Source: an uncultured Prochlorococcus sp.
GTDB taxonomy: Bacteria > Cyanobacteriota > Cyanobacteriia > PCC-6307 > Cyanobiaceae
Reading direction: 5' to 3'
Assembly: GCA_902564535.1 (NCBI GenBank)
Contig: CACFBG010000001.1
Span: 62,001-126,000, forward strand
Length of the DNA: 64,000 nucleotides
Shown in pieces: positions 1 to 64,000 of this stretch. Both the position numbers and the translations under genes were made by a program. The notes beneath the pieces were generated by a model, which made no database searches, was not told where the DNA came from, and saw only the letters and a program-made list of their open reading frames with translations. The first letter of the stretch is position 1. Every line of letters starts with the position of its first letter.

Positions 1-290
1 TGGTTACCACCTAATAACAAGCAGCCAATATGATAATTAAACCAATAAATTGGCAGATAAGTAACAGGGTTACTTATCCAGGTCGCCGAAATAGCCAATA
101 ACCGATTACCTTTAAGAATTCTTGAAAGAATTACACCTAAAAACATCTGCAAACCAAACAAGGGGAAACACCCACTGAAAACGCCACAAGCAAGACCCCG
201 TGACCTCTGCGCTGGAGTTCCCTCCTGCTGCCACAACCAAACACAATAATCTTTGATCTTGCTAACCAATGTGCGAGAAAATTTGAACAT
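1..290 (-). CDS. DUF2062 family membrane protein, partial
   Basis: This reading frame starts at an ATG at 290 and runs leftward off the window edge, so only about the first 96 residues are present. The N-terminus is basic, followed by a glycine- and phenylalanine-rich hydrophobic stretch containing GVFSGCFPLFGLQMFLG, then WISNPVTYLPIYW. These features are typical of the small DUF2062 membrane proteins that many cyanobacteria encode, and their function is not established. It is divergent from mnmE, and the two share a spacer of about 70 bases. Family assignment is by pattern recognition of the two motifs. Confidence 0.8.
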   Translation of the reverse strand, partial: MFKFSRTLVSKIKDYCVWLWQQEGTPAQRSRGLACGVFSGCFPLFGLQMFLGVILSRILKGNRLLAISATWISNPVTYLPIYWFNYHIGCLLLGGN

Positions 291-360
291 CAGCGATTGT
301 TTTTAATCACGACATTCCAAACTGGGATGAATCTTCAAGCAGTCTGAACAAAGTGCCACA

Positions 361-1755
361 ATGTCTTATTCATTTCCTACTGAAGATACTATCGCTGCAA
401 TTTGCACTGCAATTGCAGCAGGACAAGGTGGTGTAGCAATAATACGAATTTCGGGGTCAAAAGCAAAAGAAATAGGAGAAAGCGTAGTCACCACTTCAAA
501 AAATAAGACATGGGAAAGTCATCAAATCATGCATGGCTTTGTCCTTTCAAAGGACAAAGCAGAGCGAATAGATGAAGTCCTTGCTTTTCTCATGGCAGCT
601 CCTAAAAGCTTTACAGGGGAGGATGTAGTCGAAATTCATTGTCATGGCGGGTTAATAGCCGTTCAAAGAGTTCTTGAAATGGTTTTAGCAACCAATCAAG
701 CACGCAGGGCTCTCCCAGGTGAATTCACTCAACGAGCAGTATTAAATGGCAAAATTGATTTAGTAAAGGCCGAATCAATCAATGAATTAATAACAGCGCG
801 TAGTCACAAAGCCGCACAATTAGCAATGACAGGAATCGATGGGGGTATCCAACGAAAGATCGATATGTTTAGAGAAAGATTATTAGATCAATTAAGCGAA
901 TTAGAAGCAAGAGTTGATTTTGAAGATGAGCTACCTCCTTTAGATGGAGAAAAACTTTTAGAAGAAATTAATGATGTACAAAAATCTCTAATTCAATTAG
1001 TTAATGATGCTAATCAAAGATCAATTATTCATCATGGAATAAATATAGCCATCATTGGTAGACCAAATGTTGGGAAGAGTTCTTTACTAAATAGAATAAG
1101 CAAAAAGGAGAGAGCAATAATCACTAATCTTCCCGGTACAACAAGAGATCCTTTGGAAACGGAAATGATTTTAAAAGGTGTTCCAATAAAACTAATTGAT
1201 ACTGCAGGGATTAGAGATAGCGATGACGAAGTAGAGCAATTAGGGATAGAAAAGAGTCACAATGAAATGATCAAAGCTGACGTAGTTATTCTCATTTATG
1301 ATCTTACATTTGGGTGGACACAAAAAGATGAAGAATTACTAATAATGATCCCCAAGCAAACTTCTAAGTTAATTGTTGGCAATAAATGTGATTGTCTTGA
1401 TAAAGCCCATAAACAATCTGAGAAAAATCTTCAAAAGAAAAAAATTGCGGAAGTCATTTTTAGTGCAAAGTCAGGGGAAGGAGAAGAAAAATTGATCGAA
1501 GAGTTGTTAGAAAGATGCGGAGCCAGCGAAATTCAAAGCTTAGAGCTTGGGTTAAATGAAAGGCAAAAAGACCTCGCAAATTTAGCGGCAAGTTCCTTGG
1601 AAGATGTTAAAAAAGTAGCCAAGCAAAATTTACCATGGGATTTTTGGACAATTGACTTGCGGCATACAATTAAACTGCTAAATGAAATAACAGGAGATGA
1701 AATATCTGAAAATATTCTAAATAGAATTTTTTCACGTTTCTGTATTGGGAAGTAG
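361..1755 (+). CDS. mnmE: tRNA modification GTPase MnmE (TrmE)
   Basis: MnmE works with MnmG to place the (carboxy)methylaminomethyl group on uridine 34 of some tRNAs. The 464 residues match the family length. An N-terminal formyl-folate-binding domain with GQGGVAIIRISG is followed by a helical region and an inserted GTPase domain: G1 GRPNVGKSS near residue 233, G3 DTAG near 279 and G4 NKCD near 341. The protein ends in CIGK, the C-terminal Cys-x-Gly-Lys signature that family members use in catalysis. The ATG at 361 gives the usual N-terminus. nadC follows 66 bases downstream on the same strand. Confidence 0.97.
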   Translation: MSYSFPTEDTIAAICTAIAAGQGGVAIIRISGSKAKEIGESVVTTSKNKTWESHQIMHGFVLSKDKAERIDEVLAFLMAAPKSFTGEDVVEIHCHGGLIAVQRVLEMVLATNQARRALPGEFTQRAVLNGKIDLVKAESINELITARSHKAAQLAMTGIDGGIQRKIDMFRERLLDQLSELEARVDFEDELPPLDGEKLLEEINDVQKSLIQLVNDANQRSIIHHGINIAIIGRPNVGKSSLLNRISKKERAIITNLPGTTRDPLETEMILKGVPIKLIDTAGIRDSDDEVEQLGIEKSHNEMIKADVVILIYDLTFGWTQKDEELLIMIPKQTSKLIVGNKCDCLDKAHKQSEKNLQKKKIAEVIFSAKSGEGEEKLIEELLERCGASEIQSLELGLNERQKDLANLAASSLEDVKKVAKQNLPWDFWTIDLRHTIKLLNEITGDEISENILNRIFSRFCIGK

Positions 1756-1821
1756 AATTTGTTAATTGAGGAGGCTAAAAATTAATTAAGCCTTGACAGA
1801 ATCCATTATTTCCTAAGTCAA

Positions 1822-2685
1822 TTGCATTTACTAACTCCTTCTCTAATTAATCTACTAGATTCATGGCTTAATGAAGATATTGGCCGTGGAGACCTATCGA
1901 CTATTTGTCTTAATAAACTAATAGGCTCTGCTTATTGGGTATCAAGAAATACTGGTATTTTTTGTGGAAAAGAAGTTGTAGAATACCTTTTCAAAAAATT
2001 AGACAATTCAATTAAAATTGATTTTTTGATTCAAGATGGAGAGGGTTTTAGCTCTAATCAAAAGCTTCTTAAGCTGCATGGAAGTACAAAATCATTGCTA
2101 ACAGTAGAAAGAACAGCATTAAATATTGCCATGCATCTATCTGGGATAGCTACAGCTACCTCAAATCTAGTCTCAGAGTTAAAAGGAACAAATGTGAAGT
2201 TTGCCGATACAAGGAAAACCACACCCGGTCTGCGTGTATTAGAAAAATATGCAACTAGATGTGGAGGAGGAATAAATCATCGTTTCGGATTAGATGATGC
2301 AATCATGCTTAAAGAAAATCATCTCGCCTGGTCCGGCAACTTGGAATCAACATTAAAAAAAATGAAAGAGTCCACACCTTGGCCTACAAGAATCATTGTA
2401 GAAGCAGAAAATCCTAATCAAGCAGAAGAAGCTGTGAAGGCTGGGGCTGATGCAGTTTTGTTAGATGAAATTGCTCCTGAAACACTTACTTCACTTATAC
2501 CTAAGCTAAGAGATTTAGCTTCAAAAAGAAGTGGCTACAAAAATTCATCAGAAATTATTCTAGAAGCTTCAGGAGTTAATCCTAAGGACTTAAAAAAATA
2601 TGCCGCAACAGGTATTGATTTAATCTCAAGCAGTGCACCAATAACTAAAAGTTATTGGATGGACTTCAGCATGCGATTTCAATAA
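1822..2685 (+). CDS. nadC: Quinolinate phosphoribosyltransferase (nicotinate-nucleotide pyrophosphorylase)
   Basis: NadC converts quinolinate and PRPP to nicotinate mononucleotide, CO2 and pyrophosphate in de novo NAD synthesis. The 287-residue length is typical. The substrate-binding signature DTRKTTPGLRVLEKYA lies near residue 128, followed by the Gly-rich CGGGINHR and the MLKENH lysine motif. The C-terminal half has the alternating pattern of an alpha/beta barrel (VEAENPNQAEEAVKAGAD, then LEASGGVN-like LEASGVN). The start is a TTG at 1822 because no in-frame ATG precedes the conserved N-terminal region. It probably belongs to the same transcription unit as mnmE and argS. Confidence 0.96.
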   Translation: MHLLTPSLINLLDSWLNEDIGRGDLSTICLNKLIGSAYWVSRNTGIFCGKEVVEYLFKKLDNSIKIDFLIQDGEGFSSNQKLLKLHGSTKSLLTVERTALNIAMHLSGIATATSNLVSELKGTNVKFADTRKTTPGLRVLEKYATRCGGGINHRFGLDDAIMLKENHLAWSGNLESTLKKMKESTPWPTRIIVEAENPNQAEEAVKAGADAVLLDEIAPETLTSLIPKLRDLASKRSGYKNSSEIILEASGVNPKDLKKYAATGIDLISSSAPITKSYWMDFSMRFQ

Positions 2686-2758
2686 ATCCTCTATTGTGGA
2701 GAGTTATTGCAAAACAATTCCTAAATCCTCTATCAAGTCACAAGAGAAATAAAAAACA

Positions 2759-4549
2759 ATGCTCAGTATTTACAAAAACCTTAAGGAATGCCTCCATGAT
2801 GCGTTCCAAAAAGCACTATCAGAGCAAGAGATAAGCCATGTCGCTTCTAAAAGTTTATTTGACCCACAACTTGTCAATGCAAGCAGACCAGAATTCGGAG
2901 ACTTTCAAGCTAATGGGGCACTTCCTTTAGCCAAGGAATTCAAACTCCCTCCAAGGCAAATCGCTGAATTAGTTGTTGAACAATTAATTCAAAATCAAAT
3001 TTTTTCTGAGCTATGTGAAAAACCTGAAATAGCTGGCGCAGGTTTTATCAACCTAAGATTGAAAAAAAAATCTCTAACTAAAGAAATTAAAGTTAGATTA
3101 AAAGATAAAAGACTTGGTATTCCTAAAGCCAAATCAATCTCTGTAGTAATTGACTTCTCAAGTCCAAATATTGCTAAAGAAATGCATGTTGGACATCTGC
3201 GCTCAACAATTATTGGAGATTCTTTAGCTCGAATACTTGAATTTCGTGGGCACAAAGTTATTCGACTCAACCATGTAGGTGACTGGGGTACTCAATTTGG
3301 AATGTTAATCAGTTATTTGAAATTAGTAGCACCTGAAGCCCTAACCAAAGCCAATGCCATAAACATAGGAGATCTTGTAGCTTTCTATAAAGAGGCGAAA
3401 CAACGTTTTGATCTAGATGATGATTTCCAAAAACAATCACGTAAAGAAGTCGTCAAGCTACAAAATGGTGATAAAGATTCCTTAAAAGCCTGGGAGCTTC
3501 TATGTAATCAATCTCGACAAGAATTTCAGAAAATTTATAATCTTCTAGATATAAAAATCATTGAGCGTGGTGAGTCTTTTTATAATCCGTATTTAAAAGA
3601 AATCATCAAAGACCTACAAAATGCGGGTCTTTTAGAGATAGATGAAGGAGCAAAATGTGTTTTTCTGAGCGGAGTAACAGGTAAAGATGGCAAGGCTCTC
3701 CCTGTTATAGTTCAAAAAGGGGATGGAGGGTTTAATTACTCAACGACTGATTTAGCCGCTATTAAATACCGCTTTAGCCCTACACCATCAGGAGATGGAG
3801 CTAATCGGGTTATATATGTTACTGATGCAGGTCAAGCTAATCATTTTAAAGGTATTTTTCAAATAGCTACTCGTGCAAAATGGATTCCCAAAACAGCCCG
3901 TGTTGAACACGTACCCTTTGGTGTTGTGCAAGGAGAAGATGGAAAAAAACTTAAAACAAGATCTGGAGAAACGGTACGTTTATCTGATCTTTTAGATTCA
4001 TCTATTCAACGTGCAGAAGATGATTTAAGACAAAGATTAATTGATGAAAAACGAGAGGAAAGTGAAAGCTTTATTAAAGAAGTTTCTACAACAGTTGGAC
4101 TTGCAGCAGTAAAATATGCAGATTTAAGTCAAAATAGAATTTCAAATTATCAATTTTCTTATAAGAAAATGCTTGCTCTTCAAGGCAATACAGCGCCATA
4201 TCTTTTATACGCACTTGTACGTATAGCTGGCATAGCAAGGAAAGGGGGTGATCTTAATGAAAGCAGGCATGAACTGGAATTTAACGAACCTCAGGAGTTA
4301 AAACTCATTAGAGAGCTTTTAAAATTCGATGAAATAATAAATGAAGTAGAAGAAGAGCTTTTACCAAATCGATTGTGCGGTTATCTATTTGAGTTAAGCC
4401 AAATTTTTAATAGATTTTATGATCAAGTACCAATTTTAAAAGCAAAAAATCCTTATCGAAGTAGCAGGCTCTCTTTATGCAAACTCACAGCAGATACACT
4501 CAAGCTTGGATTACATTTACTAGGAATACCTACTCTAGCAAGAATGTAA
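2759..4549 (+). CDS. argS: Arginyl-tRNA synthetase
   Basis: This class I aminoacyl-tRNA synthetase charges tRNA-Arg. The 596 residues include an N-terminal Arg-tRNA recognition domain, the HIGH-type motif HVGHLRST near residue 142, and [13 protein letters not shown] near 393, which stands where most class I enzymes have KMSKS; ArgRS commonly lacks a canonical KMSKS. The C-terminal DALR anticodon-binding domain is recognisable from about residue 475 ([18 protein letters not shown]). The ATG at 2759 follows a 73-base gap after nadC. Confidence 0.97.
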
Positions 4550-4573
4550 TGCAATTTTTGAGGAACTTGTGAA

Positions 4574-5662
4574 GTGACTTGGCCTAAACCCCGAGATGAA
4601 GTTTTAGCGATGGATCCTTATAAAGCTCCATTGGAAGGTCGACGCAATTTCCTTCGCTTAGATTTTAATGAAAACACAATAGGACCCAGTCCCAAAGTAA
4701 TTGAGGCTCTAAACAAAGTCCCTCAAAACCATATTGCGGTATATCCTGAATATGCTGGTATTAAAGAAGCTTTAATAGAAAATCTGCAATACAAAGGTAT
4801 ACATATAAATCAATTTCAAATAGGTCTATTTAATGGTGTAGATGCAGCAATACATGCAATTTTCCATGCGTATGGTTCTAAAGACGACTATTTGCTAACT
4901 ACTGAACCAACATTTGGTTATTATTCTCCTTGCGCAGATATGCAAGGAATGAAAATCCTTGCTGTTCCTTATCAAGGAAAAAACTTTGAATTCCCATTGC
5001 AGGAAGTTAAAATTACCTTGTCAGAGAAAAAACCCAAGCTGTTCTTTATATGCAATCCTAATAATCCCACAGGAACAAAACTTGCAGCTCAAGTCATACT
5101 TGATTTAGCTCATGAATCTCCTGAGACACTTTTTGTTGTTGATGAGCTTTATGAAGCATTTGGTGGTGATAGTCTTTTACCAATCAGCAACTTTAACTCA
5201 ACTAAAAATATTTTAGTTCTTCAATCTTTATCAAAAACAGCAGGGCTGGCTGGACTAAGAATTGGTTTTGCAATAGGAAATAATAATGTTATTAATTTCA
5301 TCACTCGTGTAACAGGTCCATATGACATTAATTCATATGCCAGCACAGCCGCCATTGCAGCTTTATCTGATCAACAATATATAGATTCTTATGTCAATGA
5401 AGTTTTACTTGCAAAAAATTGGCTTCAAAATAAACTAATTAAATACAATATTAAACATCATAATAGTGGAGGCAATTATCTTTTAATCTGGCCAAAGTGT
5501 TCTAGCGAAGAAATAGAAAATAATCTCAGAGGAGAAGGTATACTGATTAGGAATATGTCAAAAAAACCTCTTCTTGATAATTCTTTTAGAGTTAGTATCG
5601 GGACCAGAGAACAAATGCAAAGGTTCTGGAAAGCATTAATTAAAAATAAAAATATTAATTAA
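4574..5662 (+). CDS. hisC: Histidinol-phosphate aminotransferase family protein
   Basis: A PLP-dependent class I/II aminotransferase of 362 residues. The N-terminus has the HisC-like RLDFNENTIGPSP pattern. FFICNPNNPTGT and VVDELYEAF are the usual PLP-fold motifs, and SLSKTAGLAGLRIG near residue 217 contains the Schiff-base lysine. The start is a GTG at 4574, 25 bases after argS. HisC makes histidinol phosphate from imidazole acetol phosphate, but related enzymes act on aromatic amino acids or cobalamin precursors. The neighbourhood holds no other histidine gene, so the exact substrate is uncertain. Confidence 0.85.
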   Translation: MTWPKPRDEVLAMDPYKAPLEGRRNFLRLDFNENTIGPSPKVIEALNKVPQNHIAVYPEYAGIKEALIENLQYKGIHINQFQIGLFNGVDAAIHAIFHAYGSKDDYLLTTEPTFGYYSPCADMQGMKILAVPYQGKNFEFPLQEVKITLSEKKPKLFFICNPNNPTGTKLAAQVILDLAHESPETLFVVDELYEAFGGDSLLPISNFNSTKNILVLQSLSKTAGLAGLRIGFAIGNNNVINFITRVTGPYDINSYASTAAIAALSDQQYIDSYVNEVLLAKNWLQNKLIKYNIKHHNSGGNYLLIWPKCSSEEIENNLRGEGILIRNMSKKPLLDNSFRVSIGTREQMQRFWKALIKNKNIN

Positions 5663-5670
5663 TATTTACT

Positions 5671-6408
5671 TTATTCAAAAAGATTAATTATTAGCTTATT
5701 AGAATTATTTTTTGACAGATTTGATATTTTACCTGATTCTATAATTTTAGCCTCTGGCATTAAATCTAAAAAAGGTTTTACACCATTAAGATTACAATCT
5801 AATGGTGATTGTTTTGTAGAATATTGAACAGGGATGACTCGTCTTGGATTAAGTTCTCGAACAATTTGTGCGGCTTCTTTATAGTTATAAACTTTATCTC
5901 CCCCTCCCACTGCAATTACCAAAACATCTGGCCTACCAAGAAGAATCTTTTCTTCTACGCCAAGAGGTGCCGCAACTCCTCCTAAATGAGCAAAGTTCAA
6001 TCCTGCCTGTTCCCATTGCCAAATAGTGCCAAACCCAAATCGACGTCCACCAAGCCGATCGTGCGGAACGGTAAATCCTTCAATTTGCATGTTCCTTATT
6101 CGATATGAACCTGGATTAACTAAAAACACTCCTTTAGCTACTTTTGCACCCTCATCCGCAAGTTCAGAACTTGCAAGGATGACATCTACTTTCAACTTTG
6201 GTTCCTTCAATCCTGTTGCACATCCAACTGCTTTGAAAGGATTTAACAAAATCGATCTTCCTGCGCCTTTAATCAAAAGGGAGCTATGGCCAAAGTTAGT
6301 TATCTCTACTCCCCCAGCCAAAACTTGAGGTGAAGAGATAATTAGCAATCCCAATGCAGCGAGAAAGGATCTCACACGAAATTGCAACTTGGTCATTTGG
6401 GCTGACAT
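5671..6408 (-). CDS. Exported metallo-beta-lactamase-fold protein with degenerate metal site
   Basis: The 245-residue protein starts with a hydrophobic segment ending in PQVLAGG, which looks like a signal peptide cleaved after VLA. The mature part begins EITNFGHSSLLIKG and has ILLNPF, the pattern of UlaG-like MBL hydrolases. Where the family has the metal motif SHxHxDH, this protein reads ASSELADEG, so three His positions are gone and only the Asp remains. Later His residues (VPHDRLGG, FAHLGG) are kept, as is RRVIPVQYSTKQ. It is convergent with the hisC-like gene. It may be a non-enzymatic binding protein or bind metal differently, and no function can be named. Confidence 0.8.
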   Translation of the reverse strand: MSAQMTKLQFRVRSFLAALGLLIISSPQVLAGGVEITNFGHSSLLIKGAGRSILLNPFKAVGCATGLKEPKLKVDVILASSELADEGAKVAKGVFLVNPGSYRIRNMQIEGFTVPHDRLGGRRFGFGTIWQWEQAGLNFAHLGGVAAPLGVEEKILLGRPDVLVIAVGGGDKVYNYKEAAQIVRELNPRRVIPVQYSTKQSPLDCNLNGVKPFLDLMPEAKIIESGKISNLSKNNSNKLIINLFE

Positions 6409-6431
6409 ACAAGCAAGCCTTTCAGGGAAAA

Positions 6432-7040
6432 TTAGATGTTTGTGTTGTTTGCTTCAGCAAGTTTTAAAAAATTGCTTAGCAATTGATGGCCGGATTGTGT
6501 AAGTACACTTTCAGGATGAAACTGTACACCTTGGATGTGCTGATATTCACTATGCTTAAGCCCCATAATTGTTCCATCCTCAAGCCAAGCTGTTATTTCT
6601 AAACATTGAGGCAAAGTATCACGATCAACAATAAGACTATGGTACCTAGTGGCTATCAAAGGTTGTGGTAATTCAGAAAATAATCCTTCTCCATTATGAG
6701 AAACTTGTGATGTTTTCCCATGCATTAGCTGCTTTGCACGCACAACTTTTGCACCAAAAACTTGAGCAAAAGCTTGATGACCTAAACATACTCCTAAAGT
6801 AGGAATTTTTGGAGATATTTTCGCTAAGACATCGAGACAAATTCCGGATTCATCAGGGTTCCCTGGGCCAGGAGATAAAAGGATTGCTGAAGGGTTCAAA
6901 TCTTTTATTTTGTCTATAGAAATAGCATCATTTCTTTTAACAAGAACTCTTTTAGCAATAGAATGTACTGAAGCTAATTCACCTAAAAACTGTACAAGGT
7001 TAAAGGTAAAGCTATCATAATTGTCAATCACTAAGAGCAT
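6432..7040 (-). CDS. pabA: Glutamine amidotransferase, aminodeoxychorismate/anthranilate synthase component II
   Basis: A class I glutamine amidotransferase of 202 residues supplying ammonia for p-aminobenzoate or anthranilate synthesis. Visible motifs are VIDNYDSFTFNLVQFLGEL at the N-terminus, the oxyanion-strand LLSPGPGNPDESG, the nucleophile elbow GVCLGHQAF (Cys near residue 84), MHGKTS, and the catalytic His-Glu pair in VQFHPESVLTQSG near residue 174. In cyanobacteria one such subunit may serve both the folate and tryptophan branches, so the choice between pabA and trpG is open. It lies 12 bases downstream of dgkA. Confidence 0.93.
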   Translation of the reverse strand: MLLVIDNYDSFTFNLVQFLGELASVHSIAKRVLVKRNDAISIDKIKDLNPSAILLSPGPGNPDESGICLDVLAKISPKIPTLGVCLGHQAFAQVFGAKVVRAKQLMHGKTSQVSHNGEGLFSELPQPLIATRYHSLIVDRDTLPQCLEITAWLEDGTIMGLKHSEYQHIQGVQFHPESVLTQSGHQLLSNFLKLAEANNTNI

Positions 7041-7052
7041 AAGCTTAAAAAA

Positions 7053-7487
7053 TCAAAGACCCATTTGAGTGATAATAGGAGGCAAAAGCAATAAACAAGC
7101 AATTAATAAGGCTCCCATCGATGCAACTAAAACGGATGCTGCTGCACAATCCTTAGAGGCTTTAGCTAATGGATGAAAACGACGTCCAATAGATAGATTT
7201 ACCACAGACTCTATAGAAGTATTTAGTAATTCCAAGACAATTACTAATGTTGAAGTAAAAACCAATATAGCAAGATCATCGAAATCTAATTTGAGAGATA
7301 TTCCCAAAACAAAGACAATCGTAGCCATTAACAAATGTATTCGAAAATTTCTCTGTGTATTTAGCCCAAACATAATTCCTTGGAAGGCATATTTAAAACT
7401 CACAAGTAAATTTCCTGATACTTGCCAAGAACTTATCCCAAAAGTCCTATGATTTTTCCTAACAAATTTTTTAAAACTTCTTGACAT
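7053..7487 (-). CDS. dgkA: Diacylglycerol/undecaprenol kinase family membrane protein
   Basis: A small integral membrane lipid kinase of 144 residues that phosphorylates diacylglycerol or undecaprenol. An N-terminal basic region is followed by SFKYAFQGIMFGLNTQRNFRIH and three hydrophobic segments. The family signature ELLNTSIESVVNL lies near residues 86-98, then KASKDCAAASVLV, where DgkA enzymes have KxxKDxxSAAV. All expected signature residues are present. It sits between ybeY and pabA in a tightly packed minus-strand run; in many bacteria dgkA follows ybeY. Confidence 0.93.
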   Translation of the reverse strand: MSRSFKKFVRKNHRTFGISSWQVSGNLLVSFKYAFQGIMFGLNTQRNFRIHLLMATIVFVLGISLKLDFDDLAILVFTSTLVIVLELLNTSIESVVNLSIGRRFHPLAKASKDCAAASVLVASMGALLIACLLLLPPIITQMGL

Positions 7488-7492
7488 TAATA

Positions 7493-8089
7493 TTATTTAT
7501 TAATAGATAGTTGATTCCCTGTCGAAAATGAATTATTAATTTTGCTTGTTGTGTTAATAAGTTGCTTCTGAAAAGTCAACATTTCCTCTAAAGCCTTTGA
7601 GTTAGGGTGATCCCATCCAAGGAGATGAAGAAGCCCATGGCTTACTAACCATTGTAATTCAACAACCAGTTCATGATTCATTTCTTTGGCTTGTCTTCTT
7701 GCAGTAAAAATTGAAACCACAATATCTCCCAGTTCAAGGCATTCATCTTCAGGTAAGGATATGTTGCTATCAATTATTGGAAATGACAATACATCAGTTG
7801 CCTGATTTTTTTCGCGCCAAGTACTATTCATTTTTTGAATAGTACTATCATCTGTAAATTGAAGTCCCATAGTTATCGAGCTTGCTTTTCTTAAAATCGA
7901 TGGACAATGTATGTTCAAATCATTTTTTATAATAAGCAACCAAGTTTTCAATATATCTTCCCATACCTGAGATTTAGTAAGTATATATTTAATTGAAGGG
8001 TCGGCAATAGTCTCTAGCACTTCTTTTGAAGGTATATTAAAGGCAAGATCTAAATCTAATGACAATTGTTTGTTAGGAAGAAGGTCCAT
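7493..8089 (-). CDS. ybeY: Endoribonuclease YbeY (rRNA maturation factor)
   Basis: YbeY is a zinc-dependent single-strand RNase needed for 16S rRNA 3'-end maturation and ribosome quality control. The 198 residues contain the zinc motif HGLLHLLGWDH near residues 151-161, matching HGxLHLxGYDH. Upstream are LNSTWR-like MNSTWREKNQATDVLSFP and ELGDIVVSI, both family hallmarks. There is an N-terminal extension of about 60 residues compared with short bacterial homologues, which is common in cyanobacteria. The stop is six bases from the dgkA start. Confidence 0.95.
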   Translation of the reverse strand: MDLLPNKQLSLDLDLAFNIPSKEVLETIADPSIKYILTKSQVWEDILKTWLLIIKNDLNIHCPSILRKASSITMGLQFTDDSTIQKMNSTWREKNQATDVLSFPIIDSNISLPEDECLELGDIVVSIFTARRQAKEMNHELVVELQWLVSHGLLHLLGWDHPNSKALEEMLTFQKQLINTTSKINNSFSTGNQLSINK

Positions 8090-8097
8090 ATCAAACT

Positions 8098-8295
8098 TTA
8101 ACTAGGCAGGTTTGGGCGACCTAACCATGCCACAAAAACAATAAAAGTGACCAACCCAATTGCTGTTAAAAAGAAATGAAATACACTCTGAGACCCTTTC
8201 CTAACCATGTTTTTCATGGCAAGCTTCACAAAGCTTGGTGATGGGGTGTTTTTTTCAGAATCCTTTCTTTTGTTCAGCTTTGATTCCATAATCAT
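8098..8295 (-). CDS. Small DUF3285 membrane protein
   Basis: A 65-residue protein with a charged N-terminus (KLNKRKDSEKN), the motif SFVKLAMKNMVRKGSQS, and one hydrophobic segment, FFLTAIGLVTFIVFVAWLG, ending in RPNLPS. This is the pattern of the short cyanobacterial DUF3285 family, which is of unknown function. It is predicted to be a single-pass membrane protein. It lies between prfB (5-base gap) and ybeY (9-base gap) on the same strand, suggesting co-transcription. Confidence 0.85.
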   Translation of the reverse strand: MIMESKLNKRKDSEKNTPSPSFVKLAMKNMVRKGSQSVFHFFLTAIGLVTFIVFVAWLGRPNLPS

Positions 8296-8299
8296 CTAA

Positions 8300-9428
8300 T
8301 TAATCATGTATTTGACTGACTGATTGTTCAATTCCTTGTCTCAAGAGAGAATTAATAAAGCAATCTAGTTCTCCATTCATAACACTTTGCACATCATTTG
8401 TCTCTTCACCTGTTCTTAAATCTTTAACCATTTGATATGGATGAAAAACATAATTGCGAATTTGATTGCCCCATGCTGCTTCAACCATGTCTCCTCTAAT
8501 GTCTGCTATCTCTGAAGCTCTTTGCTCTTTAGCAATGATAAGAAGTTTCGCTTTCAATAAAGCCATCGCTTTCTCTTTATTCTGCAACTGAGACCGTTCT
8601 TGAGTGCAACGAACTGCTAAGCCTGTGGGTACATGAAGAATTCTCACAGCAGTCTCTACTTTGTTCACATTTTGTCCTCCTGCCCCACCAGATCTACTTG
8701 TAGTTATTTCCAAATCCTTATCTGGAATTTCAAGTTCAACATCATTATCTAATTTAGGCATCACCTCAACTCCAGCAAAACTAGTTTGCCTTTTAGCATT
8801 GGCATTAAATGGAGATATACGAACTAAGCGATGAGTACCTTTCTCATTTTGCAGATATCCATATGCATATCTACCTTCTATCTCAATAGTGACACTTTTC
8901 AGACCTGCTTCTTCTCCCTCAGAAAGCTCATTTATAGAAACCTTCATCCCTTGCTCCTCAGCCCATCGGGTATACATTCGCAAAATCATTTGAGCCCAAT
9001 CTTGTGCATCGGTGCCACCTGCACCTGCATTGATCGAAAGCACTGCTCCCTCTTTATCATAAGGACCGCTTAAAAGTCGCTCTAATTCCCATCTATCTAG
9101 ATCCTTGCTCAAACTAGATAATCCTGCATTAGCTTCCTCCATCATTTCTAAATCTGGGTCTAATTCATACAGTTCTATAGAAGCCTGAGCATCATTAAGA
9201 ACTGTTTTCCATCTGCAAAGTTGATCAAGCTGATGCTTAATTTCGTCAAGCTGACGCATATAGCTCTGAGCTTTATTTTGGTTATCCCAAAAATCAGGCT
9301 GTGCAGCTAACTGCTCTAAATCATTTTTGCTCGCTGTCAAAGCCTCAACGTCAAAGACAATCCTGCGCCTTGCTCAGACGATCAGTTAAAACAGAAAGGT
9401 CTCTCTTGAAATCAGTAATGTCTATCAA
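8300..9428 (-). CDS. prfB: Peptide chain release factor 2, with programmed +1 frameshift
   Basis: RF2 terminates translation at UGA and UAA. The long frame (9340-8300, 346 codons) contains the RF2 tripeptide in [11 protein letters not shown] and the catalytic GGQ in [16 protein letters not shown]. It lacks the usual N-terminus. That part is encoded upstream in another frame from a TTG at 9428: the 25 codons ending [10 protein letters not shown] run into an in-frame TGA at 9353-9351. The sequence there is CTTTGAC, the classic RF2 recoding site. Skipping one T gives [12 protein letters not shown] and a 375-residue protein, the normal size. The TTG start is the best candidate; a stop lies six codons upstream of it. 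The gene is divergent from grxC. Confidence 0.93.
9350..9356 (-). promoter_or_regulatory. RF2 autoregulatory +1 frameshift site CTTTGAC
   Basis: On the minus strand the heptamer CTTTGAC places a UGA stop after the 25th codon of prfB. Ribosomes pausing at this stop when RF2 is scarce slip from CUU to UUU and continue in the +1 frame. A purine-rich AGGA lies about four bases upstream, a weaker internal Shine-Dalgarno-like element than the AGGGGG of enterobacteria. The downstream frame aligns exactly with the conserved RF2 sequence. Confidence 0.92.
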
Positions 9429-9507
9429 AATAAATGCTTGAATCTATAAACCTGACGCTATCAGTAAACGCCTCCTTCATAAGATCAATATCAATTCAAG
9501 AAAATCT

Positions 9508-9771
9508 ATGGCAAAAGTCGAAATCTACACATGGCAATCATGCCCTTTTTGTATTCGTGCAAAAGCACTCTTAGACAGAAAAGGAGTCTCTTATGAAGAA
9601 TATCCAATAGATGGAGACCAAGAGGCAAGGCTTAAAATGACAAAGAGGGCTGGCGGTCGCAGATCCGTCCCTCAAATCTTCATTGACGATCAAGGTATTG
9701 GTGGATGCGATGACCTCTACAACCTTGAAAGGGAGCAGCAATTAGACAAATTACTTAACTTGCCAAACTAA
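9508..9771 (+). CDS. grxC: Glutaredoxin 3
   Basis: An 87-residue dithiol glutaredoxin that reduces disulfides with glutathione. The active site is [12 protein letters not shown] with the CPFC pair at residues 12-15. The cis-proline loop RSVPQIFID and the glutathione-binding [10 protein letters not shown] follow, as expected for GrxC. It starts at ATG 9508 and ends five bases before gshB, so the glutathione-using and glutathione-making proteins are encoded together. Confidence 0.96.
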
Positions 9772-9775
9772 GTTC

Positions 9776-10702
9776 ATGAAACAACTTTTCGTATTAGATC
9801 CAATTAATGAGATAAACCAATCTAAAGACTCATCTGCCGCACTCATGCAGGCCGCTCATAGAGCTTCTATTGAGGTATGGGCATGTACACCCTCAGACCT
9901 CCAAGCGAGAGGGGATAAGGCATGGGTTATTGCCTCTCATGTAGTCCCAGATCCCTGGATACAAATCAAAGCTCCTCAAGGTAAATATCTAAGTGACTTC
10001 AATTGCATTTGGATGAGAAAAGATCCCCCAGTTGACGAAGCTTTTTTATATGCAACTCATTTGTTAGAAGTAGCCGAGAGAGAAGGGGTACAAGTAATTA
10101 ATAAGCCATCTTCCCTTAGAGCGTGGAATGAAAAACTTGGAGCATTACGCTTCAGCAAGCTAATGGCTCCTACACTTGTTGCGAGTAGGGTTCAAGAACT
10201 ATCCAACTTTGCACGCGAACAAGGCGACGTAGTACTGAAACCACTAGGTGGAAAAGGAGGGCAAGGGGTTATTCGAATCGCTAAAGCTGCTCCAGGATTA
10301 GAAGCTTTACTTGAATTAACAACTGCTCAAGAAAAATTACCAGTAATGATGCAACGCTTTCTACCAGAAGTTAGAGAAGGAGATAAAAGAATTTTGCTCG
10401 TTGACGGTAAACCGCTTGGTGCAATAAACAGACGTCCTAAAGATGGAGACTTTCGGAGCAATCTTGCTTTAGGTGGTAAGCCAGAGGCCACAAAATTGAC
10501 GAAAAGAGAACAAGAAATTTGCGATACACTTGAATCAACCTTAAAAAATGAAGGTTTATTCTTTGTAGGAATTGATATAATAGGAGGAATGTTAAGTGAA
10601 ATAAATGTAACTAGTCCTACAGGAATTAGGGAGGTTGAAAGGTTAATGCAGATTCCAATTGCAGATCAGACAGTGTCTATTTTACTTTCGAAAATAAGTT
10701 AA
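9776..10702 (+). CDS. gshB: Glutathione synthetase
   Basis: GshB joins gamma-glutamylcysteine to glycine using ATP. The 308 residues show the prokaryotic GSHase N-terminal domain ([36 protein letters not shown]) and an ATP-grasp domain with [34 protein letters not shown] and the C-terminal metal-binding [14 protein letters not shown]. It is co-transcribed with grxC. Its TAA stop (10700-10702) overlaps the antiparallel TAA of menF (10701-10699) by two bases, so the two convergent genes have no spacer at all. Confidence 0.96.
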
Positions 10703-12087
10703 AAAGTTTTAGTCAAATCAAATTGATCAGATAAAACCTCAAATTTAAGGGCAACTTCGCGTAATTCTTTTTCCTTAATAGAACCCCTTACAAGCCCTGC
10801 TCCTGCCATTAAATCTAGTTTTTTACCAGAAGTATTTCCACAGCGAATAGCTACTCGAAACTCTGAGTTCCCTAATGAATCAATCCATCCAATCGGCGCT
10901 GCGTATCGTCCTCTTTCAAATGGCTCAAGAGCACGAATCCAATTAATTGCTTCTTTCACAGGAAATCCTGCTACAGCTGGCGTTGGATGCAATGCACCAA
11001 CTAATTGAAAAGGCTTAATAAAATTTACTTTTGAAAAAATTTGGGTATGTAAATGAAAAAGTTTTCCATGTCTTACCAAATTAGGTTTTGAAGAACATTT
11101 AGGATTTAATCCTTGGGCAATCAATTGATCCAATATTGAAGAAACAACAACTTGATGTTCTCTACGATCTTTTTCTGATCCAAGAAGAATATTCCCAGGT
11201 AAATCAACAGTACTAGTTCCAGCTAATGCATCACTAAATAAAGAACTTCCTTTTAACTTGAACAATCTTTCTGGCGAAGCCCCAAAAAAAGATTGATCAA
11301 AATTACTTTGCCAAAGAAAACGACAACTACCTTTTTGCTGATCTCTAAGACGTAAAAGAACTGATAATGGGTCTAAAGGATTATCAAGCAAAATTGATTG
11401 TCGCACAGCAAGGACTAATTTTTTAATCGCTCCGCTATTTACTAAATCAATACCTTTATTCAAAACTGGCTGATAACAAGATTGCCAATTTTGCACACCT
11501 TGAAACTCACATAAATTAGGGAGTTGTCTAGAGAGTCCTTGCTTTTTATTAGCAGATATAGTCTCCCACATAATCCACAATTGTTCAGCTAGTTCTCTTG
11601 TGTCAGACTCATTTATAGCCAGGCCATTGATACGCAAATACGAGACTTCGCCAGTTCGTACTAACTGCCATCTAGGAAGTAATGCTTGAAGTAAAGGAGG
11701 GTTTTCATTATCAAGATACCTTTCGGAAATTTGTTCAAAAAAAGAGCAAGCAAAAAGCACTCTTGGCCTAGCATTTATAGGAACTTCTGGAGTCACATCT
11801 AAGAGTCGGGCAAAAATCGAATCACTAAAACGTTGTGCAAGTTCAAATCTCTTTGGACCAGTTAGATCAATATGTTGACTGTTTCCTGAAGCAACAAATG
11901 AATCTGTCGCCGATAGCTCCCACAAAAATCGAAACTTTTGACTCTTAGAGAGAATGGGCAAACAACTTAAAGGGTCTATTCCTCTAATTGGCAATGCAAG
12001 ACTCAGAACACATTCATCACTCTTGCGAGCACTCCAAACTCTCGACAAAGACGTCAAAATATTGCTGAATGCAGGCAAAGCCGTCAT
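10699..12087 (-). CDS. menF: Isochorismate synthase
   Basis: MenF converts chorismate to isochorismate, the first committed step of phylloquinone (photosystem I quinone) synthesis. The 462 residues carry a C-terminal chorismate-binding domain: [50 protein letters not shown], and the terminal [19 protein letters not shown]. The N-terminal half is divergent, as in other cyanobacterial isochorismate synthases. The gene is divergent from menA, placing it in a phylloquinone gene cluster, which favours MenF over a siderophore-type EntC. Confidence 0.93.
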
Positions 12088-12159
12088 GACTAATCAGATT
12101 TGATCAGAGAGTCCTATCAAATGTATAAACGGTCACCAAGGAAAAAGGCTACTAATGCA

Positions 12160-13128
12160 ATGACAAAGCACAAAGATGTTGCATCCCTTCATGAGTCAAA
12201 TCATGATCAAAAGCAACTTTGGCAAGACGCTATCAAATGGCCTTTATATTCAATTGCAGTAATGCCAATTGTTTTAGCTGCTGGCTGGACATTAGGCCAA
12301 GGAGAAGCCCTTAGGCTAAATCAATTCTTTGGATTCCTCATTGCTTCTATTGCTCTTTTATTGTGGGAGAACCTTACTAATGACCTTTTTGATTCAGAGA
12401 CCGGAGTAGATGAGATCAATAAACCTCATTCTGTTGTTACCCTTATTGGAAAAAAACGTCCTGTTCAACAATTAGCATCTATAGCATTATTAATTGGTCT
12501 CTTATTAATTTTCCTGTTAGCACTTAGAAGTAGTCAATCAGTCTTTTATTTAGTTATAGGATCATGTTTCTTAGGATACTTATATCAAGGTCCTCCTTTT
12601 AGGCTTGGATATAAAGGTTTAGGTGAACCTTTGTGCTGGTTAGCCTTTGGACCTTTAGCCACATCTGCAGGAATATTAGTACTCTCACCTCAGATAATTG
12701 ACGTAACAAAAATACCTTGGAATCACTCACTAATTTTAGGATCAGGACCTGCGTTAGCAACAACTCTTGTACTTTTCTGTTCACATTTCCATCAAGTTAC
12801 TGAAGATGCTGCAAATGGCAAAAATTCACCCCTTGTGCGTCTTGGGACAAGAAGAGCTTCTGCATTAATTCCGTGGTTAATAATTACAACTTTTGCTCTT
12901 GAATGGATCCCAATTCTTATTGGAATAGTACCTTTAACAGGCTTCCTTGGAATAATTGGATTAGCACCTGCTATGTCTCTAATTAAATTACTAAAGAAAT
13001 ATCATAATCAACCAAAATTAATAAGCAAAAGTAAATTTATGGCCTTAAGATTTCAAGCATTAAATGGGTTTGGCTTTAGTCTTGGCATTGCCTTGGCTCC
13101 ATTATTTGGAATATCTTTAAATATATAA
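12160..13128 (+). CDS. menA: 1,4-dihydroxy-2-naphthoate phytyltransferase
   Basis: A UbiA-family membrane prenyltransferase that attaches the phytyl chain to 1,4-dihydroxy-2-naphthoate. The allylic diphosphate/Mg motif is NDLFDSETGVD, and a second acidic region is HFHQVTEDAANGK. About eight or nine hydrophobic segments follow the start of the mature region (WPLYSIAVMPIVLAAGW). The frame stays open back to a TTG at 12100 and has another ATG at 12121. I prefer the ATG at 12160 (MTKHKDVAS) because it leaves room for a promoter between it and menF, but the start is not certain. menC follows after nine bases. Confidence 0.92.
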   Translation: MTKHKDVASLHESNHDQKQLWQDAIKWPLYSIAVMPIVLAAGWTLGQGEALRLNQFFGFLIASIALLLWENLTNDLFDSETGVDEINKPHSVVTLIGKKRPVQQLASIALLIGLLLIFLLALRSSQSVFYLVIGSCFLGYLYQGPPFRLGYKGLGEPLCWLAFGPLATSAGILVLSPQIIDVTKIPWNHSLILGSGPALATTLVLFCSHFHQVTEDAANGKNSPLVRLGTRRASALIPWLIITTFALEWIPILIGIVPLTGFLGIIGLAPAMSLIKLLKKYHNQPKLISKSKFMALRFQALNGFGFSLGIALAPLFGISLNI

Positions 13129-13137
13129 TTCATTTTT

Positions 13138-14100
13138 ATGAATCTAATTATCAGAAAAAAGGCCTTCTCATTTTCATTAAATAAAGCATTAAAAACATCA
13201 CAAGGTTTCTTGACACAAAAAAAAGGATGGTTAATAAAGGTAAAAGATACTACTGGGAAAGTTGGCTGGGGAGAAGTCTCACCAATTGATCAAAAAGAAT
13301 TAATTAAGTGCAATCAAATTATCAACAACATAAAAAGTGATATGACAAGAAATGAATTAGAGTCTCAAATAAAAGATTGGCCTAAGCCTATAGGTTTTGG
13401 CATGGGAGCAGCACTAGCAGAAATTGATTGTAAGGTTGGGAAAGGTAGCAAAGAAGGGTGGTTAAATGCCCCTAAATCATCAATTTTACTAGACTCAAAT
13501 GATTCAATCATGGATCAAGTGAATTTTATTATTAATCAAAATAGGGCTAAAAATACTACCATAAAGTTAAAAGTTGGGGTAAAATCTAACAAGTCAGAAG
13601 AGGCTCTAGTTGAAAAAATCTTATGCCTTCTACCTATACATTCAAAACTACGTCTAGATGTCAATGAAGGGTGGGAACTCAATCAAGCAGAAGACTGGGC
13701 ATACAAATTCAAAAAAGAGCCTAAATTAGAGTGGATAGAGCAACCTCTGCCTGCTGAAAATATTGAAGGGTTATTCAAATTATCCAAGATAATTTCTATA
13801 GCTCTTGATGAATCTCTTGTACATGATTTTTCTTTAATCAAATCTTGGAGGGACTGGCAAATAAGAAGGCCTGTACTTGAAGGTGATCCACGTTTACTAC
13901 TTGAAGAATTAAAGCAAGGAGCAAAATTTAGATCATTAAGTACAACCTTTGAAACAGGAATAGGCAAAAGATGGCTTCATCATTTGGCCGCCTTGCAAAG
14001 CCAGGGCCCTACACCAACAGCGCCAGGGCTGGGACCTGGATGGACACCAAAAACAGCATTATTCAGTAAAAACCCAGAAATTGTTTGGGAGTCAGTATGA
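13138..14100 (+). CDS. menC: o-Succinylbenzoate synthase
   Basis: MenC dehydrates SHCHC to o-succinylbenzoate. The 320 residues show the enolase-superfamily capping domain (GWGEVSPI) and barrel. The barrel holds the catalytic lysine strand TTIKLKVGVKS, the metal ligands in LRLDVNEGW, EWIEQPL and IALDESL, and the closing TTFETGIGKRWLHHLAALQ. All three acidic metal ligands are present. It overlaps menE by the ATGA at 14097-14100, which points to coupled translation. Confidence 0.94.
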   Translation: MNLIIRKKAFSFSLNKALKTSQGFLTQKKGWLIKVKDTTGKVGWGEVSPIDQKELIKCNQIINNIKSDMTRNELESQIKDWPKPIGFGMGAALAEIDCKVGKGSKEGWLNAPKSSILLDSNDSIMDQVNFIINQNRAKNTTIKLKVGVKSNKSEEALVEKILCLLPIHSKLRLDVNEGWELNQAEDWAYKFKKEPKLEWIEQPLPAENIEGLFKLSKIISIALDESLVHDFSLIKSWRDWQIRRPVLEGDPRLLLEELKQGAKFRSLSTTFETGIGKRWLHHLAALQSQGPTPTAPGLGPGWTPKTALFSKNPEIVWESV

Positions 14101-15350
14101 ATAACCTTATTATATGTAAATATGATCCAAATAAGCACAAAGAATGTTTACAAAATATTCTTTGTGCAATTGAAAAGAAAAGCTGGATTAAATTATCATC
14201 TAATCAAAATAAAATTAAAATAATCTCAACAGATTTATTACCTGAAAAAGCAGGAATAATAATTAATAGTAGTGGTAGTTCTGGAAGATCATACGAATGC
14301 TTGCACACATATGAAAATCTAGATATATCGGCTTCTTCATCAGGGAATTGGTTAATTAATCAAGGCATTGAAATCAAAAACTCTTTACTATTAAATTCCT
14401 TACCACTTAACCATGTAAGTGGATTAATGCCTTGGTGGCGAAGTAGGTGCTGGAATGCAACTTACAAATGGATTCATCCTGAATTAATGAAACACCCGAT
14501 AGAACTTGAAGAAAATTATAAGCAATTATTTAGGAAACATGATAATCCGATTTTAACGTCACTTGTTCCAACTCAATTACATAGGCTCATTTATCATCCA
14601 GCTGGCATTAGATGGTTGCAGTCATTTTCTTTAATTTGGATTGGAGGCTCTTCTCTGCCAAATGAACTTGAGACAATAGCAAGGAGGCAAAAAATCAATT
14701 TATCTCCTTGTTATGGAGCGACAGAAACAGCCGCAATGGTGAGTGCTTTACCGCCAAAAGATTTCTTATTAGGAAGAAATGATTGTGGTTATCCACTAAA
14801 AGATGTCAAATTAGAAATAAATCAAGAAGGGCTATTACAAGTAAAAACTAAACGTTTGGCTATAGGTAGATTGAATAATGGAAAGATAGAGCAAATATCT
14901 AATACATCTGGATGGTGGAAGTCGGGAGACATTGCATATTTACATCAAACTAATAATCGACAAAAACTAGAAATCGTTGGTCGAGTCGATAACGCAATTC
15001 AATCAGGAAGTGAGACTATATTTCCTGAAATTTTAGAACAACGCCTATTACAAGAAGCTCAATCTAAAAATATGCCTTTAAGAGCAGTACTTTTTTTACC
15101 TGTTCCTAATAAGGAATGGGGGCAAAGAATAGTTGCTCTTGTAAGGTTTCATAAAAAAAATAAAGCTTCTGAAGATCATTTAAAAAACTACAATCTAAAA
15201 TCTCTTGTTAAGGATTGGTTAGCAGCAGAAAGGCCAATAGAATGGCATGAATGCAATGAGCTTAGAACTAATCAGTCAGGAAAATGGAATCGAAATTTTT
15301 GGAAGGAATGGTTAGATAAAGAAAGGAAAAAAATAAAAGATTTAGCCTAG
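14097..15350 (+). CDS. menE: o-Succinylbenzoate--CoA ligase
   Basis: MenE activates o-succinylbenzoate with ATP and CoA. The frame is open from a GTG at 14085, but the ATG at 14097 overlaps the menC stop as ATGA and is the natural start, giving 417 residues, shorter than many MenE proteins. ANL-superfamily motifs are present: the P-loop NSSGSSGRSYE, the A5 motif CYGATETAAM, WWKSGDIAYL, the hinge GRVDNAIQSGSETIFPEILE, and the A10-type lysine in NQSGKWNRNF. Position between menC and the DHNA-CoA thioesterase supports the assignment. Confidence 0.93.
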   Translation: MNNLIICKYDPNKHKECLQNILCAIEKKSWIKLSSNQNKIKIISTDLLPEKAGIIINSSGSSGRSYECLHTYENLDISASSSGNWLINQGIEIKNSLLLNSLPLNHVSGLMPWWRSRCWNATYKWIHPELMKHPIELEENYKQLFRKHDNPILTSLVPTQLHRLIYHPAGIRWLQSFSLIWIGGSSLPNELETIARRQKINLSPCYGATETAAMVSALPPKDFLLGRNDCGYPLKDVKLEINQEGLLQVKTKRLAIGRLNNGKIEQISNTSGWWKSGDIAYLHQTNNRQKLEIVGRVDNAIQSGSETIFPEILEQRLLQEAQSKNMPLRAVLFLPVPNKEWGQRIVALVRFHKKNKASEDHLKNYNLKSLVKDWLAAERPIEWHECNELRTNQSGKWNRNFWKEWLDKERKKIKDLA

Positions 15351-15382
15351 ATAATTGCTACCTTTATTTCATAAAAAGTAAT

Positions 15383-15835
15383 TTATAAAGGTTTAATTGG
15401 ACCACCAACTAATGAAGATTCTAGCCAAAGTTCAATACTCTCTGGCAATAAACATCTCTTTCTAGTTGTAGAGTCTATTGCCATATGTCGAAGAATAGAA
15501 TGAGCCACAATATCCTTACCTCGACAATACTTTATCAATACTTGAAAACCATATGAATCTATTTTTTCCGGTTCAATTGTAAGTTGCAAAACTTCTCCTA
15601 TTGTTATTGGCATAAAAAAATTAGCCCTGCAATTAATAATAGGTAAGGCAACATTAAGGATTTCACTATTTTGACTTAGAGCTGGAAATATATCATGAGA
15701 AGAAATTCCAAAGATCTCAAGACTTTCTTCCCATGCCTCATGGGACCATCTAAATAAATTATGAAAATGTATTACTCCGGCAGCATCAACATCACCAAAT
15801 CGAACATTCCTTTTAAGGGTTAACCATTCTTTCAT
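15383..15835 (-). CDS. menI: 1,4-dihydroxy-2-naphthoyl-CoA thioesterase (hotdog fold)
   Basis: A 150-residue 4HBT-type hotdog thioesterase that hydrolyses DHNA-CoA to DHNA in phylloquinone synthesis. The catalytic Asp lies in RFGDVDAAGVIHFHNLF at residues 12-28, followed by WSHEAWEESL, a pattern typical of the cyanobacterial DHNA-CoA thioesterase family. It is convergent with menE. Placement in the phylloquinone cluster is what distinguishes it from a generic YbgC-like thioesterase. Confidence 0.92.
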   Translation of the reverse strand: MKEWLTLKRNVRFGDVDAAGVIHFHNLFRWSHEAWEESLEIFGISSHDIFPALSQNSEILNVALPIINCRANFFMPITIGEVLQLTIEPEKIDSYGFQVLIKYCRGKDIVAHSILRHMAIDSTTRKRCLLPESIELWLESSLVGGPIKPL

Positions 15836-15858
15836 CTTTCTTTAAATCAAACTAAAAT

Positions 15859-17043
15859 CTAACGATCAACGGAACCCATAATTACATCAATTGAACCTAA
15901 GATTGCCATTATGTCAGCCACTTTTGCGCCTTTTAATATATGAGGAAGTATCTGAAGATTATTTAAATCTGCTGCGCGAATTTTAAATCGCCATGGCGTT
16001 ACATCATTACTACCTTGAATGAATACACCTATTTCACCTTTCCCAGATTCAAGACGTGTATAAAGCTCACCATTTGGAATTTTAAATGTAGGCGCGACCT
16101 TTTTTGCCACATATTGATAATCAAAACCATAAAACTTACTTCCTTTTCCTTCATGCATTCGAGATGCTTCCAAATTCTCAGTAGGACCTCCTGGAATCAT
16201 TTTGGATGCTTGCATCAAAATCTTTAATGATTGGCGCATTTCTTCAATTCTCACCCTATATCTTGCATAACAATCTCCTTCTTTTTCAGTAGCAATAGAC
16301 CAATCAAAATCGTCATAACATTCATATTGATCTACTTTACGAAGATCCCAACTTACCCCTGATGCTCTAAGCATAGGACCAGACAAGCTCCAATTGATAG
16401 CCTCATCTCTAGTGATTTTTCCCAAGCCTTCAATCCGTCTACGAAAAATTGGATTGTTAGTAATTAATTTTTCATATTCATCAATTTTTGGGCCAAACCA
16501 ATTACAAAAGTCTAAACATTTATCCAGCCAACCCCAGGGTAGATCACATGCAACTCCACCTATTCGAAAATAATTATTATTAATCAAACGTTGACCAGTT
16601 GCAGCCTCCCAAAGGTCATAAATCATTTCTCTTTCGCGGAAAATATAAAAGAAAGGTGTTTGAGCACCAACATCAGCTAAAAAAGGGCCTAACCACAACA
16701 AATGATTTGCAATCCTATTTAACTCAAGCATTAAAACTCGAATATAGCTGGCTCTTTTAGGTACCGAAATATTTGCCAATCTCTCAGGAGCATTCACAAC
16801 TATAGCTTCATAAAACATACCTGCTGCATAATCCATTCTGCTTACATAAGGGACAAACATTACGTTCGTTCTATTCTCTGCGATTTTTTCCATGCCACGA
16901 TGGAGATAACCTATAACTGGCTCACAATCAATAACATCTTCTCCATCAAGAGTTACAACCAGCCTCAAAACCCCATGCATAGAGGGATGATGGGGGCCAA
17001 AATTAACGACCATCGGCTCCGTACGCGTTTCAAGCTGCGCCAT
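15859..17043 (-). CDS. ndhH: NAD(P)H-quinone oxidoreductase subunit H (NDH-1)
   Basis: NdhH is the 49-kDa-type subunit of the peripheral arm of thylakoid NDH-1, homologous to NuoD. The 394 residues include [13 protein letters not shown] at the N-terminus, [25 protein letters not shown], and the C-terminal IMGSVDR. These segments line the quinone pocket in the family. The nickel-binding cysteines of hydrogenase relatives are absent, as expected. It starts at ATG 17043 and is divergent from rsmH with a 45-base spacer. Confidence 0.98.
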
Positions 17044-17088
17044 TGGGCCAAGATTGATAAAGACTTATAGGGATATTAGGAACAAGAC

Positions 17089-17997
17089 ATGACAAATGAA
17101 TCTTCTAGTAACGCTTCTAAGTTCGAACATTTACCAGTCCTAACGGATGTAATTCTTGAATTCAGCAAAACACTCTCAACCGAAATGCTTCATAAAGGCC
17201 TAATGATTGATGCGACCTTAGGCTCAGGCGGTCATTCTGCTGCACTCCTTGAGTCGCATCAAAACCTTCGTTGCATAGGGTTAGATCAAGATCCACAGGC
17301 AACAAAAGCCGCGCAAGCCAGCCTTGTAATGTTCTCAGAAAGAGTGAAAATTATTAATTCTAATTTTGCCAACTTCAATCCTGATGATAAGGCTATTTTA
17401 ATACTTGCAGATCTAGGAGTCAGCAGCCCTCAATTAGATGAATCAGAAAGAGGTTTTAGTTTTCAGTCAGATGGTCCCATTGATATGCGAATGAATCCAA
17501 ATGACACAATCACAGCTGCTGATCTTATTAAAAATCTTTCTGAAAATGAACTTGCAGATCTTATCTTTAACTATGGAGAAGAAAAATTCTCAAGGCGAAT
17601 ATCAAGAAAAATCAAAGAAGATCTAAAGAGCAATGGTAATTATTCAGGAACCAAAGAATTAGCATATGCAATTGCAGGGTGTTATCCCGCGAAAATGAGA
17701 TATGGTCGAATTCATCCTGCAACGAGAACATTTCAGGCATTAAGAATTGGTGTTAATAATGAATTAGAAAATCTAAGTAAATTCCTACTTAAAGCACCAA
17801 ACTGGTTAGAAGTTAATGGATTAATGTTGATCATTAGTTTTCATTCCTTAGAGGATAGAATTGTAAAAAATGTATTTAAAGAAAATAAAAGTTTAGAAAG
17901 AATTAATCGCAAGCCAATTATTGCCAACGAAATCGAAAAGGCAACAAATCCTAGAAGCAGAAGTGCCAAGCTTCGAGTAGCAAAGAAAATAGATTAG
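17089..17997 (+). CDS. rsmH: 16S rRNA (cytosine-1402 N4)-methyltransferase
   Basis: RsmH (MraW) uses SAM to methylate C1402 of 16S rRNA. The 302 residues begin with HLPVLTDVILEF, followed by the SAM-binding IDATLGSGGHSAALLE and LGLDQDP-like IGLDQDPQAT, then LADLGVSSPQLDESERGFSFQ, GRIHPATRTFQALRI and IISFHSLEDRIVKN. All are strong family signatures. In many bacteria mraW opens the division/cell-wall cluster, but here no such genes follow; the next gene is convergent. Confidence 0.97.
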   Translation: MTNESSSNASKFEHLPVLTDVILEFSKTLSTEMLHKGLMIDATLGSGGHSAALLESHQNLRCIGLDQDPQATKAAQASLVMFSERVKIINSNFANFNPDDKAILILADLGVSSPQLDESERGFSFQSDGPIDMRMNPNDTITAADLIKNLSENELADLIFNYGEEKFSRRISRKIKEDLKSNGNYSGTKELAYAIAGCYPAKMRYGRIHPATRTFQALRIGVNNELENLSKFLLKAPNWLEVNGLMLIISFHSLEDRIVKNVFKENKSLERINRKPIIANEIEKATNPRSRSAKLRVAKKID

Positions 17998-18023
17998 TTA
18001 AATAATTACACAATTAATCTAAT

Positions 18024-19175
18024 TTAATAAGCTCGCAATCGATCAACAATTTTCACAAGAATTTGAATCACTCTATCAATTTCACTCGAATTACTATCTC
18101 GACCAATACTAAATCTTAAAGAAGCTGAAGCTTCAGACTTGGATCGACCTAATGCTAATAAAACGTGCGAAGGCTCTCCATTACTACAAGCTGAACCACT
18201 ACTACAAGAGATAAAAGGTCTTAATTCTGCATGCAAATGATGCCCCTTCACACCGGGCACAGTAATATTTAAATTATGAGGCAAACGATTATTCAAAGAT
18301 CCATTTAGAACCAAATCTGGAATCCTTATTTTTAATCCTTGCCATAATTTATTCCTTAGGAAAGCTAACTTTTCTTGATTAAGCGAAAGATCTCTATATG
18401 CAATTTCAACAGCCTTAGCAAGGCCTACCACTAAAGGGACTGGTAATGTCCCAGGTCTTAAAGATTCTTCCTGCCCACCACCCCATTGCAACGGCATTAA
18501 AGATATTTCAGGTTTATAAATAAGGCACCCTATTCCTTTTGGACCATAAATTTTATGTCCACTAATACTCATTAAATCTATATCCAGATCTTCAAGATTA
18601 AATGGTAAATATCCAATAGCCTGTGAGGCATCAGTATGTAATTTTATACCTCTTGACCTACAAGCTTCGACTATTAGTTTTATTGGTTGAATCACTCCTA
18701 TTTCATTATTCGCAAGCATTACGCTTACCAAAAATGTCTCTTTCCTAAAAGCTTTTATCAACATTTCTTTAGTTAACAAGCCATCAGAATTAGGTGTTAT
18801 TTCTGTTAATGCGAACCCTTCTTTTGTGAGCTGCCTCAATGGATCTAAAACCGCATGGTGTTCGGTCGCTACAGTAATTAAATGACCTGGCTGACCCTGT
18901 TTTGCGCAATATTCACGAGCATATCCAAGTAAAGCCAAATTATTTGCTTCAGTAGCTCCACTAGTAAAGGCAATTCGAAAAGAATCCATTCCCAAACAAC
19001 TTGATATTTGCTCACGCGCTAGCTCCACAGCAGCAGAAGCTCTTACCCCACCTCTACTTTGTCTACTTGAAGGGTTTCCCCAATGATCTTTCCAATAGGG
19101 TTCCATTGCATCCAATACTTCTTCAGCACATGGAGTAGTTGCCTGGAAATCAAACTCAAGAGGAGAACCTTGCAA
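18024..19175 (-). CDS. Cysteine desulfurase (NifS/IscS family)
   Basis: A PLP enzyme of 383 residues that removes sulfur from cysteine for Fe-S cluster or thiolation pathways. It begins FDFQATTPCAEEVLDAM and contains FTSGATEANNLALLG, TEHHAVLDPL, HTDASQAIGYLPF, the Schiff-base lysine in SGHKIYGPKGIGCL, and the catalytic Cys loop in SSGSACSNGEPSHVLLALG. The ordering and the loop fit group I (IscS/NifS) rather than SufS. The start is a TTG at 19175, because a TAA lies four codons upstream and there is no ATG before the conserved region. Confidence 0.93.
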   Translation of the reverse strand: MQGSPLEFDFQATTPCAEEVLDAMEPYWKDHWGNPSSRQSRGGVRASAAVELAREQISSCLGMDSFRIAFTSGATEANNLALLGYAREYCAKQGQPGHLITVATEHHAVLDPLRQLTKEGFALTEITPNSDGLLTKEMLIKAFRKETFLVSVMLANNEIGVIQPIKLIVEACRSRGIKLHTDASQAIGYLPFNLEDLDIDLMSISGHKIYGPKGIGCLIYKPEISLMPLQWGGGQEESLRPGTLPVPLVVGLAKAVEIAYRDLSLNQEKLAFLRNKLWQGLKIRIPDLVLNGSLNNRLPHNLNITVPGVKGHHLHAELRPFISCSSGSACSNGEPSHVLLALGRSKSEASASLRFSIGRDSNSSEIDRVIQILVKIVDRLRAY

Positions 19176-19441
19176 GATCTGTTCTTAGTGTTTTGATATT
19201 GAAAGTTAAGCTTTCTTTAGCATCTTGCTCAGTAAAGACATCAAAAACAACTATGAGAATAGACTGCCTTTGGATCTAAGGATCGCACAAAAATGCTTCA
19301 AGATGATTATTGAAATGTAAGTATGGTTTATCAAGTCCTCGCTTTATCTATGAGGATACATCTTAATGCTACTTAAATATATCACTTAAGAATAAACTAA
19401 CTTATAGTTTATTAATTTCTAAGTATCACACCTTTTACTAA

Positions 19442-20167
19442 ATGAGCGATTCAAGTCTCCTAAACACTGAAAACAACAAAGCTCCCAGATTATTACTTGT
19501 AGATGATGAACCAGGGATGAGAAATGCTGTACAAGCCTACTTGCAGGATGATGGTTTCGAAGTCTTAACGGCTGTAGATGGAATAGAAGGCTTTGAGAAA
19601 GCGCAACAAGTTCTTCCTGACCTAATCATTACAGATGTCATGATGCCAAGATGTGATGGTTATGAGCTCCTAAAAAAATTGCGAGATGACGAGCGTCTTG
19701 GGGGCACACCTGTAATCTTCCTTACAGCTAAAGGAATGACAATTGATAGAACACAAGGCTATCAAGCAGGAGTTGATGATTACATTCCAAAACCTTTTGA
19801 TCCAGATGAATTAGTTGCAAGGGTTAAGAATGTTGTGAACAGACAGGAAAGACTCCTAAGAGAAGCGGCCAGATTTGCAGATGCTGATGTTGGTCAAATG
19901 GCAAAGCAAATAACTGAAATTCGCTCAATGCTGACTAAAGGCGAAGCCGCAGCATCAAAGAATATTGAACTTCCGAACTTCACTCCTAGAGAAGCAAGTG
20001 TTTTGCAATTAGTAGCAGAAGGGTTAATGAACAAAGAGATCGCAAGAAAACTAGAAACTTCGATTAGGAATGTAGAAAAATATGTTAGTCGTTTATTCAT
20101 AAAAACAGGTACTTCAAGTAGGACTGAATTAGTAAGATATGCCCTGGAGAATCATCTTGTAGTCTAA
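19442..20167 (+). CDS. rre1: LuxR-type response regulator, Rre1/Ycf29 family
   Basis: A two-component response regulator of 241 residues. The receiver domain has LLLVDDEPGMRNA, the phospho-accepting Asp in LIITDVMMPRCDGYE near residue 65, FLTAKG and the conserved Lys in YIPKPF. A NarL/LuxR helix-turn-helix follows: TPREASVLQLVAEGLMNKEIARKL, then RNVEKYVSRLFIKTG. This arrangement matches Rre1 of Synechocystis and plastid Ycf29, which act in stress and redox responses with Hik sensors. A 266-base leader with AT-rich stretches precedes it, long enough for a regulated promoter. The regulon cannot be read from the window. Confidence 0.88.
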   Translation: MSDSSLLNTENNKAPRLLLVDDEPGMRNAVQAYLQDDGFEVLTAVDGIEGFEKAQQVLPDLIITDVMMPRCDGYELLKKLRDDERLGGTPVIFLTAKGMTIDRTQGYQAGVDDYIPKPFDPDELVARVKNVVNRQERLLREAARFADADVGQMAKQITEIRSMLTKGEAAASKNIELPNFTPREASVLQLVAEGLMNKEIARKLETSIRNVEKYVSRLFIKTGTSSRTELVRYALENHLVV

Positions 20168-20169
20168 AA

Positions 20170-21171
20170 TTGGAAGCAAATTCTACTAATCTACCAAAAG
20201 AATTTAACCAAGGATATACTTATTTAGACTGTGTAGATATATCTAATCATGGTTCAAGCTTGCTAGACTTTCTTAGCAAGCGTTACAAACATTCATCACA
20301 AGAAATCTGGAGAAATAGAATATATAAAGAAGAAATTAGAGTAAATAATTTAATCCAATCTAAAAACAAAACTGTTTACCATAAAGATCTAATTTCATGG
20401 ACTCGAGAACCATGGGAAGAAATGTCTACACCTGGTTCTTGGGAGACAATTTTTGATAATGGCGACTTAGTAGTTATAAATAAACCAGCAGGCTTACCAG
20501 TCATGCCTGGTGGGAACTTCCTTAGTCATACTCTATCTGAACTCATGAAATACAAATCAAGACTTGCGAATGAAACGAATTATCCAAAACCAGTTCATCG
20601 TCTAGGTCGATTCACATCAGGGATTTTACTATGCGCAAGAACAAAAAATACTAGATCCATTTTATCTAATTTAATTCGATTCAAAAATAAATCCTTCGGA
20701 AATCCTCAAAGATTTTATAGAGCACTATCTCATACTAATAATAACTTAATGCCAGGAAAAATCATCTCTATTAATTCGCCAATTTGCAAGCATTTTCATT
20801 CAAAATTAGGGTATTTATGGGCATGGGAGGATAAAAAAGCCCACCAAGAAATTCTTAATAAAGAAAAAGCAGGTCAATGTCTAAAAGCTATATCACATAT
20901 CAAATTATTAGAGAAGAGAAAAGATGAAGACCTTTTAGAAATTCTTATTTTTAGCGGTAGGCCTCATCAAATCAGGATTCACTTAGCCTCTATAGGAACC
21001 CCTTTGATAGGAGACCCTTTGTATTTAGTAAATAAAAATATTTCCCAATCAGCCCTCCCTGGAGAAGGTGGTTACAAGTTACATGCTCATAGGATAGATA
21101 ACTTACTTATAAATGAGAAGCTTCATTCTTTTAAAGCAAATTTACCTTGTGATTTGACACTTAGGGATTGA
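20170..21171 (+). CDS. RluA-family pseudouridine synthase-like protein lacking the usual catalytic Asp
   Basis: The 333-residue protein has an S4-like N-terminal region (LLDFLSKRYKHSSQE, EEIRVNN) and a pseudouridine synthase core with VVINKPAGLPVMPGG, PVHRLGRFTSGILLCAR, RFYRALS, FSGRPHQIRIHLASIG and PLIGDPLY. The catalytic motif normally reads HRLDxxTSG; here codons at about 20600-20632 give HRLGRFTSG, with Gly in place of the nucleophilic Asp. It starts at a TTG two bases after the response regulator stop. It may be an RNA-binding relative without activity or use a different acid; some RluA-like families may share this change. Confidence 0.85.
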   Translation: MEANSTNLPKEFNQGYTYLDCVDISNHGSSLLDFLSKRYKHSSQEIWRNRIYKEEIRVNNLIQSKNKTVYHKDLISWTREPWEEMSTPGSWETIFDNGDLVVINKPAGLPVMPGGNFLSHTLSELMKYKSRLANETNYPKPVHRLGRFTSGILLCARTKNTRSILSNLIRFKNKSFGNPQRFYRALSHTNNNLMPGKIISINSPICKHFHSKLGYLWAWEDKKAHQEILNKEKAGQCLKAISHIKLLEKRKDEDLLEILIFSGRPHQIRIHLASIGTPLIGDPLYLVNKNISQSALPGEGGYKLHAHRIDNLLINEKLHSFKANLPCDLTLRD

Positions 21172-21181
21172 AGGAAACTTC

Positions 21182-21197
21182 ATCTCTGAATAGAGAT
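21182..21197. terminator. Short stem-loop between convergent genes
   Basis: ATCTCT and AGAGAT form a perfect 6-bp stem around a GAAT loop in the 34-base gap between the convergent RluA-like gene and chlM. On the plus strand it is followed by an AT-rich, partly T-rich tract. It is a plausible weak terminator, with no further support. Confidence 0.3.
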
Positions 21198-21205
21198 TAA
21201 AATTA

Positions 21206-22018
21206 TTATTTTGACTCTTTCTCAAATTCAATTAACTGAGAAAAATAAAAAGGTGCTTTATTCAGCTTTCTTCTAACAGGAATAAAACCAGAATTTCTAG
21301 CAGCTTTAACAATTCCTTCTTCTTTTAAAGTATAAGCTCTTGTAGTCTTACTAGGCCCTGGAAATAATTGGCCTATTTTCTTTAAAATTGAAAGAAATAA
21401 TGTATAAGGAGCAAAGCTAACAATCAACCTTTCCTCAGTCAAACCACAAAGATGTTGAACCATATCTTCTGCAGCATTTTGTGGATAATGTATGAAAACA
21501 TCCAAACAGATAACCGTATGGAAAGAACCTTTAATATTTTCCAAATCGGACGTTTCAACATTCAATCTATCTATATTTATTCCTGATTTCTGAGCTCTTA
21601 GCTGTGTTTCAGTGACCATAGCTTGCGATATGTCACTTGCAGAAATAGAACGAGCGCCCATCTGAGCCAAAGGAATTGAAAGGCTACCTACACCACAACC
21701 CGCATCACAAAAACTAATATTTTCTATTGATCCACTATCTTTAATCCAATTCAATACATCTTCAACAGTTTTTTGATGGCCAATACGAATATTTCTCTGA
21801 ACTTTGTTTACATCGTCACTATTGCTATAAATCCTGTTCCAGCGTTCAAAACCTAAGCCATTAAAATAACTAGCTACTTCCGATTTCTCATCTTCTTTAA
21901 ATTCTTTAGAAGACAATTTCGAATCTATTTTCGAAGTGTTGCCAAACAATTTGAAATACAAAATTCCTAAAATAAAGCAACTTGTAAAAAGGAAAATGCA
22001 CTTTGTAATGAAATCCAT
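21206..22018 (-). CDS. chlM: Magnesium-protoporphyrin IX O-methyltransferase
   Basis: ChlM transfers a methyl group from SAM to Mg-protoporphyrin IX in chlorophyll synthesis. The core shows YFNGLGFERWNRIYS, NIRIGHQKTVEDVLNWI, the SAM-binding CDAGCGVGSLSIPLAQMG, ICLDVFIHYP and PGPSKTTRAYTL, all diagnostic. The predicted protein has 270 residues because the ATG at 22018 adds a hydrophobic N-terminal segment (residues about 3-24) and a charged linker. A TTG about 35 codons in would give roughly 235 residues, nearer the usual size. The open frame and good ATG favour the longer form, but this is not settled. Confidence 0.94.
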   Translation of the reverse strand: MDFITKCIFLFTSCFILGILYFKLFGNTSKIDSKLSSKEFKEDEKSEVASYFNGLGFERWNRIYSNSDDVNKVQRNIRIGHQKTVEDVLNWIKDSGSIENISFCDAGCGVGSLSIPLAQMGARSISASDISQAMVTETQLRAQKSGINIDRLNVETSDLENIKGSFHTVICLDVFIHYPQNAAEDMVQHLCGLTEERLIVSFAPYTLFLSILKKIGQLFPGPSKTTRAYTLKEEGIVKAARNSGFIPVRRKLNKAPFYFSQLIEFEKESK

Positions 22019-22074
22019 CTAAGAAATAAAAATTGTTGAAGGATAATTGAATGATGGTCAATAGCCATAAAATA

Positions 22075-23235
22075 CTAAGCAGCCAGATGCCAAAAAAGTT
22101 GTTGTGTCTCTGGATTAGTTTCCCATCGAAGTAATGAGCTAAGTTTTTTTCCGATAAGAAACTCTTTCATAATTAACTTTTCTTCAGACAAAACCTGACG
22201 AGGAGCCATAGTTGCACTCCATATGGAATTTCCAGCTTGACCACTCCAAGTTGCAAGTTTCTTACAGCCTTCTAATAACGACAAAGTTGATCCTGCAAGG
22301 GTCCCATCTTCAAGTCTGCAGTCACCTTTATTCACAGTAATCATACGTTTATCCCAAGGATATCTTCCATCTTGTAATCCGTAAGGAGAAATTGCATCGC
22401 TAACTAACACGACCTTATTTGGAGCTAATCTCTGCAAAATGACTGCAACTTTTGGATGTACATGAATGCCGTCAGATATTAAACCTAATGAAATTTTGCC
22501 ATTAATTATAGCTTCAACAACAGGGCCGGGAAATCTGTGATGCAAAGGAGCCATTGCATTAAAGGAATGGGTCAACATAGTTACTCCTTGATCAAAAGCA
22601 AAATTAACAATCGTTTCATCAGCGGCGGAATGCCCTAAAGCAACTACTATCCCTACCTTTTTAAGTTGAGCTATCACCTGCTGAGAACCTTTTAATTCTG
22701 GAGCCAATGTCATCAAGGCGATTTCATTCTCAAAATCACCTATCCGCTGCTCTAAAGCTTCCAAACTTGGATCGACTAAATATTCTTGGTTATGCGCTCC
22801 AAGAAACGACTTGGATAAAAATGGGCCTTCTAAATGTGCGCCTAAAAGTTTGCAACGATTCTGAACATGCCGCTTTCTTGCCTCTCTGAAAACTAAAAGG
22901 GCTTGTCGCAATGAAGAAATACTACAAGTAACAATAGTCGGAGCAATTGCTTCAACCCCATCTTTCCAAAGAAGATCTAGCAAAGAAAAAAGTTTTGGAA
23001 GATCATTAAAAGTTAACTCAGGGAAAGCGAGGCCTAAACCACCATTGATCTGCAGATCAATTCCCATAGGACTTAAAAAATCTCCTTGCCAATCCTCACC
23101 TGAAACCTGCAAAGCATCAGATATAGGTACTACAGATTCAATAATTTCATTGTCATTCAAATGAATTCCCCAAACATCAGTTTCAGAAATTGCTAAAGAT
23201 GGATTTGGTAAGCGAACATTAATGAGCCAACGCAT
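22075..23235 (-). CDS. nagA: N-acetylglucosamine-6-phosphate deacetylase
   Basis: NagA removes acetate from GlcNAc-6-phosphate during amino-sugar recycling. The 386-residue amidohydrolase has MGIDLQINGG where the family often has the DxHxHG strand, then GAHLEGPFLS with the metal Glu, ALGHSAAD, THSFNAMAPLHHR, GLISDGIHVHP and the catalytic Asp in LVSDAISPYGL. ATG 23235 gives MRWLINVRLP. It lies 56 bases upstream of chlM on the same strand and is divergent from purE. Its role in a cell without obvious chitin use is probably peptidoglycan sugar turnover, which is inference. Confidence 0.92.
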   Translation of the reverse strand: MRWLINVRLPNPSLAISETDVWGIHLNDNEIIESVVPISDALQVSGEDWQGDFLSPMGIDLQINGGLGLAFPELTFNDLPKLFSLLDLLWKDGVEAIAPTIVTCSISSLRQALLVFREARKRHVQNRCKLLGAHLEGPFLSKSFLGAHNQEYLVDPSLEALEQRIGDFENEIALMTLAPELKGSQQVIAQLKKVGIVVALGHSAADETIVNFAFDQGVTMLTHSFNAMAPLHHRFPGPVVEAIINGKISLGLISDGIHVHPKVAVILQRLAPNKVVLVSDAISPYGLQDGRYPWDKRMITVNKGDCRLEDGTLAGSTLSLLEGCKKLATWSGQAGNSIWSATMAPRQVLSEEKLIMKEFLIGKKLSSLLRWETNPETQQLFWHLAA

Positions 23236-23315
23236 TTAAATAGATCAATAATTGGTTTGATTGTTAATTGCTAAAACAATTTGATTATCCTTTAATCCCA
23301 TCTACTTCACTAAAT

Positions 23316-23855
23316 ATGCCTTCATCAAAAGCTGAATCCATGCCCTTAGTTGCAGTTGTAATGGGAAGTGACTCTGACCTTAAAACATTAGAGCCAACAA
23401 TAGATATCTTGGAAAAATTTGAGATCATGATTGAAGTAAGGATTCTTTCTGCTCATAGAACACCATTGAAAATGATTGATTTTTCAATGCAGGCTGAAGA
23501 ACGAGGGATACAAGTGATTATCGCGGGAGCAGGAGGTGCCGCACATCTACCAGGAATGATTGCATCTATTACTAACATCCCTGTAATAGGAGTACCCATT
23601 CAAAGCAAAGCACTTTCAGGCGTTGATTCAATGCATTCAATTCTTCAAATGCCTGGAGGAGTTCCTGTAGCTACTGTTGCTATTGGAGGAGGATTAAATG
23701 CAGGGTTGCTAGCTGCACAAATTTTAAGTATTTATAATTCTGACATTCGAAAGAAAGTTTCAAACTATCGAAATCAAATGCATGAAGTTGTTGTAAGAAA
23801 AGATATGAAACTAACCAAATTAGGAGTAAAAAAATATTTATCTTTGATGGAATAA
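23316..23855 (+). CDS. purE: N5-carboxyaminoimidazole ribonucleotide mutase
   Basis: PurE moves the carboxyl group of N5-CAIR to form CAIR in purine synthesis. Signature residues are VVMGSDSDLKTLEP, RILSAHRTPLKMIDF, VIIAGAGGAAHLPGMIAS and VIGVPIQSKALSGVDSMHSILQMPGGVPVATVAIGG in sequence. The frame is open from a TTG at 23268, and ATGs lie at 23316 and 23340. The ATG at 23316 (180 residues) is chosen as a compromise: the domain itself begins only at MPLVAVV at 23340. Confidence 0.95.
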   Translation: MPSSKAESMPLVAVVMGSDSDLKTLEPTIDILEKFEIMIEVRILSAHRTPLKMIDFSMQAEERGIQVIIAGAGGAAHLPGMIASITNIPVIGVPIQSKALSGVDSMHSILQMPGGVPVATVAIGGGLNAGLLAAQILSIYNSDIRKKVSNYRNQMHEVVVRKDMKLTKLGVKKYLSLME

Positions 23856-23872
23856 AGTAAAAGTTTATATCA

Positions 23873-24505
23873 TCAGATTATATTCCTTTTTGATAATTGA
23901 TTAATAATCTCCTGAACACATTGATCTAAATCTAAACTCCCCGTATCAATTTTCATCTCTGCATCTTTTGGCTCTTCATAAGGACTGGAAATACCTGTAA
24001 AATCTTTAACTTCTCCCGATCTTGCCTTTGCATATAGTCCCTTTGTGTCTCTATCCTCACAGATTTTTAGCCCTGCAGCACAATAAATTTCGATAAAATC
24101 ACCCTCTTCAACTAATTCTCTAGCCTTGTTCCTATCAGCTCTAAATGGAGAAACAAAAGCTGTTAAAACTATTATTCCTGAATCTAAAAATAACTTTGCT
24201 ACTTCACCAATTCTACGAATATTTTCTTCTCTATCTGAATCCGAAAATCCTAAATCTTGGCACAATCCATGCCTCATATTATCTCCATCAAGGACATATG
24301 AGCCAAATCCTCGCCGAAACAACTCAGCATTAACAGCATTAGCCAAAGTACTTTTGCCCGATCCAGATAAACCGGTAAACCATAAAATTGCACTTTTATG
24401 CCCTCTTTTATTTGCAATTTCTTGACGACTTACGGATGTTTGATGCCAAACAATGTTAGTTGATTTAGAAGACATTTGGAAATTAAAATCTTTAAGGATT
24501 TTCAT
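23873..24505 (-). CDS. cysC: Adenylylsulfate kinase
   Basis: CysC phosphorylates APS to PAPS in sulfate assimilation. The 210 residues contain the P-loop FTGLSGSGKSTLANAV, YVLDGDNMRHGLCQDLGFS, the FVSPFRADRNKAR loop and KGLYAKARSGEVKDFTGISS, all conserved in the family. The start ATG at 24505 gives MKILKDFNFQM; a second ATG ten codons on (MSSKSTN) is also possible and is closer to the usual length. It lies 48 bases downstream of the SUI1 gene on the same strand and is convergent with purE. Confidence 0.96.
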   Translation of the reverse strand: MKILKDFNFQMSSKSTNIVWHQTSVSRQEIANKRGHKSAILWFTGLSGSGKSTLANAVNAELFRRGFGSYVLDGDNMRHGLCQDLGFSDSDREENIRRIGEVAKLFLDSGIIVLTAFVSPFRADRNKARELVEEGDFIEIYCAAGLKICEDRDTKGLYAKARSGEVKDFTGISSPYEEPKDAEMKIDTGSLDLDQCVQEIINQLSKRNII

Positions 24506-24553
24506 GAATGAACTTCCAACATATTCTCTATGATGGAAGAAGAGGTTTGCAGA

Positions 24554-24883
24554 TTAACCCCCTGCCTGTTTTGGTATATATCCCTTCCCTCTCAAAACAT
24601 CCAAAATTATTTCGACTTGGTCTCCCTGTAATTCCAAAACCTCATCTTTTATTGTCCCCCCAGTACCACAGGAAGTCTTCAAAAGTTTAAGCAATTCTTT
24701 TGCCTCTGAAGAACTTAAGTGCAATCCATTAATTTCAGTCACTATTTTTCCTCGCTTACCTGACTTGGTTTTTTGAACACGAACCTTTTGATCAGACTTT
24801 TTTAACAGGCTTCCTTTAGCTAAATTGCCTGAAATTGGTTTAATTTGATCTTGACCAAACTCCTGCCAGCTTCCTTTAGGCAT
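24554..24883 (-). CDS. SUI1/eIF1-like translation factor (YciH family)
   Basis: A 109-residue protein related to eukaryotic eIF1 and bacterial YciH. After a variable N-terminus it shows KVRVQKTKSGKRGKIVTEINGL, within which the SGKRGK segment is typical, then LLKLLKTSCGTGGTIKDEVLELQGDQ and the closing VLRGKGYIPKQAGG. Bacterial members influence start-codon selection in some species, but the role in cyanobacteria is unproven. It is divergent from trpB and lies upstream of cysC. Confidence 0.94.
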   Translation of the reverse strand: MPKGSWQEFGQDQIKPISGNLAKGSLLKKSDQKVRVQKTKSGKRGKIVTEINGLHLSSSEAKELLKLLKTSCGTGGTIKDEVLELQGDQVEIILDVLRGKGYIPKQAGG

Positions 24884-24926
24884 AGCACTAATTCATAGGC
24901 TGGTTTATATCATTCTCCCCTGAACG

Positions 24927-26177
24927 GTGAAAAGCACAACTTTCTCTCAACTAAAGGATATAGATCTATCTGTAAAGTCTCGTCCTTCAAAATTTGGGAG
25001 GTATGGACAATATGGAGGCCAATATGTGCCGGAGACATTAATACCTGCATTATCTGAACTGGAAATTGCTGCAAAACAGGCCTGGGAAGACAAAAGTTTC
25101 ACCAATGAGCTAAATGATTTATTGCATTCTTATGTGGGTCGAGAAACGCCTTTATATGAAGCGAAGAGATTGACAAAGCATTACTCAAAAGGCAAAGAAG
25201 GACCAAGAATTTGGCTAAAACGAGAGGATCTCAATCACACAGGTGCCCACAAAATAAACAATGCATTAGGTCAAGCCTTATTAGCTTTAAGGATGGGGAA
25301 GAAAAGAATAATTGCTGAAACTGGAGCAGGACAACATGGGGTAGCCACTGCAACTGTATGTGCACGCTTTGGATTGGAATGCGTTATTTACATGGGTAAA
25401 GAGGATATGAAAAGACAAGCTTTGAATGTTTTCAGAATGAATCTATTGGGTGCAACTGTTAGACCTGTAACTTCTGGGACCGCCACACTCAAAGATGCAA
25501 CTAGTGAAGCAATTCGTGATTGGGTTACAAATGTAGAGACTACTCATTACATATTGGGATCAGTGGCTGGGCCTCATCCCTACCCAATGTTAGTAAGAGA
25601 CTTTCATGCCGTTATAGGCGAAGAAACGAAAAGACAATGCGCGGAGGCTTTTGGGAAACTGCCTGATGTACTTCTTGCATGCGTTGGCGGTGGGTCTAAT
25701 GCTATGGGGTTATTCCATCCCTTTATTGAAGATAAATCTGTTCGCATGATAGGAGTTGAAGCTGCAGGAGAAGGAATCAAAACAGGAAAACACGCTGCAA
25801 CAATTACTGAAGGAAGCATAGGAGTTCTTCATGGAGCAATGAGCTTGCTTCTACAAAATCAGGAAGGCCAAGTCCAAGAAGCACATTCAATTAGCGCTGG
25901 GCTTGATTATCCTGGAGTTGGACCAGAGCATAGTTATTTAAAAGAAATCGGAAGAGCTGAATATGTTGCCGTAACAGATGAACAAGCCTTAACAGCTTTG
26001 CAATTAGTAAGTGAACTAGAAGGAATAATTCCTGCTCTAGAAACATCTCATGCTTTTGCATGGCTTGATATTCTTTGCCCATCCTTAAAACAAGATCATG
26101 AAATAATAATTAATTGCTCAGGAAGAGGTGATAAAGATGTTAATACAGTGGCAAAAAGGCTTGGAGAAGACATATAA
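24927..26177 (+). CDS. trpB: Tryptophan synthase beta chain
   Basis: TrpB condenses indole with serine on PLP. The 416 residues include [16 protein letters not shown] near the N-terminus, the PLP lysine in [13 protein letters not shown] near residue 107, [15 protein letters not shown], the phosphate-binding [15 protein letters not shown], and the C-terminal [10 protein letters not shown]. All catalytic motifs are intact. The start is a GTG at 24927, preceded by no strong Shine-Dalgarno. It is convergent with hrcA, 13 bases apart. Confidence 0.98.
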
Positions 26178-26190
26178 ATAGTAACTATCA

Positions 26191-27189
26191 TTAAGACAAA
26201 ATCCTTTCCAAATGTTTTGCAACACTTTTAACAGATGACATAGCTGTTGCATAACCCATTCTCATTGGACCAATCAAAGCAACGTGTCCTATACCCTCAT
26301 TGGAACTTTTATAAGATGCTTTCACCACTGAGCAATTAGATAATTGATTTTGAGGATGTTCTTTTCCAATCCATACAGAACCCTGTTGATTAGCATCATT
26401 TGGCACTACTGCAGTTGGATGAGTATCCATAAGATTTAAAATAGGTTGAAACATTTTAATATCACTAAATTCAGGCTGAGCGGCTAATCTTGAAATACCA
26501 TGAAAAATTGCTGCTTCTTCCGGAATTGATTTTGACTTATTATGACTATTAATAGCATCTTTAATAATACTGCCACTTGTATACAAATGTGATGGCAAAG
26601 TTGACCAATCTAATATGCCATTTTTTGAATGCTCTAAATGATTACAAATCCATTTTTCTATAGGTTCAATTTGTTGAACAGCATCTGATGGTAATCGCAG
26701 ATTTAAATGACTAACTTGATTAGAACTTTCAACTAGCATAACTAAAAGTCTATCCCCGCTTTGTACAAGACGTATTTCATTCAAAAAGCATTTTTTTCCT
26801 GTAGGTCTAGTGATTAAACTCATTAATCCAGTGAAATCAGTTAATCTTCGAGCAAGTTGCCAAAGCAAATCATCAAAAGAAGCCCAAATCAAGCTGAGAT
26901 TAGTTAATTCATTTCTAAGGTGCTGTGCAGGTGCTCCTGGTGGAGGCAACAAACAATCAACATAATGCCTATAACCCATAGGACTTGGAATCCTTCCTGA
27001 GGAAACATGAGGCTGACTTAACAATCCTTTCCTCTCTAAATCACCCATAGCAGAGCGAACCGTTGAAGATGAAGTATTAAGTCCAAAACGCTGTACGAGA
27101 GTTTTACTCCCAACTGGTTCCATGGTGTCAACGTAATGATGAACCGTTGCACTAAGGACTTGCTGTTCTCTTGTGGAAAGAATTTCCAA
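26191..27189 (-). CDS. hrcA: Heat-inducible transcription repressor HrcA
   Basis: HrcA represses chaperonin genes through CIRCE operators. The 332 residues have an N-terminal winged helix (LSTREQQVLSATVHHYVDTMEPVGSKTL), TVRSAMGDLERKGLL, HVSSGRIPSPMGYRHYVD and the C-terminal HVALIGPMRMGYATAMSSV. ATG 27189 is the only sensible start. I did not find the CIRCE inverted repeat in the window, so its targets must lie elsewhere. The rhodanese gene is upstream on the same strand, 79 bases away. Confidence 0.95.
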   Translation of the reverse strand: MEILSTREQQVLSATVHHYVDTMEPVGSKTLVQRFGLNTSSSTVRSAMGDLERKGLLSQPHVSSGRIPSPMGYRHYVDCLLPPPGAPAQHLRNELTNLSLIWASFDDLLWQLARRLTDFTGLMSLITRPTGKKCFLNEIRLVQSGDRLLVMLVESSNQVSHLNLRLPSDAVQQIEPIEKWICNHLEHSKNGILDWSTLPSHLYTSGSIIKDAINSHNKSKSIPEEAAIFHGISRLAAQPEFSDIKMFQPILNLMDTHPTAVVPNDANQQGSVWIGKEHPQNQLSNCSVVKASYKSSNEGIGHVALIGPMRMGYATAMSSVKSVAKHLERILS

Positions 27190-27268
27190 TCGAACTAAAA
27201 GATCAAAGTGAATTCTCGATTCATATCATCAATCATTTTTCGCTTTAAAATGAAATCTGTAGGAGAAT

Positions 27269-27619
27269 TCAATATCTTGGAACTTTTGAATCGATATTTA
27301 CGCTCCAAGCTTCAATACCACCTTCAAGATTCCAAATCTCTCCTTCCCAAGAGTTTTCTATCATCCAAACACTAAAGTTCCAACTCCTTACTCCAGCATG
27401 ACAAAAAACTACTATTGGTTGATCCAAAGGAAGGTATTGAGATAAATCATGAATCCAATCCGATGACTTACTTAAAGGCAAATGAATTGATACATAAGGG
27501 AAAGGCGCAACTTCCAATTCTCTATCTTCTCTAACATCAACCAAAATAGGATTTTTTCTATCACCTTGCAGCCATTCATTTAATTCAAAGACTGACAAAT
27601 TCCTAGGAACTCTTATCAT
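27269..27619 (-). CDS. Rhodanese-like sulfurtransferase domain protein
   Basis: A single rhodanese domain of 116 residues. It begins FELNEWLQGDRKNPILVDVRED, has LPLSKSSDWI, and carries the active-site loop VVFCHAGVRSWNFSVWM with the catalytic Cys of the CxxxxR type. The end, WNLEGGIEAW, is also typical. Such proteins transfer sulfane sulfur; the partner is unknown. The upstream spacer to gltA contains a perfect 18-bp hairpin beginning 34 bases before the start codon. Confidence 0.93.
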   Translation of the reverse strand: MIRVPRNLSVFELNEWLQGDRKNPILVDVREDRELEVAPFPYVSIHLPLSKSSDWIHDLSQYLPLDQPIVVFCHAGVRSWNFSVWMIENSWEGEIWNLEGGIEAWSVNIDSKVPRY

Positions 27620-27652
27620 AATTCTTTCTTTAATTTGAATAATTATCTTATA

Positions 27653-27692
27653 AGATTATCTAAGATTTAGCAATCTAAATCTTAGATAATCT
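27653..27692. repeat. Perfect 18-bp inverted repeat with CAAT loop
   Basis: The arms 27653-27670 and 27675-27692 are exact reverse complements and enclose only CAAT. Neither side is followed by a run of T, and it lies upstream of both neighbouring genes, so it is not a simple terminator. It could be an operator, an mRNA-leader structure or a relic of a small repeat element. Confidence 0.8.
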
Positions 27693-27748
27693 GAATTTAG
27701 TATGTTGATGTTTGTATCATTAATAAAAGATGTTTGTAAATGATTTGT

Positions 27749-27767
27749 AATTTAATTGAATTAAATT
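27749..27767. promoter_or_regulatory. AT-rich palindrome upstream of gltA
   Basis: AATTTAATT and AATTAAATT are perfect reverse complements flanking a single G. The symmetry suits a dimeric regulator, but in such AT-rich DNA chance palindromes are common. Confidence 0.3.
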
Positions 27768-27955
27768 TTTATCAGGGGAATTTGTGGCTACATCCATCCA
27801 ATTCTCTAAGCATTGAGATTCTTACCTTAATATAAAATCAGAGTAATTATTCACTCCAATGTTTTCTAAAGTAGAATCTCATTGCCTAATCACAAATTAA
27901 GCCACGTTGAGATTTAGCTTTTGAGAAGTTTTGAAGAAGGAATCCCTATTAAGAA

Positions 27956-29122
27956 ATGCAGACCAAGCCTATTGAAATGACTCTAAGACCAGGGCTAGAA
28001 GGCGTTCCTGTCACTCAGTCCTCAATATGTGACATAGATGGAGCCAAAGGAAATCTCTCATATCGTGGATATCCCATTGGTGACTTAACTGCACAAAGTA
28101 GCTTTCTAGAAATCACTTACTTACTGATTTGGGGAGAATTACCTAGTCCCCAACAATTGAGAGACTTTGAAGGGGAAGTGCAAATGCACCGTCGAATGAG
28201 CTTTCGCGTAAGAGACATGATGAAATGCTTCCCTGCTACAGGTCATCCAATGGATGCTTTGCAAGCTAGTGCTGCCTCCCTTGGACTATTTTATTCCAGA
28301 AGAGCAATTGATAAACCTGAATATATATATGATGCAGTAGTTAGGCTAATCGCCAAGATCCCTACAATGGTTGCGGCTTTTCAGCTAATTAGAAAAGGTC
28401 AAGACCCCATCCAACCAAGAGATGATCTTGCTTATTCAGCAAATTTTTTATATATGCTTACAGAAAGGGAACCAGACCCTTTAGCGGCAAGAATCCTAGA
28501 TAGATGTCTCATACTGCATGCAGAACATAGCCTTAATGCAAGTACTTTTAGTGCAAGAGTAACTGCAAGCACTCTCACTGATCCATATGCAGTAATTGCA
28601 TCAGCAGTAGGTACCCTTGCTGGGCCTTTGCACGGAGGTGCAAACGAAGATGTTTTAGCCATGCTTGAAGAAATTGGTGTTCCTGAAAAAGCGGGACAAT
28701 ATCTTGACGAAGCAATAACTAATAAACGCAAAATCATGGGATTTGGTCATCGTGAATACAGAGTGAAAGATCCACGTGCCTCAATTCTGCAAAGTCTTGC
28801 TGAGGAGCTATTTGCAAGATTTGGCAAAGACGAGATGTATGACGTAGCTCAAGCAGTTGAACTAGAAGCTTCAAAAAGACTTGGTGCTAAAGGGATCTAT
28901 CCAAATGTTGATTTTTATTCTGGACTCGTATATAGAAAGCTTGGGATCCCACGAGATCTTTTTACTCCGGTATTTGCTATCTCAAGAGTTGCTGGATGGC
29001 TTGCTCATTGGAGAGAGCAACTAGGTGCAAATAGAATTTTTAGACCCTCGCAAATCTATACAGGTATGAAAACTCGCAAATGGATACCTCCTGAGGAGCG
29101 CAATTCCTCCTCAGTTGACTAA
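27956..29122 (+). CDS. gltA: Citrate synthase
   Basis: GltA condenses oxaloacetate and acetyl-CoA, feeding the route to 2-oxoglutarate for nitrogen assimilation. The 388 residues have RPGLEGVPVTQSSICDIDG, LSYRGYPIGDL, LHAEHSLNASTF with the first catalytic His, AGPLHGGANEDVLAML, and KIMGFGHREYRVKDPRA with the second His. NVDFYSGLVYRKLGIP supplies the catalytic Asp. ATG 27956 is preceded by GAAGGAAT, a fair ribosome-binding site. ndhA follows 24 bases later. Confidence 0.98.
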   Translation: MQTKPIEMTLRPGLEGVPVTQSSICDIDGAKGNLSYRGYPIGDLTAQSSFLEITYLLIWGELPSPQQLRDFEGEVQMHRRMSFRVRDMMKCFPATGHPMDALQASAASLGLFYSRRAIDKPEYIYDAVVRLIAKIPTMVAAFQLIRKGQDPIQPRDDLAYSANFLYMLTEREPDPLAARILDRCLILHAEHSLNASTFSARVTASTLTDPYAVIASAVGTLAGPLHGGANEDVLAMLEEIGVPEKAGQYLDEAITNKRKIMGFGHREYRVKDPRASILQSLAEELFARFGKDEMYDVAQAVELEASKRLGAKGIYPNVDFYSGLVYRKLGIPRDLFTPVFAISRVAGWLAHWREQLGANRIFRPSQIYTGMKTRKWIPPEERNSSSVD

Positions 29123-29146
29123 GTTGCGTTCATAGTTACAACGAAA

Positions 29147-30304
29147 ATGTTGACAAGTAATTCCTTAAACCAAACTTTTGCCATTGCAAATTCTGGGTTG
29201 GATCTGGAATTCAGCTTCACAAAAGCTATGGAAGGAGTTGGTTTGTCGCCAGAAATTGCTCATATCCTTTGGCTTCCTCTCCCAATGGCGCTTGTATTAG
29301 TAGCGGCAGTTGTTGGTGTTCTAGTAACAGTTTGGTTAGAAAGGAAAATTTCAGCAGCTGCGCAGCAACGAATTGGTCCTGAATATGCAGGTGCATTAGG
29401 GATTCTGCAACCAATGGCAGATGGTCTGAAATTACTTGTCAAAGAAGACATAATTCCTGCGAGAGCTGATACTTGGTTATTTACTCTTGGTCCAGTCCTA
29501 GTTCTTGTTCCAGTAATACTTTCCTGGTTAATAGTTCCATTTGGCCAAAAATTATTAATCAGCAATGTAGGGATAGGAATCTTTTTATGGATATCTCTTA
29601 GCAGCATTCAGCCAATTGGACTTTTAATGAGTGGATATGCATCTAACAATAAATATTCACTTCTTGGAGGCTTACGAGCTGCAGCTCAATCAATTAGTTA
29701 TGAAATCCCACTAGCATTGTCAGTACTAGCAATTGTAATGATGAGCAATTCTTTAAGTACTGTAGATATTGTTAATCAACAAAATACAATTGGCTTACTG
29801 AGTTGGAATATTTGGCGGCAACCAGTAGGATTTATTATCTTCTGGATTTGTGCTCTAGCAGAATGCGAAAGATTGCCATTTGATTTACCAGAAGCAGAAG
29901 AAGAATTAGTAGCTGGATATCAAACAGAATATGCAGGTATGAAATTTGCTCTCTTCTATTTAGGAAGTTATATCAACTTAGTTCTTTCAGCATTATTAGT
30001 ATCTATTCTTTATTTGGGTGGATGGGGCTTCCCTATTCCAATCGAATGGATTGCTTCTTGGGTTGGTCAAGATCCCAATGCTCCATCAATTGAACTTCTT
30101 ACGGGCTCCTTAGGAATCATCATGACCATCCTGAAAGCATATCTTCTTGTATTCCTAGCGATTCTTTTAAGATGGACAACTCCAAGAGTGCGAATAGATC
30201 AGCTACTTGATTTAGGTTGGAAATTTCTTTTACCAATATCACTAGTGAACTTACTTGTTACTGCTGGACTGAAATTAATTTTTCCTTCAGCTTTTGGCGG
30301 TTAA
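29147..30304 (+). CDS. ndhA: NAD(P)H-quinone oxidoreductase subunit 1 (NDH-1)
   Basis: NdhA is the membrane subunit homologous to NuoH, which links the peripheral arm to the proton-pumping arm. The 385 residues have about eight hydrophobic segments and conserved loops [51 protein letters not shown] (in parts) and [20 protein letters not shown]. It begins the ndhA-ndhI-ndhG-ndhE run, in the same order as plastid and cyanobacterial operons. Confidence 0.98.
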
Positions 30305-30422
30305 CAAGTCTTTTTTTCAACACCTATAAGCAAAGTAACGGATTATGGGTAGTTTTACTTAGACACTATTGGTAGCATAATAGACATACACCCTTTAGCC
30401 TCCGGCAGGTCCGTCCGATCGC

Positions 30423-31052
30423 ATGCAGGGTTTCATTAAAAAAATTGCCGAATACACTCGCGAGGCTGTTGACGCAGCGAATTATCTCGCTCAGGGTTTA
30501 GCGGTCACTTTCGACCACATGAGGAGAAGGCCTGTCACAGTTCAATATCCTTATGAAAAATTAATTCCTTCAGAAAGATATAGAGGAAGAATTCACTATG
30601 AATTTGACAAATGCATAGCTTGTGAAGTCTGCGTTCGGGTTTGCCCAATAAATCTTCCAGTGGTTGATTGGGTAATGAACAAAGAAACTAAAAAGAAAGA
30701 GCTTAGAAATTACTCTATTGATTTTGGAGCCTGTATTTTCTGTGGAAATTGTGTTGAATATTGTCCAACAAATTGCTTATCTATGACAGAAGAGTATGAG
30801 ATGGCAGCTTTTGATAGACACAGTCTTAATTATGACAATGTTGCTTTAGGAAGGCTTCCTACAAGTGTGACTTCAGATCCTTCTGTGCAGCCATTGCGCG
30901 AACTTGGATATTTACCAAAAGGGGTCATGGATCCACATAACGTACCTGCGTCTGAGCCAAGAGCAGGGCATCTTCCTAACGAGATTCTTGAATGGATGAA
31001 AGAAAACCCTAAAGATCAAACTGAAAAAGAATTAAATAAAATTAATAATTAA
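30423..31052 (+). CDS. ndhI: NAD(P)H-quinone oxidoreductase subunit I (NDH-1 iron-sulfur protein)
   Basis: NdhI carries two [4Fe-4S] clusters, N6a and N6b, in the NDH-1 peripheral arm. The two ferredoxin motifs are [16 protein letters not shown] near residue 64 and [16 protein letters not shown] near residue 103; all eight ligand cysteines are present. The 209 residues match cyanobacterial NdhI. A 118-base gap separates it from ndhA, longer than the other gaps in this operon, so an internal promoter is possible. Confidence 0.98.
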
Positions 31053-31056
31053 GAAA

Positions 31057-31659
31057 ATGAATATTGCTATTTCTACTCAAACAATATGTTTCTTAATTTT
31101 ATCATCAATAGTAATTGTTGGAAGTATATCAGTTGTTTTATTGGAAAATATTGTTTATTCAGCCTTCTTATTAGGTGGAGTTTTTATGTCAGTAGCTGGT
31201 TTATATCTTTTACTGAATGCCAGTTTTGTTGCAGCGGCACAAGTATTGGTTTATGTAGGTGCCGTTAACGTACTTATTTTATTTGCAATAATGCTAGTAA
31301 ATAAACGCGAGGAACTAAAACCAGTTAAAGGTTTAAAAATAAGAAAGATCTTTTCTGCCGCTATTTGCTTTGGTTTACTTGCATTACTAATAAGAGTAGA
31401 TTTAATAACTCCCTGGTCTCTCCCTGGACCAGTCGCAATTGGAGAAGAAGCAACTGCAAGGATAGGAGAACATTTATTTACCGACTATCTATTACCATTT
31501 GAATTGGCATCAGTTTTATTACTTATGGCAATGATTGGCGCAATAGTATTAGCAAGAAGAGATGTTCCTACAAAAGATATTGGCACAGGTAATGTTGTAA
31601 ATCAGAGTCTACTTGAGAAGCCTAATGTGCCTATATTAATTGATAAATCATCTAATTAA
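31057..31659 (+). CDS. ndhG: NAD(P)H-quinone oxidoreductase subunit J-type membrane protein (NdhG)
   Basis: NdhG is the NuoJ homologue, a proton-channel subunit of NDH-1. The 200 residues have five hydrophobic segments, with VVLLENIVYSAFLLGGVFMSVAGLYLLL in the first half and AAQVLVYVGAVNVLILFAIMLV, the conserved pi-bulge helix region, next. MIGAIVLARRDVP closes the membrane part. It is four bases from ndhI and 29 from ndhE. Confidence 0.97.
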   Translation: MNIAISTQTICFLILSSIVIVGSISVVLLENIVYSAFLLGGVFMSVAGLYLLLNASFVAAAQVLVYVGAVNVLILFAIMLVNKREELKPVKGLKIRKIFSAAICFGLLALLIRVDLITPWSLPGPVAIGEEATARIGEHLFTDYLLPFELASVLLLMAMIGAIVLARRDVPTKDIGTGNVVNQSLLEKPNVPILIDKSSN

Positions 31660-31688
31660 TGTGAAACTCAATCCTCTACTCTAAATCC

Positions 31689-32003
31689 ATGTTTGAAATC
31701 ACTCTTCAATATTATCTTGTACTAGCATCTTTATTATTTTGCATAGGGGTTTGGGGATTAATTAATAGTAGGAATGCGGTTAGAGTTCTTATGAGCATAG
31801 AGCTAATGCTAAATGCTGTTAATATTAATTTAATGGCATTCTCAGCTTTTATAGATGGTCAATTGATTAGAGGGCAGGTTTTCAGTGTATTTGTTATAAC
31901 TGTTGCTGCAGCAGAGGCTGCAGTTGGTCTTGCAATCCTTCTATCTCTCTACAGAAACCGAGTAACAGTTGATATGGAAAGCTTTAATTTACTTCGCTGG
32001 TAG
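31689..32003 (+). CDS. ndhE: NAD(P)H-quinone oxidoreductase subunit 4L (NdhE)
   Basis: NdhE is the small NuoK homologue with three membrane helices and 104 residues. Conserved features are [33 protein letters not shown] in parts, with the membrane Glu in MSIELML, and [21 protein letters not shown] with the second membrane Glu. It completes the ndhA-I-G-E run, and nadK follows nine bases later. Confidence 0.98.
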
Positions 32004-32011
32004 TAATTCTG

Positions 32012-32935
32012 ATGAATCTAAGTCTTGTTTGGATTATATATAAGGATAATAGTAAAAATTCAAAAGAAGCCGCAATCCTATGCGTCAATCAACTAAATAG
32101 TATTGGAGTCAAAGTAGTTTCTAAAGTTAGCAGTGGTTGTATTAATCCTTTCCCAAATTTACTTTCTTCTACAGATGAATATCCTGATTTAGCAATTATT
32201 TTAGGAGGAGATGGAACAGTTTTAGGTGCAGCAAGAGAACTTGCTATTTATAATATTCCAATCTTGAGCTTTAATGTAGGAGGTAACTTAGGCTTTTTGA
32301 CACATGATTATCTTCAATTAAAAAATAAAGATCTTTGGATAAAAATTAAAGAAGATCGATTTACAATACAAAGGCGCATGATGCTTGAAGCTAATTTAGA
32401 GCGTTCAGCAATTCAAAATGAAAGCAAAAAAAGTGATCATGAGAATAAACAAAGCAACTTAAGATCTTGGGCATTAAATGATTTCTATTTCAAAGCATAT
32501 CGAGATGAAGTATCTCCTACATGCACCCTTCAACTAGAAATAGATGGAGAAGAAATGAATCATTTCAGAGGTGATGGCCTGATTTGCTCTACTCCAACAG
32601 GATCAACGGCTTACGCAATGGCCTCAGGAGGTCCGATTCTTCATCCAGGAATAGAAAGCATTGTCATAAGCGCTATCTGCCCTATGAGCCTCTCTAGTCG
32701 GCCAATCGTAGTTCCACCAAACTCCAGATTAGTCATCAAACCAATAGGAGATTCAACAAGAAGAGTAAGGCTTTGGAAAGATGGATCTAGTGCTGGTTTA
32801 CTTGATCCTGAAGATCGATGTCTAATTGAAAGGTCTCAGCATTACGCAATGATGGTGATCTTGGAGCAAAGTCCTTCCTATTACAGAACTCTTGCTCAAA
32901 AACTTAATTGGGCAAATAGTTTTATCTCTAAATAA
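32012..32935 (+). CDS. nadK: NAD kinase
   Basis: NadK phosphorylates NAD to NADP with ATP or polyphosphate. The 307 residues contain the GGDGT motif in ILGGDGTVLGAARELA near residue 69, the NVGGNLGFL loop and the second signature STPTGSTAYAMASGGPI. Its position directly after ndhE suggests that NADP supply is co-expressed with NDH-1. Cyanobacteria often have two NAD kinases; which of them this is cannot be decided here. Confidence 0.96.
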   Translation: MNLSLVWIIYKDNSKNSKEAAILCVNQLNSIGVKVVSKVSSGCINPFPNLLSSTDEYPDLAIILGGDGTVLGAARELAIYNIPILSFNVGGNLGFLTHDYLQLKNKDLWIKIKEDRFTIQRRMMLEANLERSAIQNESKKSDHENKQSNLRSWALNDFYFKAYRDEVSPTCTLQLEIDGEEMNHFRGDGLICSTPTGSTAYAMASGGPILHPGIESIVISAICPMSLSSRPIVVPPNSRLVIKPIGDSTRRVRLWKDGSSAGLLDPEDRCLIERSQHYAMMVILEQSPSYYRTLAQKLNWANSFISK

Positions 32936-32950
32936 ATTAACTATTAAACG

Positions 32951-33472
32951 ATGTCTATTGAAATTGAAAGAAGATTCATTGTTAAGAGTAATGAATGGGA
33001 AACTGATGCACATTCTCCTCAGAACTTGCGACAAGGATATCTCGTCAATGAAAGCAATGGATGGATAGTTCGTATAAGAATTAGTGATCAAGAAAAAGCT
33101 TGGCTAACTCTAAAATCTAAATTAAACAAAGTCTCAAGTAATGAATTTGAATATGAACTTCCAATAAATGAAGCAGAGGAAATTTGGAAATTAACTTCAG
33201 ATAGAATTCATAAAACAAGATATCACCTAAATATCAAACAAGAAACTTGGGTAATAGATTGCTTTCATGGTGCCAATAAACCATTGATTATTGCTGAAAT
33301 AGAGCTCAAATCAAGTGATCAAAAAATTAATATCCCAAACTGGTGTGGGCCAGAAGTCAGCGGCCAATATCAGTGGAGCAATGCTTCCTTGGCAAAAAAG
33401 CCTATTAGCTTAAAAGCAATTGAAAGTAGCCTAACTACCCAAAACGAGCCAAAAGGGCACTCGTTCCTTTAG
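32951..33472 (+). CDS. CYTH-domain triphosphate tunnel protein
   Basis: A 173-residue CYTH protein. The N-terminus IEIERRFIV corresponds to the ExExK signature of triphosphate tunnel enzymes, with Arg in place of Lys at the last position. Later strands show RQGYLV, WIVRIRIS, AWLTLKSK, EFEYELPI, KTRYHL, WVIDCFHG and IAEIELKS, alternating charged residues as in the tunnel. Bacterial members include inorganic triphosphatases and class IV adenylate cyclases, and the activity cannot be chosen from sequence. It follows nadK by 15 bases. Confidence 0.9.
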   Translation: MSIEIERRFIVKSNEWETDAHSPQNLRQGYLVNESNGWIVRIRISDQEKAWLTLKSKLNKVSSNEFEYELPINEAEEIWKLTSDRIHKTRYHLNIKQETWVIDCFHGANKPLIIAEIELKSSDQKINIPNWCGPEVSGQYQWSNASLAKKPISLKAIESSLTTQNEPKGHSFL

Positions 33473-33541
33473 ATTCTTTTTATATTTACAGCCAATCCTC
33501 AATGGCTGCTCAAGCAGCAAACGCTGCAGGAAGTTAAAAGT

Positions 33542-33727
33542 TTGTATGGTTTGTACGACAAAGATGGTTTACTGCGGTTTCAGTGCAGAGATAAGGAAGC
33601 TTGCTTGGCTTACGCAAAACTTTTTAATCTAAAATGCTTTGAATGTTCCTTTTTCCCATTACCTGAAAATAATCTGGTTTCAATCAAAGGTCAGGAGAAG
33701 CGGAGTCGGGTAATGAACAACAATTAA
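33542..33727 (+). CDS. Small protein of unknown function
   Basis: A 61-codon frame starting at a TTG with GGAAG about 8 bases upstream. It reads YGLYDKDGLLRFQCRDKEACL, AYAKLFNLKCFECSFFPLPEN in two segments, with four cysteines and no membrane segment. I have a faint recognition of a similar short marine cyanobacterial protein but cannot name a family. Its 3' end overlaps the antiparallel PedR-like gene by 44 bases. The open frame plus ribosome-binding site support a real gene, but it could be chance. Confidence 0.5.
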   Translation: MYGLYDKDGLLRFQCRDKEACLAYAKLFNLKCFECSFFPLPENNLVSIKGQEKRSRVMNNN

Positions 33728-33962
33728 AACCATCTCGGCAGATTTTTCCATGATCCATAGCCCAATTCAAAAGAGCGACTCGATTTTTTGACCCAGTCTT
33801 TGTAAACATATTGCTCACATGATTATCAACTGTTCTTTTACTGATGGTTAATTTCTCAGCGATTTCCTGATTTGTTAGGCCATCTGCAACAAGCTCAATA
33901 ATTTCCATTTCCCTAGCTGAAAGGGTAATGCGGGACGGATTGGAATCTTCGGTTATGAACAT
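33684..33962 (-). CDS. pedR: Small LuxR-type regulator, PedR-like
   Basis: A stand-alone LuxR helix-turn-helix protein of 92 residues without a receiver domain. The DNA-binding part reads LSAREMEIIELVADGLTNQEIAEKL and SKRTVDNHVSNMFTKTG, followed by VALLNWAMDHGKICRDGFNCC. This closely fits PedR of Synechocystis, which responds to photosynthetic electron transport through thioredoxin-sensitive cysteines; three Cys lie in the C-terminal tail here. The gene symbol rests on remembered similarity, not a search. It is divergent from metF. Confidence 0.8.
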   Translation of the reverse strand: MFITEDSNPSRITLSAREMEIIELVADGLTNQEIAEKLTISKRTVDNHVSNMFTKTGSKNRVALLNWAMDHGKICRDGFNCCSLPDSASPDL

Positions 33963-34052
33963 GCGTTGTATTTTTATCCTTAGTTACGATTCATAGCACA
34001 GGGACTAAAAGTCCGCTTGTAAAGCATAGTAAGTAAATCAGGAACAAAAAGA

Positions 34053-34946
34053 TTGGGTTCAGCACTCAGAAGGTCTCTCGAATCGGAAGGGACAACGATC
34101 ACTGCAGAGATCATGCCCCCAAGAGGTGGTGACCCTTCTAAATCTATTGCAATGGCTAAAAGGCTTCAAGGCCTTGTTCATGCAATCAATATCACAGATG
34201 GAAGTAGGGCAGTAATGCGAATGAGCAGTGTCGCATTATCAAAATTAATTTTGGACAATGGAATTGAACCAGTTGTTCAATTTGCCTGCAGAGATAGAAA
34301 TCGAATTGGAATTCAAGCTGATCTTTTGGGAGCACATGCCTTAGGAATTAGAAATATTCTTTGTCTTACTGGTGACCCAACGAGAGTAGGAGATCAACCA
34401 GAAGCAAAATCTGTTAATGAATTTGACTCAATAAAGCTTTTAAAACAAGTACAAGCATTTAACGATTCAAAAGATCCCTTAGCAGGTGATTTAAGCGAAG
34501 GTGGAACAGATTTCTTCGCAGGAGCTGCTGCAGACCCCAATTGCAAAAGCCTTAATGGATTAAGAAGAAGGTTAGAACTTAAAAAGAATGCAGGAGCGAA
34601 ATTTTTACAGACTCAGATGGTAATGGATCCAAGAATTCTGGAGAGGTTTTGCCATGAAGTTGCAAAACCTCTTGATTTGCCTGTCTTAGCAGGAGTCTTT
34701 TTATTGAAATCTGCAAAAAATGCCCTTTTCATAAATCGTGTTGTTCCAGGAGCGTGTATACCTGATTCTCTTATTACTAGACTTGATGAAGCTAAAGATC
34801 CAGCAGAAGAAGGAATATTAATTGCAGCAGAGCAGACAAAACAATACTTAAACCTCACAAAGGGGGTTCATTTAATGGCAATTAAAGCGGAACATAAAAT
34901 TCCTAACATTCTTGAAAAAGCAGAAATTAAGTTGCTGCCGCAGTAA
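34053..34946 (+). CDS. metF: Methylenetetrahydrofolate reductase family protein
   Basis: MetF makes 5-methyl-THF for methionine synthesis. The 297-residue TIM-barrel protein has TITAEIMPPRGGDPSKSIAMA, the start of the family, where many members have EFFPP. It continues with NITDGSRAVMRMSS, LCLTGDPTRVGDQP, FFAGAAADPN, KFLQTQMVMDP and PVLAGVFLLKSAKNALF. The start is a TTG at 34053. The last 20 bases overlap the end of the convergent nucleotidyltransferase gene. Confidence 0.9.
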   Translation: MGSALRRSLESEGTTITAEIMPPRGGDPSKSIAMAKRLQGLVHAINITDGSRAVMRMSSVALSKLILDNGIEPVVQFACRDRNRIGIQADLLGAHALGIRNILCLTGDPTRVGDQPEAKSVNEFDSIKLLKQVQAFNDSKDPLAGDLSEGGTDFFAGAAADPNCKSLNGLRRRLELKKNAGAKFLQTQMVMDPRILERFCHEVAKPLDLPVLAGVFLLKSAKNALFINRVVPGACIPDSLITRLDEAKDPAEEGILIAAEQTKQYLNLTKGVHLMAIKAEHKIPNILEKAEIKLLPQ

Positions 34947-36105
34947 GGTCTGTTCCTAATAATTCGGCCATTGCTTTTTGTTGAGGGGAAGGTTCAACTA
35001 AGTCTTGACGTCTTGCATCTGTAATAAGCCAATCAAGTGCTGCTTCTTGTAAATCAAAATGATTCCCATTCTTTCCAACGCAATATCTACCAAAAACTAA
35101 CTTCTCTACAAGTTGAACTCCTGGACCAATCCTTGAATAATCAAAAATGATAGAATTATCAATTGTTGCACCTTCACAAATACAACAACTAGGTCCTATC
35201 ATCGTTGGTCCAATAATGGTTGCCCCATCTTCAATTCTTGTCATTCCACCAACATATATTGGGCTCTTAACATTTATCTTATCCCAATTAGCCGCAACAT
35301 TTAAACCTGTATATATGCCGGGTTTAATTTCTTTTCCTGGTATCCCAACTTGGCGCACTTCACCTTGTAAAACACTCCGAATAGCTTTCCAGTAATCAGG
35401 AACTTTTCCTATATCAACCCATTCAAAATCCATAGGTAATGCATAAAAAGGAGCACCCATTTCCACCAATTTAGGGAACAAATCAGCTCCTATATCAAAT
35501 GGCTTACCTGAAGGGATATGTTCAAATATTTCAGGCTCAAATAAATATATTCCTGTATTAATTTTATCACTTAAAGCTGAATCAATAGAAGGCTTTTCCT
35601 GAAAAGTTTTCACTCTATCTTCTTGATCAGTAACTACTACTCCATAACTACTGACTTGATCTTTTGGAACCCTTTTTGTAATTAAACTTGCAAGCGCCCC
35701 TTTCTCTTTATGTCTTCTAACTGCTTCTGTTAAATCTAAATCAATTAAGGCGTCTCCACAAAGAACAACAAAAGTATCATCAAAAAACTCTTGAAAATCT
35801 TGAATCTTTTTCAGTCCGCCAGCAGAACCTAGAGCATCTCCAATAAGTTCACCATCTTCAATTCTCCCTTCAAAGCTATAAGCGATCTCTACTCCAAATC
35901 TTTGTCCGTCTCGAAAATAATTCTCTATTTCTTCAGCAAGATGCGAAACATTAACCATTACTTCCTTAAACTGATGCTCCTTAAGAAGCTCCAACAGAAA
36001 CTCCATGACGGGTTTCTGAAGGATGGGAATCATCGGTTTTGGGATCACATGGGTGATCGGCTGGACACGAGTTCCTTTGCCGGCCGCCAAGATCATCGCC
36101 TTCAT
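34927..36105 (-). CDS. Sugar-phosphate nucleotidyltransferase with hexapeptide-repeat tail
   Basis: A 392-residue nucleotidyltransferase with the N-terminal signature MILAAGKGTRVQPITHVIPKP, VLCGDALIDLDL and NTGIYLFEPEIF. The C-terminal part shows left-handed beta-helix repeats (SPIYVGGMTRIEDGATIIG, TMIGPSCCICEGATI). It resembles mannose-1-phosphate guanylyltransferase and glucose-1-phosphate thymidylyltransferase proteins; the sugar is uncertain. It lies downstream of scpA on the minus strand and overlaps the metF 3' end. Confidence 0.88.
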   Translation of the reverse strand: MKAMILAAGKGTRVQPITHVIPKPMIPILQKPVMEFLLELLKEHQFKEVMVNVSHLAEEIENYFRDGQRFGVEIAYSFEGRIEDGELIGDALGSAGGLKKIQDFQEFFDDTFVVLCGDALIDLDLTEAVRRHKEKGALASLITKRVPKDQVSSYGVVVTDQEDRVKTFQEKPSIDSALSDKINTGIYLFEPEIFEHIPSGKPFDIGADLFPKLVEMGAPFYALPMDFEWVDIGKVPDYWKAIRSVLQGEVRQVGIPGKEIKPGIYTGLNVAANWDKINVKSPIYVGGMTRIEDGATIIGPTMIGPSCCICEGATIDNSIIFDYSRIGPGVQLVEKLVFGRYCVGKNGNHFDLQEAALDWLITDARRQDLVEPSPQQKAMAELLGTDLTAAAT

Positions 36106-36161
36106 AGGCGTTGCAGGCCTCTATTTATGACCTAAACATAGACTGCCGTAGGAAAGAGCCC

Positions 36162-37055
36162 TTATGCAGCAGCCGGCGTAACAGCTGGCACGTCCATTTT
36201 TTGCAAAGGCAATTGAGCTATTGAACCAGGCGCAAGTATGCGTTTAATTCTTATTGGCGCATAAAGAGAACCCTGTTGAGCCAACTCAATTTTTCCTTGG
36301 GAGCACAAAAACAATAAAGCCCAGAAAACACCTACTCGATCCTTATCCAAATCCAATGCAGCTGGATTAATCTCCCAAGTTCGAACTAAATACTCAAAAT
36401 CAATCCAATGCAATGCATCTTCCCAACCATTAAGGAAAACAGCTAATGCAGCAGTTGTCTCAGGCAACTTTTCCCTATGTGCTAACGAACTCACTTGTTG
36501 AATTGCTTCACGCTCGCTGAATCTTTTGTTGCGTTTATTTCTCTTACTTCTTAACTCATCTGATTCAAGTGTTTTAGCTATTTCCTCAAGTTGCTCTATC
36601 AGCTCTCCTAGAGTTACCGGTCTACGAAGAGGAGGTGGAGCAACAGGACGCCGATACAAATGCCTTTCAGGGCGATTAGGCAAACTAAAAGTTGGATCTA
36701 GCCAGCCTTGCTCAACCTGATCTAAATCAAATTCTTCTTGCTCTAGAGGTTCTACAGGGAAAGTATCTGCTTCCAATAATTCGGCTTTAATCCCTACCAA
36801 AACCGAAGCCGCTAGAAATGCTTCGCTACTTTCAGATAAATCCCTCTCATAGCTGCCTCCTAGGCCTTGCAATTGGACTTCTATCTTTCTAGGGATCTCA
36901 ATACGCTGACGTAATTGATCAAGGAAGCCATCTATAACAGAAATAACATCTACGTCCCAAGGATCTAAATCACCGCTTTGCGCCGCATCTTGAAGAAGGC
37001 GTATAGCAAGTCGAGCGCCTGCATCAGCCCTAGTTCTTGCAACGTCACAATGCAA
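36162..37055 (-). CDS. scpA: Segregation and condensation protein A
   Basis: ScpA is the kleisin that bridges SMC heads in chromosome organisation. The 297 residues start near ARLAIRLLQDAAQSGDLDPWDVDVI, the ScpA N-terminal signature, followed by LDQLRQRIEIPRKIE, EAFLAASVLVGIKAELL and a C-terminal winged-helix part (VGVFWALLFLCSQGKIELAQQ). A TTG at 37055 is the only plausible start before a stop. scpB is not in the window. It is in the minus-strand run between ndhD and the nucleotidyltransferase. Confidence 0.92.
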   Translation of the reverse strand: MHCDVARTRADAGARLAIRLLQDAAQSGDLDPWDVDVISVIDGFLDQLRQRIEIPRKIEVQLQGLGGSYERDLSESSEAFLAASVLVGIKAELLEADTFPVEPLEQEEFDLDQVEQGWLDPTFSLPNRPERHLYRRPVAPPPLRRPVTLGELIEQLEEIAKTLESDELRSKRNKRNKRFSEREAIQQVSSLAHREKLPETTAALAVFLNGWEDALHWIDFEYLVRTWEINPAALDLDKDRVGVFWALLFLCSQGKIELAQQGSLYAPIRIKRILAPGSIAQLPLQKMDVPAVTPAAA

Positions 37056-37167
37056 AGCAAATCTTTCTCTTATGGCAACTTATCGAGCTTGATCAATGAA
37101 TGCCAGCATTAATATGCAAATTGATTTATTGGAATCCCAAAAGAGACTTAAAAGATATTAAATGCCC

Positions 37168-38806
37168 TTAAGAAAGGTTGATTTCTTTAGGTAATGTCAA
37201 CATGAGCTTATCTTTCAAGATATTATCTATTGAATTTACATTTTTGACTGCAGATTGCTCTTTAGAAACTAATCTCTCCATAGCACCTAAATCCCTTGAA
37301 ACGAGTGCCTCAATAGAAGAGCTATAAGTATCAGTAACAAGCTTAGGATATAATCCTATGCCAATAATAGGAACCAAAAGGCAACTTATTATATACACTT
37401 CTCTAGGCTCTGCATCAACAAGATTTGTATGATTAACGAGATTAGTATTTTCTTTACCAAAGAAAATCTCTCTAAGCATAGAAAGTAAATAAATAGGGGT
37501 TAGAATAACTCCTATAGCTGCCAAACTTGCCATTACAATCCGAAATGGCAAAGTAAATACTTCATCAGTTACAAATCCAGCAAAAACCATCAGTTCTGAA
37601 ACAAAACCGCTCATTCCAGGAAGAGCCAAAGAAGCCAGGGCACATACTGTCCAAAGTGCAAACATAATGCGCATTTTTTGACCAACACCTCCCATTTCAT
37701 CTAACTGCAAAGTATGTGTTCTGTCATAAGTGGCTCCTACAAGGAAGAAAAGACTGGCGCCAATTAGTCCATGGCTAACCATCTGCAACATTGCTCCACT
37801 TGTACCTAAAGAACTAAAACTTCCTATCCCAATTAACACAAAACCCATATGACTTATTGAACTATATGCAATTTTTCTTTTTAAATTGCGTTGAGCAAAA
37901 GAAGTCAGGGCAGCATAAATAATATTGACAACTCCCAAAATTATTAACAATGGGGCAAACTGCGCATGAGCCTCTGGCAAGAGCTGAGCATTAAAACGCA
38001 AAAGCGCATATCCTCCCATTTTTAATAAAATTCCCGCCAAAAGCATATGAACTGGTGCAGTTGCTTCGCCATGAGCATCAGGCAACCATGTGTGCAATGG
38101 AACTATTGGAAGTTTTACGCCAAAAGCAATTAACAAACCTGCATAACAGAATAATTGGAAGCCAACTCCAAAAGATTTTTGTGCAAGGACTGAATATTCA
38201 AAGTTAGGTTGGCCTCCCCCAAAAAATGCCATTGCCAAAGCTGCCAATAAAATAAATAAAGAGCTTCCTGCGGTATAAATAATGAATTTAGTTGCTGCAT
38301 ATTGTCTTTTCTTCCCCCCCCCATATCGCTAATAACAAATAAACAGGTAACAATTCCAACTCCCAAGCAAGGAAAAACAAAAGCATGTCTTGAACAGCAA
38401 AGACTGCTATTTGTCCTCCATCCATAGCCAAAATCAAAAAGAAAAATAATTTCGGTTTAAAGCTGACAGGCCAAGCAGCCAAGACAGCCAAAGCCGTTAT
38501 AAAGCTAGTGAGCAAAATCAACGGCATAGATAATCCATCTGCCCCCACTGCCCATACAAGGCCTAAAGCTGGAAGCCAATTCACTCGCTCTGCAAGTTGC
38601 AAGCCTTCCTGAGATGGGTCATAACCATTGAGATAAGCCCCAATGGTTATTAGAAAAGTGACTAAGGCAATGCCTAATGCAAACCATCTCACCTGCTTGC
38701 CTTCTCCCTCATCGGGAATAAAAGGAACTATTAGGGCGCCTGCAATAGGAAACAAGATCGAGAAGCTCAACCAAGGAAAATCAACGCCCAATTGGGAGAT
38801 CACCAA
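37168..38806 (-). CDS. ndhD: NAD(P)H-quinone oxidoreductase chain 4 (NdhD), interrupted by a one-base frameshift
   Basis: NdhD is the NuoM-type antiporter-like subunit of NDH-1. The frame from ATG 38806 gives 172 codons ending [13 protein letters not shown] then stop. The remainder, in another frame, reads through [20 protein letters not shown], then [18 protein letters not shown] and [17 protein letters not shown] down to 37168. The switch falls at nine G on the minus strand (plus-strand C at 38314-38322). Eight G would restore [16 protein letters not shown] and give 545 residues, the usual NdhD length. It may be a sequencing error, a true mutation, or a site corrected by slippage. Confidence 0.93.
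38314..38322 (-). repeat. Homopolymer run of nine G in ndhD
   Basis: The minus strand reads T followed by nine G and AAGAAAAGA, where the intact ndhD frame needs eight. It is unusually long for AT-rich DNA and is the exact point at which the two ndhD frames meet. Such runs are prone to sequencing error and to replication or transcription slippage. Confidence 0.95.
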
Positions 38807-38928
38807 AAACCCCTCCTCGAAAGAGCTAAATCAATACTTTCGGAGTGTAGAAATCCTGAGCAAGATGGCACCTCGTCGATAGTGGATGACACACAGAACG
38901 AATTAAATCAAGACGCGATTTGATTTGA

Positions 38929-40935
38929 TCAACCAAGAACACCAAACAGAGCCACCAAAGCTATGACTCCCCCAAAAACAACTAATGCGTAGAACTGAGC
39001 TCTCCCTGTTTCTAGATACTTCAAGCCCTCTCCACTGCCCAAAGTTAACAAACCCGTCAAATTAACTACGCCATCAACAACCTTTGCATCTACCTCTAGA
39101 ACTTCGCGCGCCAATTTTCTACTACCTCTCACAAAAATCTTCTCATTAATATCATCTAAATACCATTTATTAGACAAAAAGGAATTAATTAAAGGGAATC
39201 GGGCTGCAACTATTTCACCAAGGTTAATTCGATTCAAGTAATATGAAAAAACTGCTAGAAGTATTCCTAAACTAGAGATAAATACTGAGGCAAAAGCCAA
39301 TGGTAAAAATTCAATCCAATGAAAATTTGCAGTAATCTCCAAAGCCTCTTTTGGTTCCAGTAAAAATGCGAATTTACTATTCCATGGCATTCCCAAAAGG
39401 CCTATAAATACAGAAGGAACTGCAAGAAATATCAATGGATAAGTCATAGACATTGGTGATTCATGTAATGAACCAATCTCATGATTTGAGTCCTCCTCAA
39501 CCTGAATACCAGCAGCTAATAATAATTGATTTTGTAGTTCTATATTCTCCCCCCTAAAGTCTCCCTCGAAAGTTAAAAAATAAAGTCTAAACATATAAAA
39601 AGCTGTCATTCCAGCTGTCAAAAAACCTACTAACCATAAAAATGGGAATGTGTTAAAAGCCTGTCCTAAGATCTCATCCTTACTCCAGAAACCTGCTAAT
39701 GGTGGGATCCCGCTAATAGCAATACAACCTATGAAAAATGTAATAGAGGTGATAGGCATTTTTTTTCTCAAGCCACCCATTAATCTCATGTCCTGAGCAA
39801 GAACTGGCTCATGCCCAACGACTTCTTCCATTGCATGAATAACTGAGCCGGAACCAAGGAAAAGCATTGCCTTAAAAAATGCATGGGTAACTAAATGAAA
39901 AATCCCAGCAACAGGCGCTCCACAGCCCATTGCAAGCATCATGTAACCCAATTGAGAAACAGTGCTATAGGCAAGACCCTTCTTTAAATCCATCTGAGTC
40001 AAAGCAATAGAAGCGCCTAAAAAGCACGTAATGGTTCCAATAATGGCAATAACAAATTGAATACTTTGAAACTGGCTATACAAAGGATCCAATCGAGCCA
40101 CGAGGAAGACCCCAGCAGCGACCATGGTTGCTGCATGAATCAATGCTGAAATAGGAGTAGGCCCTTCCATTGCATCAGGCAACCAAACATGAAGTGGAAA
40201 CTGAGCTGACTTGGCCATTGGGCCCATAAAAACCAAAAAGCACAAAGTAAGAGCAGCCCAAAGTGGAACTGTTCCATCAGCGAGTGCTGCTGATAATCCA
40301 CTGGCAATTCCATCAAAATCAAAACTTCCAGTCGCCCAAAACAGGCCAAGAATTCCTAAAAGCAATCCAAAATCTCCTACTCGATTAACAACAAAAGCTT
40401 TTTGTGCTGCATGAGCAGCTCCATCTCGGTCATACCAAAAACCCACAAGCAAATATGAACACATTCCAACTAATTCCCAAAAAACATATATTTCCAAAAG
40501 ATTGGGACTAACAATTAACCCCAACATAGAGCTGCTAAATAGTGCCAAGTAAGTAAAAAAACGAACATATCCTTTATCGTGCGACATATAACCATGTGAA
40601 TAAATCATCACCAACATCGCAATGGTCGTAACAAGAGAGAGCATTACTGCACCTAACTGATCAACGACATAACCCATCGGCAAAACAAAACTGCCTGCAC
40701 TAGCCCAAATAAAAAGATGCTCAACAGGTGGCGAGCCTCCAATCTGTTCAGCAAGAACTGCGTAACTCAATATTGCTGATGCACCTACACAACTAAGAAG
40801 GCCTACAGCAACAGGCCTACGCAAGCGATTAATAGTCTTGTTAAAGCTAATAAGACCTAAACCAGTAATCACAGCCCCCATCAATGGCATGAGGGGAATT
40901 AACCAAGCTAGATCAGCTGCCGAAGGCATTCTCAT
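38929..40935 (-). CDS. ndhF: NAD(P)H-quinone oxidoreductase chain 5 (NdhF)
   Basis: NdhF is the distal NuoL-type proton-pumping subunit of NDH-1. The 668 residues have many membrane segments, with VFWELVGMCSYLLVGFWYDR, HVWLPDAMEGPTPISALIHA, VAAGVFLVARLDPLY, KKGLAYSTVSQLGYMMLA and GIPPLAGFWSKDEIL as recognisable blocks. The long amphipathic C-terminal region and final helix are also present. It is upstream of ndhD (122-base gap) in what looks like an ndhF-ndhD-scpA transcription unit. Confidence 0.98.
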   Translation of the reverse strand: MRMPSAADLAWLIPLMPLMGAVITGLGLISFNKTINRLRRPVAVGLLSCVGASAILSYAVLAEQIGGSPPVEHLFIWASAGSFVLPMGYVVDQLGAVMLSLVTTIAMLVMIYSHGYMSHDKGYVRFFTYLALFSSSMLGLIVSPNLLEIYVFWELVGMCSYLLVGFWYDRDGAAHAAQKAFVVNRVGDFGLLLGILGLFWATGSFDFDGIASGLSAALADGTVPLWAALTLCFLVFMGPMAKSAQFPLHVWLPDAMEGPTPISALIHAATMVAAGVFLVARLDPLYSQFQSIQFVIAIIGTITCFLGASIALTQMDLKKGLAYSTVSQLGYMMLAMGCGAPVAGIFHLVTHAFFKAMLFLGSGSVIHAMEEVVGHEPVLAQDMRLMGGLRKKMPITSITFFIGCIAISGIPPLAGFWSKDEILGQAFNTFPFLWLVGFLTAGMTAFYMFRLYFLTFEGDFRGENIELQNQLLLAAGIQVEEDSNHEIGSLHESPMSMTYPLIFLAVPSVFIGLLGMPWNSKFAFLLEPKEALEITANFHWIEFLPLAFASVFISSLGILLAVFSYYLNRINLGEIVAARFPLINSFLSNKWYLDDINEKIFVRGSRKLAREVLEVDAKVVDGVVNLTGLLTLGSGEGLKYLETGRAQFYALVVFGGVIALVALFGVLG

Positions 40936-41012
40936 TTTGGGAACTTCTGGGAGTGTACGCAGCTCAGCTCATCAAAGCAGCTTTTATCATGGCTAATCAA
41001 TAAAGAAATTGA

Positions 41013-41717
41013 TCAAAGAAGAGCAATATATCTATGTGCCCACCAAAGGAAAGCTATTGCGATGCAGATCCCAAATTGAGAAGGCCTTAAGAATTCTTGA
41101 AAAGTTAATTTCTGTCGACCATCTAAAACTGCTCTAAATGGAATCACAGATGTGGATTCCTTTAAATCGATAAAAGCCTCGCCAAATCTCGCTTTTAATC
41201 GCCTATCACCATGCCAAATAGCAAACAAATGATGGGCTATTAAACCCATACAAGTGACCAACATGAAACTACTGCCAAGCCAAAGTTGATGAGCAACACA
41301 CCAAATAATTTGACCTACAGCTTGTGGATGTCTGCTAATACGAATAATTCCTTTGGCATATAAACGCACTTCAGGTTTCTGGATTGCAGGTATTTCCAAC
41401 AAATTGTAAGTAGCTGGATATAGAAACAAAAAACTAATCGCTGTTAATACCCAAACCAACGGAATGATTCCAGGAGTCCCTTGTAAATTCCATAACCTAA
41501 TCCCGTCGTATCTATGTAACAGAAAATATCGAATAAGAAAAAATGCAGATGGAATACTTGCTGATGCAAAAATCAAACGCCAAATCCTGGCACCGACGAA
41601 GGTTTCCGCCCAGCTACGTAAAGCCGCTCCTCCACTATGAATGACTGCAAAAACTAGCAACAAGCCAATCATTACAAGACTGCTGTGATGAATACCGGCA
41701 GGTAACAGTTGTGCCAC
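41013..41717 (-). CDS. NnrU-family membrane protein, candidate 15-cis-zeta-carotene isomerase
   Basis: A 234-residue integral membrane protein of the NnrU/isoprenylcysteine-methyltransferase-like type. It shows VFAVIHSGGAALRSW near residues 24-38, several membrane segments, and GIIRISRHPQAVGQIIWCVAHQLWLG, then MGLIAHHLFAIWHGDRRLKARFG with a histidine cluster. Plant Z-ISO, a haem-containing isomerase, belongs to this family. Nearby crtP and crtB (about 2 kb away) make a carotenoid role attractive, but that is inference. It is divergent from rbcR with an 89-base spacer. Confidence 0.75.
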   Translation of the reverse strand: MAQLLPAGIHHSSLVMIGLLLVFAVIHSGGAALRSWAETFVGARIWRLIFASASIPSAFFLIRYFLLHRYDGIRLWNLQGTPGIIPLVWVLTAISFLFLYPATYNLLEIPAIQKPEVRLYAKGIIRISRHPQAVGQIIWCVAHQLWLGSSFMLVTCMGLIAHHLFAIWHGDRRLKARFGEAFIDLKESTSVIPFRAVLDGRQKLTFQEFLRPSQFGICIAIAFLWWAHRYIALL

Positions 41718-41806
41718 TTGATATCTGAAATAGTTAGTTAATTGTGAGCTATAGGCATAGGGACGCTTAAAGTTTTTGCTGTTGTTACTTCAGGGTAGTC
41801 AGGCTG

Positions 41807-42754
41807 ATGGCCGATCTTCCCTTCACACTGGATCAACTAAGGATTCTCAGTGCAATAGTTCATGAAGGTAGCTTCAAAAAAGCTGCCGACAGTTTGTATG
41901 TCACTCAACCAGCAGTAAGTCTTCAGATTCAAAATCTTGAAAAGCAACTGGAAATAATGATTTTTGACAGAGGAGGGCGTAAAGCAGAGCTAACTGAAGC
42001 AGGTCAATTGCTTTTAAATTATTGCGAAAGAATCCTTAATGATTGTCAAGAAGCCTGCAGAGCCATTGAAGATTTACAAAATCTAAAAGGTGGCTCCTTA
42101 GTAATAGGGGCAAGTCAAACGACTGGAACTTATTTGATGCCAAGAATGATTGGTCTTTTTCGTGAGAAATATCCTGATGTAACGGTTCAACTAGAAATAC
42201 ATAGCACTCGAAGAACGGGCTGGAGCGTTGCTAATGGACAGATTGATTTAGGAATTATTGGGGGAGAGTTACCTACCGAATTAAATGAATTATTAGAAAT
42301 TGTTCCTTTTTCCAAAGATCAATTGGCTTTAGTTATTCCAAGCAATCACCATTTAGCGAAAAAAAAGCAGCTCACAAAAGAAGATCTTTATAATTTAGGA
42401 TTTATAGGACTTGATTCAAAATCAACCACTCGCATTGTGGTTGATAAGCTCCTTTCAAATTCAGGCCTTGAGGTTCAAAGACTTCGTATAGATATGGAAC
42501 TTAATTCATTAGAAGCAATAAAAAATGCTGTTCAATCTGGTCTTGGTGCATCATTCTTACCAGTGGTATCAATTGAAAAAGAAATAGAAGCAGGAACTCT
42601 TCATAAGCCTAAAATTTGTGATCTAGAAGTTTTTAGAGAGCTAAAACTAATTAGTCATCCAGCTCGATATAGATCAAGAGCATCAGAAGCATTTAGAAAA
42701 GATATATTGCCAATTTTTTCTAGCGAAGACAGCCCTCTAAGAAACAATAAATAA
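41807..42754 (+). CDS. rbcR: LysR-type regulator, RbcR/Ycf30 family
   Basis: A LysR transcription factor of 315 residues. The winged helix reads [25 protein letters not shown], then [18 protein letters not shown], and the sensor domain starts at about residue 95 with [21 protein letters not shown]. The sequence strongly resembles RbcR (Ycf30), which controls Rubisco and carbon-concentrating genes in cyanobacteria and red plastids. Related factors NdhR and CmpR are the main alternatives. Effector residues cannot be read directly. Confidence 0.85.
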
Positions 42755-42761
42755 ATTTATT

Positions 42762-43382
42762 TTAGAACTGAATTGCCTCTTGATTTACTCCAATAGAATC
42801 TTCAGCAACTCCTTTTGTTATAAATTTATTCTCGTTTACATCTGCCTGATAAACACAACGAACGACAGGATTATCCCTAATAGATCCTATATAAGCAAAA
42901 GTATTCATTCTCTGCTTACATTCTCGAACATCCTCATTAGTAATAGCTCCTTGTTTCTGAAGAACTGTCCAATTTTCTCGTCTAATGACACATCCAGGCT
43001 GCAAGGCAGGTTGGGTCACAAAACTAGTTGAAGGATTCAAAGTTGTATACATTTCTACATCAATAACAAAAGCACTTGCGCCCCATTGCCTACAAAATTC
43101 TGGATCAGGCACTGCCATATCTAGCTGTTGTTGGCTTGCAATATTGCCCTGGCCTCCTTGCGTAGTACTTGTAATAGCACTGCCTATACCAACACCTACC
43201 ACCAAAACTCCAGCCAAAACTGCAATGGAACCAGTATTCAGATTCACTGAACTACCACTTCCTAAAGAGGAACCACCTCTTTGCTGCTTATATGGATAAC
43301 GCTCTGAACGACTATTGGCGTTGTTTCTATAATCAGATGGTCCTCGAGGACCACCTGCTCCATAACTCCCTCTGCTTGGCAT
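42762..43382 (-). CDS. DUF3172 family protein
   Basis: A 206-residue protein with a Gly-, Ser-, Arg- and Tyr-rich disordered N-terminus (about residues 1-48), one membrane segment SIAVLAGVLVVGVGIGSAIT, and a conserved C-terminal domain with DPEFCRQWGASAFVIDVEMY, QPGCVIRRENWTVLQKQG and VRECKQRMNTFAYIG. Four Cys occur in the C-terminal part. This is the pattern of the cyanobacterial DUF3172 family, whose function is unknown. It sits directly downstream of ndhM on the minus strand and tail to tail with rbcR. Confidence 0.85.
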   Translation of the reverse strand: MPSRGSYGAGGPRGPSDYRNNANSRSERYPYKQQRGGSSLGSGSSVNLNTGSIAVLAGVLVVGVGIGSAITSTTQGGQGNIASQQQLDMAVPDPEFCRQWGASAFVIDVEMYTTLNPSTSFVTQPALQPGCVIRRENWTVLQKQGAITNEDVRECKQRMNTFAYIGSIRDNPVVRCVYQADVNENKFITKGVAEDSIGVNQEAIQF

Positions 43383-43402
43383 TATTTCGCAAGAAAAGAA
43401 AT

Positions 43403-43750
43403 CTACAATAGCTCGGATTTTCTAGGAAGACCCATTGAATAATTAAGTACTCTGCAATCTGGATTATAACTAAGCTCTCCAGCTTGAAGTAATTGCCTGA
43501 TTTTCCCTTCTAAGTCAGAACCAATACGTCGGAGATTGTAATCACTAAGTTCGTGTCCTTCATACAAATCAATCAACTCCCGAAATTTCTGCTGAACTTG
43601 TTCTAAAGACTCTTTAGACCAAACAAATTCATTGTCGGGGTCCAGATCAAGAGTCAAATGGTCAGAATCAGACACGAGATTTCCCTCCTCAACCCTTGCT
43701 GTAAAAAGTCTTACGTGACGCGTTGTACTTTTCAACTGAGTCTCAGTCAT
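43403..43750 (-). CDS. ndhM: NAD(P)H-quinone oxidoreductase subunit M
   Basis: NdhM is an oxygenic-photosynthesis-specific subunit of NDH-1. The 115 residues begin [20 protein letters not shown] and include [14 protein letters not shown], and end [20 protein letters not shown], segments diagnostic of the family. It is divergent from crtP with a 107-base spacer, an arrangement I remember from other marine picocyanobacteria. Confidence 0.96.
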
Positions 43751-43830
43751 GGCATTAATGGAGCCTCGATTGGACAGTTTGTTGTAGATGACATGACATT
43801 AAATCGATAATTGGGCAGATTCATCATTAA

Positions 43831-45252
<1,422 letters not shown>

Positions 45253-45342
45253 TATTACAACGGCATTTATTCCTTAAATCATTCCTTATAGATTACCTAA
45301 AACGATCACAATCATGACCAATTATTTACTACTTAGCCAGAC

Positions 45343-46266
45343 TTGAATTTAGAAGCCGCCTACGAGACCTGCAGGCAGGAAACAGCCCACTGGGCAAAGA
45401 CCTTCTATCTTGGCACCCTTTTGCTTCCTCCTGCAAAAAGAAAGGCTATATGGGCAATTTATGTTTGGTGTAGGCGCACAGACGAACTAATGGATAGCCC
45501 TGAGGCTCTCAAACGTCCAATCAACGAATTGTCTGATCGTTTAGATAAATGGGAAGAGAAGACTAGAGGGATTTTTGCAGGTGCCCTAAGTGATGATCTA
45601 GATGCGGTTATGGCTGATACTCTTTCAAAATTTCCTCAATCAATTCAACCTTATTTAGATATGATTGAAGGCCAAAGAATGGATCTGAATGTAAATCGAT
45701 ATGCCACTTTTAAAGAATTAGAACTTTATTGCTACAGAGTGGCTGGCACTGTTGGGTTAATGACTCAAGGAGTGATTGGCATCGATTCAACTTACACTTC
45801 AAACAAAAATCTTCCTACACCCAATACATCTGAAGCTGCAATAGCTTTAGGAATTGCAAATCAATTAACAAATATTCTGAGAGATGTTGGGGAAGATAGA
45901 GGAAGAGGACGAATTTATATACCACTTGAAGATTTGAAGCGATTTGGATATTCAGAAGAGGATTTAATGGCAGGGAAAATCAATAATGATTGGAAAGCGT
46001 TAATGCAATTTCAACTCCAAAGAGCAAGAGAATGGTTTTCCCGCTCTGAAGAAGGAGTAAAATGGCTATCTGCGGATGCAAGATGGCCTATATGGACATC
46101 TTTAAGACTCTATAGAGGCATTCTAGATTCAATTGAAATGCTTGATTATGATGTTTTTAATAATCGGGCTTACGTAAAATCATGGATAAAATTCTTAAAT
46201 CTCCCTATTTCTTATTGGATTACCATTAGCCAAGAAAGGTTCAAATTTAACTATCTATTGAAGTAA
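45343..46266 (+). CDS. crtB: Phytoene synthase
   Basis: CrtB condenses two GGPP molecules to phytoene. The 307 residues carry the aspartate-rich motif IYVWCRRTDELMDSPEA near residue 40, YCYRVAGTVGLM, and the second motif NQLTNILRDVGEDRGRGRIYIP near residue 172. All catalytic Asp residues are present. The start is a TTG at 45343: an in-frame TAG lies three codons upstream and there is no ATG before the conserved region. It is probably co-transcribed with crtP. Confidence 0.97.
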   Translation: MNLEAAYETCRQETAHWAKTFYLGTLLLPPAKRKAIWAIYVWCRRTDELMDSPEALKRPINELSDRLDKWEEKTRGIFAGALSDDLDAVMADTLSKFPQSIQPYLDMIEGQRMDLNVNRYATFKELELYCYRVAGTVGLMTQGVIGIDSTYTSNKNLPTPNTSEAAIALGIANQLTNILRDVGEDRGRGRIYIPLEDLKRFGYSEEDLMAGKINNDWKALMQFQLQRAREWFSRSEEGVKWLSADARWPIWTSLRLYRGILDSIEMLDYDVFNNRAYVKSWIKFLNLPISYWITISQERFKFNYLLK

Positions 46267-46290
46267 CTAACTCGATTTACTTTCTATTTG

Positions 46291-46725
46291 TCAAACTGGC
46301 GTTTTTTGATTAGCTAGTAATTCCTTCAATTTAGACAATTCTCCTGCCCACCTTGGATCTGGCGCTTCATCCATTGGAGCATCACTATGAACAACCTTTT
46401 TCACGTCTTTTCTTGAATTCGATTGAGAGTTGTTCGACGCAGAGTTCCCCCCTCTACGACTACCACCATTATTCGAATCCTTGCGTTCAGACCTTTCAAC
46501 CCTGAGATTATTACCATTAAATTCCCGACCATTCAACTGATCGATAATTGCTAATGCAACCTTTTCTTTATCGACATTTGCAAAGCCAAAACCTCTGCAG
46601 GTTCCAGTTTCCCTATCGAAAACAGGCTTAAAGCGGACTCCTTCCCCAATAGTTGCAAAGAGAGCTTCAAGCTCTTTGTTATCGAAAGTTTGCGGCAAGT
46701 TACCGATGTAAAGGCGAACGCTCAT
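46291..46725 (-). CDS. RRM-type RNA-binding protein
   Basis: A 144-residue protein with one RNA recognition motif: RNP2 is LYIGNL at residues 5-10 and RNP1 is CRGFGFANV near residue 43. After residue 80 the protein is disordered and rich in Gly, Ser, Asn and Arg (SRRGGNSASNNSQSNSRK), ending in an acidic helix. Cyanobacterial Rbp proteins of this type respond to cold or direct mRNAs to membranes; the exact role here is unknown. The start ATG at 46725 is clear. Confidence 0.93.
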   Translation of the reverse strand: MSVRLYIGNLPQTFDNKELEALFATIGEGVRFKPVFDRETGTCRGFGFANVDKEKVALAIIDQLNGREFNGNNLRVERSERKDSNNGGSRRGGNSASNNSQSNSRKDVKKVVHSDAPMDEAPDPRWAGELSKLKELLANQKTPV

Positions 46726-46793
46726 AGAAAAGAGGGGGGAAAGAAAATGATCGCTATCAGACCGATCAATCTATGTAGTACTTGTGCAGTTAA

Positions 46794-48005
46794 TCACAGC
46801 GAGGTCTCATTGCGCTGCAACCAACTCTTTGCAACTCTCAAAACTTGCTCTTGGTTTTGCAATCTACCAAAGGCTCTTTCATGACATAAATGATCTAAAA
46901 GTTTACCTAATTTAGGACCAGGAGGAAGCCCGAATTCAAGCTGTAAATAATTACCATCCACAGGAGAAGCTGGATGAAATAAAGGGTCTAAATCATTTCT
47001 CCAACGTTGAATCCAATCAACTTGATCATAATTTGAAAGATTCAAAATGATTGCAGGTAATGATGTTTCTAAGTCTTTATGTAACTGAAGACGTTCAAAT
47101 TCAGTTAAATTCTTAAATGCACAGCCATCATTACGAGATTTCCATTTTCTCAGTAATTTACAAGATTTACATTGATACTTACTAAATCGCAAATAACTTA
47201 AGCCTTCATCACTTAACAACGAAGTAAGGCGTGATAAAAATAAGGCCTGAGTCAATTCTTCGTTTGTAAATATCTTCGCATTACTTAAATTTTCAGGGCT
47301 TTTTGCAAGTCCTTCTTCTAGTTCTAGCCACAAATTCAACAATCCAAATTCCCTTATTAGTGGAATTGACACTTCTGCCCATTTTGCTGAAAGGAGTTTC
47401 TGAATTTCACTTTGTATTCTTTCTGGAGCAACCTCTAGCAATCTGAAATGATTAGCTTTAATCCAATCAATAGTTTGTGAATCGATATGAAAATCAAATT
47501 CTGCTTTTAATCTCAAAGCTCTAAGAAGCCTTAAAGGATCATCAATCAAATTTTTTTGACTAATTGCAATCAGATTTTTGTCCCTAAGATGTTCTAAACC
47601 TAGGGTTGGATCAATAATCCTAGATTCAGTTTCAAGAGTTAAAGCAATTGCATTAACTGTAAAATCACGCCTTAATAAATCTTCTTCCAATGTCAGACCA
47701 TTAAGACTTGATATATCGATAGTCCATTCATCAATTACTAATCGTGCAATATTTCTCGTCTCATCAAGAATTACACAACTACCTCCATAATTCCTAGCCA
47801 AAATATTGGCAAATTCTATGGCTCCAGAAGGTACTACAAAATCAAGATCTAATCTATTCTTGAACCTACCAAGCAAGCTATCTCGAACAGCTCCTCCAAC
47901 TAAAATGCTTCCAGGAGGAAAATCATTTATGCTTAAAGGCCATTTACTAGGATTTAATCTTTGCCACAAACGCTTAACGAAATCAGTCTCTTCAACCTCC
48001 AGCAT
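46794..48005 (-). CDS. tRNA nucleotidyltransferase / poly(A) polymerase family protein
   Basis: A class II nucleotidyltransferase that adds CCA or A tails to RNA 3' ends. The N-terminal domain has GSILVGGAVRDSLLGR, the catalytic DLD in RLDLDFVVP, RDFTVNAIAL and DPLRLLRALRLKAEF. The frame is open from an ATG at 48032, whose start would share two bases with the ATG of ycf34 on the other strand. The ATG at 48005 (MLEVEETDFV, 403 residues) is more likely. The one tRNA gene in the window lacks an encoded CCA, consistent with need for such an enzyme. Confidence 0.9.
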   Translation of the reverse strand: MLEVEETDFVKRLWQRLNPSKWPLSINDFPPGSILVGGAVRDSLLGRFKNRLDLDFVVPSGAIEFANILARNYGGSCVILDETRNIARLVIDEWTIDISSLNGLTLEEDLLRRDFTVNAIALTLETESRIIDPTLGLEHLRDKNLIAISQKNLIDDPLRLLRALRLKAEFDFHIDSQTIDWIKANHFRLLEVAPERIQSEIQKLLSAKWAEVSIPLIREFGLLNLWLELEEGLAKSPENLSNAKIFTNEELTQALFLSRLTSLLSDEGLSYLRFSKYQCKSCKLLRKWKSRNDGCAFKNLTEFERLQLHKDLETSLPAIILNLSNYDQVDWIQRWRNDLDPLFHPASPVDGNYLQLEFGLPPGPKLGKLLDHLCHERAFGRLQNQEQVLRVAKSWLQRNETSL

Positions 48006-48030
48006 CTTGTAATTAGAGGAATCACATGAC

Positions 48031-48282
48031 ATGTGTATATGCGTGAATTGTCAATGGGTTGATCGTTGCAAGACGTATCACGCTGTAGAAGAGCAGCATG
48101 GAGTTAAGCATTTAACTACCAACCCAGATTTTCAAGGAAAAGATCCTAAAATCCATATAAGTGTTATGGATCTAAAGCAAGGAGAATGTGGAATAGAATG
48201 GGATGTAAGAACCTGTGACAGCTTTAAAGAAGATAATGGTAGATGGCAGCGATTACGACCAGGAGAAGAAGTTCCTACATGA
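48031..48282 (+). CDS. ycf34: Ycf34 family protein
   Basis: An 83-residue protein starting MCICVNCQWVDRC, with four cysteines spaced for metal or Fe-S binding, followed by YHAVEEQHGVKHLTTNP and GIEWDVRTCDSF with further cysteines. This is the cyanobacterial and plastid Ycf34 family, reported to bind an Fe-S cluster and to support photosynthetic electron transport in Synechocystis. It overlaps tsaB by the ATGA at 48279-48282. It begins at the very point where the antiparallel nucleotidyltransferase frame could begin. Confidence 0.94.
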   Translation: MCICVNCQWVDRCKTYHAVEEQHGVKHLTTNPDFQGKDPKIHISVMDLKQGECGIEWDVRTCDSFKEDNGRWQRLRPGEEVPT

Positions 48283-48950
48283 CAAAAAAGAAAATGAATA
48301 AATCCATAAATCAATCACTACCTTTTTTACTTGCACTACATAGTTCATCCGAAACCTTTGGAGTGGCTTTTGTTGATTGCCGAGATCCGAAGCAAACTAG
48401 ACAAAGTTCTACTTTCCCAATCGGTAGAAATCTTTCCAATAAAATCTTTACTTGTGTAGAGGAAATTTTACCTTCTAATAAATGGAAAAAGCTTTCAAGA
48501 ATTGCTGTATCAACTGGACCAGGAGGTTTTACGGGGACAAGATTAAGTGTTGTAATGGCTAGGACTTTATGCGAACAAATTGGATGTCCTCTCGATGGTA
48601 TCAGTAGTTTTCAATTGATGGCACCTAGACTAATCAGATCTCTCACAAATTTAGAAAAGGATCATCCCTTCTGGATTATTCAAGAAACTAATAGAAGAGG
48701 TAATATTGGTGGAAAATATCAAATAAACAACGATGCTCAAAAAAGTCATCCTTGTATAAAGGAAATCATAAAACCTCATATTTTAGAGTCCAATTTCAAT
48801 GAAAAGCCTACCTTATTCACACAAGAAGATGTAAACGAAGATGTAAATGAACTTTTAAGGCTATGCGAGAAAAGATTCCAATCGAATCAGGAAAGCTCAT
48901 GGATGAATGTTGCACCTATTTATCCAACATCACCAGTCGAAAATCATTAA
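48279..48950 (+). CDS. tsaB: tRNA threonylcarbamoyladenosine biosynthesis protein TsaB
   Basis: TsaB is the partner of TsaD in making t6A37 of tRNAs. The frame is open from 48243, but the ATG at 48279 overlaps the ycf34 stop as ATGA, giving 223 residues. The N-terminus LLALHSSSETFGVAFVD and the SxGPGxFTGxR motif, here AVSTGPGGFTGTRLSVVMA, define the family. It lies between ycf34 and the DUF218 gene in a coupled three-gene unit. Confidence 0.93.
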   Translation: MTKKKMNKSINQSLPFLLALHSSSETFGVAFVDCRDPKQTRQSSTFPIGRNLSNKIFTCVEEILPSNKWKKLSRIAVSTGPGGFTGTRLSVVMARTLCEQIGCPLDGISSFQLMAPRLIRSLTNLEKDHPFWIIQETNRRGNIGGKYQINNDAQKSHPCIKEIIKPHILESNFNEKPTLFTQEDVNEDVNELLRLCEKRFQSNQESSWMNVAPIYPTSPVENH

Positions 48951-49558
48951 TGAGCATAAATAAACCAATAATAGCTATTTTACCTTTATTAGTCTTAATA
49001 TACTTCTTAATTAAGATCCCATATAAGTCCTACATAAAGTCATTTTTTAATGAAGATTCTCCTCAACTCGTATTAGTGTTAGGAGGAGATCTTGATAGAG
49101 AAGAAAGAGGAGTTAAGCTTGCAAAAATAATGAAAATTCCATTAATAATAAGTAGTGGAAGCAATCCTGAATATGCTACTTGGTCTATCAAGCAATTAGG
49201 GCTAGACGAAGATCAATTTATTCTTGACTATAGAGCCAAAGATACATTAACTAATTTCACCACTTTGGTTGATGATCTTGAATTTAGAGGTATCAAACAT
49301 GCCTTACTGATAACAAGTTCAGATCATATGGTAAGAGCAAAAAATGTAGGCAATATAATTTCAGGAAGTAGGGGGATTAAGTTAACGAGTATATCTGTTC
49401 CATGTGAACCTAATTGTCAGGAAGAATCGTACAAAAAAATAGTAATTGATATTTTGAGGTCAATAATTTGGGTTGTAACTGGTCAAGATGTTAAACAAAG
49501 TCAAGAAATAATTCCAAATAAAGTTAGGATAAATTCCTTAATTAGAAAACAAACTTAA
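48950..49558 (+). CDS. DUF218/YdcF-like membrane-anchored protein
   Basis: The frame opens at 48863, but the ATG at 48950 shares its A with the tsaB stop (TAATG) and starts MSINKPIIAILPLL, giving 202 residues. A single N-terminal membrane segment (PIIAILPLLVLIYFLI) is followed by LVLVLGGDLDREERGVKLA, IPLIISSGSNPE, DYRAKDTLTNF and HALLITSSDHMVRAKNV, the DUF218 fold pattern. Members are linked to envelope metabolism in some bacteria; the function is unknown. The last four bases overlap the plsC gene on the other strand. Confidence 0.88.
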   Translation: MSINKPIIAILPLLVLIYFLIKIPYKSYIKSFFNEDSPQLVLVLGGDLDREERGVKLAKIMKIPLIISSGSNPEYATWSIKQLGLDEDQFILDYRAKDTLTNFTTLVDDLEFRGIKHALLITSSDHMVRAKNVGNIISGSRGIKLTSISVPCEPNCQEESYKKIVIDILRSIIWVVTGQDVKQSQEIIPNKVRINSLIRKQT

Positions 49559-50169
49559 TCTAGTAAAGAATTGATTTTTTCTTGTAATTTAAAAGTAGTT
49601 AATTCCAAATCAACCTTGCGCTTACTTGTTGGAGGAGGAATTGGCACTCCTATCCTTATTTGAATGGGAACTAAGCGAGGGATGAAGCTTCCAGAACGAA
49701 GCGCCCTATGACTATTCACGATAGCCACAGGCAATAAATATGCTTCACTTCTTGCTGCTAAAAGAGAAGCTCCATGAAGAGGCTTATTAATTCTTCCATT
49801 TTCTTGACGAGTCCCATCCAAGAAGACTCCTGTCGCCCATCCTTCTTTCAATCGACTTGTTGCGACTCGAATCGCTTCACGATCACTCGCTCCTCTTTTC
49901 ACTGGATAAGCGCCACAGGCTCGAATTATTGCTCCTAAAAGAGGAATATTAAAAAGCTCAGCCTTTGCCATAAAAGATATTGGCCGCCCTAAAACATGAC
50001 CTAAGAAAGGAGGATCTAAATGAGAACCATGATTAGCTACAACTACCAAAGCTCCAGACTTTGGAACATTTTGATTTCCATATGTTTTTCCTCTAAACAG
50101 AATCCTGTATATGGGGAAAACCAATCCATAACTTACTAATCGGTAAACAATGCTAGGCCTTGGATACAT
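49555..50169 (-). CDS. plsC: 1-acyl-sn-glycerol-3-phosphate acyltransferase
   Basis: PlsC acylates lysophosphatidate to phosphatidate. The 204 residues have the HxxxxD catalytic motif in VVANHGSHLDPPFLG near residue 48, RACGAYPVKRGASDREAIR, and FLDGTRQENGRINK where the family usually has FPEGTRS. It ends the minus-strand rpaB-plsX-fabH-fabD-plsC run, so it completes a fatty-acid and phospholipid set. It overlaps the end of the DUF218 gene by four bases. Confidence 0.93.
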   Translation of the reverse strand: MYPRPSIVYRLVSYGLVFPIYRILFRGKTYGNQNVPKSGALVVVANHGSHLDPPFLGHVLGRPISFMAKAELFNIPLLGAIIRACGAYPVKRGASDREAIRVATSRLKEGWATGVFLDGTRQENGRINKPLHGASLLAARSEAYLLPVAIVNSHRALRSGSFIPRLVPIQIRIGVPIPPPTSKRKVDLELTTFKLQEKINSLLD

Positions 50170-50204
50170 CTTAAATCTAAATAATAAATCAAAGTAAGAT
50201 TATA

Positions 50205-51098
50205 TTAAAGCAATTGCTTAGCACTATTTAATTGTTCAATATTTATACCTTCAAGAGACCTTTTAGCTAACCCACTTAATACATTACCAGGTCCAATTTC
50301 TAAAATTCTAGTAATACCTTGTTGTGAAAAAACTTCCATTGTTTCTCTCCAACGAACACCGTTTATCATTTGTTTTTGCAGACGCTGCTTAAGTACAATA
50401 GGGTCACAAGTTGGTATGGGATCTGAATTACTTATTACGGGGATTGTCGCTTCAGAAAAATCTACTTTATCTAATTCTTTTGCAAAAGCCTTAGCGGGAG
50501 CCTCCATAAAAGGTGAATGGAACGCACCTGAGACTTGAAGAGGAATTGCCCTTTTGCATTTCAATTTCGAAGTTAAAGCCTTAAGAGGCTCTGGAGCCCC
50601 TGAAAGCACTACTTGAGCCTTACTGTTGTCATTAGCAATAACAACTTCCTTAAAGTCATTTAGCAGCAGATTTAGCTCATTTCTATCAAACCCAATGATT
50701 GCTGTCATAGAACCATCAGCAGCAGCAGCCATTAATTCAGAACGAGATTTCAACAAAATCAAAGCCGTTTTGAAATCAAAAACACCTGCGGCATATAAAG
50801 CCACTATTTCGCCAAGGCTATGTCCTGCAAGAATTGATGGGTTTTGACTTTGTCTTTGTATTGCATCCACCAATAAAGACTCAACAATGAACAAGGCAGG
50901 TTGAGTATTGCGAGTATCGTTTAAGTCATTAGGCTGCTGAATAGCTGGATCAATACCATCACATATTTTCAACAAATCACGTCCTATCAATTTAGAAGCA
51001 AATTCAAACCTCTCTAAAGCAGAAGGAAGGCTTAAAACCTCTTGAGCCATCCCAAGCTTTTGTGATCCCTGTCCAGGGAAAACCCAGGCATCAGCCAT
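50205..51098 (-). CDS. fabD: Malonyl-CoA-ACP transacylase
   Basis: FabD moves malonyl groups from CoA to acyl carrier protein. The 297 residues show WVFPGQGSQKLGM at the N-terminus, the nucleophile in LAGHSLGEIVALYAAG near residue 92, the catalytic His in VSGAFHSPFMEAP near residue 196, and LEIGPGNVLSGL. It lies 26 bases downstream of fabH. Confidence 0.97.
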   Translation of the reverse strand: MADAWVFPGQGSQKLGMAQEVLSLPSALERFEFASKLIGRDLLKICDGIDPAIQQPNDLNDTRNTQPALFIVESLLVDAIQRQSQNPSILAGHSLGEIVALYAAGVFDFKTALILLKSRSELMAAAADGSMTAIIGFDRNELNLLLNDFKEVVIANDNSKAQVVLSGAPEPLKALTSKLKCKRAIPLQVSGAFHSPFMEAPAKAFAKELDKVDFSEATIPVISNSDPIPTCDPIVLKQRLQKQMINGVRWRETMEVFSQQGITRILEIGPGNVLSGLAKRSLEGINIEQLNSAKQLL

Positions 51099-51124
51099 AA
51101 ATTCTCTTGCAAACGTTTAGCAGC

Positions 51125-52156
51125 CTAAACTGGACCCTTCCACCGAAAAATTGAGGCGCCCCAACTAAGTCCAGCTCCAAACCCACTGCTAGCGATTAAA
51201 TTTCCTGATTTAATTCGACCATCTCTAACTGCTTCATCAAGCATTAAAGGAATTGTTGCTGCTGATGTATTTCCATAATCTGAAAGGTTACTTAACACTT
51301 TATGAGAAGGAATTGATAACCTTTCTGCAACTGAGTCAAGAATTCTTTTATTTGCTTGATGTAATAAAAGCCAATCCAATTGTTCTGTTTTAACTGAAGT
51401 TTTTAATAAAAGTTTTTCCAAAATCAATGGAACCTCTCTAACGGCAAATTTATAAACCTCCTGTCCATTCATCTGAATAGTGCTAAAACAACCTTTTTGA
51501 TAACTTATCCCATCAATTAGAGGATTAAGATTTGGCACACTAGGCAAATTTAAAGACTCGCCTCTTGATCCGTCCGTTTTTAATTGAAACCCAAGTATGT
51601 CATCATTTTTAAAATGACTGGCTTCCAAAGCCACTGCCCCTGCACCATCTCCAAATAAGACACAACTTCTTCTGTCATCCCAATCAACCCAACTAGTTAA
51701 TTGATCAGCTCCAATCACTAGAGCTCTTTTCATTGCTCCAACCCGTAGGTATTGAGCAGCAGTAACTAAAGCAAATAAAAAACCACTACATGCTGCTGTT
51801 AAGTCAAAAGCAACAGCATTGATTGCTCCTAATTGAGCTTGAACTTTTGGGGCAGAGCCAAAAAGATCATCAGGAGTCGATGTAGCTAACACAATCAAAT
51901 CAAGGCTCTCAGGGTCCCATCCAGCCATTGCCAAAGCATTAGCAGAAGCGGCATAACCCAATCCTGATAGTGATTCATGAGAACCAACTACATGACGAGC
52001 TCCAATTCCAGTACGACTTCGGATCCAAGAGTCATCAGTTTCAACTCTCATACCGATTTGATCGTTTGTAAGTCTTTGATGAGGAGTAGAACTACCACTC
52101 GCTATCAAGGAAACTCCACAAATATTGTTGGGCGTTTCAGCCAAGGATGAAAACAC
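51125..52156 (-). CDS. fabH: 3-oxoacyl-[acyl-carrier-protein] synthase III
   Basis: FabH starts fatty-acid synthesis by condensing acetyl-CoA with malonyl-ACP. The 343 residues have RTGIGARHV, the catalytic Cys in DLTAACSGFLFALVTAAQY near residue 125, the catalytic His in LLHQANKRILDSV near residue 265 and Asn in LSDYGNTSAATIPLML. The start is a GTG at 52156. plsX lies 41 bases upstream on the same strand. Confidence 0.97.
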   Translation of the reverse strand: MFSSLAETPNNICGVSLIASGSSTPHQRLTNDQIGMRVETDDSWIRSRTGIGARHVVGSHESLSGLGYAASANALAMAGWDPESLDLIVLATSTPDDLFGSAPKVQAQLGAINAVAFDLTAACSGFLFALVTAAQYLRVGAMKRALVIGADQLTSWVDWDDRRSCVLFGDGAGAVALEASHFKNDDILGFQLKTDGSRGESLNLPSVPNLNPLIDGISYQKGCFSTIQMNGQEVYKFAVREVPLILEKLLLKTSVKTEQLDWLLLHQANKRILDSVAERLSIPSHKVLSNLSDYGNTSAATIPLMLDEAVRDGRIKSGNLIASSGFGAGLSWGASIFRWKGPV

Positions 52157-52197
52157 AATTTAGAATCAGTCAACCACAACGCCTAACAAAAAAGGAA

Positions 52198-53550
52198 TTA
52201 AGTATTACCAGCAGGAGACTTTTGCAATTTTGCAAGATCATCCATCACACCATGACTAGCCGCCGAATGAGCAAGCCTAAGAGCACTTACAACAGAAAGA
52301 GCCTTACTGCTGCCATGACCAATAACGCATATTCCATTAACTCCAAGCAGTAGAGCGCCTCCATGTTCAGCGTGATCGAGCCTTTTTTTAATTCTTTTTA
52401 AATTGCTCCTTAAGAAGGCAGAACCAACTTTGCCTCTTCTTCCTCTTGGCAACTCTGATCTAAGAACACCTAACAAAACTGAACCAACTGATTCAAGAAA
52501 CTTGAGCAACACATTACCTGTAAAACCATCACAAACAACTACATCAAAATCACCTGACAGAATATCCCTCCCTTCACAATTACCTGTAAAATTAAAACGA
52601 TCTTCTTTACTTAACAAGTCAAAAGTTTGTAAAGACAAATCATTGCCTTTACAAGATTCTTCACCAATATTAACTAAACCAATTCTAGGGAAATCGACTT
52701 GTAAAACATCCCTAGCATATATATTTCCTAATAAAGCAAATTGATGCAAATAAGATGGTTTGCAATCCATATTTGCTCCTACATCTAATACTAAAACTGG
52801 CTGACCAGGGTCCTGAGTAGGAAATAATGCTCCTATAGCTGGACGATCAATGCCAGAGAGACGGCCTAGCCTAAAAATTGCTGACGCCATCAAAGCACCC
52901 GAATTGCCAGCCGAATACATCGCCAAAGCGTCGCCTTTTTTAACTAAATCCATAGCAATATTTATACTTGCATCTTTTTTCTTGCGAACAACTGTGGCCT
53001 CCTCATCCATTCCCACTGAAGGACCACTGCCTACCAGTTCAAGCTGACCTAAAGCGATTGCTTCATGAAGAGTTTCATCTAGCTCCATTGCTTTAGCTTC
53101 TGCAAAGATTTTCTCAGTTTCACCAACAAATTTGATCTTTAATGGCAATCTCTCCAAGGCCTGAAGACATCCTTCTAAAATCGCCCCTGGTGCTAAATCA
53201 CCTCCCATTCCATCAACTGCTATCCATAAACGATCTCGATCTTTAATGGCATTTTCAGAAAAATTATTCCCAGAACTTTGAAGTCTTCTTAAAGGGTCAA
53301 ATACAAGAGGCTGAAGCATATTGCCAGCAACATTACTTGCACTAGAAACAACAGACCCTGCATTTGAAACTACTGATCCAGCAACATTACTTGCAGCAGT
53401 TGCTGAATTAGCCGCCGTATCCACCAGTGAAGTAACTGCTGCATTGCGGCGATACCAAATAACTAAACGCCTAATCGCCCTAGAACGATTAGATCTCGTT
53501 TTTTGATTAGAGGCCTTTAAGGACTCAGGATCCTTCGGAAGCAATGACAT
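52198..53550 (-). CDS. plsX: Phosphate acyltransferase PlsX with N-terminal extension
   Basis: PlsX forms acyl-phosphate from acyl-ACP for phospholipid synthesis. The catalytic part starts at LWIAVDGMGGDLAPGAILEG near residue 108 and includes YSAGNSGALMASAIFRLGRL, LVLDVGANMDCKP and VVCDGFTGNVLLKFLES. The preceding 107 residues are an extension with a basic segment (AIRRLVIWYRRNA) and an Ala/Ser/Val/Asn repeat (SVVSNAGSVVSSASNVAG). The frame begins at TTG 53553; the ATG at 53550 is preferred. Its start overlaps the rpaB 3' end by 26 bases, so rpaB and plsX are linked in transcription. Confidence 0.95.
   Translation of the reverse strand: MSLLPKDPESLKASNQKTRSNRSRAIRRLVIWYRRNAAVTSLVDTAANSATAASNVAGSVVSNAGSVVSSASNVAGNMLQPLVFDPLRRLQSSGNNFSENAIKDRDRLWIAVDGMGGDLAPGAILEGCLQALERLPLKIKFVGETEKIFAEAKAMELDETLHEAIALGQLELVGSGPSVGMDEEATVVRKKKDASINIAMDLVKKGDALAMYSAGNSGALMASAIFRLGRLSGIDRPAIGALFPTQDPGQPVLVLDVGANMDCKPSYLHQFALLGNIYARDVLQVDFPRIGLVNIGEESCKGNDLSLQTFDLLSKEDRFNFTGNCEGRDILSGDFDVVVCDGFTGNVLLKFLESVGSVLLGVLRSELPRGRRGKVGSAFLRSNLKRIKKRLDHAEHGGALLLGVNGICVIGHGSSKALSVVSALRLAHSAASHGVMDDLAKLQKSPAGNT
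53324..53395 (-). repeat. Direct repeat inside the plsX extension
   Basis: An 18-base sequence CCAGCAACATTACTTGCA (plus strand) occurs exactly at 53324-53341 and again at 53378-53395, 54 bases apart. Between them are related, diverged copies (GAAACAACAGACCCTGCA and GAAACTACTGATCCAGCA). The repeats encode the Ser/Asn-Val-Ala-Gly pattern of the extension. Confidence 0.85.
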
Positions 53551-54271
53551 CAATTATTCGTTGAAAGAGATAGCCCGTTCCACGAGCCGTAAGTATTAAC
53601 TCAGGGTTAGCGGGATCATCTTCTAGTTTGGAACGAAGCCTAGAAATATGTACATCAACAACCCGAGTATCTACATGTCTTTCAGGTGTATAACCCCAAA
53701 CTTCCTTTAAAATCTCTCCTCGACTAAATGGTTCGCCTGAACGACTAACCAAAAGTTCCAACAAACTAAACTCCATTCCAGTTAATCGAATCCTTTCATC
53801 ATTACGAAATACTTGTCTTTTATTTGTATCTATTTTCAAGTTCATTACTTGAATAACTCCAGAATTAGGAATTCCGGCAATATGTTCTTTCTCGACCCTA
53901 CGCAAAACACACCTAATTCTTGCCTCTAATTCCTTGGGGCTAAAAGGCTTAACAACATAATCATCTGCTCCTAATTCCAAGCCTGTAATCCTATCCGCAA
54001 CATCAGCCATTGCAGTAAGCATCACAATTGGCACATCAGACTCTTTCCTGAGCTCTTGAATGACTCCATAACCATCTAACTTCGGCATCATTACATCAAG
54101 AACCACAAGGTCTGGTTCATACCTTCGAAAAAGGTCTAATGCCTCATTCCCATCGCGTGCAGATACAACCTGGTACCCGATCATGGAAAGGCGAGTTTCC
54201 AGAATCCTCCTAATGCTGGCTTCATCGTCAGCAAGGAGAATCGTTTCCTTTGATGGACTATTTGCCGTCAT
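53525..54271 (-). CDS. rpaB: OmpR-type response regulator RpaB (Ycf27)
   Basis: RpaB is an essential regulator of high-light genes in cyanobacteria. The 248 residues have the receiver features LLADDEASIRRIL, VVLDVMMPKLDGYG with the phospho-Asp near residue 61, MLTAMADVADRI and YVVKPFSPKELEARI. The winged helix reads SFSLLELLVSR-like EFSLLELLVSRSGEPFSR, EVWGYTPERHVDTRVVDVHI and TARGTGYLF. The pattern fits RpaB rather than RpaA (which is at the far end of the window). It is divergent from radA with a 102-base spacer. No high-light operator was identified with confidence. Confidence 0.93.
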   Translation of the reverse strand: MTANSPSKETILLADDEASIRRILETRLSMIGYQVVSARDGNEALDLFRRYEPDLVVLDVMMPKLDGYGVIQELRKESDVPIVMLTAMADVADRITGLELGADDYVVKPFSPKELEARIRCVLRRVEKEHIAGIPNSGVIQVMNLKIDTNKRQVFRNDERIRLTGMEFSLLELLVSRSGEPFSRGEILKEVWGYTPERHVDTRVVDVHISRLRSKLEDDPANPELILTARGTGYLFQRIIDVIASEGS

Positions 54272-54373
54272 GTTTTTAATTGGCGGCTAAATGGTTTTGA
54301 TCTTAGACAAGCCTATGCAATGGTCCAAACTTCTCCTTTATTTAACCAAAGCCAACTTTATTAACACAACCAC

Positions 54374-55765
54374 GTGTCCAAATCTTCCACATTCTTCGTT
54401 TGCCAAAGTTGTGGCGCCCAAACAGGACAATACTTTGGCCGGTGCTCGAGTTGCGGCGATTGGAATTCCATAGTTGAAGAAATAAAACGATCTTCACAAA
54501 AGCGACAAAAAACTAACAAAACAGAAACATTTATCGATAAATCGCAAAAAAAATCTGAGCCTATTTCGCATCTAAATACCACTGCATTTAGTCGAATTAA
54601 AAGTGGTTACGAGGAATTTGACCGCGTACTAGGTGGAGGTTTGGTTCCAGGATCTTTAGTCTTGTTGGGAGGAGATCCAGGCATTGGTAAAAGTACTTTG
54701 CTTCTACAAAGTGCAACCTCTATAGCTAAAAATGAATTAGTGCTTTATATAAGTGCAGAGGAATCAGCACAACAAGTCAAGCTGAGATGGCAACGTCTTC
54801 ACTCTGACAAATCAGAACTGCAGCTTCTTGCTGAAACAGATCTAGAAACAGTTTTACAAGAATTAGAAACCATAAAACCTGCCGTTGCAATTATTGACAG
54901 TATTCAAGCCTTAAATGATGACAATATCTCTAGTTCTCCTGGATCAGTCGCTCAAGTAAGAGAATGCTCAGCAGCATTGCAACGTTTAGCTAAAACACAA
55001 GGAACTGCTCTAATTCTTGTTGGCCATGTAACGAAAGAAGGAATGCTTGCGGGCCCAAAAGTCTTAGAACATTTAGTTGATGCAGTCTTAACTTTTGAAG
55101 GAGACCGTTTTGCTAGTCATAGGATTCTAAGAGCTGTAAAAAATCGTTACGGTGCAACTTTTGAGCTAGGAGTATTTGAAATGCGCGGGAAGGGGCTTTT
55201 AGAAGTGTTAAACCCAAGCGAAATTTTCCTAAGTGGAGATGAAGCCTCTGGTATATCAACCATAGTTGCTTGTGAGGGGACTAGATCACTAGTTGTAGAT
55301 CTTCAAGCACTTGTTAATTCAACTACTTATCCAAGTCCCAGGAGAACTGCCACAGGAGTTGAGAACAATAGATTGCATCAAATATTAGCTGTACTTGAAA
55401 AGCATTTAGGCTTGACACTTTCTAGATATGATTGCTATTTAGCTGTTGCAGGAGGTCTAGAAGTTGAAGAACCTGCGGCAGACCTTGGGATTGCCGCTGC
55501 CATTGTATCTAGTTTCAAGGACCTCAAACTCCCTCAAAGAACAGTATTGATTGGAGAGCTTGGACTAGGTGGTCAATTAAGACCAGTTAGTCAACTAACT
55601 CAAAGGCTGCAAGAAGCTTTAAAATTAGGTTTCAAAAGAGCAATAATACCGACAGGCAGTGAAATAAACAATAATCAAGATTGTATTAACTTAGAGATCC
55701 ATCAAGTAAAAAATATATCTGAAGCAATTACTTTATTAATAGATTTAGGTTTCGAAGAAATTTAG
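54374..55765 (+). CDS. radA: DNA repair protein RadA
   Basis: RadA promotes branch migration during recombination. The 463 residues start with a C4 zinc finger (FVCQSCGAQ and GRCSSCGDW), then the Walker A GGDPGIGKSTLLLQ near residue 97 and the RadA-specific KNRYGATFELGVFEM near residue 256. A C-terminal Lon-like domain includes LAVAGGLEVEEPAADLGIAAAIVS in parts. The start is a GTG at 54374. All expected domains are intact. Confidence 0.97.
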   Translation: MSKSSTFFVCQSCGAQTGQYFGRCSSCGDWNSIVEEIKRSSQKRQKTNKTETFIDKSQKKSEPISHLNTTAFSRIKSGYEEFDRVLGGGLVPGSLVLLGGDPGIGKSTLLLQSATSIAKNELVLYISAEESAQQVKLRWQRLHSDKSELQLLAETDLETVLQELETIKPAVAIIDSIQALNDDNISSSPGSVAQVRECSAALQRLAKTQGTALILVGHVTKEGMLAGPKVLEHLVDAVLTFEGDRFASHRILRAVKNRYGATFELGVFEMRGKGLLEVLNPSEIFLSGDEASGISTIVACEGTRSLVVDLQALVNSTTYPSPRRTATGVENNRLHQILAVLEKHLGLTLSRYDCYLAVAGGLEVEEPAADLGIAAAIVSSFKDLKLPQRTVLIGELGLGGQLRPVSQLTQRLQEALKLGFKRAIIPTGSEINNNQDCINLEIHQVKNISEAITLLIDLGFEEI

Positions 55766-55774
55766 ATCTATTAA

Positions 55775-56296
55775 TTAAAAATAAACATCGATATTACTCC
55801 TACCAGTTGTCTTCAGCCAGTTTTCAATGTCCAAATAACCTCCAGGATAAAGTCTAACAGCCTTAGTCCAAACATCTGCTGCCTTATCAAACCATATATC
55901 ACACTCATCCTGTTTCCCAGCTTGCTGAGCTAAACGTCCTCTTTTCTCATATATAAGACCCATATTTTTCAAACAGGATGGTTGCTTTGGATTCTCTTGT
56001 AATGATTTTATGTAAGTATCTAAAGCTTTTTCTTCATCTCCATTACTCATATAAATAATTGCCATATTTTTCAGTGTCTCAGATCTATCAATAGGATTCT
56101 CTTCAAGTTTCAGACTCTCTTCATAATTCTCAAGTGCTTCGGAATAGTCACCATCATTTTGAGCTGATAAACCATCTCTATAATAAATATAAGCTTGTTT
56201 TTCCTGAGCAGCTATTGGCATCATTTTCACTATCATCTCTGCCATAACAGTGAAAGCCTTATCAATAAAATTGTCTTTGTTCTGACTTTGAGGCAC
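55775..56296 (-). CDS. ycf3: Photosystem I assembly protein Ycf3
   Basis: Ycf3 is a thylakoid-associated TPR protein needed to assemble photosystem I. The 173 residues contain three TPR units: [41 protein letters not shown] and [22 protein letters not shown], each in part. The N-terminus [22 protein letters not shown] and the end [21 protein letters not shown] are diagnostic. It is convergent with radA, ten bases apart, and divergent from the P-type ATPase. Confidence 0.97.
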
Positions 56297-56442
56297 AGGA
56301 TTTAAAATGCAAGAAGGAAAGCATAACCATGCTTATTGAATTCTGGAAAACTTTGCAGCAGGGTGAAATAAAATCAGAGGTCATGAAATTAGCTGTGATT
56401 TTTTGTTTTGTTCATTACCGTGTATATATCGCTGAGTAGGTC

Positions 56443-58758
56443 GTGAGCTCAAAAGATCTTCTTTTTACTCAAAAGTCATTTCTAATAGACATCGAAGGGA
56501 TGAAATGCGGAGGTTGTGTTCGTTCAGTCGAGCAAACTTTGATCAATCATCCAAATGTTCTTGCAGCCAATGTAAATTTAGTATCTAAAACTGCATTAAT
56601 TGACCTGGAAACAGCAGATCCTGGTATTGATGAAATTCTAAAAGCGCTTACAGATAGAGGCTTCCCTGCGCGTGAAAGAGTCGCCTCAGAATTCACTGAA
56701 AAATTAGATAATGAAGGCTGGTGGGAACAATGGCGCCAACTAATGGTGGCATTAACACTTTTATTGTTCTCCGTATTAGGTCATCTTGCAGAAGGTGGGC
56801 AGCTCAATCTGGCTATCGTTGGAAGACTTCCTTTTCATGCAGCTCTTGCAACAGTTGCTTTATTTGGCCCAGGTTTTCCAATCCTAAAAAGAGGCTTTAA
56901 AGCAACTTTAAAGCTATCTCCCACAATGGATACCTTAGTTGGGTTAGGAGTTAGCAGCGCATATTTAGCAAGTCTTATATCACTGGTATGGCCAGAAGTT
57001 GGATGGCCATGTTTTTTCAATGAGCCTGTAATGCTTCTTGGTTTTGTATTACTTGGAAGATTTTTAGAAGACCGGGCGCGCTGTAGAACTAATCTTGCAC
57101 TCAAACAATTAGCCAAACTTCAACCTGATAAAGCTCGATTAGTATTAGAAAATGGTGAGATTAGAGAAGTAAGAGTAGGAGCATTAAAACCTGGCGAGAA
57201 AGTGCAATTGCTTGCAGGAGACAGAATTCCAGTAGATGGATGCGTGATAGAGGGTAATTCAGCTATTGATATATCTGGAATAACTGGAGAACCACTTCCT
57301 TTAGAAGCTTCTCCAGGAACTAATGTAACCTCTGGAAGCCTAAATCTTGAATCCAATCTAATTATTGAAGTTCAGCAAGTAGGAGTAAAAACTGCTCTTG
57401 CTAGAATCATCAAACTAGTAGAAGAAGCTCAAACAAGGCAAGCACCTATTCAACGATTAGCTGATCGAGTTGCAGGTAACTTTTGCTATGGAGTTGTCAC
57501 TCTATCAATTGCAACATTTGTATTTTGGTGGAAATTAGGTACAAAACTTTGGCCTGAAGTGTTGAACGTTTCTGGGCAAGGTTTGATGCATAATCATATA
57601 CATAACTTACATAGTCCACTTGGCAGTAATGCAGAAACGCCTTTAGGACTTGCTATTCAATTATCTATAGCAGTATTAGTAGTTGCCTGTCCATGTGCTT
57701 TAGGTCTAGCCACTCCAACCGTAGTAACAGTCGCCTCAGGACAAGCAGCCAAGAAAGGGTGGCTATTTAGAGGTGGGGATGTTATAGAAAAAGCTTCCTC
57801 TTTAAAGCAAATTATCTTTGACAAGACAGGAACATTAACTATTGGTAGACCATTAGTAATAAATATATTTGGAACAAAGAATCAAGATCATTTACTTAAA
57901 TTATCTGCGAGTTTAGAAACTAATAGTCGTCATCCAATAGCTCATGCGGTTTTACAAGAAGCTCAGAAACGAGGTGTAACTCCTCTCGAAGCTAGCAATA
58001 CAAAAACATACCCAGGTTTAGGTCTGGAAGGAAATGTAGAAGGGATTGCAGAAACTGTACTTGTAGGAAATCCTGAATGGCTTCAATCTAAAGGGATAGG
58101 TTTTAGCAAATCTATACAAAGTAAATTAAAGGAATCAATTAATTTAGGGCACACAATTATTGCAGTTGCTGAAGGGAAAAATTTATTAGGTATTCTTTTA
58201 ATAGATGACAAACTAAGACCTGGGATAGATGTAACACTAAATAGATTAAGGAAGCAAGGAATTAAATTATTAATCTTAAGTGGAGACAGAAAAGAGGCTG
58301 TGATTAGAATTGGCCAAAAATTGGGATTTCAGGAGAAGGAGATTGGGTGGAAATTATTGCCCGATGAAAAACTCAAAAAGCTAAAACTTATTAAAGAGAA
58401 AGGAAATGTTGCCATGGTTGGAGATGGCATTAATGACGCACCTGCACTAGCAGAATCTGATCTTGGAATTGCAGTAGGAACTGGCACTCAAATTGCTCAA
58501 GAAACATCAGATCTAGTATTACTAGGAGATCGACTTGAGAGTTTGCCTGAAGCCTTATTACTTTCTAGAAGAACTATGAATAAAATAAAACAAAATTTAA
58601 TTTGGGCATTTGGTTATAACTTAATAGCACTACCAATTGCAGCAGGAATAATGCTTCCTAAATTTAGTTTATTATTATCCCCTCCAATTGCAGCTCTATT
58701 AATGGCTATAAGTTCAATTACTGTGGTTTTAAATGCATTGTCACTTAAAGCAACATGA
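56443..58758 (+). CDS. Copper-type P1B ATPase
   Basis: A heavy-metal-transporting P-type ATPase of 771 residues. An N-terminal HMA domain has GMKCGGCVRSVEQTL (CxxC near residues 22-25). Eight membrane segments, GITGEPLPLE (actuator), the metal-binding CPCALGLATPT, the phosphorylation motif DKTGTLTIG, SRHPIAHAVL and MVGDGINDAPAL follow. The CPC and HMA motifs point to Cu(I); whether it is the CtaA-type importer or PacS-type exporter is not decided. A histidine-rich segment (LMHNHIHNLHS) lies before the CPC helix. The start is a GTG at 56443, and tmk overlaps by ATGA. Confidence 0.93.
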   Translation: MSSKDLLFTQKSFLIDIEGMKCGGCVRSVEQTLINHPNVLAANVNLVSKTALIDLETADPGIDEILKALTDRGFPARERVASEFTEKLDNEGWWEQWRQLMVALTLLLFSVLGHLAEGGQLNLAIVGRLPFHAALATVALFGPGFPILKRGFKATLKLSPTMDTLVGLGVSSAYLASLISLVWPEVGWPCFFNEPVMLLGFVLLGRFLEDRARCRTNLALKQLAKLQPDKARLVLENGEIREVRVGALKPGEKVQLLAGDRIPVDGCVIEGNSAIDISGITGEPLPLEASPGTNVTSGSLNLESNLIIEVQQVGVKTALARIIKLVEEAQTRQAPIQRLADRVAGNFCYGVVTLSIATFVFWWKLGTKLWPEVLNVSGQGLMHNHIHNLHSPLGSNAETPLGLAIQLSIAVLVVACPCALGLATPTVVTVASGQAAKKGWLFRGGDVIEKASSLKQIIFDKTGTLTIGRPLVINIFGTKNQDHLLKLSASLETNSRHPIAHAVLQEAQKRGVTPLEASNTKTYPGLGLEGNVEGIAETVLVGNPEWLQSKGIGFSKSIQSKLKESINLGHTIIAVAEGKNLLGILLIDDKLRPGIDVTLNRLRKQGIKLLILSGDRKEAVIRIGQKLGFQEKEIGWKLLPDEKLKKLKLIKEKGNVAMVGDGINDAPALAESDLGIAVGTGTQIAQETSDLVLLGDRLESLPEALLLSRRTMNKIKQNLIWAFGYNLIALPIAAGIMLPKFSLLLSPPIAALLMAISSITVVLNALSLKAT

Positions 58759-59408
58759 AAGGTCGATTAATAGTTCTTGAAGGAATTGATGGGTGTGGAA
58801 AAACAACACAAATAAATCATCTTTCCCAATGGTTGCCAAAAAGTGGCTTAATGAATTCAACTGCGAAATTACATATAACTAGAGAGCCAGGGGGAACACT
58901 TTTAGGCAAAGTTCTAAGAGAATTACTATTAAATCCTCCTGGAGAGCAATCACCTGAACCTTTAACTGAATTATTTTTGTATGCAGCGGATAGAGCGCAA
59001 CACATATCTCAAATCGTCCAGCCGGCTATCAACAAAGGAGATTGGGTAATTAGTGATAGGATGAGTGGTTCTACATTGGCATATCAGGGGTATGGGAGAG
59101 GTTTAAATATAAAGATGATCAACAAACTTGAAGAGATTGCTTTGCAAGGTATAAGTCCCGATATTACTCTTTGGCTGGATGTCCCTTATGAAGATACTAT
59201 TCTTAGACGTAATGAAAAGCCCAAAGATAGGATAGAAGCAGAAGGGTATTTATTTCTCCAAAAAGTCGCCTTAGGCTTTGCAAAAATTGCTTCCGAAAGA
59301 AAATGGGTTCGTATTCAAGGCAATTTAAATACTACTTTAGTTAGCAAAGAAATAGAAAGAGAAATTAAAAAACTAATTAAACAATCTAATTTAAATCATA
59401 TCAGCTAA
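58755..59408 (+). CDS. tmk: Thymidylate kinase
   Basis: Tmk phosphorylates dTMP to dTDP. The 217 residues have the P-loop VLEGIDGCGKTTQINHL near residues 7-23, the DR(Y/F)-region ISDRMSGSTLAYQGYGRGL, TREPGGT and a LID region with RNEKPKDRIEAEG. All are typical. Its ATG overlaps the ATPase TGA (ATGA at 58755-58758) and holB follows seven bases later, so the three genes form one transcription unit. Confidence 0.97.
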   Translation: MKGRLIVLEGIDGCGKTTQINHLSQWLPKSGLMNSTAKLHITREPGGTLLGKVLRELLLNPPGEQSPEPLTELFLYAADRAQHISQIVQPAINKGDWVISDRMSGSTLAYQGYGRGLNIKMINKLEEIALQGISPDITLWLDVPYEDTILRRNEKPKDRIEAEGYLFLQKVALGFAKIASERKWVRIQGNLNTTLVSKEIEREIKKLIKQSNLNHIS

Positions 59409-59415
59409 GTAAAAA

Positions 59416-60375
59416 ATGGATGATTTATTTAAAGATATAATTGGACAAGATTTTGCAAAAGTATTTTTAAATGCAATCCTCAATAAAAACCGTTTAAATA
59501 ATGCTTATCTTTTCTATGGCCCAGAAGGAGTTGGGAAAAAACTTACAGCATTACGTTTCCTTGAAGGACTCATAACTGAAGGGCATTCATCCGAACGAGA
59601 TAGAAAAAGACTAGAGGGAAATAATCATCCAGATCTTTTATGGGTAGAGCCTACATATCAAATCCAGGGGAGATTAATTTCCAAGTCAGAAGCTTTAAAA
59701 GAAGGATTAACTACTCGCAACCCTCCTCAAATTAGATTAGAGCAAATTCGAGAAATAGGAAGATTCCTAAGCAAAAGTCCACTTGAAACAAAATTCGAGA
59801 TGGTTGTTATAGAAGCAGTAGAAAAAATGGCAGAATCCGCTGCCAATGCTCTATTAAAAACATTAGAAGAGCCTCAGAATGGAATATTAGTATTAATCAC
59901 ATCAAGACCTGAGAAAGTCTTACAAACTATTCATTCACGCTGTCAGAAAATTCCTTTTTATTCTCTAAGTAAAGAGAACTTTAAGTTAATAATCAAAAAC
60001 TTAGACAATAATAACAAGCTGGATTTATTAAATACAATTAATCACAAAGAAATTGCAGAGATTTCAAATGGTTCTCCAGGTAGCTTCTTAGAGAATTCAA
60101 AAATCTGGAATTCAATTTCTGAAAATCTAGTGCCTCAGCTTGAGAATCTCCCAAAACAATCAATTGATGCTCTAAAATTAGCAAAATCTATTAGTGAAGA
60201 TTTAACTCTCGAAGATCAAATATGGTTAATTAATTGGCTTCAATATAATCAATGGCACAAGAACAATAATAAAATGATATATAAAAGATTAGATTCTCTG
60301 AGGTATCAACTATTATCTTTTGTCCAACCCAGATTAGCTTGGGAAGTTGCTTTGCTAGACATCAAAGATTTTTAA
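59416..60375 (+). CDS. holB: DNA polymerase III delta-prime subunit
   Basis: HolB is part of the clamp loader. The 319 residues begin IIGQDFAKVFLNAIL, contain the P-loop-like YGPEGVGKKLTALRFL near residues 34-49, then KMAESAANALLKTLEEPQNGIL and TSRPEKVLQTIHSRCQKIPF, the SRC motif of clamp-loader subunits. The zinc-binding cysteines found in many homologues are reduced. It ends five bases before the convergent rpaA gene. Confidence 0.95.
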   Translation: MDDLFKDIIGQDFAKVFLNAILNKNRLNNAYLFYGPEGVGKKLTALRFLEGLITEGHSSERDRKRLEGNNHPDLLWVEPTYQIQGRLISKSEALKEGLTTRNPPQIRLEQIREIGRFLSKSPLETKFEMVVIEAVEKMAESAANALLKTLEEPQNGILVLITSRPEKVLQTIHSRCQKIPFYSLSKENFKLIIKNLDNNNKLDLLNTINHKEIAEISNGSPGSFLENSKIWNSISENLVPQLENLPKQSIDALKLAKSISEDLTLEDQIWLINWLQYNQWHKNNNKMIYKRLDSLRYQLLSFVQPRLAWEVALLDIKDF

Positions 60376-60380
60376 TTAAA

Positions 60381-61178
60381 CTAAGCTGTCTCTCTTTCAG
60401 TATTAGCGTTATTCATCTCTCTTTCCTCACGAACCTTTGCTAATAGTGCTTGCAAGTCCTTAATTTGACCTCCAGTAGGTAATTCCAAGCAATACCCAGC
60501 TCCATAAACAGTTTTAATAAAACGAGGTTTACGAGGGTCAGGCTCTAATTTAGTTCGTAAATGTCTTACATGAACTCTAATTGTTTCAATATCGTCGTCA
60601 GGCTCATATCCCCAAACTTCCTTAAGAATCAAAGATGGAGCGACAGTTTGTCCATGCCGTTGAAGTAAGCAATGGAGCAACTCGAACTCCAAATGCGTTA
60701 ATCGCACAGGTCTCTCAAACCAAATAGCTTCAAACCTTTCAGGTACCAAAATCAAAGGTCCATAACTCAGTATTTCCTGATGACTACTACTTCCAATATG
60801 AGCCCTATCAGTGCGTCTCAATAATGCTTTTACTCGCACTTGCAGTTCTTCTAAATCAAAAGGCTTAGTCAAATAATCATCTGCACCGGAGTTAAAACCA
60901 CTGACCTTATCTTTTGTAGCCCCTAATGCAGTAAGCATCAAAATAGGAATACCTGCAGTTCTTTCATCTCTGCGCAATCGTTGACATAACGTTAATCCAT
61001 CAACTTTTGGAAGCATTAAATCAAGAATTATCAGGTCAGGAGAATATTGCAGAGCAAGAGCCTGGCCCTTAATACCATCCTCTGCACGTTGCACATCAAA
61101 ACCACCATGCTCTAAATGTCCCGAGACAAGTTCACGCATGTCCTGATCATCTTCAATTAGCAATACGCAAGGCTTCAT
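60381..61178 (-). CDS. rpaA: OmpR-type response regulator RpaA
   Basis: RpaA transmits the circadian and SasA output to gene expression in cyanobacteria. The 265 residues have the receiver pattern [33 protein letters not shown] with the phospho-Asp near residue 53, [32 protein letters not shown] in parts, and a winged helix with [42 protein letters not shown] and [11 protein letters not shown]. This is nearly the textbook RpaA pattern. The kai genes are not in the window. A long leader of over 270 bases precedes it. Confidence 0.93.
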
Positions 61179-61457
61179 TAGAGCGAAATCCGTAGGAAAT
61201 TGTGTAGCAGCGAATCGCTGTTAGTTTAACTTTCGTAGGATTCTCTCAAGATTTATTTTGTTTTGCAGACTCCTCTTAAAAAAGAAGAAAAAGCAAAATC
61301 AAGTAATAAAGCAATTGCAGCAATGCTTTTGGAGGAAATAAGAGACAAAACAAGAGGAATTCTCTTTATAAAGTCTTCAGATTTTCTCCACGCTCTGTTG
61401 TGGATTCCCAGAATTAGAAGTGGGAAACGACAATATTGAAGTGTCGTTTATTAAAAA
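61179..61457. other. Spacer between rpaA and tRNA-Asn
   Basis: No coding region is recognised. The interval holds the likely rpaA promoter and leader, with a small stem-loop CAGCG-AAT-CGCTG at 61208-61220, and a stem-loop next to the tRNA 3' end. Confidence 0.4.
61425..61449 (-). terminator. Stem-loop downstream of tRNA-Asn
   Basis: AAACGACA and TGTCGTTT form a perfect 8-bp stem around a 9-base loop, beginning 9 bases beyond the tRNA 3' end on the minus strand. A run of five T lies between tRNA and stem rather than after the stem, so it is only a possible terminator or processing signal. Confidence 0.4.
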
Positions 61458-61529
61458 CTCCCCGGGCGGGATTCGAACCTGCGACCAATCGATTAACAGT
61501 CGACCGCTCTACCGCTGAGCTACCGAGGA
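61458..61529 (-). tRNA. tRNA-Asn (GTT)
   Basis: The 72-base sequence folds into a standard cloverleaf. The acceptor arms are TCCTCGG and CCGGGGA (one T-G pair), discriminator G. The D arm is AGCTCAGCGGTAGAGC, the anticodon loop CTGTTAA with anticodon GTT, and the T arm is GCAGGTTCGAATCCCGC-like. No CCA is encoded; five T follow the discriminator base. Confidence 0.95.
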
Positions 61530-61551
61530 TTGCACTGCTAGAACTTAACCT

Positions 61552-62253
61552 TCAAACCAGCCGACTAGCAAGTGGATTTAAAATCTTCTTTAGAGAAGCC
61601 CCAGAATGCCAAAGTCCAACCTGTCCATTTTCCATCCTTGCAGCACCATCCGAATATTCCAACTCTTGCAATCTATGTGTGATCCAAACAGCAGTTATAG
61701 GGCTATTTCTGTCCTTACATAAACGTTGGACGATCTCCAAAACTTTGCGTTGGCTCGACGGATCCAAAAGAGCAGTGGGTTCATCTAAAAGCAATAGATT
61801 TGCTTCACTAGCCAATGCTCCAGCCAGCGCTAATCGCTGTTTTTGACCACCACTTAAGGTGTGAATAGGTCTATCTTGCATCCCACTCAATCCAACTTGA
61901 TCTAAGAGCATTTGCAGCCTGTTTTGTTTCTCATCAATACTTAAAGAAGTGGGAAGACTTAACAAAAGATCGCTAGAACAAGTTGGTAACAACAATTGGT
62001 GATCAGGGTTTTGGAACATTAATGCTGGCTTAAGACTGCAAAAAATCTCGCCTTTCTGCATTTCAAGCATTCCACTGATCAAACGAAAAAGTGTACTTTT
62101 TCCACTTCCATTTCTACCAACTAACATCCATAAGCCAGGCGAGGGCACAGAAAAAGTACAGTGATTCAAAGCTTGCTTACCATTAGGCCAAGTAAACGAG
62201 ACATTTTTTACTTGCAAATCAGAAACTTTCAAGATTTTTTTTTCTTCAAGCAT
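61552..62253 (-). CDS. ABC transporter ATP-binding protein, CbiO/EcfA-like
   Basis: A 233-residue ABC ATPase. It has Walker A LVGRNGSGKSTLF near residue 39, Q-loop MFQNPDHQLLLPT, the signature LSGGQKQRLALAGAL and Walker B LLLLDEPTALLDP. The PDHQ in the Q-loop region is typical of the cobalt or energy-coupling-factor group. No substrate-binding or membrane subunit gene is adjacent, so the substrate is unknown. It lies 17 bases downstream of the small gene at 62.3 kb. Confidence 0.9.
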   Translation of the reverse strand: MLEEKKILKVSDLQVKNVSFTWPNGKQALNHCTFSVPSPGLWMLVGRNGSGKSTLFRLISGMLEMQKGEIFCSLKPALMFQNPDHQLLLPTCSSDLLLSLPTSLSIDEKQNRLQMLLDQVGLSGMQDRPIHTLSGGQKQRLALAGALASEANLLLLDEPTALLDPSSQRKVLEIVQRLCKDRNSPITAVWITHRLQELEYSDGAARMENGQVGLWHSGASLKKILNPLASRLV

Positions 62254-62270
62254 TTTTCATCACATCAGAA

Positions 62271-62534
62271 TCACGCATCAAAAGAAAACCCTGGGCGCTT
62301 TACTCCAGAACTTGCGGCTGTCTTCTCATAAATTTGAACAGCCAAAATGTCTGAGACAAGAAAGCTCAATCTTTTCCCTTCAACCTTTTCGCATTTCAGT
62401 TCTAACAAACGCTTCTCCCCTTTTTCCAGAGATTCCTTGACTTGCTTATACAAAGCTTCTGCGTCTCTTAATTCCTTGCGTTCAACAGACAAAGGGAAAG
62501 GACTGAATTTCAATGCCAACTCAATTAGGTACAC
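62271..62534 (-). CDS. Small conserved-looking protein of unknown function
   Basis: The frame is open from an ATG at 62615 (114 residues), but the GTG at 62534 gives 87 residues starting with a hydrophobic [18 protein letters not shown] and seems better. After that come [40 protein letters not shown], and the end KRPGFSFD. It looks soluble, with mixed helix and strand. A similar short protein occurs in marine picocyanobacteria as I recall, but no function is known to me. It is upstream of the ABC ATPase gene. Confidence 0.7.
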
Positions 62535-62799
62535 GACAAAAATTTCAAGTGCAATTATATTCTTACTAAATAAATTGAAATTGGTGTGAATTCGATTAAG
62601 TAAAAGCCTTTCCAAATATTACTTTTTCTATCTAGAATAGATTGTTTGATGGATTCAAAGAAAAAGTTATTTGAAATTACTATGGATTTTTCTTGAAAGA
62701 GTAAACACAAATTAATCGTTAAAGATTTAATTCTTCTGAAAGCCTGCTCACTTTTTAGAATTACAAGCTAAGGTGAAATTGCTTTGGCAATAGAAAGGT

Positions 62800-62826
62800 G
62801 ACAAATATCTTTCATAGATATTTGTC
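62800..62826. repeat. Perfect 11-bp stem-loop
   Basis: GACAAATATCT (62800-62810) and AGATATTTGTC (62816-62826) pair perfectly around TTCAT. No T-run follows on either strand. It opens a series of structures that continues to 63008. Confidence 0.8.
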
Positions 62827-62981
62827 GTATGCCTTTTGAGTTGCCCATATCCAAATGGAGGAGGTGTCAATGGCCCCAAGTTATTTAATTCAGGGTTTAC
62901 TGATCAAGGAGAAAGCCTACTGATCCGGCTTCTATGATCGTTGATCAATAAAGGTTCCCTGGCAAAGTGAACCCGACGAGA

Positions 62982-63008
62982 GCCCTCGATCTGAATCAGA
63001 TTGAGGGC
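62982..63008. terminator. Stem-loop near the end of the DUF2079-like gene
   Basis: GCCCTCGATCT (62982-62992) and AGATTGAGGGC (62998-63008) form an 11-bp stem with one G-U pair and a GAATC loop. It lies 24 bases beyond the stop codon of the minus-strand membrane protein gene, so it could terminate it, but there is no T-run. It could equally end a plus-strand RNA. Confidence 0.5.
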
Positions 63009-63032
63009 ATCGTTACATCAATAGGATTAAAG

Positions 63033-64000
63033 TCAGCGTCTTGATGGAAGTGGTTTTTGGCACAGCTCTAAACCATTAGGCCAACTTATACATTTCCAAT
63101 CTCTTTCCTTAGCCTCAAAAAGTAATTGTTCTTGTGTAGTGTTATCAGATCCCCATCCTGGATCTTTAGGATTCAGCAAAAGTAAATCTATTTTATTCGA
63201 AAATTTATTTGAACGAGGAAAATTAATTATTTTCCTATGGCTTAAATGTGGAATAAGATAACTAGTGGTATATACATTTGCCTCCTCAGGTACTAAATTT
63301 ATTGCTTGATATACGTAAGGAATATCATGAATTCTTGATAAATATGGACCAGTAAAGAACCAAGGCTTCGCCAAAGCCGCCCAGCAAATTGAACTCCAAA
63401 CTAGTTTTTTCCATGGAAAAGTCTGAGATCTATTTATAGACAAACTATCTATAACTACAACAATAAAAATCAATGCAATGGGCAAGCTATAATGATGTAT
63501 AAGAGTCCTTTGAGGTGCTTCTTCAGACAAAAAATTAACTATTATCAAAGGCAATGCTCCTATTGCTGTTGTCAACGAAGAGAAGCGAAAGAAGGGAAAG
63601 ATAGCTATGCTAATTAATAAAATATAAATCAATCCCCCAGCCCAATCTACATTTTCAATCAATAAGTATGGTCGTGTAATTAAATTTATAACCACTTCAT
63701 CAAAAGTATTACCTAAATAAGAAAAAAGACCAGATACAGCCTTAGGGCCTGTGTAAAAACCAGTAAGAGATGGATAAAGGAATTTATTTAAATAAGCCAA
63801 CCAACCTAAAGACAAGCCAATTGCTGCAATAGCCCATAGCCAACGTTTGCGCAAAGCCTGTTCTAATCCAATACCAATCACAACTAGTACTAATCCATCT
63901 CGAGATCCTAGTGAAAGGAATAAAAGGAAAAACCATAACCAAGGCTTATTAGCTCTACAAAAGTAATATGAAAAACCCAATAAAGGCATCGCCCAAACTT
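63033..64000 (-). CDS. DUF2079-like integral membrane protein, partial
   Basis: The frame continues past the window edge, with VWA just before the in-frame Met at 63989, so the start is missing. The visible 322 residues have several membrane segments, including WLWFFLLFLSLGSRDGLVLVV, where GSRDGLVL matches the conserved acidic loop of DUF2079 proteins. The C-terminal soluble part contains NVYTTSYLIPHLSHRKIINFP and PKDPGWG. Such proteins resemble glycosyltransferase-type membrane enzymes of unknown substrate. Confidence 0.8.
   Translation of the reverse strand, partial: VWAMPLLGFSYYFCRANKPWLWFFLLFLSLGSRDGLVLVVIGIGLEQALRKRWLWAIAAIGLSLGWLAYLNKFLYPSLTGFYTGPKAVSGLFSYLGNTFDEVVINLITRPYLLIENVDWAGGLIYILLISIAIFPFFRFSSLTTAIGALPLIIVNFLSEEAPQRTLIHHYSLPIALIFIVVVIDSLSINRSQTFPWKKLVWSSICWAALAKPWFFTGPYLSRIHDIPYVYQAINLVPEEANVYTTSYLIPHLSHRKIINFPRSNKFSNKIDLLLLNPKDPGWGSDNTTQEQLLFEAKERDWKCISWPNGLELCQKPLPSRR

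Follow-up and report, generated by a model that had tools for sequence, protein, structure and literature searches.

In Escherichia coli, template switching is an established mechanism that turns imperfect inverted repeats into perfect ones (PMC7202029). Single template-switch events have also been proposed to create RNA stems (PMC8794818), and the prokaryotic excess of short inverted repeats has been attributed to template switching (PMC4060949).

We analyzed a hairpin in a 64,000-nucleotide stretch of the genome of an uncultured Prochlorococcus sp. (the window, in which all positions below are given) and found that it resembles each of these systems in part. Like the products of the quasipalindrome-associated mutations of E. 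coli, it consists of perfectly inverted repeats that a short spacer separates; however, the E. coli events were selected and directly seen (PMC7202029), whereas here we have the product alone, without its ancestor. It shares with the proposed RNA hairpins a long perfect stem that would come from one event, but those, which are in microRNA and rRNA genes, were demonstrated by reconstructing ancestral sequences (PMC8794818), and ours is known only from the product. Close inverted repeats are more common than chance in the prokaryotic survey, as they are in the window's genome, although the surveyed repeats are 6-9 bp and in coding sequence (PMC4060949) and the hairpin of the window is 18 bp and intergenic. 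A literature search covering titles and abstract openings, with coverage of print that may be incomplete, found no report on this hairpin.

Our best reading, held with moderate confidence, is that the hairpin is a young, lineage-specific inverted repeat that arose, or became perfect, by template switching and for which no function is demonstrated.

Structure and location of the hairpin

The hairpin is real, non-random, and present in a single copy in the draft genome. It occupies positions 27653-27692, with Watson-Crick pairs at 18 of the 18 positions of the stem and a loop of 4 (Table 1), exactly where the original prediction had placed a perfect 18-bp stem with a four-base loop. Pairing stops abruptly, and the flanks are unpaired from the first base outward (A against G). 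The hairpin lies upstream of both neighboring genes, 33 bp from the start of the rhodanese-domain gene and 263 bp from that of gltA; this divergent placement had also been predicted, and Pfam domains confirmed both neighbors. The organism is a relative of Prochlorococcus and Synechococcus: among named genomes, those two names head the matches of its rhodanese protein.

Table 1. Coordinates of the hairpin, its parts, and the features around it (positions in the window).
Feature	Position	Strand	Description
Left arm	27653-27670	+	AGATTATCTAAGATTTAG
Loop	27671-27674	+	CAAT
Right arm	27675-27692	+	CTAAATCTTAGATAATCT, reverse complement of the left arm at all 18 positions
Weak promoter-like pair	27645-27673	-	TTGCTA-17-TAAGAT, picked out by eye; matches the consensus at 8 of 12 bases
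Rhodanese-domain gene	27269-27619	-	116 aa; PF00581, E 8.4e-10
gltA, citrate synthase	27956-29122	+	388 aa; PF00285, E 8.5e-137
AT-rich spacer	27620-27955		336 bp, 26% GC; probable scar of a lost DUF3352 gene

The stem is far longer than expected by chance. It is the strongest perfect hairpin of the 64-kb window (loops of 3-20), where the runner-up had 11 bp, and 20 sequences drawn from a first-order Markov model of the window did not exceed 11 bp either. The spacer itself (336 bp, 26% GC) was simulated 4000 times at first order; 0.1% of the simulations contained a stem of 13 bp and none contained one of 14 bp, in agreement with the original judgment that such a stem is very unlikely by chance. 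The predicted RNA is stable on either strand, with folding energies of -20.8 and -21.6 kcal/mol. The fold of the whole spacer is 5.8 standard deviations below that of its own shuffles, and that of the spacer minus the hairpin is ordinary (z of -0.93). A structured gltA leader was also considered and was rejected on the basis of this last value.

Judging by the arrangement of the same genes in relatives, a DUF3352 gene was probably lost here and left the spacer as its scar. We retrieved 20 relatives' loci with both the rhodanese gene and gltA, and in 13 of them the two genes are separated by an ORF of 531-553 aa that is oriented towards gltA, at a distance of 69-86 bp from the start of the rhodanese gene; we classed these ORFs as DUF3352-type on the strength of the one of the 13 that was tested against Pfam. 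The gene is missing from six loci, with 44-612 bp left between the neighbors, and the remaining locus (L300) has a long spacer without a forward ORF of at least 90 aa. The 336-bp spacer of the window contains no DUF3352-type gene, and a protein of this type (from G007) had no match in the window's genome, in a search of a 74.7% complete draft run without a positive control. Because relatives have a DUF3352-type gene between these neighbors and the gene is missing here, the hairpin probably lies in a deletion scar, at a position that corresponds roughly to the former divergent promoter region.

Across the relatives, the DUF3352-type gene appears to have been lost repeatedly between the rhodanese gene and gltA (L298-L317, L034, L037). 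Separately, conservation is much lower in the rhodanese protein than in citrate synthase: identities to G054 were 54% and 90%, G054 being the closest of the 200 other genomes searched when these are ranked by citrate synthase.

Comparison with relatives and possible regulatory roles

The hairpin was not found at the corresponding position in the sampled relatives. The window's genome is a draft in 57 contigs and is the sole member of its genus in the comparison set. A family search with 736 bp around the hairpin matched 49 of 400 genomes, its own included (48 of the 399 others). No homologous spacer appeared among the matches listed from other genomes, all of which were in the rhodanese gene except that from G335, a single AT-rich match of 58 bases. 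The spacer cannot be aligned to the spacers of relatives. Upstream of gltA (up to 500 bp), none of 38 relatives' loci, a set in which at least two genomes are counted twice, had a perfect stem of at least 16 bp; the longest were 15, 13, and 12 bp and differed from the hairpin in sequence. In the 350 bp upstream of the orthologous rhodanese gene, a perfect stem of at least 9 bp was present in one of 46 loci (G051), in a search that diverged half-sites would escape and in which one locus had 88 bp, one had 342 bp, and several genomes occurred twice. The spacer of the nearest relative, G054 (less than 200 bp), has no such stem. Absence from close relatives was half of what the original prediction had set against its own readings, and that half holds for the relatives that were sampled.

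The G051 stem is itself a 17-bp perfect hairpin (L298, 141-180 from the rhodanese start), unrelated in sequence and early in the DUF3352-type coding sequence.

The pattern across relatives bears on whether the hairpin is a palindrome that regulates the rhodanese gene in cis, either as an operator bound by a dimer or as a DNA structure over the promoter. We consider this unlikely. The repeat does end close to the rhodanese start codon, and the weak promoter-like pair would span the hairpin and, if real, would put it over the rhodanese promoter; however, the pair falls below the limit of the promoter scan and is not included in its list. No NtcA or Fur motif is present in the spacer. A regulon would predict a second copy elsewhere, and none was found in the draft. 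In 45 of the 46 loci no such palindrome was found ahead of the rhodanese gene, and the exception has another sequence. The earlier suggestion of an operator or a rhodanese leader keeps some probability, but the palindrome was not found in the sampled relatives and the spacer has no NtcA or Fur motif. A regulatory effect of the hairpin is possible, and selection for such an effect was not seen in this analysis.

Long perfect hairpins in the genome and its relatives

The hairpin belongs to a larger set of long perfect hairpins of unrelated sequence. In the window's genome (426.6 kb, loops of 3-12) there were ten perfect hairpins of at least 16 bp, seven of them of at least 18 bp, with the one at 27653-27692 included in both counts; the ten ranged from 16 to 25 bp, and all had different sequences. 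When this DNA was shuffled block-wise six times under a Markov model, the maximum was 14 bp (loops of 3-30), and one shuffle for each of six genomes gave a maximum of 15 bp. Five relatives (1199 kb) had six perfect hairpins of at least 18 bp, and the excess in the window's genome over these relatives was borderline (p = 0.051), a point that we counted against template switching.

Many hairpins of the set follow stop codons. Using ORFs called by a simple longest-ORF rule and left uncurated, we found a stop codon within 60 nt before 10 of the 18 perfect hairpins of at least 16 bp in the six genomes; one of these 10 overlaps the end of another ORF. In the window's genome five of its ten hairpins closely trail a stop codon, and the hairpin at 27653-27692 is not among them; it is one of two of the 18 (with C3:53036) that are between divergent ORFs. 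Relatives also have hairpins in coding sequence (19 bp in G010 and 17 bp in G051). The placement next to stop codons suggests that many hairpins of the set were selected as 3'-end structures, and we counted it against template switching as well.

The hairpin at 27653-27692 might be a stem-loop in a transcript, either at the 3' end of (or attenuating) an unannotated or antisense RNA of the spacer or in the leader of the rhodanese mRNA. We regard this as doubtful, to about the same degree as the regulatory palindrome. The strong fold on either strand and the hairpins elsewhere that trail stop codons argue for it. Intrinsic terminators likewise share with the hairpin a stem-loop and a short loop, and with other long hairpins of the genome a position behind stop codons; they differ from it in that the hairpin has no match in the terminator scan, lacks a T-run, and is upstream of both neighbors. 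The scan of 27500-28100 found no terminator-like sites on either strand, in line with the original remark that neither side has a T-run. Further, both neighbors are transcribed away from the hairpin, and among the called ORFs that face it the nearest stop codons are at distances of 1476 and 5992 nt, rather than close by as for an intrinsic terminator. No Rfam model reached its gathering score in the spacer, where the top sub-threshold matches were eukaryotic microRNA models; across the whole window, a tRNA elsewhere was the sole match at that score (Rfam 15). The rest of the spacer is not unusual in its fold either. A terminator of an unannotated RNA, as first suggested, has the hairpins behind stop codons elsewhere in its favor and no terminator match at the site itself.

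Several other hairpins of the window's genome are longer or differently placed. One has 25 bp and a loop of 3 (L083 9911-9963; C1:29911-29963), and one has 24 bp and a loop of 3 and starts where an ORF of 633 aa has its stop codon (L091 17195-17245; C2:17195-17245). A perfect stem of 18 bp that closes a loop of 19 bases (L084 7876-7930; C1:47876-47930) is in a leader-like position between two ORFs, which we take to encode ribosomal proteins L1 and L10; no Rfam match between these ORFs reached the gathering score, nor did any in the seven stretches with eight of the nine other perfect hairpins of at least 16 bp of the genome.

Artifacts and mobile elements

An amplification or assembly artifact of a draft, possibly single-cell, genome is very improbable. 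The draft is fragmented and incomplete, as noted above, but both flanks of the hairpin continue into the expected neighbors on a 208-kb contig, and long perfect hairpins are also present in complete one-contig relatives (G003, G010, and G051).

Least probable of all, and in our judgment close to excluded, is the remnant of a mobile or miniature repeat that the original prediction had listed: a short perfect inverted repeat in a spacer would suit it, but in place of the several copies expected of a miniature inverted-repeat element, a DNA search of the 74.7% complete draft returned only the hairpin, as itself and as its reverse complement, sites resembling an arm with three mismatches or fewer were less numerous (61) than for a reversed-pattern control (81), and no target-site duplication was seen at the ends of the hairpin. 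The earlier advice to search the genome for copies of the arm thus yielded no other copy in the draft. A viral origin was rejected too; ten viral stretches match 17 bases of an arm, and the palindrome continues in none of the ten.

Proposed origin of the hairpin by template switching

Template switching appears to be the most likely origin of the hairpin, a view that we hold with about as much confidence as doubt. During replication, the polymerase would briefly copy the nascent or the opposite strand; one arm would become the exact complement of the other, and the repeat would be formed, or perfected, in one step. The setting would be a little-constrained AT-rich spacer, left by the probable loss of the DUF3352 gene. 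We base this reading on the perfect stem beyond chance, the abrupt end of pairing, the single copy, the absence from sampled relatives, the lack of the DUF3352 gene that most of the relatives' loci have, and the genome-wide excess of perfect hairpins with differing sequences. The perfect arms (18 of 18) and short loop (4) are as expected of a template switch. This mutational origin, which was not among the options first proposed, fits best. We infer the mutational mechanism, the recency of the event, and the absence of a selected function.

We compared perfect stems with near-perfect ones. Among stems of 18 positions in the six genomes, 13 were perfect, 7 had one non-pair, and 18 had two; the corresponding numbers in the window's genome were 7, 1, and 8, and one shuffle per genome gave none below three non-pairs. 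The dip at one non-pair weakly suggests birth in one step; it is weak evidence because the class with two non-pairs includes shorter stems. That stems with two non-pairs (18) outnumber perfect ones (13) we counted against template switching.

Four hairpins in coding sequence could be aligned with relatives, and in all four one arm was better conserved than the other. For the 19-bp hairpin of G010, compared with 11 congeners in which its coding frame is open, mean arm identities were 0.84 versus 0.55, with 0.68 and 0.67 in the flanks and no gap. The window's genome contributed three hairpins of 13 bp, for which 19, 19, and 13 relatives entered the alignments, out of 53, 42, and 13 other genomes with a match. 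Their arm identities were 0.81 and 0.64 with a 3-base gap (flanks 0.74 and 0.80), 0.79 and 0.64 (flanks 0.71 and 0.69), and 0.84 and 0.71 (flanks 0.62 and 0.53, both arms being above the flanks). However, not all of the less conserved arms fell below their flanks, nearly every base in them was found in some relative, and for one of them the same arm was present in a relative (L283). The G010 hairpin, the best example in a relative, is only suggestive of template switching.

Shorter hairpins elsewhere may have a different history. In two other genera (12 genomes, 60 kb each), hairpins of 13-15 bp were present in six genomes; these are consistent with point changes, and we counted them against template switching. 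A 22-bp hairpin of G003 was also compared within its genus, and one of two other genomes matched, beyond the hairpin.

Taken alone, the hairpin is of little consequence; it is ordinary in kind and mildly interesting as a member of the set. It is probably a replication product in a relaxed spacer, and most likely a copying slip rather than an established genetic switch. A hairpin in a promoter region, however striking and perfect, need not be an operator. As one of a countable set, it could be used in testing the birth of stem-loops by template switching in marine cyanobacteria. More speculatively, and with no great expectation that it is right, we suggest that this genome, and to a lesser extent its small-genome relatives, might continually generate, through template switching, long perfect hairpins that are unrelated in sequence, that many would be lost and those behind stop codons kept as transcript ends, and that the one at 27653-27692 would be a newborn between divergent genes. 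If so, a mutational bias would be the direct source of 3'-end structures in this streamlined cyanobacterium of the sea.

Two further repeats are present in the same spacer. A direct repeat, GATGTTTGTA, adjoins the hairpin at 27707-27738 as two copies 22 bp apart, and an inverted repeat of 16 nt with 88% complementarity (27807-27822 and 27873-27888) is located around the region upstream of gltA.
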